The notes beneath the pieces were generated by a model. The model was not told the origin of the DNA. It was given only the letters and a program-made list of their open reading frames with translations, and searched no databases. The translations under genes were made by a program, and so were the position numbers. A DNA stretch of 35,535 bases. It comes from Flavobacteriaceae bacterium. GTDB lineage: Bacteria; Bacteroidota; Bacteroidia; Flavobacteriales; Flavobacteriaceae. Shown here piece by piece: positions 1 to 35,535 of this stretch. The stretch covers positions 1-35,535 of the forward strand of contig JABDPU010000255.1 of the NCBI GenBank assembly GCA_013042625.1. Direction: 5' to 3'. How positions within the stretch are numbered: position 1 is the first letter of the stretch; each line of letters opens with the position of its first letter.

Positions 1-510
1 ACCCTTTTTTTGCTAATAACATCTACCCTTAGCCTTGCACAGACCGATTCTCGGTCTGTTGTTTCTCAATACCTTACCGATAACGGAACCTTAAGTTACT
101 ATTCAGATGTAGTCGATAAGATGTATGAATTTATTCAGCAGGAGTTTAGCGGACAGGATATTCCGTCAGATGTCTGGGCGGAGGTTCGAAATGGCAAAGA
201 AGAAGCAATGACTTTGATCGAATCGCGACTTGTGCAGGCCTATCAATCTCATTTTTCAGAAGAAGAGCTTAAAACCATGACCGATTTCTATGTGTCTGAA
301 ACAGGTATGAAAATCGTAAGGGGTAAAGATCTGAATCCAGAAGAAAAATCAGCTCGTGATAATTTTTATGCCTCGGCAACCGGACAAAAAATTAAAGCGG
401 CTACAGACTCTTTAAATTCTGTTTTGGCCGAATTGACACAAGCCTGGAGTTCTGAGATCTATGCCAGCGCTGTTGGCGGACTCAATTCCAAAGGATATAC
501 TAAGAACTGA
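1..510 (+). CDS. DUF2059 domain-containing protein, N-terminus cut by window edge
   Basis: Frame open through base 1; sequence YQSHFSEEELKTMTDFYVSETGMKIV resembles the DUF2059 family; Ala/Leu-rich secretory N-terminus. Confidence 0.75.
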   Translation, partial: TLFLLITSTLSLAQTDSRSVVSQYLTDNGTLSYYSDVVDKMYEFIQQEFSGQDIPSDVWAEVRNGKEEAMTLIESRLVQAYQSHFSEEELKTMTDFYVSETGMKIVRGKDLNPEEKSARDNFYASATGQKIKAATDSLNSVLAELTQAWSSEIYASAVGGLNSKGYTKN

Positions 511-1198
511 TAATCCGGGCCAGGTAATCAAAATGCTCCCCCGCTTTTACCAATTCACAATTTAGTCCGATTGGCTTGCAAAGTTTTTTCAGGGTTTCAA
601 AATCCACATACAGCCAGGTCATCACCTCCTCAGACTCCCCTTTATAACTCAAATAATAATCAAGTTCGCCGTAGTATATGCCAGCTTGTTTTAATTCTGC
701 GAGGTCTTCCTCATCATACATATAGCTTACATCAGATGAATCAATAAGAATTTGACCACCCGGTTTGAGCAATGATTTCATATGGCTCAAATACTTCGTA
801 GCAAGTTCAATGGTATGAAAAATTCCTGTACCATTCATCAATGAAAGCAGGGTGTCATATTGAGCGGTCTCATCCAGCAGATTTCTGTGAAAGGCCTGTT
901 TAACTCCTCTTTTTTTACAAACTTCGATCGAATTTGGTGAAACGTCAATAGCAGTGACATCCAAACCTTTATTCAAAAGATAAAGGCTATGACTTCCGGC
1001 GGCACATCCTATATCCAGGGTTTTTCCTCTCGCTATGTCTAAAGCATGTTGTTCAATTTTCGGCATTTCATCATAGGACCTGAAGAGGTATGGAACCGGT
1101 AGCACATCATTGTAGGAAATATGGGTAGCAGTGACCAGGTCTTCGGAATAATTTCCCTCCTGGTAATCGAAAATGGCCTTTCCCATTAAGTCTTTCAT
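500..1198 (-). CDS. class I SAM-dependent methyltransferase
   Basis: Motif I LDIGCAAGSHSLYLLNKGLDVTAIDVS; likely start MKDLMGK at 1198 rather than the 1270 ORF start. Confidence 0.85.
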   Translation of the reverse strand: MKDLMGKAIFDYQEGNYSEDLVTATHISYNDVLPVPYLFRSYDEMPKIEQHALDIARGKTLDIGCAAGSHSLYLLNKGLDVTAIDVSPNSIEVCKKRGVKQAFHRNLLDETAQYDTLLSLMNGTGIFHTIELATKYLSHMKSLLKPGGQILIDSSDVSYMYDEEDLAELKQAGIYYGELDYYLSYKGESEEVMTWLYVDFETLKKLCKPIGLNCELVKAGEHFDYLARIISS

Positions 1199-1242
1199 AA
1201 TAGACAAGCTACGTTTTAAAAGTCCTTTTATATTTTTACACC

Positions 1243-1734
1243 ATGGAAGACCGCTTAAAGGAGTTACCACAGCTGGCCAAAGATAAACATAAGGAAAACA
1301 AAAAATTTCTTGCTAAAATAAGGAAAAGGCCGCCAAAGGATTTGGACAGGCTCATGGTAGAATTCCATTCCGAAGAATTTGAACGTACAGATTGCCTGGA
1401 CTGTGCGAATTGCTGTAAAACTACAGGACCGTTGTTTACCGACAAAGATATTGGCAGGATTGCCAAAGCGTTTAAAATGAAGCCTGGGAAATTCATTGAT
1501 AATTACCTGAGACTGGACGAGGAGAATGATTATGTTTTACAGCAGGTTCCCTGCAGTTTCCTTGAATCGGATAATAAGTGCAGCATCTATGATATCAGGC
1601 CTAAAGCCTGTCGTGAATTTCCCCATACCGATCGTAAAAAGTTTCATCAGATTAATCATTTAACCCTGAAGAATGTCGCGATTTGCCCGGCCGCCTTCAA
1701 TATTGTTGAGCGTATGAAACAAAACATAAAATAA
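1243..1734 (+). CDS. YkgJ-family cysteine cluster protein
   Basis: DCLDCANCCKTTGP ... CSIYDIRPKACREFP cysteine pattern. Confidence 0.85.
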   Translation: MEDRLKELPQLAKDKHKENKKFLAKIRKRPPKDLDRLMVEFHSEEFERTDCLDCANCCKTTGPLFTDKDIGRIAKAFKMKPGKFIDNYLRLDEENDYVLQQVPCSFLESDNKCSIYDIRPKACREFPHTDRKKFHQINHLTLKNVAICPAAFNIVERMKQNIK

Positions 1735-1753
1735 TTATCTTTGATCGAAATTC

Positions 1754-2593
1754 ATGGAATCTATAATCGATTATTTTGAAACTATTCCTTCATCACACCG
1801 GAGTGTAATCCTGGTTGGAGGGCTGACCCTGTTTTGGTTGTTAGAGGGGGCCGTACCCTTATTCAGGTTTAAGTATAAGAAATGGCGTCATGCATTGCCG
1901 AATCTGTTCTTTACTGCCACCACAATCATTATCAATTTTGCTTTAGCTTTCCTGCTTTTAAATACGGCCGACTGGGTGGTAGCAGAAGAGTTTGGATTGA
2001 TCAATTGGCTTCCTGATATGCCACTTTGGTTATATGTTATTCTTGGCATCTTATTCCTTGATTTCTTTGGCGCTTACCTGCCACACTATGTTGAACATAA
2101 GGTAAAACCATTGTGGATGATCCATCTGGTTCATCATACCGATCATAAGGTAGATACTACTACGGCCAACAGGCATCACCCACTGGAAAGTTTGATCCGT
2201 TTTGTCTTTACACTTATTGGTGTCCTGATTCTAGGAACACCAATCGGGATCATTATGCTGTACCAGTCGATGTCACTGGTTGCAACTCAGTTCACTCATG
2301 CTAATATCAGGCTCCCTAAAAAAGTGGACTATGCCCTGAGTTATTTTTTGGTTTCACCTGATATGCACAAGGTTCATCATCATTATGTCTTGCCGTATAC
2401 CGATTCAAACTACGGAAACATTTTTTCTATCTGGGATCGCTTATTAGGAACCTTTATGACCCTCGACAGAGATAAACTGGAGTATGGTGTAGATGTCTTT
2501 CCGGATGAAAAAGAGAATAGCGATATTGTTGAGTTGCTGAAACAACCCTTTCAGAAATATCGAAAACCTACAATCAGGCCTGTTGAGGAATAG
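1754..2593 (+). CDS. sterol desaturase / fatty acid hydroxylase family membrane protein
   Basis: Multiple TM segments and His boxes (HYVEHK, HLVHHTDHKVD, HKVHHHY). Confidence 0.88.
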   Translation: MESIIDYFETIPSSHRSVILVGGLTLFWLLEGAVPLFRFKYKKWRHALPNLFFTATTIIINFALAFLLLNTADWVVAEEFGLINWLPDMPLWLYVILGILFLDFFGAYLPHYVEHKVKPLWMIHLVHHTDHKVDTTTANRHHPLESLIRFVFTLIGVLILGTPIGIIMLYQSMSLVATQFTHANIRLPKKVDYALSYFLVSPDMHKVHHHYVLPYTDSNYGNIFSIWDRLLGTFMTLDRDKLEYGVDVFPDEKENSDIVELLKQPFQKYRKPTIRPVEE

Positions 2594-3458
2594 AGTCATA
2601 GTTATTTTTTTCAGTATTATTATTTTAAGTTGCATGCTCAGTCAAAAGCCTTCTATAGAAATTCAAGGACATCGGGGTTTTAAAGGATTATATCCGGAGA
2701 ATTCGATTTTAGCATTTGAAAAAGCTGCAGAATTCGGAGTTGATGTTCTCGAGATGGACATATGTGTATCTGAAGATCTTAAAATCGTAGTCTCACATGA
2801 ACCCTATATAAATCCATCCATTTGTAAAATGCCCGACAATGGTCATAATAAGGACGATTTGACCCTTGAATACAACCTCTACAAGATGTCATATGATGAA
2901 ATTTCAGCTTTCGATTGTGGATCGGTTTACCAGGAAGGATTTCCACTTCAAAAGAAAATTAAGGCTTCTAAGCCTTTGCTTAAAGAGGTATTTAAAAGGA
3001 TAAGTCCAAATTATCCTGAAATGCGTTTCAATATTGAAATAAAGGCACATCCTCAAATGGATAGGATCTTTACACCGGAACCAAAAGAGTATGTGAACCT
3101 GGTTTTAGAGGTAATTGATTCTGAAGGCATGCAGGATCAGATAAACCTGCAGTCGTTTGATCTCAGGATATTGGAGGAGATTCACCGTCAGAATCCCACG
3201 ATCGAACTTTCCTTACTGGTGGATTCGAATGAGTCAATTTCAGAAAAACTGGATGCCCTTTCTTTTAAACCTGAGATAATTAGTCCGCACTTTAGTTTAC
3301 TGAATACCACAAATGTTGATAAATACCAAAGCGATGGATTCCTAATCGTACCCTGGACCGTAAATTCCTTTGGCGATTTGCAGCATATGATTGATTTGGG
3401 CGTAAATGGCATAATCACCGATTATCCAAACCGCTTAAAATCACTTTTAGTAAAGTAA
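2583..3458 (+). CDS. glycerophosphodiester phosphodiesterase family lipoprotein
   Basis: IQGHRGFKGLYPENSILAFEKAAEFGVDVLEMD GDPD signature; LSC lipobox; TTG start overlapping the upstream gene by 11 nt. Confidence 0.88.
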   Translation: MRNRVIVIFFSIIILSCMLSQKPSIEIQGHRGFKGLYPENSILAFEKAAEFGVDVLEMDICVSEDLKIVVSHEPYINPSICKMPDNGHNKDDLTLEYNLYKMSYDEISAFDCGSVYQEGFPLQKKIKASKPLLKEVFKRISPNYPEMRFNIEIKAHPQMDRIFTPEPKEYVNLVLEVIDSEGMQDQINLQSFDLRILEEIHRQNPTIELSLLVDSNESISEKLDALSFKPEIISPHFSLLNTTNVDKYQSDGFLIVPWTVNSFGDLQHMIDLGVNGIITDYPNRLKSLLVK

Positions 3459-3736
3459 TAGGGCAATTACCGTATAGTTTAGTCGGGCTTTTTAAACCGT
3501 TTAGCCAAACACTCTGCTGTTCTTCTATTTTATCAGTCGATTGTAGGTGTTCCTTCACTCTGACTAACTCCTTAGGTAATTTTATCCCGCTATTAATCTA
3601 CCATTTAGGTTCGATTAGTTGAACGCCTGAAATTAACCTGTGACATCTAAGGGTGTCTCCCTAAGGTCTTATTGTCGTCGGAATTTATCAATAAACAGTT
3701 ACTTTTAATCAACTATAAAGGTGAAATTTAATTATC

Positions 3737-4216
3737 ATGAAAGCATTACGGATTGACATTATATTGATTTGGCTTGTTGGGATTTTTATTAGCTCTAATG
3801 TTTCTGCTCAGTCACAATTTGCAACAATTAAAAAGAATGAGAATCTTGCAGCTCAAAGTCTGCAACATGACCTGAACGAGACCAAAGACACCTTGAAACT
3901 CGTGAGTTCAAATTATATTCACCGCATATATACGGTAGGCGATAGTAGTAGAATGGTTGATATTGTTGTCAATCGAAGGAAATATGATTTGTCATTACGT
4001 GAATTGGTAAAAGGCAAGCATATTTTCGTGGTTCAGGAATCCGGTAAAAAAATTATATTCCAGGTTCATATCAATCAGGACAGCTGGCAGGATAAAAGCA
4101 AAAGAGTAGGTGAAACCATCCTAAAACCTGACTCGAAAACAATTTCAGCAGAGAAATCAGATCTGATGAAATCAACGGTCACAGTTCCTGAAAGTGACCA
4201 AAATAAAATGGAATAG
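3737..4216 (+). CDS. small secreted protein of unknown function, paralogue of 4400..4798
   Basis: Signal peptide; shared core FAxIxKNxNLxAxxLxHDLNETxDxLxL ... GKHxFxV ... KKIxFxxxI with the next ORF. Confidence 0.7.
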   Translation: MKALRIDIILIWLVGIFISSNVSAQSQFATIKKNENLAAQSLQHDLNETKDTLKLVSSNYIHRIYTVGDSSRMVDIVVNRRKYDLSLRELVKGKHIFVVQESGKKIIFQVHINQDSWQDKSKRVGETILKPDSKTISAEKSDLMKSTVTVPESDQNKME

Positions 4217-4255
4217 AAGAAACCACATTTGGGGAAATTGGTATTACTTTATACG

Positions 4256-4287
4256 CTAGAGGAGTGGACATTGGTTCATTCCTCTAG
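4256..4287 (+). terminator. stem-loop terminator after the first secreted paralogue
   Basis: CTAGAGGAGTG-N10-CATTCCTCTAG (11 bp, one G-U) followed by TATTTTAT. Confidence 0.6.
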
Positions 4288-4399
4288 TATTTTATACACT
4301 TCATAGATTAATTTGATCTGTTATGATTAGTTTAATTTAGATTTACCCTGAGGGTCTTTGCTATTGATTCGCGATAAATGGAGGCAATCCATAATATAA

Positions 4400-4798
4400 A
4401 TGAGGCACCTCATACTTGGCTTGCTATGCGCGATGATCTTGCCATTCGCCCAGAATGTTTATTCCCAGGATAGATTTGCAATTATTGAAAAGAACACCAA
4501 TTTGGTGGCTAAAGATCTTATTCATGATCTGAATGAGACCACTGATAGCCTCTTGCTTAGATCTAAAGGCAAGATGCATCATGTCTATTCGATCAACAGG
4601 CAGAGCAAAAGGGAAATAGACCGATTCATTCATAATGATGAAATTAAAATCTCACTAGCTAAACTAAGTCCGGGTAAGCATACCTTCGCTGTTAGCTATC
4701 TTCAGAAAAAGATTTTATTCGTGATCAGGATTTACGATCCGAATGCAACCTATGTCGATATGCGCAAGGCAACCGATGTAGCTGTCAGAAATAACTAG
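4400..4798 (+). CDS. small secreted protein of unknown function, paralogue of 3737..4216
   Basis: Signal peptide and shared core with the preceding ORF. Confidence 0.7.
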   Translation: MRHLILGLLCAMILPFAQNVYSQDRFAIIEKNTNLVAKDLIHDLNETTDSLLLRSKGKMHHVYSINRQSKREIDRFIHNDEIKISLAKLSPGKHTFAVSYLQKKILFVIRIYDPNATYVDMRKATDVAVRNN

Positions 4799-6024
4799 TC
4801 ATAGATTAGATAGGGCTGCCTTTTCTTTTTGAAATCTGCGATCCCTGGCCGCCAGCTTTTTCGTATTTCTTCGGCCGTATATCCCGATTCAATTTGAGCC
4901 CGTAGTTCATCTGTTCCGGCCAATTTGATAAAAAACGAATTGAAAAAGTCCGACTTATCATTGGTGCCATGATAGGCTTCAACCAGCCAGCTTAAATCAA
5001 TTCGCTTAAGATCACTGGCCTCTGCTAAATTCATTCCATAGCATAATTTGTTTTCATGCTTGGGATACTTTGCTCCCTGATTGGGAACCGGTGTGAACTG
5101 ATATTTGAAGTAAGCCGGATCTAAATACGGACTTCCAAAAATCTGAAACTGCAATTCTGTTCCCCGTCCGGCGCTTACATTTGTGCCTTCAAAAAAACAG
5201 AGGCTTGGATACAAATTAATAGCCTTGTCATTCGGTAAATTTGGCGAAGGTTTAATCGACAGATGATAGCGCATGCTATGCTTATAATTCTCCATCTTCA
5301 CTATCTCAAGTTCACATTGAATGCCACCTTTCAGCCAACCTTCTCCATTGATCATTCTTGCATATTCACCAATGGTCATTCCATGTAACACAGGAACCGG
5401 GTGCATGCCCACAAAACTGCTATGCTCCATATTAAGAATTGGTCCGTCGAGGATGAAACCATTCGGATTGGGCCTGTCAAGAACTATTAATGGAATGTTT
5501 TGTTCTGCGCAGGCTTCCATCACGTAATGCAAGCTTGAAATATAGGTGTAAAACCTGGCACCAACATCCTGTATATCAAAAATTACCCGATCGAGATCAT
5601 GATCATCGAATGCCGGTTTTTTGTTTTCACCATATAAAGAAATAATTGGGAGCCCGGTTTTTATATCCATGCCATCCCTAACGATCTCACCCGCATCGGC
5701 AGTTCCGCGAAAGCCATGCTCGGGGGCAAATACGCGCACAACATCAACATTTCTTGCTAAAAGGGTGTCGACCAGGTGAGTATACTTCTGACTTCCTGAA
5801 TGATAAATTACGGAGGTCTGATTGGCAACAATTCCAATTCTTCCTTTTAATACCGGCAGGTATTCCGACAGCCTGGCTGCAGCTTCAACAATCTTATCGT
5901 CCTGGCTCTCCATCTGAATGATTGAGCCAGATTCAGAATCCTTGTCTTTATTGAATGCACCATTGCAGGAGAAGCCGATTAAAAGACATAATAAAAGTGT
6001 ATTTTTGAGCAAGGAAATCATCAT
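4795..6024 (-). CDS. namZ: exo-beta-N-acetylmuramidase NamZ / DUF1343 family lipoprotein
   Basis: GIVANQTSVIYHSGSQKYTHLVDTLLARNVDVVRVFAPEHGFRGTADAGE and VIFDIQDVGARFYTYISSLHYVMEAC are characteristic of DUF1343; lipobox GFSC; start MMISLLKN at 6024. Confidence 0.85.
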   Translation of the reverse strand: MMISLLKNTLLLCLLIGFSCNGAFNKDKDSESGSIIQMESQDDKIVEAAARLSEYLPVLKGRIGIVANQTSVIYHSGSQKYTHLVDTLLARNVDVVRVFAPEHGFRGTADAGEIVRDGMDIKTGLPIISLYGENKKPAFDDHDLDRVIFDIQDVGARFYTYISSLHYVMEACAEQNIPLIVLDRPNPNGFILDGPILNMEHSSFVGMHPVPVLHGMTIGEYARMINGEGWLKGGIQCELEIVKMENYKHSMRYHLSIKPSPNLPNDKAINLYPSLCFFEGTNVSAGRGTELQFQIFGSPYLDPAYFKYQFTPVPNQGAKYPKHENKLCYGMNLAEASDLKRIDLSWLVEAYHGTNDKSDFFNSFFIKLAGTDELRAQIESGYTAEEIRKSWRPGIADFKKKRQPYLIYD

Positions 6025-6031
6025 TATTGAT

Positions 6032-7270
6032 TTGAAATTCGAATACTTTATAGCAAAACGAATAATTGGCAGTAAGTCGTATAAAAGTAGTGTATCGGCT
6101 CCAATAATAAAAATAGGAATTGCTGCCATTGCCATTGGTATTATTGTCATGCTTATTGCTATTGCAACAGGGATAGGATTGCAGCAAAAAATCCGTGATA
6201 AGGCCGTGGCTTTCAATGGGCATTTAACCATTTCCAGTTTTGATAGTAATATTTCTGAAGAATCCCTGAACCCGATTTCTTCTAAACAGGAATTCTACCC
6301 CAACTTCAATTCAGTTCCCGGAGTGTCCCACATACAGGTGGTGGCCCATAAGTTTGGAGTGATCAGGACGGAATCTGATTTTGAGGGCATGGTCCTTAAA
6401 GGAGTGGGGTTTGATTACAACTGGTCCCTGTTCGAGGAGTTTTTAATCGATGGTCGTTTGCCGGAATTCGATAATGGAAACATGAGTAGCGAAGTGTTGA
6501 TACCTGAGTATCTGGCCAAACGTTTGGTATTAAATACCGGTGATAGTTTCCAGATGTATTTTGCCAGGGAGAATATTGACAGACCACCCTCAATACGGAA
6601 GTTTAACATAGTTGGTATTTACAGATCGGGATTCCTGGAGTTAGATGAGACCTATCTCATGGGCGATATCAGGCAGATACAAAGATTGAACAGCTGGGAA
6701 TCAGATCAGATCGGGCATTTCGAATTGTTTATATCAGACTATGATGAGTTAAAGGAAGTGGCCAATGCAGTTTACCAGAATACGCCATCGGTTTTAAATA
6801 CCGAAACGGTTTCCGAGAAATATGCCTCCATTTTTGAATGGATCAGCATTTTTGACAAGAATATTTATGGCATAATTGGTATTATGATCCTGGTAGCAGG
6901 AATAAATATGATCACGGCACTGTTGGTGCTTATTCTTGAACGAACCCAGATGATAGGGATCTTAAAAGCCCTGGGTAGCCGAAACTGGAATGTCCAGCGG
7001 ATATTCCTGATCAATGCTGCCTATTTAATATTGTTAGGATTGTTTTGGGGTAATTTGATAGGAATAGGCTTGTTGGTCATGCAACAGAACTTCGGACTAT
7101 TTCCTCTGGACCCCGAGGTTTATTATGTAACCCAGGCTCCGGTTTACCTGAGTTTGAGTTATGTCCTCTCACTTAACCTTGGAACCTTCCTGATCTGCTT
7201 GCTTATGCTTATGATCCCGTCTATGATTATATCCCGAATCAGCCCTGTAAAGGCCATGCGCTTCGAATGA
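6032..7270 (+). CDS. FtsX-like ABC transporter permease, LolC/LolE type
   Basis: N-terminal TM plus periplasmic domain plus three C-terminal TMs; ISRISPVKAMRFE C-terminus; start codon ambiguous (TTG 6032, ATT 6026, or ATG 5918). Confidence 0.82.
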   Translation: MKFEYFIAKRIIGSKSYKSSVSAPIIKIGIAAIAIGIIVMLIAIATGIGLQQKIRDKAVAFNGHLTISSFDSNISEESLNPISSKQEFYPNFNSVPGVSHIQVVAHKFGVIRTESDFEGMVLKGVGFDYNWSLFEEFLIDGRLPEFDNGNMSSEVLIPEYLAKRLVLNTGDSFQMYFARENIDRPPSIRKFNIVGIYRSGFLELDETYLMGDIRQIQRLNSWESDQIGHFELFISDYDELKEVANAVYQNTPSVLNTETVSEKYASIFEWISIFDKNIYGIIGIMILVAGINMITALLVLILERTQMIGILKALGSRNWNVQRIFLINAAYLILLGLFWGNLIGIGLLVMQQNFGLFPLDPEVYYVTQAPVYLSLSYVLSLNLGTFLICLLMLMIPSMIISRISPVKAMRFE

Positions 7271-7322
7271 TTTTTGGTTGGATTTTGAGTCGTTCTGAAT
7301 TAGAATTAATTTCCAATATTTC

Positions 7323-7351
7323 TTGCTTCGCTAAACTTTTCCTTACTTTTG
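7323..7351 (+). promoter_or_regulatory. Bacteroidota-type promoter for the cysteine synthase gene
   Basis: TTG(7323)-N18-TACTTTTG(7344..7351), matching TTG / TAnnTTTG. Confidence 0.65.
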
Positions 7352-7368
7352 CAGCGCAAAAATAATCG

Positions 7369-8346
7369 ATGGAATACGCCGAAAATATTTTAGAGACCAT
7401 TGGGAATACACCCTTGGTGAAAATCAATAAAATAACCGAAGAGTTACCCTGCTTAGTTCTTGCTAAATACGAGACTTTCAATCCGGGAAATTCAGTTAAG
7501 GATCGCATGGCGGTTAAAATGATTGAAGATGCAGAAGCTGACGGCCGACTGAAACCGGGGGGGACTATTGTGGAGGGAACTTCAGGTAATACAGGCATGG
7601 GCCTGGCATTAGCTGCGATCGTAAAGGGTTATAAATGCATATTTGTAACGACCGATAAACAATCGAAGGAAAAGGTTGATGTTTTAAAGGCTCTGGGTGC
7701 GGAGGTTGAAGTATGTCCGACCGCTGTAGAACCTGACGATCCACGATCGTATTATTCGGTAGCGAAACGATTAGGGGAGGAGATAGAAAATGCATGGTAT
7801 GTCAATCAATACGATAACCTGTCAAACCAAACCGCCCACTATGAAAGTACAGGTCCTGAAATTTGGAAACAGACCGATGGTAAGGTCACGCACTTCATTG
7901 TAGGTGTGGGAACCGGCGGAACGATCTCCGGTGTGGGTAAATTCCTGAAAGAGCAAAATCCGGATGTTAAGGTTTGGGGTGTAGATACCTTCGGCAGTGT
8001 ATTTAAAAAATACCATGAAACCGGAATATTCGATAAAAATGAGATCTATCCTTATGTTACTGAAGGGATAGGCGAGGACATCCTTCCCGCCAACGTCGAC
8101 TTCAGCATAATTGATGGATTTACCAAAGTTACCGATAAAGACGCTGCCGTCTATACCCGCAGACTGGCGAGGGAGGAAGGTATGTTCCTTGGTAATTCTG
8201 CAGGCGCAGCAATAAAGGGCGTTCTTCAGCTTAAAGAACATTTTAAGAAAGACGATATCGTGGTGGTTCTTTTCCATGATCATGGAACGCGATATGTTGG
8301 CAAGATTTTTAACGATGACTGGATGCGCCAGCAGGGCTTTATGTAA
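7369..8346 (+). CDS. PLP-dependent cysteine synthase / cystathionine beta-synthase family protein
   Basis: GNTPLVKI, NPGNSVKDRMA, EGTSGNTGMGLA, GTGGTISG motifs. Confidence 0.92.
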   Translation: MEYAENILETIGNTPLVKINKITEELPCLVLAKYETFNPGNSVKDRMAVKMIEDAEADGRLKPGGTIVEGTSGNTGMGLALAAIVKGYKCIFVTTDKQSKEKVDVLKALGAEVEVCPTAVEPDDPRSYYSVAKRLGEEIENAWYVNQYDNLSNQTAHYESTGPEIWKQTDGKVTHFIVGVGTGGTISGVGKFLKEQNPDVKVWGVDTFGSVFKKYHETGIFDKNEIYPYVTEGIGEDILPANVDFSIIDGFTKVTDKDAAVYTRRLAREEGMFLGNSAGAAIKGVLQLKEHFKKDDIVVVLFHDHGTRYVGKIFNDDWMRQQGFM

Positions 8347-8426
8347 TCGATTCAGAATCAGCTTACCCGAACATTTTTTCTTCAATTATCTCTAATTCTT
8401 GAGATCGACTAAACATGCCTGAAAAT

Positions 8427-8451
8427 CTTACAAAAAAATCTCTTTTGTAAG
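8427..8451. repeat. 9-bp inverted repeat CTTACAAAA-N7-TTTTGTAAG
   Basis: Perfect arms 8427..8435 and 8443..8451; no T-tract on the plus strand. Confidence 0.6.
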
Positions 8452-8524
8452 AAAAAACACACTAATAATGAGCGGATTATAAAAAACTTAAGCGTTCATT
8501 TGGTAGTTTGTGGTTTTTATCTGA

Positions 8525-8560
8525 TATTCGACGAAATACATATTTATTCGACGAAATACA
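8525..8560. promoter_or_regulatory. two direct repeats TATTCGACGAAATACA, 20-bp period, possible operator
   Basis: Identical 16-mers at 8525..8540 and 8545..8560, each containing TTCG-A-CGAA. Confidence 0.55.
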
Positions 8561-8586
8561 CATTAACCTCAAACCTACGAACCGCT

Positions 8587-9714
8587 ATGAAGGTGCAGCA
8601 ATTCGCATTAATGCCTTACTCATGGAAAGAAGACATTAGTAAGATTACTATTCCCGCCAATTTATTTATCATGTTTGTATCTCCTCAGTTCAAAGAGCGT
8701 GCAGAAGTATTGGCCTATTTGAATAAGAACTATCCTGACGCCACTGTTGTTGGATGCTCAACTGCTGGCGAGATCAATGATGTTCATGTTAATGATTACA
8801 GCATTTCTTTATCAGCAGTGCAACTTGAAAAAGTGAAGCACAGGTTGGAAATGGTTGAAGTAACAGACATGAAATACAGTTATAAATCGGGACAGGAGCT
8901 GGCAACTAAATTAAATCGTCCGAATCTCAAGCATTTACTTGTACTGAGTGATGGTTTAAATGTGAATGGAGCCGACCTGGTTTCAGGTCTGAGAGATGTG
9001 TTGCCCGATGTTAGTATTACTGGCGGATTGGCGGCCGACGGTCCGGATTTTAAAGCAACCTTTTTGATTGCAAATCAATCCATTGAGGCCAACAGGATTA
9101 TTGGCCTGGGTCTTTATGGTGATGAACTCAAGGTTGGATACAGTTCAAAGGGTGGATGGGATAGTTTCGGAATTGAGCGTCTGGTGACCAGATCTCATAA
9201 AAATGTGTTGTATGAATTAGATGGATATCCTGCACTTAAAGTTTATAAATCGTTCCTTGGTGATGAAGCTAAAAATTTACCAAGTTCTGCGCTATTATTC
9301 CCGCTTAAAATGAGGGATAATGAGTCGGATAAACCATTGGTAAGGACTGTTTTAGGAGTGAATGAAGAAAACCAGAGCATGACCTTTGCCGGAAATATCC
9401 ATCAGGGATCTTATGTTAAGCTAATGAAAGCTAATATTGACCGTTTGATAGATGGTGCGGAAGATTCGGCGAAGACGGCCAATGAGATTGTAAAAGAATC
9501 TGCAGACCTGGCTATCCTTATCAGTTGCGTTGGAAGGCGATTAGTCTTAAAACAATTGATAGAAGAGGAAGTTGAAGTGGTCAGGGAGGTAATAGGTGAG
9601 AAACCTAAAATTACAGGCTTTTACAGCTACGGGGAGATCGCACCACATGGTGAATTCTCACCCTGCGAACTTCATAATCAATCAATGACAATAACCACCT
9701 TGACTGAATGCTAA
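8587..9714 (+). CDS. FIST N/C domain sensory protein
   Basis: FVSPQFKERAEVLAYLNKNYPDATVVGCSTAGEI and ITGGLAADGPDF typical of FIST; C-terminal GFYSYGEIAP; start chosen as ATG 8587 because the ORF extension is repeat sequence. Confidence 0.85.
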   Translation: MKVQQFALMPYSWKEDISKITIPANLFIMFVSPQFKERAEVLAYLNKNYPDATVVGCSTAGEINDVHVNDYSISLSAVQLEKVKHRLEMVEVTDMKYSYKSGQELATKLNRPNLKHLLVLSDGLNVNGADLVSGLRDVLPDVSITGGLAADGPDFKATFLIANQSIEANRIIGLGLYGDELKVGYSSKGGWDSFGIERLVTRSHKNVLYELDGYPALKVYKSFLGDEAKNLPSSALLFPLKMRDNESDKPLVRTVLGVNEENQSMTFAGNIHQGSYVKLMKANIDRLIDGAEDSAKTANEIVKESADLAILISCVGRRLVLKQLIEEEVEVVREVIGEKPKITGFYSYGEIAPHGEFSPCELHNQSMTITTLTEC

Positions 9715-11447
9715 GGGAAGAACGACATAGATTGTTAAAGCGCCAGCTTAAAAAGGCTGGCTTTGTTAATCCTGATTCAGAGGACCTGGCACCATTTTTT
9801 AAAATGATAAATGATGCCTATATGAGTTTTGACACGGATATTGCACGATTGGAGACCATCCTGGAAGAAAGCTCTAAGGAGTTATTCATGGCCAATCAAA
9901 CCCTTTTGAACGAGAAAGAACATGCCAAGTCTAAGCTTAATACCATTGTTAATACGGTTCATGATGTTCTGTTTCAAACCGATACGCGGGGTAACTTTAT
10001 CTACCTCAACAAAGCCTGGTATGAGTTAACAGGATTGTCATGGAGAAAATCGATTGGTAAAAATTATAAAAGCCTTATGACTGGAATGAACCGTCATGAG
10101 AAACAACGCATCAAGCATTTCCTTTCTGAAAGAAAAAAGAATTATAACACGGTATTTAAATATTTTAAGCCAAATCGAGAGGTCAAGTGGATTGAGATAA
10201 ATATGTCCTTGACCTTCGATAAAAAGGGCAACCCTACTGGTACCATTGGTACTATGAGTGATGTGACAACTTTGAAAGAAACTGAGATTGAACTTCAAAG
10301 GGCCAGTCAGGCGAAGGATGAATTTCTTTCTACCATGTCACATGAGATCAGAACGCCTTTGAATGCCGTCATCGGATTGACCAATATTATGCTTATGGAA
10401 GAGCATCTTCCAAACCAGGTTGAAAACCTTCAGGCATTGAAGTATTCCGGAGAACATTTGTTAGGCCTTATTAATAATATTCTCGATCTAAATAAAATTC
10501 ATTCTGGTCATGTAAATTATGTAGAGAGTGAATTCAGTGTTTCTGATTTGCTCAAAGAGCTTGAATCGAATTTTAAGTATGTTGCTAAGGACAAATTTCT
10601 GGTATTCAGGATTTCAAGAGATATTGGAATACCGGATGACCTGCTGGGAGATCGAATGATGATCATTCAGGTACTCAAGAATCTGCTGGGTAATGCATTT
10701 AAGTTCACAGAAAGAGGCCTGGTTGAGTTGAAAATTGAAAAGTTAGAGCTTAACAACGGACTGGTTAAACTCAGGTTCTCTGTTTCCGATACAGGAATCG
10801 GGATCCCGATCAAAAAACAAAAAGACATTTTCGACAGCTTTGTACAGGCCGATTATAATACTTCGCGATTGTATGGAGGGACAGGTCTTGGCCTGACTAT
10901 CAGTAAGAAGATTCTTAGTTTTATGAATAGCGATTTGAGCCTGAACAGCAATCCCGGAAAAGGTTCAAATTTTGCTTTCGATCTGAATCTGAAATTAGCG
11001 CGACCTGCTGTTCTTCCAAGACCAAAGTCTAATAACAAGAAAACTAATTCCCAACCAATAAACCTAAAGGTCCTGGTAGCCGAGGATAATAAACTCAACC
11101 AGATGGTATTGAAAAAATTATTCAGTAAATGGGAAATTTATTGCACCATAACAAATAACGGACTCGAGCTACTCGAAGAACTGGATAAAGAAGACTATGA
11201 TCTTATACTGATGGACCTTCAAATGCCTGAACTTGATGGTTATCAGACCACAAAAAGAATCAGAAACCTCAGCGATAAAATCAAATCCGAAATCCCGATT
11301 ATTGCCCTGACGGCCTTCGCCCAGGAAGAAACCAGGCATAAAACTACTAAGTATCGAATGAATGGATTTATGACTAAACCATTCAATCCCAATGAATTTC
11401 ACGATCTTCTAAGCTTCTACGGCGATAAGATTCAGAACGCAGGTTGA
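9708..11447 (+). CDS. hybrid sensor histidine kinase (coiled coil, PAS, HisKA, HATPase, receiver)
   Basis: H-box FLSTMSHEIRTPLNAVIG; GGTGLGLTISKK; receiver LVAEDNKLNQ ... LILMDLQMPELDGYQTT; overlaps the FIST gene by 7 nt. Confidence 0.93.
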   Translation: MLREERHRLLKRQLKKAGFVNPDSEDLAPFFKMINDAYMSFDTDIARLETILEESSKELFMANQTLLNEKEHAKSKLNTIVNTVHDVLFQTDTRGNFIYLNKAWYELTGLSWRKSIGKNYKSLMTGMNRHEKQRIKHFLSERKKNYNTVFKYFKPNREVKWIEINMSLTFDKKGNPTGTIGTMSDVTTLKETEIELQRASQAKDEFLSTMSHEIRTPLNAVIGLTNIMLMEEHLPNQVENLQALKYSGEHLLGLINNILDLNKIHSGHVNYVESEFSVSDLLKELESNFKYVAKDKFLVFRISRDIGIPDDLLGDRMMIIQVLKNLLGNAFKFTERGLVELKIEKLELNNGLVKLRFSVSDTGIGIPIKKQKDIFDSFVQADYNTSRLYGGTGLGLTISKKILSFMNSDLSLNSNPGKGSNFAFDLNLKLARPAVLPRPKSNNKKTNSQPINLKVLVAEDNKLNQMVLKKLFSKWEIYCTITNNGLELLEELDKEDYDLILMDLQMPELDGYQTTKRIRNLSDKIKSEIPIIALTAFAQEETRHKTTKYRMNGFMTKPFNPNEFHDLLSFYGDKIQNAG

Positions 11448-11502
11448 GAAAATAATCTACATTTTTCTTTCAAGATTTTGATCGATTTCATACTTTCGCG
11501 AT

Positions 11503-12780
11503 ATGAGAGAAAATTTTCTATATTATTTATGGAAATATAAGAAGATAGCTCAGGATCAGCTTAAGACAACTCGTGGAAGCAGTCTCCGAATTATTGATTT
11601 TGGTGAAGTGAATACCAATGCGGGCCCTGATATTATCAATGCTAGGATCTGTATCGGTGAGATTTTTTGGGCGGGCAATATCGAATTTCACTCCTTGGCG
11701 TCACATTGGAATATTCATGGCCATCATCATGATCCGGCCTATAATAATGTCATCTTACATGTGGTTTGGGAAAATGATATTGAAATATATATGGAAAACG
11801 GAAGCCCGATTCCTGTTTTGGAATTAAGGACTTTGGTTCCTGAAAATGTCCTGGATGATTACAATGCGTTCTTTATGCAGCCGTTAAAATGGATCAATTG
11901 TGAGCGCCATCTTAAATATCTTGAAGAAGAGGAGGTTGTTAGATGGACGGAAGACTTATTCAAAGCCAGGCTTAATAAGAAACTCGATAGTCTTATGACC
12001 TGGCATAATCAATTAGGGAAAGACTGGGAAGCATTAACCTTTCTAATGATTTCACGATACTTAGGAGGTCCTGTTAATGCAGACGCATTTCACAGTTGGG
12101 CGATGAGTTTTAAGTTTAACCTGGTTTTGAAACTAAGAGACGATCCAATGGTTCTGGAATCCCTGTTCTATGGCCAGGCCAATCTGCTCAATAATGAATG
12201 TAAGGATGACTATGTGATTCAATTGATCAACCAATACAACTTCCTCACGAATAAATATAAATTGAATAATGATCATTTGATCCGGTTTCGTTTTCTCCGA
12301 TTGAGACCATCCGGATTTCCGACGCTCAGGCTTTCTCAATTGGCTCAACTCTATAACAGGACCACAGCCCTGTTCGAAACGATTGTTCAAACCAGACAAA
12401 GCGATAGCTTATATCAAATCTTCCGGATAAAGTCTTCCACCTATTGGTCTTTGCATTATACCTTCGGAAAAGAAACCAAATTCAGTGAAAAGTGGCTGTC
12501 TAAGCGAATGGCTCTTAACCTGATTGTCAATGTCGTCATCCCATTGAAATTCGCTTATTCTGTCTACAACGGGAATAGCAATTGGAATGAAATTCTGAGA
12601 TTCGCAAGATCATTGAAAGCAGAGAACAACGCTGTGATAAGGGGATTTAAAAAAATTGGCATTAACACAAGCGATGCCGTGTCAAGTCAGGGGTTTTTAG
12701 AACTCAAGGCAAACTACTGTGATAAAAACAAATGCTTACAATGTAGGTTTGGTCATTTGATTTTAAACGAGAATATGTAA
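11503..12780 (+). CDS. DUF2851 family protein
   Basis: FGEVNTNAGPDIINARICIGEIFWAGNIEFHSLASHWNIHGHHHDPAYNNVILHVVWEND characteristic N-terminus. Confidence 0.85.
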   Translation: MRENFLYYLWKYKKIAQDQLKTTRGSSLRIIDFGEVNTNAGPDIINARICIGEIFWAGNIEFHSLASHWNIHGHHHDPAYNNVILHVVWENDIEIYMENGSPIPVLELRTLVPENVLDDYNAFFMQPLKWINCERHLKYLEEEEVVRWTEDLFKARLNKKLDSLMTWHNQLGKDWEALTFLMISRYLGGPVNADAFHSWAMSFKFNLVLKLRDDPMVLESLFYGQANLLNNECKDDYVIQLINQYNFLTNKYKLNNDHLIRFRFLRLRPSGFPTLRLSQLAQLYNRTTALFETIVQTRQSDSLYQIFRIKSSTYWSLHYTFGKETKFSEKWLSKRMALNLIVNVVIPLKFAYSVYNGNSNWNEILRFARSLKAENNAVIRGFKKIGINTSDAVSSQGFLELKANYCDKNKCLQCRFGHLILNENM

Positions 12781-12789
12781 ATTGCGGCT

Positions 12790-13017
12790 ATGAAATGGTT
12801 TTACACTGTTTTACTGTATTTCCAAAAACATGGATTTTACGTTTGTCAGCGTATCGCAGATCGTCTGGGTATTCGTGCCCGGGTGGTCAGAACGTCATTT
12901 ATTTATCTGACTTTCGTCACCCTTGGTTTTGGTTTTGCACTATATTTGTTTATCGCATTCTGGATGCGCATTAAAGATTTGATTTACACCAAAAGAAGCT
13001 CGGTTTTCGATCTGTAA
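12790..13017 (+). CDS. small PspC-domain membrane protein
   Basis: VCQRIADRLGIRARVVRTSFIYLTFVTLGFGFALYLFIAFWM PspC-like pattern. Confidence 0.75.
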   Translation: MKWFYTVLLYFQKHGFYVCQRIADRLGIRARVVRTSFIYLTFVTLGFGFALYLFIAFWMRIKDLIYTKRSSVFDL

Positions 13018-13020
13018 TTC

Positions 13021-14040
13021 ATGGCAAATTCTTTATTAAAATCATTCTGGTCAAAGATTAATATGGCGATAATGCTTCTAGTGTTATTATTGTTAATCGG
13101 TATGATAGGTTTCAGGATTCTTACAGGTGAGTCCTGGATCGATTGCTTTTATATGACCGTAATTACGATTTCAACAGTTGGATTTACAGAAGCAGTTCCT
13201 ATTGATGAAAACGCCAAGATATTCACAATCCTACTCATCTTAACCGGATTTATTGTAGTAGGTTATGCCATAAAAGTGATTACCGAATATATCATATTGA
13301 GAAATGATGCTGAAGAAATAAAACTCAAGAAAATGCAGAAAAAAATTGATGGTATGCAAGGCCATATTGTTATCTGTGGCTATGGTAGAAACGGTGCACA
13401 GGTAGCCAGGAAGTTAGCAGCTTATGACAAGGATTTTGTGGTTATTGAAAGGAACAAGGAGCTGGTTGAAAAAATGGAAGACAGCAATATTCCTTATGTT
13501 CTTGGGAATGCTAATGAAGATGAGACTCTTGAACAAGCCGGAATCGATAGAGCAAGCTGCCTTATTTCAGCATTGCCTAGTGATGCAGACAATGTTTTTG
13601 TTGTGTTATCTGCCCGTCAGAAAAATAAAAATATAAGGATCATTAGTCGCGCTTCTCACGAGTCAACCTATAGCAAATTAAAACTCGCCGGTGCAAACAA
13701 TGTCATTCTTCCAGACAAAATAGGAGGTGACCATATGGCTTCCCTGGTGGTCATTCCAGATTTGATTGAGTTTATTGATAACCTGGCAATCGTAGGGAAA
13801 ACCAATATCAATATTGAACAGGTTGATGTGGAGAAATTATATGATACAACGGAAGTGAAATCGATCAGAGATTTAGATCTTCGGAAGAAAACTGGCTGTA
13901 ACGTCATTGGATACAAAGATCCTAAAGGTGATTATATCGTTAACCCCGAAGCCGATCAGGAACTGGCACCTAACTCAACGATTATAGTGCTTGGAAGGCC
14001 CGAACAGATTCAAAAACTGAACACTTTATTCAATATTTGA
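13021..14040 (+). CDS. potassium channel family protein with TrkA-N/TrkA-C regulatory domains
   Basis: Two TM helices with pore TISTVGFTE; HIVICGYGRNGAQVARKL Rossmann motif. Confidence 0.9.
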   Translation: MANSLLKSFWSKINMAIMLLVLLLLIGMIGFRILTGESWIDCFYMTVITISTVGFTEAVPIDENAKIFTILLILTGFIVVGYAIKVITEYIILRNDAEEIKLKKMQKKIDGMQGHIVICGYGRNGAQVARKLAAYDKDFVVIERNKELVEKMEDSNIPYVLGNANEDETLEQAGIDRASCLISALPSDADNVFVVLSARQKNKNIRIISRASHESTYSKLKLAGANNVILPDKIGGDHMASLVVIPDLIEFIDNLAIVGKTNINIEQVDVEKLYDTTEVKSIRDLDLRKKTGCNVIGYKDPKGDYIVNPEADQELAPNSTIIVLGRPEQIQKLNTLFNI

Positions 14041-14146
14041 GGCCGGGGCTTTTAACAGCATATGTTTTAAAAAACCGTTTTTTTTTAGCATCTTGCCCGA
14101 GAGTTACACCTCTAAACTGAATTCAACTAACTAATAATAATTTATC

Positions 14147-15784
14147 ATGAAGAAATATCTTCTCCTCTTTTTTAGTGCATTATTACCCATGTTTTCCCAG
14201 GCTCAGGAAGCATCACGCGGACTGGATGAACGCGTTAATGATGCGTTTATGCCAATTGCTGATGCATGGGAAGGATTAGTATTGTACCCTGTTTCTATTG
14301 CTGGCTTTGATATACCAATCGTTGTTATCCTCCTCGTGGTTGGAGCAACCTTTTTTACACTCACATTTAAGTTTCCCAACATAATGAAATTTCCTCTGGC
14401 TATCAATACCGTCAGGGGTAAGTATGATGATATTGAACAACATGGTGTTGCGGAAAAGGTAGCTGTCAATATTGTAGAAGGAGATTTACCTGATACAATT
14501 AGAGATGAGAGCAAAGAAGGAGAAGTAAGCCATTTTCAGGCCCTGGCAACTGCGGTTTCGGGTACTGTTGGTTTAGGAAATATTGCTGGTGTGGCCATTG
14601 CAATTGCTTTGGGTGGACCGGGTGCAACCTTTTGGATGATCGTTTGCGGACTTATTGGAATGTCGACCAAGTTTGTTGAATGTACACTTGGTGTAACATA
14701 TCGTGATGTTGGAGAAGACGGTACCGTTTATGGTGGCCCTATGTATTACCTGTCAAAAGGATTGAAAGAAAGAAAAATGGCCGGACTCGGAAAAGTACTA
14801 GCCGTTTTATTTGCCATATTATGTATTGGTGCTTCCTTTGGTGGTGGAAATGCATTCCAGTCTAACCAGGCTACAGTCCAGTTGTCATCTCTCCTCGGAC
14901 TCGAGGGTGGTTCAACCGGATTTATTATTGGTATTATTCTGGCGGTTCTTGTTGGGATCGTTATTATTGGTGGTATAAAGAGAATTGCAAGTATTACTGA
15001 AAAAATAGTACCATTTATGGCGGGTATTTACGTGCTTGCTGCATTAATAATCATCTTTGCTAACTTCAGTTATATCGATGATGCCTTCGGATTAATTATT
15101 GAAGGTGCATTTACACCTATGGCAGGCCTTGGTGGTTTAGTGGGCGTATTAATCGTAGGATTCCAAAGGGCAGCCTTCTCAAACGAAGCCGGTGCAGGTT
15201 CTGCAGCAATTGCTCACTCCGCTGTAAAAACAAGATACCCAGCTTCAGAAGGTGTTGTGGCCTTGTTAGAACCTTTTATCGATACGGTAGTAATTTGTAC
15301 TATGACTGCGTTGGTGATTATATTCTTCAATATCGATGGTGATAATGTCCAGAGTATATTCCAGTATGGAGCAGCAGGCGATTCTGCCAGTAGTGTACTT
15401 CTGAATTCAGATGGCAGCACGGTTGGTGGAGTTGATTTAACATCCATGGCTTTTGATTCTGTAATCCCGGGCTTCTCATATGTGCTAACAATTGCAATTG
15501 TATTGTTCGCTTTCTCAACCATGATCTCCTGGTCATACTACGGACTTCAATCCTGGAAATATTTATTCGGAAAAGGAAAAACAGCAGACATGCTATATAA
15601 ATTATTGTTCCTGATATTCGTTGTAATCGGTGCGGCAGCAACTCTTGATGCTGTTATCAAATTCTCAGATGCTATGATATTAGCACTGGTATTCCCGAAT
15701 ATGATCGGATTATTATTACTCTTCCCAAAAGTAAGACAGGAAGTTACACGATACCTCGAAGCCATAAGGGCGAGTAGGGAATAA
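14147..15784 (+). CDS. alanine/glycine:cation symporter (AGCS) family protein
   Basis: GTVGLGNIAGVAIAIALGGPGATFWM, QSNQ, GFQRAAFSNEAGAGSAAIAHSA motifs; N-terminal signal-peptide-like segment. Confidence 0.93.
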   Translation: MKKYLLLFFSALLPMFSQAQEASRGLDERVNDAFMPIADAWEGLVLYPVSIAGFDIPIVVILLVVGATFFTLTFKFPNIMKFPLAINTVRGKYDDIEQHGVAEKVAVNIVEGDLPDTIRDESKEGEVSHFQALATAVSGTVGLGNIAGVAIAIALGGPGATFWMIVCGLIGMSTKFVECTLGVTYRDVGEDGTVYGGPMYYLSKGLKERKMAGLGKVLAVLFAILCIGASFGGGNAFQSNQATVQLSSLLGLEGGSTGFIIGIILAVLVGIVIIGGIKRIASITEKIVPFMAGIYVLAALIIIFANFSYIDDAFGLIIEGAFTPMAGLGGLVGVLIVGFQRAAFSNEAGAGSAAIAHSAVKTRYPASEGVVALLEPFIDTVVICTMTALVIIFFNIDGDNVQSIFQYGAAGDSASSVLLNSDGSTVGGVDLTSMAFDSVIPGFSYVLTIAIVLFAFSTMISWSYYGLQSWKYLFGKGKTADMLYKLLFLIFVVIGAAATLDAVIKFSDAMILALVFPNMIGLLLLFPKVRQEVTRYLEAIRASRE

Positions 15785-15790
15785 AACATT

Positions 15791-16666
15791 ATGCCAATAA
15801 AAAGGATCCCATTGCGATTTAGCCATCAACAACGCAATGGGATCTTTCTTTTACTATTCCTTATTATCGGTTCTGAGTACCTATATTACAAACTTCAAAA
15901 CCGAATAAAACCATTTCATTTCGATCTGGAGGCTCAGGCGGCCATTCAGCAAAAGATCGACTCGGTAAAGGCGGTCAGACTGCAAGAATCCCAACCAAAA
16001 ATATATCCCTTCAATCCAAATTTTATAACAGATTTTAAAGGCTATACCCTGGGTATGACCAATGAGGAGATTGATAGGTTAATGGCATATCGGAAAAAAG
16101 GCCTTTGGGTCAATTCCGCAAATGATTTTCAAAAGGTGACCGGTGTATCCGATTCACTCCTGAAACAGATAAGTCCGTTTTTTAAATTTCCCGATTGGAT
16201 CTCCAATCCGAAACCACCTTATTCTTATCAACCCCATATTAACGGTGAATTAAGTTTTACAGAAAAAAGAGACCTTAATACTGCGACAGTTTCAGATCTC
16301 CAGCTTATCAATGGAGTAGGTGAAGTGCTTTCGAATCGCATTATAAGGTTCAGGGATTCTTTTGAAGGAGGATTTATTCATGCGCTTCAACTTCAGGATG
16401 TATATGGATTAAGTACTGAGGTTATTGAGCGAATTGAAAATCGATTTACCGTTAAAACACCCAGGAATGTTCAGAAAGTAAATATCAATTCGGCCAAAAC
16501 CGAACAACTGGTCATGGTACAACATATCGATTATGAGTTGGCCTATGAAATCATCCGGCAAAGAACCTTGCGTGACGGCTTTAGTTCTTGGGATGAATTA
16601 ACAAAAGTTAAAGGTTTCCCACAATCCAAAATTGCTATAATTCAATTATATTTGTCGCTTGATTAA
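15791..16666 (+). CDS. helix-hairpin-helix (ComEA-like) protein with N-terminal TM
   Basis: DLNTATVSDLQLINGVGEVLSNRIIRFRD and KVNINSAKTEQLVMVQHI HhH repeats. Confidence 0.85.
   Translation: MPIKRIPLRFSHQQRNGIFLLLFLIIGSEYLYYKLQNRIKPFHFDLEAQAAIQQKIDSVKAVRLQESQPKIYPFNPNFITDFKGYTLGMTNEEIDRLMAYRKKGLWVNSANDFQKVTGVSDSLLKQISPFFKFPDWISNPKPPYSYQPHINGELSFTEKRDLNTATVSDLQLINGVGEVLSNRIIRFRDSFEGGFIHALQLQDVYGLSTEVIERIENRFTVKTPRNVQKVNINSAKTEQLVMVQHIDYELAYEIIRQRTLRDGFSSWDELTKVKGFPQSKIAIIQLYLSLD
15802..15851 (+). terminator. intrinsic-terminator-like hairpin embedded in the start of the HhH ORF
   Basis: GATCCCATTGCG-N16-CGCAATGGGATC (12-bp perfect arms, extendable by G-U and A-U pairs) followed by TTTCTTTT. 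Confidence 0.7.
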
Positions 16667-16677
16667 AGCATATTGCT

Positions 16678-17853
16678 ATGACTGATATCTATTTCTCTGA
16701 AGAACATGAAATGTTTCGCACCAGTCTCCAAAAGTTTCTGGAGAAAGAGGTGAAGCCTCATGTTGATAAATGGGAAGAATCGGGTTCCATAGATAGATTT
16801 ATCTGGAACCGGTTTGGAGAAATGGGGTACTTCGGACTACCATACCCCGAAGCATACGGAGGCCATGAATTGGATTTGTTTTACACGGTCATCCTTTTAG
16901 AAGAACTTCAAAAAGTGAATTCCGGTGGATTTGCAGCGGCCATTTGGGCACATACTTATCTGGCTATGACCCATCTCAATGCGGAAGGGAATCACCATAT
17001 CAAACAAGAGTATTTGGCTCCGAGTATTACCGGAGAAAAAATTGGATGCCTTGCCGTTAGTGAACCATTTGGGGGTAGTGATGTTGCAGGTATGCGAAGT
17101 ACGGCTGCCAGGCATGGGGAAACTTATATATTAAATGGTTCCAAAACCTTTATTACCAATGGATATTATTGCGATTATATGGTAGTAGCCGCAAAAACAA
17201 GCCCGGAATCAGGGAATAAAGGAATCAGCATGTTCGTGGTGGATAAGAACTCAAAAGGAGTTTCCGTTTCGAAATTAGATAAGTTGGGTTGGAGAGCTTC
17301 CGATACAGCCGAAATCGCCTTCGATAATTGTGAGGTTCCTGCAGAAAATTTGCTCGGTGAAGAAGGGAAGGGCTTTCCTTATATCATGCAACATTTTGCA
17401 TTAGAACGATTGTTGATGGCCATTAATGCACACGCCCGGGCAGATTTCGCACTCGAATATGCTAAGCAATATATGAGTGAACGGAAAACCTTTGGCAAAC
17501 ATTTGAATGAATACCAGGCTTTACGGCATAAGTATGCTGAGCGTTATGCTGAGATGGACATGTGTAAGATCTACAATTATAATGTAGCCTATAAACTGAA
17601 TAAAGGTGATTATCCGGTAAAGGAGGCGACAATTGCTAAACTGACTTCCACCAAGATGGCAGATGAGGTCATTTATGATTGCCTGCAATGGTTGGGTGGT
17701 TATGGTTATATGGAAGAGTATCCGATGGCAAGATTGTTCAGGGATAGCAGGCTGGGACCAATTGGTGGCGGAACCTCTGAAATACTCAGGGAGATCATTT
17801 CCAAAATGGTGATCGATGGTAAGGTATATAAGCCGGCAACACAAAAAAAATAA
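16678..17853 (+). CDS. acyl-CoA dehydrogenase family protein
   Basis: LAVSEPFGGSDVAGMRSTA, NGSKTFITNG, QWLGGYGYMEEYPMARLFRDSRLGPIGGGTSEI. Confidence 0.95.
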   Translation: MTDIYFSEEHEMFRTSLQKFLEKEVKPHVDKWEESGSIDRFIWNRFGEMGYFGLPYPEAYGGHELDLFYTVILLEELQKVNSGGFAAAIWAHTYLAMTHLNAEGNHHIKQEYLAPSITGEKIGCLAVSEPFGGSDVAGMRSTAARHGETYILNGSKTFITNGYYCDYMVVAAKTSPESGNKGISMFVVDKNSKGVSVSKLDKLGWRASDTAEIAFDNCEVPAENLLGEEGKGFPYIMQHFALERLLMAINAHARADFALEYAKQYMSERKTFGKHLNEYQALRHKYAERYAEMDMCKIYNYNVAYKLNKGDYPVKEATIAKLTSTKMADEVIYDCLQWLGGYGYMEEYPMARLFRDSRLGPIGGGTSEILREIISKMVIDGKVYKPATQKK

Positions 17854-17859
17854 TTTGAA

Positions 17860-17889
17860 TTGCTAATTTTGAATTAGTTAGTATATTTG
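17860..17889 (+). promoter_or_regulatory. Bacteroidota-type promoter for rpsU
   Basis: TTG(17860)-N19-TATATTTG(17882..17889). Confidence 0.7.
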
Positions 17890-17909
17890 CCCCGGAAAAT
17901 TTTAAAGAG

Positions 17910-17915
17910 AGGAGG
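17910..17915 (+). promoter_or_regulatory. strong Shine-Dalgarno AGGAGG upstream of rpsU
   Basis: GAGAGGAGGTT, 9 nt before ATG 17925; not seen before the other CDSs inspected here. Confidence 0.85.
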
Positions 17916-17924
17916 TTAAGGCCT

Positions 17925-18119
17925 ATGTTGAAAATTCCGATAAAAGAAAGTGAAAATATAGATAGAGCATTGAAGCGTTTCAAACGAAAGTTTGATAAAA
18001 CAGGTACAATGCGTCAGTTGCGTGCTCGTAAGCAGTATACCAAGCCTTCTGTCAAGCGCAGGGCGATTGTTCAGAAAGCCGAGTATATTCAAAGCCTTCG
18101 CGATGCTGAAGACTTATAG
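17925..18119 (+). CDS. rpsU: 30S ribosomal protein bS21
   Basis: MLKIPIKESENIDRALKRFKRKFDKTGTMRQLRARKQYTKPSVKRR. Confidence 0.96.
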   Translation: MLKIPIKESENIDRALKRFKRKFDKTGTMRQLRARKQYTKPSVKRRAIVQKAEYIQSLRDAEDL

Positions 18120-18140
18120 TGAATAAAATAAATTTATATA

Positions 18141-18172
18141 AAATCCCGAACTGATCAGTTCGGGATTTTTTT
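18141..18172 (+). terminator. rpsU terminator, perfect 28-bp palindrome plus T-tract
   Basis: AAATCCCGAACTGATCAGTTCGGGATTT followed by further T residues. Confidence 0.9.
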
Positions 18173-18224
18173 ATGCCTTTATTAATTGTTTTGTAAATTT
18201 AAGTCGATCGAATTACAATACCGT

Positions 18225-19121
18225 ATGGCCTTCAAATCGTTCCTGGAGTATCTGGCTCTTGAAAAAAACTTCTCTGATCATACCATTAAAGCCTATGGTA
18301 CAGATTTAAATGCATTCAGCGATTTCTGCAAAAGCGATTTCCAGTTAAGCCATATCAAAGATGCCGATTACACTATTATCAGAAGCTGGATTATTGAATT
18401 GGTTGACAAAGGATTATCCAACAGGTCTGTTAATAGAAAAATAAGCGCACTAAATTCATTCTACAAATATCTGCAGAAGACAGGTGATGTTTTAATAAAT
18501 CCCCTGGCCAGGCATAAGGCATTGAAGACAGACAAGTCTGTTCAGGTTCCATTTTCTCAACAGGAAATGAAAACAGTTCTCGATGAACTGAATTTTGATG
18601 AATCATTTGAAGGGGTTCGGGATAAGGCCATTATTGAACTATTTTATTCCACCGGAATGCGACGTGCCGAATTAATAGAATTGAAGGTTACCGATATCGA
18701 CTTTTCAAATGCCCAGGTAAAAGTGACTGGAAAACGCAACAAAGAAAGGATAATTCCATTACTTCAGGGAGTTCTTAAAACACTGGGAAATTATTTGTCA
18801 GAGAGGAACGACTTAAAATTGATCCTTGACGATCAGAAACTGTTTTTAACGAAAAAAGGTGCCAAAATCTATGAAACTCTTGTTTACAGAATTATAAATA
18901 GTTATTTTAGTGAGGCATCGCATAAGGTTAAAAAGAGTCCACATATTATCAGGCACTCATTTGCGACCCACCTACTGAACCAGGGAGCAGACCTGAATGC
19001 GGTGAAAGAATTGCTGGGTCATTCCAGTCTGGCCGCCACCCAGGTATATACGCATAGTAGTATTGCCGAACTCAAAAAAGTGCATGCCAAGGCTCATCCC
19101 CGGCGAAAAAAGACCAAATAA
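18225..19121 (+). CDS. xerC: XerC/XerD-type tyrosine recombinase
   Basis: LFYSTGMRRAELIEL, HIIRHSFATHLLNQGADLNAVKELLGHSSLAATQVYTH; start ATG 18225. Confidence 0.88.
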   Translation: MAFKSFLEYLALEKNFSDHTIKAYGTDLNAFSDFCKSDFQLSHIKDADYTIIRSWIIELVDKGLSNRSVNRKISALNSFYKYLQKTGDVLINPLARHKALKTDKSVQVPFSQQEMKTVLDELNFDESFEGVRDKAIIELFYSTGMRRAELIELKVTDIDFSNAQVKVTGKRNKERIIPLLQGVLKTLGNYLSERNDLKLILDDQKLFLTKKGAKIYETLVYRIINSYFSEASHKVKKSPHIIRHSFATHLLNQGADLNAVKELLGHSSLAATQVYTHSSIAELKKVHAKAHPRRKKTK

Positions 19122-19145
19122 ATTGTCTAACCTAAATCTGGACGT

Positions 19146-19448
19146 ATGAAAGTAAACACACAGTCTGTAAATTTTAATGCCGATCAGAAATTGATCGATT
19201 TTATCCAAAGACGCATGACTAAATTAAGTCAGTACTACGATAAAGTAGTGACTTCTGATGTGTTTTTAAAAGTTGAAAATACCAGTGAAAAAGAGAACAA
19301 AATTTTTGAGGCCAGAATCCATGTTCCTGGTGATAGTTTTGTTGTCAGAAAAGTATGTAAAACTTTCGAGGAAGGAGCAGATTCTGCTGCAAGTACACTT
19401 GAGAGACAGCTCATCAAACACAAGCAAAAAATACGAACCTATCTGTAA
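19146..19448 (+). CDS. hpf: ribosome hibernation-promoting factor HPF/RaiA family
   Basis: MKVNTQSVNFNADQKLIDFIQRRMTKLSQYYDKV; short HPF form. Confidence 0.88.
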   Translation: MKVNTQSVNFNADQKLIDFIQRRMTKLSQYYDKVVTSDVFLKVENTSEKENKIFEARIHVPGDSFVVRKVCKTFEEGADSAASTLERQLIKHKQKIRTYL

Positions 19449-19472
19449 TTCAATTTTTTCAGTAAAAAGGTT

Positions 19473-19501
19473 TTGAATAAAAAAATAAATCAATACATTT
19501 G
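19473..19501 (+). promoter_or_regulatory. Bacteroidota-type promoter for the tRNA-tuf cluster
   Basis: TTG(19473)-N18-TACATTTG(19494..19501). Confidence 0.7.
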
Positions 19502-19503
19502 CA

Positions 19504-19530
19504 GTCCGTTAGAAATAGCGGACTTTTTTT
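19504..19530 (+). terminator. terminator-like hairpin with GAAA tetraloop and T7 tract at promoter exit
   Basis: GTCCGTTA-GAAA-TAGCGGAC followed by TTTTTTT. Confidence 0.8.
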
Positions 19531-19551
19531 ATATAAAAAGGTGGTCTAAAG

Positions 19552-19625
19552 GCCGATATAGCTCAGCTGGCTAGAGCAGCTGATTTGTAATCAGCAGGTC
19601 GTGGGTTCGAGTCCCTCTATCGGCT
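19552..19625 (+). tRNA. tRNA-Thr (anticodon TGT)
   Basis: Acceptor GCCGATA/TATCGGC, anticodon loop TTTGTAA, TTCGAGT T-loop. Confidence 0.96.
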
Positions 19626-19712
19626 CAGAAAGTAAAATTCAGGATAGTTAAACTAGGGACGAGAAGTTTATCCTGAGCGAGGTCGAAGGAAGTCCCTCTA
19701 TCGGCTCAGAAG
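19610..19712 (+). repeat. duplicated tRNA-Thr 3' end plus intervening repeat element
   Basis: GTCCCTCTATCGGCTCAGAA at 19611 and 19692 (81-bp offset) flanking AGGGAC + 31-nt core. Confidence 0.9.
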
Positions 19713-19742
19713 TTCTAAAAAATATTGGAGTATTTAGAGTTT

Positions 19743-19825
19743 GGGGAGATACTCAAGCGGCCAACGAGGACAGACTGTAAATCTGTTGGTTTTTACCTTC
19801 GCAGGTTCGAATCCTGCTCTCCCCA
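19743..19825 (+). tRNA. tRNA-Tyr (anticodon GTA)
   Basis: Acceptor GGGGAGA/TCTCCCC, anticodon loop CTGTAAA, long variable arm. Confidence 0.95.
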
Positions 19826-19916
19826 CTTTTTTAGTGGATTTAACCGGAGTATAAAAAGGAAAAAATCCAGTAAATTTGCAAATAAACCGGATCGAACTCT
19901 AAACTAAAAAGAATAA

Positions 19917-19989
19917 GCGGGAGTAGCTCAGTTGGTAGAGCGTCAGCCTTCCAAGCTGAATGTCGCCGGTTCGAACCCGGTCTCCCGCT
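19917..19989 (+). tRNA. tRNA-Gly (anticodon TCC)
   Basis: Acceptor GCGGGAG/CTCCCGC, anticodon loop CTTCCAA. Confidence 0.96.
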
Positions 19990-19990
19990 C

Positions 19991-20044
19991 AAAAGCGTTA
20001 GCTTTGGGCTGAACGTCGTCACGTTTAACGTGATCACCCGCTCA
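19991..20044 (+). repeat. degenerate duplicate of the tRNA-Gly 3' half
   Basis: 20007..20044 aligns ungapped to 19954..19991 with about 26/38 identities and keeps a T-arm-like hairpin TCACGTTTAACGTGA. Confidence 0.65.
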
Positions 20045-20052
20045 GAATTTAA

Positions 20053-20124
20053 GCCGGTGTAGCTCAGGGGTAGAGCGTTTCCTTGGTAAGGAAGAGGTCA
20101 CGGGTTCAAATCCCGTCATTGGCT
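20053..20124 (+). tRNA. tRNA-Thr (anticodon GGT)
   Basis: Acceptor GCCGGTG/CATTGGC, anticodon loop TTGGTAA. Confidence 0.95.
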
Positions 20125-20179
20125 CGAAAATGAGGGACTTGAAAGGAACTCAAGGAAAATAAAATATTGAAGTGAATGA

Positions 20180-20237
20180 GTGACCAAGGTCACGCCTGCC
20201 TGCCGGCAGGCAGGGGTTCAAATCCCGTCATTGGCTC
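20180..20237 (+). repeat. duplicated tRNA-Thr(GGT) 3' end interrupted by a 20-bp palindrome
   Basis: GGTCACG + CCTGCCTGCCGGCAGGCAGG + GGTTCAAATCCCGTCATTGGCTC; identical to the tRNA 3' end once the palindrome (20195..20214) is removed. Confidence 0.88.
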
Positions 20238-20297
20238 TTATTTTTGAAATAATAATTTGAACACTAATATTATATAACTAAGATTAAAATTTAAATC

Positions 20298-21485
20298 ATG
20301 GCAAAGGAAACTTTTGATCGTTCCAAACCGCACTTGAATATAGGTACTATTGGACACGTAGATCATGGTAAGACTACATTGACTGCCGCTATTACAAAAG
20401 TATTGGCAGAGAAGGGTTTATCAGAAGCACGCGAATTCGATTCAATCGATAATGCTCCTGAAGAAAAAGAAAGAGGTATTACAATTAATACCGCTCACGT
20501 TGAATACCAAACGGCTAATCGCCACTACGCACACGTTGATTGTCCAGGTCACGCCGATTACGTTAAGAATATGGTAACTGGTGCGGCTCAGATGGATGGT
20601 GCAATCCTTGTGGTTGCTGCTACAGATGGTCCGATGCCACAAACCAGAGAGCACATCCTTTTAGGACGTCAGGTGGGAATTCCACGTATTGTAGTGTTCT
20701 TGAATAAGGTTGATATGGTTGATGACGATGAACTTCTTGAACTAGTTGAGATGGAAGTTAGAGAATTGTTATCATTCTACGATTATGACGGTGACAATAG
20801 CCCTGTTATTTCTGGTTCTGCACTTGGTGCATTAAACGGTGAAGACAAATGGGTTGACACTGTTATGGAGCTTATGGATGCTGTTGACACTTGGATCGAG
20901 CTGCCTGAGCGTGATGTAGATAAGCCATTCTTGATGCCTATCGAAGACGTATTCTCAATTACAGGTCGTGGTACTGTTGCAACAGGACGTATTGAAACGG
21001 GTGTTGCTAATACGGGAGATGGTGTTGATATCATCGGTATGGGAGCTGAGAAATTGACCTCTACTGTTACTGGTGTTGAAATGTTCCGTAAGATCCTTGA
21101 TCGCGGTGAAGCCGGTGATAATGTAGGAATCCTATTGAGAGGTATTGAGAAAACTGAAATCCGTCGTGGTATGGTAATCTGTCACCCAGGTTCAATCACA
21201 CCACACGCAAAGTTTAAAGCTGAAGTCTATATTCTTAAGAAAGAAGAAGGTGGTCGTCATACACCATTCCACAATAACTATCGTCCACAGTTCTACGTTC
21301 GTACAACCGACGTAACTGGTAATATCGTATTACCTGATGGAGTTGAAATGGTTATGCCTGGTGATAACTTGACGATTACAGTTGATCTTATCCAGCCAAT
21401 TGCATTGAATGTTGGACTTCGTTTCGCAATTCGTGAAGGTGGTCGTACAGTTGGTGCAGGTCAGGTTACTGAGATTTTAGACTAA
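20298..21485 (+). CDS. tuf: translation elongation factor EF-Tu
   Basis: [33 protein letters not shown]. Confidence 0.99.
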
Positions 21486-21509
21486 ACAATAAGTTTACAA
21501 TACAAAGTG

Positions 21510-21539
21510 AAGGTATTCCGGAATTTTACGGAATGCCTT
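21510..21539 (+). terminator. stem-loop downstream of tuf
   Basis: AAGGTATTCCG-N8-CGGAATGCCTT, 11-bp stem with one G-U; no strong T-tract. Confidence 0.5.
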
Positions 21540-21547
21540 GACTTGTA

Positions 21548-21593
21548 TTACGGGTTTACCTGTCTGCCGACAGGCGGGGCTCAATACTGAGCG
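21548..21593 (+). repeat. tRNA-Trp 5'-end-like fragment interrupted by a 20-bp near-palindrome
   Basis: TTACGGGTTTA [CCTGTCTGCCGACAGGCGGG] GCTCAATACTGAGC versus tRNA-Trp TTACGGGTTTA GCTCAGTTGGTAGAGC. Confidence 0.65.
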
Positions 21594-21653
21594 ATCAAAA
21601 ACAGGCGAATTCAAAAATAAGGAAGAGCCTTTTATAAAGCTCTTTCAGGGTTT

Positions 21654-21726
21654 ACGGGTTTAGCTCAGTTGGTAGAGCACTGGTCTCCAAAACCAGGTGT
21701 CGGGAGTTCGAGTCTCTCAACCCGTG
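21654..21726 (+). tRNA. tRNA-Trp (anticodon CCA)
   Basis: Acceptor ACGGGTT/AACCCGT, anticodon loop CTCCAAA. Confidence 0.95.
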
Positions 21727-21940
21727 CGAAAGTATAAAGGGAGCACTTTTCAAGAGACGAGAAGTTTATCCCGAGCGGTGTCGAGGGGAGTCTCTCAACC
21801 CGTGCGAAAGTATTAAGGGAGCACTTTTCAAGAGACGAGAAGTTTATCCCGAGCATTATTGAGAAACAAAACATGTTTTGTTTCGAAGATACAAACCGAA
21901 GGTTGACGAGGAGAGTCTCTCAAACCATGCGAAGTGAAAA
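21711..21940 (+). repeat. tandem array of tRNA-Trp 3'-end duplicates (three 3' ends in total)
   Basis: AGTCTCTCAACCCGTGCGAAAGTAT at 21711 and 21789, degenerate AGTCTCTCAAACCATGCGAA at 21914; GACGAGAAGTTTATCCCGAGC in both linkers. Confidence 0.9.
21863..21884. repeat. perfect 22-bp palindrome GAAACAAAACATGTTTTGTTTC
   Basis: Reads identically on both strands; lies inside the second linker of the tRNA-Trp array. Confidence 0.95.
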
Positions 21941-21962
21941 GGATAATTAAAGAATAGCAATA

Positions 21963-22148
21963 ATGATCGATTATATCAAAGAATCATTTGAAGAACTAAA
22001 GAATCATGTTTCATGGCCAAACTGGGCTGATGCTCAAAATCTGACCGTGATCGTGGCCATCTTCTCAATCATTTTTTCATTGGCTATTTGGGGAGTAGAT
22101 ACCGTTTTTGGAAGGGTAGTAGAAATGTATTACGATCTATTAAGCTAA
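21963..22148 (+). CDS. secE: preprotein translocase subunit SecE
   Basis: Short single-TM protein SFEELKNHVSWPNWADAQ between tRNA-Trp and nusG. Confidence 0.93.
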   Translation: MIDYIKESFEELKNHVSWPNWADAQNLTVIVAIFSIIFSLAIWGVDTVFGRVVEMYYDLLS

Positions 22149-22160
22149 TTGGGAATAGTC

Positions 22161-22718
22161 ATGGCAGACCAGGGGATAGAGAAAAAATGGTACGTGGTTA
22201 GAGCGGTAAGCGGCCAGGAAAACAAGATCAAGACCTATATCGAGAATGAAATCGGACGATTAGGCCTGGAAGATTATGTAGAAGAAGTACTCGTACCAAC
22301 TGAGAAAGTTATCCAAATCAGGAATGGTAAAAAAATAAACAAGGAAAAAGTTTATTTCCCGGGATATATCATGATTAAAGCAAACCTTAGTGGTGAGATT
22401 CCTCACATAATTAAGGCGATTACCAATGTAATAGGTTTCCTTGGTGAAACCAAAGGTGGTGACCCGGTGCCATTAAGGCCGGCTGAGGTTAACAGGATGC
22501 TCGGAAAAGTTGACGAGCTTTCCCTTGAAGCCGATGCGAATGTTGCTATTCCATATATAGTTGGAGAAACGGTGAAGGTTATTGACGGACCATTTAATGG
22601 CTTCGACGGAACCATTGAAAAAATCAATGAAGAGAAACGCAAGCTCGAGGTCATGGTGAAGATCTTCGGAAGGAAGACCCCATTGGAATTGAGCTATATG
22701 CAGGTTGAAAAAGTATAA
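22161..22718 (+). CDS. nusG: transcription termination/antitermination factor NusG
   Basis: KWYVVRAVSGQENKIKTYIENEI; VKVIDGPFNGFDGTIEKINEEKRKLEVMVKIFGRKTPLEL KOW domain. Confidence 0.96.
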   Translation: MADQGIEKKWYVVRAVSGQENKIKTYIENEIGRLGLEDYVEEVLVPTEKVIQIRNGKKINKEKVYFPGYIMIKANLSGEIPHIIKAITNVIGFLGETKGGDPVPLRPAEVNRMLGKVDELSLEADANVAIPYIVGETVKVIDGPFNGFDGTIEKINEEKRKLEVMVKIFGRKTPLELSYMQVEKV

Positions 22719-22790
22719 AAAATTGTTACATATATAAAGACGTGCTTTACGCTTCCAATTTTAAGGCATGTCAAATTTAAATGTTTAAAA

Positions 22791-23231
22791 ATGGCAAAAG
22801 AGTTAGGTAAAGTAGTTAAACTACAAGTAAGGGGAGGTGCAGCGAACCCATCGCCACCGGTTGGACCCGCTTTAGGTGCTGCTGGAGTTAACATCATGGA
22901 GTTCTGCAAACAGTTTAATGCCAGAACGCAGGACAAGCAAGGTAAAGTCTTGCCCGTTGTTATTTCGGTGTATAAGGATAAGTCATTCGACTTTGTCGTT
23001 AAAACACCCCCAGCTGCAGTACAATTATTGGAAGCGGCCAAGGTAAAGAAGGGTTCGGGTGAGCCAAACAGGATTAAAGTTGCCCGTGTAACCTGGGATC
23101 AGGTAAGATCTATAGCAGAAGACAAAATGGTAGACTTAAATGCGTTTACTGTTGATTCTGCAATGAAAATGGTTGCCGGTACAGCAAGGTCAATGGGCAT
23201 AACTGTTAAAGGCGGTACAAAACCGAACTAA
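22791..23231 (+). CDS. rplK: 50S ribosomal protein uL11
   Basis: [34 protein letters not shown]. Confidence 0.98.
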
Positions 23232-23247
23232 AATTCTTTATTGAAAA

Positions 23248-23937
23248 ATGGCAAGATTAACTAAGAAACAAAAGCAGGCTGCAGAAAAACTTGAAAAAGG
23301 TAGACTCTACAGCCTTGAAGAAGCTTCTCAACTTATCAAAGAAGTCACCAACGTGAAGTTTGACGCCTCTGTTGATATCGCTGTGAGATTAGGAGTTGAT
23401 CCTAAAAAAGCGAATCAAATGGTTCGTGGTGTGGTTACACTACCCCACGGAACAGGTAAGGATGTTAAAGTTCTGGCATTGGTAACACCCGATAAAGAGG
23501 ATGAAGCTAAGAACGCCGGAGCCGACTATGTTGGCTTACAGGAGTATCTTGATAAGATCAAAGGTGGTTGGACCGATGTAGACGTAATTGTAACCATGCC
23601 AAGCGTTATGGGGAAATTAGGTCCACTAGGTCGGGTTCTTGGACCACGCGGACTTATGCCAAATCCTAAAACCGGAACGGTTACTATGGATATTGGTAAA
23701 GCTGTTAGTGATGTCAAAGCAGGTAAGATCGATTTTAAGGTGGATAAAACCGGGATCGTTCATGCCTCTATTGGAAAAGCATCATTCTCGGCCGATAAGA
23801 TCGCGGGTAATGCCCAGGAATTATTGACAACCTTGGTCAGAATGAAACCGACGTCCTCAAAAGGTACATACATGAGAAGTATCTACATGTCAAGTACCAT
23901 GAGTCCGAGTATTGCAATCGATCCTAAAGTCTACTAG
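23248..23937 (+). CDS. rplA: 50S ribosomal protein uL1
   Basis: [38 protein letters not shown]. Confidence 0.98.
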
Positions 23938-23958
23938 TAGTAGTTAAAACCTTTTATT

Positions 23959-24480
23959 ATGACAAGAGAAGAAAAATCACAAGTAATTAAAGAATTAACT
24001 GCTCAGTTATCGGATAATACAAATATCTATTTAACCGATATTTCAGGATTGAACGCAGGAGAAACCTCAGCATTGAGACGTGCCTGTTTTAAGGCCGGTG
24101 TCAAACTGTCGGTTGTAAAGAACACATTGCTTGAAAAAGCAATGGAAGCTTCAGAAAAGGAATTTGGTGAATTACCAGAAACCCTTAAAGGGAATACCTC
24201 AGTTATGTATTCTGAAACCGGAAATGCACCTGCAAAGGTGATCAAGGCTTTCAGAAAGAAATCTGAGAAACCCCTGCTTAAAGGCGCCTTCATTGAAGAG
24301 GCTATCTATGTAGGAGACGAACAATTGAATGTTCTTGTTGATATCAAGTCGAAAGAAGAATTGATTGGCGAGATTATCACAATTTTACAGTCGCCTGCTA
24401 AGAATGTTATTTCAGCGCTTCAATCGGGTGGTGGTAAATTATCAGGTATTCTGAAGACACTCTCTGAAAAAGAGGGGTAA
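23959..24480 (+). CDS. rplJ: 50S ribosomal protein uL10
   Basis: MTREEKSQVIKELTAQLSDNTNIYLTDISGLNAGE; operon position. Confidence 0.96.
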   Translation: MTREEKSQVIKELTAQLSDNTNIYLTDISGLNAGETSALRRACFKAGVKLSVVKNTLLEKAMEASEKEFGELPETLKGNTSVMYSETGNAPAKVIKAFRKKSEKPLLKGAFIEEAIYVGDEQLNVLVDIKSKEELIGEIITILQSPAKNVISALQSGGGKLSGILKTLSEKEG

Positions 24481-24539
24481 TTATATAGTACGCACTTTTT
24501 AAAACACATATTAAACACATTATTTAAAACGATAGAAAA

Positions 24540-24920
24540 ATGGCAGATTTGAAAGATTTTGCAGAACAGTTGGTTAACTTAACCGTAAAGGAAGTAAATG
24601 AGTTAGCCGATATATTAAAAGAAGAATATGGCATTGAACCAGCTGCTGCTGCAGTTGCTGTTGCTGCTGGTGGCGGAGCCGCTGGTGGAGATGACGCCGC
24701 TGAGGAGCAGTCAGAATTTGACGTGATCCTTACAGCTCCAGGAGGTTCAAAATTAGCTGTTGTTAAATTAGTAAAAGAACTAACAGGCCTTGGACTTAAA
24801 GATGCTAAAGGATTAGTTGATAACGCACCATCTCCAATCAAGGAAGGTGTTTCTAAAGACGAAGCTGAAGGTCTTAAGTCATCTCTAGAAGAAGCAGGAG
24901 CCGAGGTTGAGCTTAAGTAA
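24540..24920 (+). CDS. rplL: 50S ribosomal protein bL7/L12
   Basis: Ala-rich hinge and [39 protein letters not shown]. Confidence 0.98.
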
Positions 24921-24944
24921 GCCAACCCTTAGCCTACAACATAT

Positions 24945-24987
24945 GGTTTAGGTCTGGAGATTGACTCTCCGAGACCTAAACCCTTTT
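24945..24987 (+). terminator. strong hairpin between rplL and rpoB (terminator/attenuator candidate)
   Basis: GGTTTAGGTCTGGAGA-TTGAC-TCTCCGAGACCTAAACC (16 bp, one bulge) then CTTTTG. Confidence 0.75.
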
Positions 24988-25045
24988 GTGTATATAATGG
25001 TATGTACACGCACTTTATAAATTTTAATTAAAATCTCGTCCGTCG

Positions 25046-28000
25046 ATGCAAGCAAAACAAGCTGAAAGAATAAACTTCTCTTCTATTGTAAACCGTACGG
25101 AATATCCTGATTTTCTTGACATTCAGATCAAGTCATTCCAGGATTTTTTCCAGTTAGAAACGAAATCGGAAGAGCGCGAAGATGAAGGTTTGTACAACAC
25201 CTTCATGGAGAATTTTCCAATTACGGATACCAGGAACCAATTTGTTCTTGAATTCCTGGACTACTTCATCGATCCTCCTCGCTACACCATTCAAGAGTGT
25301 ATTGAACGCGGATTGACACACAGCGTGCCTTTAAAGGCTCGTCTTAAATTATATTGTACCGATCCGGAACATGAAGATTTCGAGACCATTGTACAGGATG
25401 TTTACCTCGGTACAATTCCGTATATGACCTCCAGTGGTACCTTTGTTATCAACGGGGCCGAACGTGTTGTTGTTTCTCAGCTTCACCGTTCTCCGGGTGT
25501 GTTCTTCGGACAATCATTCCACGCCAATGGTACAAAACTATATTCAGCTCGTGTTATCCCGTTCAAGGGTTCATGGATTGAATTTGCTACAGATATCAAT
25601 AGCGTGATGTATGCCTATATCGATAGGAAGAAAAAATTACCGGTTACTACACTTTTCCGAGCTATAGGATATGAAAGGGATAAGGATATCCTTGAAATTT
25701 TCGACCTGGCAGAAGAGGTGAAATCAACCAAAACAGGCCTTAAAAAACACCTGGGTAGAAAGCTTGCAGCCCGCGTCTTAAAGACCTGGCATGAGGATTT
25801 CGTAGATGAAGATACCGGAGAGGTGGTTTCCATAGAACGTAACGAGATCGTTCTTGATCGGGATACGGTTCTTGAAAAAGATCATATCGAGGAAATCCTT
25901 GAATCGGGCTCAAAAACTATCCTCCTTCATAAAGAGGACAATCAAATGGCCGATTATGCCATTATTCATAATACCCTTCAGAAGGATCCTACGAATTCAG
26001 AAAAAGAAGCGGTTGAACATATCTACCGTCAATTGCGTAATGCCGAACCGCCTGATGAAGAGACAGCAAGAGGAATTATCGATAAACTCTTCTTCAGTGA
26101 CCAGAGATATAACCTGGGAGAGGTAGGGCGTTACCGAATGAATAAAAAATTAGGTCTTGATGTCGATTATGATAAGCGCGTGCTTACCAAGGATGACATC
26201 ATTACTATTATTAAATACCTGATCGAACTGATCAACTCAAAAGCTGAGATCGATGATATCGATCACCTTTCTAACCGTCGTGTTCGTACGGTGGGTGAGC
26301 AGTTATCATCGCAATTCGGCGTCGGACTTGCAAGAATGGCAAGAACGATTCGCGAGCGTATGAATGTTAGGGATAATGAGGTCTTTACCCCAATTGATCT
26401 GATCAACGCTAAGACACTGTCTTCGGTGATCAACTCATTCTTCGGAACAAACCAGCTCTCGCAATTCATGGATCAAACCAATCCACTTGCCGAACTGACA
26501 CACAAACGTCGTCTTTCGGCCCTGGGGCCTGGTGGACTCTCCCGTGAACGTGCCGGATTCGAAGTTCGTGACGTGCACTATACACACTATGGACGATTGT
26601 GCCCGATTGAAACCCCGGAAGGTCCGAATATCGGATTGATCTCCTCACTTTCTGTTTATGCAAAAGTGAATTCAATGGGATTCATCGAAACACCATACCG
26701 TCCGGTTGATAAAGGTGTTGTTGACATTAAGGGTGACCCTATTTACCTCAGTGCAGAAGAGGAAGAAGATAAATTGATTGCACAGGCAACCGTTGAGGTT
26801 GATAAAAAAGGAAAGATCATTCACGATAAAGTGATTGCACGAATGGAAGGCGACTTCCCTGTAATTGAACCTCACCAGGTGCATTATACAGATGTGGCTC
26901 CTAACCAGATCTCGTCCATTTCGGCTTCATTGATTCCGTTCCTTGAACATGATGATGCGAACCGTGCTTTGATGGGATCGAACATGATGCGTCAGGCTGT
27001 TCCATTATTAAGGCCTGAAGCTCCAATTGTAGGAACCGGACTTGAGCGCCAGGTAGCTTCAGATTCTCGTGTATTGATAAATGCTGAAGGTGATGGTGTT
27101 GTAGAATATGTAGATTCTGATGAAATTGTTATAAACTACAACAGGTCCGAAGAAGAAGCTCTGGTTAGCTTTGATGGGGATAGCAAGTCCTATTCGTTGA
27201 CCAAGTTCAGAAAAACGAATCAGGGCACCTCAATCAATCTTAAGCCTATAGTTAAGAAAGGGGATAAGGTTTCTAAAGGGCAGGTCCTTTGCGAAGGATA
27301 TGCCACTAAAAATGGTGAGTTAGCCCTTGGTAGAAATATGAAAGTGGCTTTTATGCCATGGAAAGGATATAATTTCGAGGATGCCATCGTGATCTCCGAA
27401 AAAGTTGTTCGTGATGATATCTTTACATCCATCCATATCGATGAATATGCGTTGGAAGTTCGGGATACGAAACTGGGTAATGAGGAGTTGACTAACGATA
27501 TTCCTAACGTTTCCGAAGAAGCGACTAAAGACCTGGATGAGCATGGTATGATCCGAATTGGTGCAGAGATCAAACCGGGAGATATCCTTATCGGTAAGAT
27601 CACGCCTAAAGGTGAAAGTGATCCTACGCCTGAAGAAAAACTTCTTCGCGCCATCTTTGGTGATAAGGCCGGAGATGTTAAGGATGCTTCGCTTAAAGCT
27701 TCACCATCTCTTCATGGTGTTGTTATCGATAAAAAACTATTTGCTCGCGCCATTAAGGACAAGAGAAAACGAGCTAAGGATAAAGAAGATATTTCTCAGC
27801 TTGAGGATGTTTACGACAAGAAGTTCGAGGACCTTAAGTCGGTACTGATCGAAAAGCTGTTTAGTATCGTAGGTGGTAAAACAGCCCAGGGCGTCTTCAA
27901 TGATCTTGGAGAAGAAGTCTTCCCGAAAGGTAAGAAATACACCCTGAAAATGCTTAACGCCGTTGATGACTATGCACACCTTGTTTCTGGTAAATGGACC

Positions 28001-28858
28001 ACAGATAAGAAGATTAATGCATTGGTATCTGAATTGATCCACAATTACAAGATCAAGGAAAATGATCTTCAGGGATCACTACGACGTGAGAAATTTACCA
28101 TTTCTGTTGGTGATGAACTTCCATCAGGAATCATTAAACTGGCCAAGGTCTATATCGCTAAGAAGCGTAAGCTGAAAGTGGGTGATAAGATGGCCGGTCG
28201 TCATGGTAACAAAGGTATTGTTGCACGTATCGTACGTGAAGAAGATATGCCGTTCCTTGAAGATGGTACTCCTGTTGATATCGTTCTGAATCCGCTTGGT
28301 GTACCTTCCCGAATGAATATCGGTCAGATTTATGAGACCGTATTGGGATGGGCCGGACAAAATCTTGACAGAACTTTTGCAACACCGATTTTTGATGGTG
28401 CTACTATCGATCAGATCAATGACCTGACCGATGAGGCCGATGTGCCACTTTACGGTCATACTTACCTCTATGACGGTGGAACAGGAGCGAGATTCGACCA
28501 GGCTGCCACAGTGGGTGTGATATACATGCTGAAACTCGGCCATATGGTTGATGATAAGATGCACGCCAGGTCAATCGGACCATACTCCCTGATTACACAG
28601 CAACCATTGGGTGGTAAAGCCCAGTTTGGTGGTCAGCGTTTCGGAGAGATGGAAGTTTGGGCACTTGAGGCCTATGGTGCTTCAAGTACACTTAGAGAGA
28701 TCCTTACCGTTAAATCGGATGATGTTATAGGACGAGCCAAGACTTACGAGGCAATCGTTAAGGGTGAACCGATGCCGGAACCCGGATTGCCAGAATCATT
28801 CAATGTATTGATGCATGAATTGAAAGGTCTCGGATTAGACATACGATTAGAAGAATAG
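25046..28858 (+). CDS. rpoB: DNA-directed RNA polymerase subunit beta
   Basis: Full-length 1270 aa with canonical RpoB motifs, e.g. [17 protein letters not shown]. Confidence 0.99.
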
Positions 28859-28894
28859 ACAACACAATATTTCAATAAGAACCATATAAATATT

Positions 28895-31800
28895 ATGGCA
28901 AGAAAACAAGATAAGAATCCAATTCAGAGATTTAATAAAATCTCCATCGGTTTGTCTTCACCAGAGGCCATTTTGGCGGCTTCAAGAGGTGAGGTACTCA
29001 AACCTGAAACGATCAACTACAGGACACATAAGCCTGAGCGCGATGGCTTGTTTTGTGAGCGTATTTTTGGCCCTGTTAAGGACTATGAATGTGCTTGTGG
29101 TAAGTATAAACGTATTCGATATAAAGGGATAGTTTGTGACCGATGTGGTGTTGAAGTAACAGAAAAGAAAGTTCGTCGTGACCGTGTAGGTCATATCAAC
29201 TTGGTTGTACCTGTTGCTCATATCTGGTATTTCCGCTCGCTTCCTAATAAAATAGGATATCTGCTGGGTCTTCCGTCCAAGAAATTGGATATGATCATAT
29301 ATTATGAGCGTTATGTAGTCATTCAACCAGGTGTCGCTACTAATGCCGAAGGTGAAACCCTTCAGAAAATGGAATTCCTTACTGAAGAGGAGTATCTGAA
29401 TATCATGGAGGCTATTCCTCAGGAAAATCAATATTTAGATGATTCCGATCCTAATAAGTTTATCGCAAAAATGGGAGCGGAATGCCTGATCGACCTTTTA
29501 TCAAGAATCGATCTTGATGAATTGTCATTCCAGTTAAGGCATAAAGCCAATAATGAGACGTCTAAGCAACGTAAAAATGAAGCCTTAAAACGTCTTCAGG
29601 TTGTGGAAGCCTTCCGTGAAGCCAATGACAACAGGGAAAATAATCCCGAATGGATGATCATGAAGGTCGTTCCTGTTATTCCACCGGAATTACGTCCGCT
29701 GGTACCACTTGATGGTGGCCGTTTTGCTACTTCAGATTTGAATGATCTCTATCGTCGTGTAATTATTCGTAACAACCGATTGAAGCGTCTCGTCGAGATC
29801 AAAGCTCCTGAAGTTATTCTTAGGAATGAGAAACGTATGCTTCAGGAATCTGTTGATTCATTATTCGACAATACCAGAAAATCATCTGCGGTTAAGACCG
29901 ATTCTAACCGTCCGTTGAAATCACTGTCAGACTCGCTTAAAGGAAAGCAAGGACGATTCCGTCAGAACCTTCTTGGTAAACGTGTTGATTATTCTGCACG
30001 TTCGGTAATCGTTGTTGGACCTGAATTGAAACTATTTGAATGCGGACTGCCGAAAAACATGGCAGCCGAACTTTATAAGCCTTTCGTGATCAGAAAGCTG
30101 ATCGAGCGCGGTATAGTAAAAACCGTAAAATCTGCTAAGAAGATCATCGACAGGCGTGAACCGGTCGTTTGGGATATTCTCGAAAATGTATTGAAAGGAC
30201 ATCCTGTTCTTCTGAACAGGGCTCCAACACTGCACCGCCTTGGTATACAGGCTTTCCAGCCTAAACTGATCGAAGGTAAGGCCATCCAGTTACACCCATT
30301 GGTATGTACGGCATTTAACGCTGACTTCGATGGTGACCAGATGGCAGTGCATTTACCACTGGGTCCGGAAGCGATTCTGGAATCTCAGTTATTGATGCTG
30401 GCTTCACATAATATTCTGAACCCGGCTAACGGTTCGCCAATTACGGTTCCGTCTCAGGATATGGTACTCGGATTGTACTATATGACCAAGATGCGTAAAT
30501 CAACTAAGAAGGAGCCTGTCACAGGTGAAGGACTGACCTTTTATTCTCCTGAAGAAGTTGTGATCGCTTATAATGAAGGACGAGCCGATCTGAATGCTCA
30601 GATCAAGGTGAGGGTAATGGACTTCAATGATGAGGGTGAGCTGACCAGGCAGATTATTGAAACTACGGTAGGCCGTGTGCTTTTCAATGAAAAAGTACCT
30701 GAGCAAGCCGGTTTCGTTAATGCCGTTCTGACTAAAAAATCATTGAGAGATATCATCGGAAGGATCTTAAAGGTAACAAGTGTTCCTGAAACAGCACATT
30801 TCCTTGATGAGATCAAAGACCTTGGATATAAATTCGCCTTCCAGGGTGGATTGTCATTCAGTCTTGGTGATATTATCATTCCTGAAGAAAAATTAACCAT
30901 GATCGACGACGCCAACAAACAGGTTGACGGTATCATGGCTAACTATAATATGGGTCTGATTACTAATAACGAACGTTATAACCAGGTGATCGATATCTGG
31001 ACATCAACCAATGCCGAATTGACCGAGCTGTCGATGAAGCGTATTAGCGAAGACCAGCAAGGGTTTAATTCAGTGTTTATGATGCTGGATTCCGGAGCAA
31101 GGGGATCTAAAGAACAGATCCGACAGCTAACCGGTATGCGTGGTTTGATGGCCAAGCCTAAGAAATCGACTGCCGGTGGTGGTGAGATTATTGAAAACCC
31201 GATTCTTTCGAACTTTAAGGAAGGGCTTTCAATTTTAGAATACTTTATCTCTACCCACGGTGCACGTAAAGGACTTGCAGATACGGCATTGAAAACTGCC
31301 GATGCAGGATACCTGACTCGTCGATTGGTAGACGTATCCCAGGATGTTATCGTTAATATCGATGACTGTGGTACGCTTCGAGGTGTGACGATATCTCCAT
31401 TGAAGAAAAATGAGGAAATCGTTGAAACGCTAGAAGAGCGTATCTCTGGACGAGTTTCTCTTTACGATATCTATCACCCGAACACAGAAGAGCTTCTGGT
31501 TTCAGCTGGTGAATTAATCAGTGATGAGCTGGCTAAGATTATCGACGATTCTCCAATAGATGCTGTTGAGGCACGTTCACCATTAACCTGTGAGGCCAAG
31601 AAAGGAATCTGTGCAAAATGCTACGGACGAAACCTGGCTACCGGTAAAATGGTTCAGCGAGGAGAAGCAGTTGGTGTAATTGCAGCCCAATCCATTGGGG
31701 AACCTGGTACACAGCTAACACTGCGTACGTTCCACGTGGGTGGTATCGCCGGAAACATTTCCGAAGAGAATAAAATCATCGCCAAGTATGATGGTATTGC

Positions 31801-33196
31801 AGAAATCGAAGATTTAAGAACCGTAAAAGGTGTAGATGCCGATGGTAAGAAAGTTGACATCGTAATCTCTCGTTCTTCTGAAATGAAACTGGTTGATGAG
31901 AAGACAGGAATTTCATTGAGTACCAAGAACATTCCTTATGGTTCTACCATTTTTGTGAAACCAGGCAAGAAAGTTAAAGAAGGTGATGTGGTATGCCAGT
32001 GGGATCCGTATAATGGTGTGATCATTTCTGAATTCTCTGGTAAGGTTCGTTATGAGAACATCGATCAAGGTATAACCTTCCAGGTTGAGATCGATGAGCA
32101 AACCGGATTCCAGGAAAAAGTAATCGTAGAATCCAGAAATAAGAAACTGATCCCAACCCTTCATATCGAAGATGCGAAAGGCAATGTCGTACGTTCGTAC
32201 AACCTGCCTGTTGGAGCTCACCTTATGATTGATGACAGTGAGAAGATTACAGTAGGTAAGATCCTTGTGAAAATACCGCGTAAATCGGCTAAAGCAGGTG
32301 ATATTACTGGTGGTCTTCCTAGGGTAACCGAGCTGTTTGAAGCACGTAACCCTTCCAACCCTGCGGTTGTAAGTGAGATAGATGGTGTGGTTTCATTCGG
32401 TAAGATCAAACGGGGTAACCGTGAAATTATCGTTGAATCTAAAATAGGTCAGATCAAAAAATACCTTGTGAAACTTTCGAACCAGATCCTGGTTCAGGAG
32501 AATGATTTCATCAAGGCCGGAATGCCATTGTCTGATGGTTCAATTACACCAAAAGACATCTTGAATATCAAAGGCCCATCTGCCGTTCAGCAGTATTTGG
32601 TTAACGAGGTTCAGGAGGTATACCGACTTCAGGGTGTTAAGATCAACGACAAACACTTCGAGGTGGTTATTCGCCAGATGATGAGAAAGGTTATGATCAA
32701 TGATTCAGGAGATACTATCTTCCTTGAGAATCAACTGGTTCATAAATCGGATTTCATCGAGGAGAACGACGAGATCTTCGGTAAGAAAGTTGTTGAAGAT
32801 GCTGGAGATTCAGAAAACCTGAAAGAAGGGCAGATCATTACTTCGCATGAGCTTAGGGATGAAAATTCACGATTGAAGCGTGAGGATAAGAATGTTGTTG
32901 TTGCACGTGATGCACGTCCTGCAACGGCTACGCCAATACTTCAGGGAATAACCAGGGCATCGCTTCAAACCAAGTCGTTTATTTCGGCTGCATCCTTCCA
33001 GGAAACTACGAAGGTGTTGAATGAAGCTGCCGTCAATGGTAAGATCGATACCCTTGAAGGCTTGAAAGAGAACGTTATCGTTGGCCATAAGATCCCTGCC
33101 GGAACCGGTATGAGAGATTATGATTCTATCATCGTTGGATCTAAAGAAGAATTCGATGAGATGATGCAGGCCAAAGAAGAGATGAATTACAATTAA
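28895..33196 (+). CDS. rpoC: DNA-directed RNA polymerase subunit beta'
   Basis: [12 protein letters not shown] active-site motif; zinc-ribbon [23 protein letters not shown]. Confidence 0.99.
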
Positions 33197-33203
33197 TGAA
33201 ATA

Positions 33204-33236
33204 GGAACTTTTGCATCTTAATGATGCAAGAGTTCC
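33204..33236 (+). terminator. 14-bp stem-loop directly after rpoC
   Basis: GGAACTTTTGCATC-TTAAT-GATGCAAGAGTTCC (one G-U). Confidence 0.6.
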
Positions 33237-33248
33237 GTCATTGAATTA

Positions 33249-33276
33249 ATCCCGGCCTTGTGCCGGGATCTTTTTT
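33249..33276 (+). terminator. rpoC intrinsic terminator
   Basis: ATCCCGGC-CTTGT-GCCGGGAT followed by CTTTTTT. Confidence 0.92.
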
Positions 33277-33309
33277 CCCAATCTTTAGAAAATTAAAAAA
33301 GTCAAAACC

Positions 33310-33630
33310 ATGGCAGAACAAAAGAAACAAAATCCGAAACAAGGCCAGATCAATATTGAACTGGATGAAAAGGTAGCCCAGGGAATCTATTCAAACCTGG
33401 CCATTATAAACCACTCGGTTTCAGAATTCGTACTGGATTTCATCAGTATTATGCCAGGTGTTCCTAAAAGCAAAGTAAAATCAAGAATCATTCTTACGCC
33501 TCAGCATGCCAAACGTTTGGCAAAGGCATTAAATGAAAATGTAAGGAGATTTGAAAAGGCTCATGGTGAAATCAAAGATTACGATAAACACCCAATGCCG
33601 CTAAATTTTGGTCCGACAGGGCAGGCCTAA
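33310..33630 (+). CDS. DUF3467 family protein
   Basis: INIELDEKVAQGIYSNLAIINHSVSEFVLDFISIMPGVPKSKVKSRIILTPQHAKRLAKAL. Confidence 0.9.
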   Translation: MAEQKKQNPKQGQINIELDEKVAQGIYSNLAIINHSVSEFVLDFISIMPGVPKSKVKSRIILTPQHAKRLAKALNENVRRFEKAHGEIKDYDKHPMPLNFGPTGQA

Positions 33631-33790
33631 TTCATTGGTGGGTTATCGAAATGTTTAATTACGATAAACACCCAATGCCGCTAAATTTTGGTCCGACAGG
33701 GCAGGCCTAATTCCTTGGTGGCTTATCGAAATGTTTTATTACGATAAACACCCAATGCCGCTAAATTTTGGTCCGACAAGACAGGCATAA
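33578..33790 (+). repeat. 80-bp tandem repeat of the DUF3467 gene 3' end, about 2.7 copies
   Basis: ATTACGATAAACACCCAATGCCGCTAAATTTTGGTCCGACA at 33578, 33658 and 33738. Confidence 0.97.
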
Positions 33791-33795
33791 AAAAA

Positions 33796-33821
33796 TCCCC
33801 TCAAAGTAGGGCTTAAGGGGA
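33796..33821 (-). terminator. intrinsic terminator for the convergent minus-strand gene, possibly bidirectional
   Basis: TCCCCT-N14-AGGGGA with an A-run at 33788..33795 on the plus strand (T-run on minus). Confidence 0.7.
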
Positions 33822-33856
33822 CTCTTTCTGAAGGCAAATATTTTTAAGTTCTTTAA

Positions 33857-34087
33857 TTATACAGCCTCCTTTTTGTTATAGTGGAATTTCAAAGCTGCTG
33901 AAGGACAGCGTTTTACTTGTTCTATTATACGTTCGGTCTCTTCACCATCTAAATTGATCCATGGGATGACCGATGTTCTAAATACTTCACTTAATTCGCG
34001 TGCACATTTTTCTGCGTGAATGCAGACAGAAGGTTCGTAGGTAACAGTAATTTCTTTATTACTGTAAATATTGTCGTAGGTGTCCAT
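33857..34087 (-). CDS. divergent 4Fe-4S mono-cluster (YjdI/Fer4_19-like) protein
   Basis: YEPSVCIHAEKCARELSEVF ... VKRCPSAAL cysteine pattern. Confidence 0.8.
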   Translation of the reverse strand: MDTYDNIYSNKEITVTYEPSVCIHAEKCARELSEVFRTSVIPWINLDGEETERIIEQVKRCPSAALKFHYNKKEAV

Positions 34088-34263
34088 AAGTGTTCAAATT
34101 TTGGGGTTTTGAATCTTATCTAAGTTAATTATGAGGCGCTAGCAGATATTTAAAAATTCGGCTAAATGTAAGAAAAATTTGATAAAATGCAATGCGTTGC
34201 AAAAAAATACGATGAACGTTACTTTTTTATGATTGATTTATCGAATAGATAATACCTTGATTA

Positions 34264-35535
34264 TCAATCGAATTCAGAAGAATAATGAAATTTGATGCTG
34301 GGATATTTCTGTTCCGTCATCTGCAAGGAGAAGGCTGAGTCTGCCAGGAACACCATTTGACCATGTTTATCCTTAGCCAGGAATTTCTGCTTGACCCGCT
34401 TGAATTCAATGAATTCATTATTGGCCGCGTCTTCCGGTTCAACCCAGCATGCCTTGTGAACATTCAGGTTTTCATAAGAACATTTGGCTCCATATTCATG
34501 TTCTAACCTGTATTTGATCACATCATACTGCAGGGCACCAACGGTGCCAATTACCTTTCGTCCATTTAAATCCAGGGTAAACAACTGGGCCACACCTTCA
34601 TCCATAAGCTGGTCAATGCCTTTATACAGCTGTTTGGCCTTCATGGGGTCTGCATTGTTGATATAACGGAAATGTTCCGGTGAAAAGCTAGGTATACCTC
34701 TGTAATTCAGGATTTCTCCTTCGGTTAAGGTATCACCTATTTTAAAATTTCCGGTATCGTGTAATCCCACAATATCGCCGGGATAGGAGATGTCAACGAC
34801 CTGCTTCTTTTCGGCAAAAAAGGCATTCGGACTGGAGAACTTCAGTTTTTTATTATGCCTGACATGCAGGTAGGGCGTGTTTCTTTTGAATTCTCCGGAA
34901 ACGATCTTGATAAAGGCTAAACGGTCGCGGTGGTTGGGATCCATATTAGCGTGGATTTTAAACACAAAGCCTGTGAATTTCTTCTCATCCGGTTTCACCA
35001 AACGCTCATCACTTTGTTTTGGACGTGGGGGAGGAGCGATTTCGATAAAGCAATCCAATAGCTCACGAACTCCAAAATTGTTTAATGCCGAACCATAGAA
35101 AACCGGTTGCAGCTGTCCGTCGAGGTAGGCCTGTTTATCAAAGTCGGGATAAACCTCGGTCACCAGTTCAATCTCTTCCCGAAGGAGATCGGCAGTATCC
35201 TCACCAACAAGTCCATTAAGTGAAGGGTCGTTAAGATCGGTAATTTCTAAGGTCTCCTCAATATCTTTTTTGGGATCTCCGGTAAACAGGTTGATGTTCT
35301 TTTCCCAAATGTTATAAATGCCTTTAAAGTCATATCCCATCCCGATAGGAAAGCTCATTGGTGTCACTTTAAGGCCTAGTTTCTGTTCGATTTCGTCTAA
35401 AAGGTCAAAGGCATCTTTTCCTTCGCGGTCCAGTTTATTGATAAAGACGATCATGGGAATATGCCGCATGCGACAGACTTCCACGAGTTTTTCGGTCTGT
35501 TCCTCAACACCTTTGGCTACATCAATAACTACTAT
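34264..35535 (-). CDS. prfC: peptide chain release factor 3, 5' end beyond window
   Basis: VEEQTEKLVEVCRMRHIPMIVFINKLDREGKDAFDLLDEIEQKL; frame open to base 35535. Confidence 0.95.
   Translation of the reverse strand: MVVIDVAKGVEEQTEKLVEVCRMRHIPMIVFINKLDREGKDAFDLLDEIEQKLGLKVTPMSFPIGMGYDFKGIYNIWEKNINLFTGDPKKDIEETLEITDLNDPSLNGLVGEDTADLLREEIELVTEVYPDFDKQAYLDGQLQPVFYGSALNNFGVRELLDCFIEIAPPPRPKQSDERLVKPDEKKFTGFVFKIHANMDPNHRDRLAFIKIVSGEFKRNTPYLHVRHNKKLKFSSPNAFFAEKKQVVDISYPGDIVGLHDTGNFKIGDTLTEGEILNYRGIPSFSPEHFRYINNADPMKAKQLYKGIDQLMDEGVAQLFTLDLNGRKVIGTVGALQYDVIKYRLEHEYGAKCSYENLNVHKACWVEPEDAANNEFIEFKRVKQKFLAKDKHGQMVFLADSAFSLQMTEQKYPSIKFHYSSEFD

Follow-up and report, generated by a model that had tools for sequence, protein, structure and literature searches.

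The gene of tRNA-Trp in contig JABDPU010000255.1 (35,535 bp, the whole of which is hereafter referred to as the window) is followed by two units composed of a left arm, a core and a copy of the tRNA tail, while one such unit stands downstream of tRNA-Thr(TGT). Small non-coding insertions of this type, bringing a spare tail copy and a hairpin with an outer arm fitted to it, are present at the 3′ ends of tRNA genes in many Bacteroidota. The array behind tRNA-Trp is probably made of two tandem copies of such a tRNA-targeted insertion, where the helix formed by arm and tail would be a recognition structure for mobility, served by an enzyme acting in trans.

Units downstream of tRNA-Trp and tRNA-Thr

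The window is one contig of the draft Flavobacteriaceae genome G000 (2.81 Mb, 336 contigs, 85% complete). According to names assigned from sequence and gene order, it probably contains, in succession, tRNA-Thr-Tyr-Gly-Thr, tuf, tRNA-Trp, a short ORF at the position of secE, nusG and ribosomal genes. The gene of tRNA-Trp(CCA) (21654..21727, plus strand, as all features below) was detected by ARAGORN and by the Rfam model RF00005, and its tail, counted from T-loop position 59, occupies 21712-21727. It is separated by the spacer X1 (21728..21752) from the first left arm AGAGAC (21753..21758), which is the reverse complement of tRNA-Trp positions 59-64 (GTCTCT) and was assigned both from the sequence and from covariation in 122 copies. 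Then follow the 31-nt core GAGAAGTTTATCCCGAGCGGTGTCGAGGGGA (21759..21789), composed of the joint GAGAAGTTTA and a TCCC..GGGGA hairpin, and the first tail copy GTCTCTCAACCCGTGC (21790..21805), identical to tRNA-Trp 59-74. The second unit begins with X2 (21806..21830), identified by repeat comparison as nearly identical to X1 (family D1), and continues with the second arm AGAGAC (21831..21836) and a core of 78 nt instead of 31 (21837..21914), lengthened by the palindromic insert ATTATTGAGAAACAAAACATGTTTTGTTTCGAAGATACAAACCGAAG. The nested palindromic element at about 21854-21901 has a GAAACAAAACATGTTTTGTTTC core and diverged relatives at loci L143, L226, L248, L251 and L254. The final tail copy GTCTCTCAAACCATGC (21915..21930), behind which the trailer extends as far as the next ORF, may by analogy be the original tail of tRNA-Trp.

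The gene of tRNA-Thr(TGT) (19552..19626, ARAGORN and RF00005) has its tail from position 59 at 19611-19626. Its unit consists of the left arm AGGGAC (19655..19660), reverse complement of tRNA-Thr 59-64 (GTCCCT), the core GAGAAGTTTATCCTGAGCGAGGTCGAAGGAA (19661..19691), seen in the sequence and found by the core-agnostic search, and the tail copy GTCCCTCTATCGGCTC (19692..19707), followed by AGAAGTTCT, which is similar to the trailer AAGTTCTTT of empty sites. All right arms in the window are exact copies of tRNA positions 59-64, and all left arms are their reverse complements. Thus, the pattern of a 31-nt core beside both tRNAs, with arms differing in accordance with their own tRNA, was reproduced as given in the preliminary description; of the “tandem array of the same 31-nt core” the two Trp units stand, while identity in length was lost with the 78-nt second core.

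With up to three mismatches the core pattern occurs 3 times in the window against 0 expected. Searched in the entire draft, its exact 16-mer form also gave 3 matches, all of them inside the window. Two loci alone might match by chance, but the survey of 122 copies described below excludes it. The RNA folding stability of the isolated linkers is not unusual (z = −0.09 and 0.24), so the case rests on covariation rather than on stability, and no Rfam family matched the region 21700-21960 up to E = 1. Other tRNA-derived repeats were also registered in the window. A 5′ fragment of tRNA-Trp (ACGGGTTTA...GCTCA), split by the palindrome CCTGTCTGCCGACAGGCGGG, lies upstream of the intact gene (21550-21597), and the same arrangement is found in genomes G001 and G002. 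A copy of the 3′ part of tRNA-Thr(GGT) with GCCTGCCTGCCGGCAGGCAGG inserted ahead of the T-stem occupies 20186-20237, and a similar copy was seen at tRNA-Val (L020). Downstream of tRNA-Gly a short repeat of its tail end (CCCGCTCA) is present beside a small hairpin (20027-20043).

Covariation of left arms with tRNA tails

Genome contigs were scanned with GAGAAGTTTATCCYGAGC, which yielded at least 119 stretches, a large but incomplete sample. Together with relatives, at least 168 core occurrences were collected, and 135 of 168 among the matches listed follow a tRNA gene of the same strand at a distance below 700 nt. Most of the others still have a tRNA tail, the tRNA itself being partial or lost at the contig end. 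True exceptions are few among the matches listed (L154 and L109; L010, found with a shorter pattern, has neither GAG nor a tRNA), so cores with left arms unrelated to their flank, which the preliminary description named as evidence against its own idea, turned out to be rare.

Among 122 distinct copies, located beside 17 types of tRNA, the left arm of 5-6 nt covaries with tRNA positions 59-64, which extends the proposed match between arm and host tRNA far beyond the two loci of the window. Comparison of each arm with the adjacent 3′ segment, suggested in advance as a check, gave on average 4.87 Watson-Crick pairs of 6 with the own tRNA and at most 3.77 when tails were permuted among elements; the copies share descent to an unknown degree and shuffles therefore exaggerate significance, so that more reliance can be placed on the slid register and on patterns crossed between tRNAs. 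Counted outward from GAGAAG, standard pairs at positions 59, 60, 61, 62, 63 and 64 are formed in 110, 105, 117, 106, 87 and 69 copies of 122, and a slid register lowers their share from 87% to 26-52%. All four pairs (G-C, A-T, C-G and T-A) occur at position 59, and rare tails have matched arms: ACCCG/CGGGT for Gly, TTCTT/AAGAA and CTCCG/CGGAG for Arg, GTCTG/CAGAC for Ile and GCCTT/AAGGC for Trp. Chance is ruled out by the permutation of tails, by the slid register and by the patterns that combine the arm of one tRNA with the tail of another. The pairing covers two bases of the T-loop and the 3′ strand of the T-stem, and the initial interpretation of the arms as two strands of the T-stem had to be corrected accordingly.

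Departures from standard pairing at positions 59-62 are not symmetric: G.U was left in 30 cases of 227 and A.C in 5 of 261, while transversions were nearly equal (8 and 7). Since departures are mostly G.U rather than A.C, it is apparently the tRNA-sense strand on which pairing is judged. This agrees with the pairing constraint assumed initially, and RNA and single-stranded DNA fit alike. Where the local tail copy differs from the tRNA, the arm follows the local copy in 3 cases, the tRNA in 31 and neither in 5. Arm and local copy decay independently, without mutual compensation, and the other initial suggestion, templating of the arm from the host tRNA, also fits if templating took place at birth of the unit. 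A terminator-like hairpin precedes 51 of the 105 tRNA-proximal units. Two unusual arrangements were observed. In L132 (around 488) the core is inverted relative to tRNA-Leu(CAG) with encoded CCA, and a complementary arm and a tail copy still flank it. In L005 (1360-1550) two units with Leu-like tails have no nearby tRNA, and the first of them runs out of an apparent manA start (IWGGEKF), being possibly a recombination product.

Hairpins of different sequence in the same architecture

The search independent of the core sequence was carried out in 400 genomes of the family. The pattern GGGAC-N18-48-Thr tail gave 24 matches in 21 genomes of 19 genera and none with the reversed control; TGGGC-N18-48-Asn tail gave 6 matches, and no Asn tail was combined with a Thr arm (GGGAC-N18-48-Asn tail). 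Distribution of the Thr form is patchy (21 of 400 genomes), and most relatives do not have the unit. GAGAAG starts the linker in 28 of these 30 matches, while the hairpins differ, some of them, such as TACCGC..GCGGTA or CCCGATA..TATCGGG, lacking any GAGC..GTCGA. Fixed spacing of 31 nt is therefore not a property of the unit, as both length and sequence of the hairpin vary. An unrelated core, CAACGAGCG..AGCGAGTTAA, was found in the same architecture behind tRNA-Met in G000 (L026) and tRNA-Leu in G002 (L251), both arms being complementary to their own tRNA tail from position 59, which shows that more than the core is involved. A dispersed REP repeat is ruled out: the remaining matches of TTTATCCYGAGC, found in 11 genomes, lie mostly in coding sequence or stand isolated, with no tRNA nearby.

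Filled and empty sites

Filled tRNA-Thr sites were compared with empty sites of the same genus, and all clean pairs (L264 vs L284, L269 vs L286 and L274 vs L292) belong to tRNA-Thr. In these three pairs 150 bases past the distal tail align to the empty site from the first bases behind the tRNA (scores 278, 248 and 254 of 300), and the spacer X has no counterpart there. L268, broadly consistent with both its empty relatives, is a fourth, supporting case. As the native trailer is behind the distal tail copy and X is extra, the distal tail is the original one. The extra DNA can be described as tail, X, arm and core or, equivalently, as X, arm, core and tail at the tRNA end, since the direct repeat makes it one product: tRNA, X, arm, GAGAAG with hairpin, tail copy from 59 to the tRNA 3′ end and native trailer. 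Thus, insertion into the 3′ part, direct repeat of the tail and native trailer behind the distal copy, by which tRNA-integrating elements are recognized, are all found at tRNA-Thr, and the idea that paired arms are hard to explain by simple insertion does not agree with same-genus empty sites.

The unit is non-coding and measures about 60-140 bp. Its tail copies are approximately 95% identical over positions 59-74, include the encoded CCA in L119, L139, L140 and L142, and are followed by similar sequences in 50 of 93 cases only. For clean pairs, local tandem duplication is ruled out as the founding event, but it is a likely route of array growth. In the pairs of L263, L265 and L270, which are arrays, X resembles the sequence behind the tail.

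Candidate enzyme

Neither a transposase nor an integrase or nuclease was consistently linked to the unit among the loci examined. No Y1 transposase gene was found in the G000 draft, and the core flanks none of the 30 best Y1 loci inspected in 36 genomes, which leaves Y1/RAYT unsupported as a flanked enzyme gene. No integrase lies within the unit, and integrase-like ORFs were seen by eye only beside some copies at partial tRNAs. Judging by such inspection, elements located behind partial tRNA genes next to these ORFs (L092, L097 and L059) appear to sit at the termini of larger integrated elements.

Relatives commonly carry small GIY-YIG genes, and 3 of the 169 core-bearing loci scanned have one near the core. 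In L064 and L072 such a gene separates tRNA-Asn from the core, and in L147 it precedes tRNA-Asn. As read by eye, the order in the first two is tRNA-Asn, GIY-YIG, a hairpin-bearing fragment of tRNA-Asn and then the tRNA-tail element. Location of these genes beside tRNAs with hairpin-bearing fragments makes a trans-acting nuclease a reasonable guess, and at this level small tRNA-adjacent GIY-YIG proteins are the best lead to the enzyme. Inspection by eye also revealed loci (L322, L325, L326, L329, L332 and L335, as well as L064, L072 and L147) where a small GIY-YIG gene adjoins a tRNA and a hairpin-bearing fragment of the same tRNA lies on its far side; L325 has two tandem copies behind tRNA-Arg. 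These genes and tRNA fragments may together form a mobile element of their own, associated with tRNAs. A second kind of small GIY-YIG gene (L312 and L327, also by eye) lies between inverted hairpins, in which the GAGC..GYCGA loop is constant and the complementary stem varies.

Possible mechanism and alternative explanations

Insertion is suggested by comparison with empty sites, the tail repeat, covariation of arms, the zero count in the cross-tRNA control and patchy distribution, as well as by preservation of GAGAAG behind different hairpins, tolerance to G.U but not to A.C and the presence of tandem arrays. The founding insertion would enter the tRNA tail with its junction at T-loop position 58/59, bringing its own tail copy, so that the tRNA stays functional and the original tail is left behind the right end. 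This layout, seen at tRNA-Thr in other genera, is extended to tRNA-Trp, and the Trp array presumably has the same origin as the Thr units. On the tRNA-sense strand the arm would pair with positions 59-64, the tail bases that directly follow the junction, so that a structure of two helices results, that is a variable arm helix, a conserved GAGAAGYYTR joint and a variable inner hairpin. Probably this structure serves for recognition of the right end on single-stranded DNA, or possibly on RNA; the arm may act there like a guide for its own tRNA, a trans-acting enzyme may move the unit, and arrays may grow afterwards through ordinary recombination between tails.

Sense-strand pairing with its excess of G.U over A.C, two covarying helices flanking a conserved joint, as in structured RNA, and short spacers within operons, for instance behind tRNA-Trp in the window, could also be explained at the RNA level. 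The hairpin would then act in the tRNA transcript, in trailer processing or as a decoy or sponge for the T-arm region, with pairing kept by selection on RNA. We consider this unlikely, as about half of the tRNA-proximal units stand behind terminator-like hairpins, the arm does not track a differing local tail copy, most relatives live without the unit and Rfam gave no match. The same low probability is ascribed to template switching during replication, which creates and mends perfect stems in one event and was described for RNA hairpins (PMC8794818). Fold-back synthesis from the nearby tail would make or correct the arm, leaving matched arms as a mutational by-product, and independent decay of arm and tail copy is what one expects of neutral sequence. 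This process alone supplies neither the conserved GAGAAG joint nor the T-loop junction and foreign X, and being strand-symmetric it does not predict the G.U excess, but it may act on top of insertion.

Least probable, and in our opinion very doubtful, is the view that a degenerate tRNA copy took up a hairpin in its T-loop, the arms being simply the two strands of its T-stem. REP-like palindromes do occur inside tRNA fragments, in other genomes as well as in the window (in the Trp 5′ fragment near 21550 and in the copy of Thr-GGT near 20192), and the arm resembles the 5′ strand of the T-stem (3.35/5). However, pairing of the arms starts at position 59, which lies two bases inside the T-loop, and the arms agree with the complement of this segment better than with that strand; nothing tRNA-like is found 5′ of the arm, and X is missing from empty sites. 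Arms of Gly (AGGGT against the strand GCCGG), Arg and Trp in L012 (CAAGG against GGGAG) rule out the arm as the T-stem 5′ strand. We also considered AGAA with A/GTC as a sign of something like the hairpin ribozyme but gave this up, since some tRNAs have A, C or T at position 59 and arm pairing runs across that base.

Based on the preferred insertion reading, the element looks like an undescribed way to colonise tRNA genes without breaking them. One can only tentatively suggest a new kind of mobile element, that is minimal non-coding units with a re-writable guide arm of 5-11 nt, which pairs single-stranded with the tRNA tail, and an own tail copy restoring the tRNA, their mobility being supplied in trans by a nuclease, for instance one of the small tRNA-associated GIY-YIG proteins. 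Among the open-licence papers searched, none describes either such arms at tRNA tails or, in Bacteroidetes, GIY-YIG genes accompanied by tRNA fragments. If true, an arm fitted to each tRNA would be a natural case where mobility is matched to its target while no protein has to be retargeted. Pairing of arm and tail provides a genome-wide handle for finding units, filled and empty pairs in one genus make the mechanism directly testable, and the element bears on why tRNA genes of Bacteroidota are ringed by tRNA fragments and hairpins.

Comparison with known systems

REP elements with RAYT/TnpA-REP (PMC3733652, PMC6006769) share with the unit short hairpins, a 5′ segment able to guide and imperfect stems. 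The foot of the REP hairpin is defined by a GTAG or CGTC tag (PMC3733652), whereas the tRNA-tail element has conserved GAGAAG in its place and neither tag; it is confined to tRNA tails in few copies per genome, its arm is not constant, it flanks no Y1 transposase gene at the 30 best Y1 loci inspected in 36 genomes, and it is not dispersed in many copies between genes. Single-strand transposition of IS200/IS605 is similar in the right-end order of guide, hairpin and paired target, but the guide of our unit is longer and fitted to each target, a target repeat is present, and the G000 draft (85% complete) revealed no Y1 gene, though its missing part may contain one.

Small GIY-YIG genes accompanied by hairpins or tRNA fragments resemble it in the constant GAGC..GYCGA loop, variable complementary stems and hairpin-bearing tRNA fragments, and stand beside tRNA-Asn together with the tRNA-tail element in L064 and L072, though most copies of the latter have no GIY-YIG gene nearby. 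Integrative elements and prophages of tRNA 3′ ends are alike in entry near the 3′ end, direct repeat of the tail, preservation of a functional tRNA and tandem arrays; unlike them, this unit is non-coding, very short, has no integrase and bears a right-end arm covarying with the tRNA. In E. coli, tandem repeats containing the tRNA 3′ end are located downstream of tyrT (rtT). To our knowledge, they have neither a re-fitted complementary arm nor a GAGAAG hairpin, while the element described here spans many tRNA types and genera.
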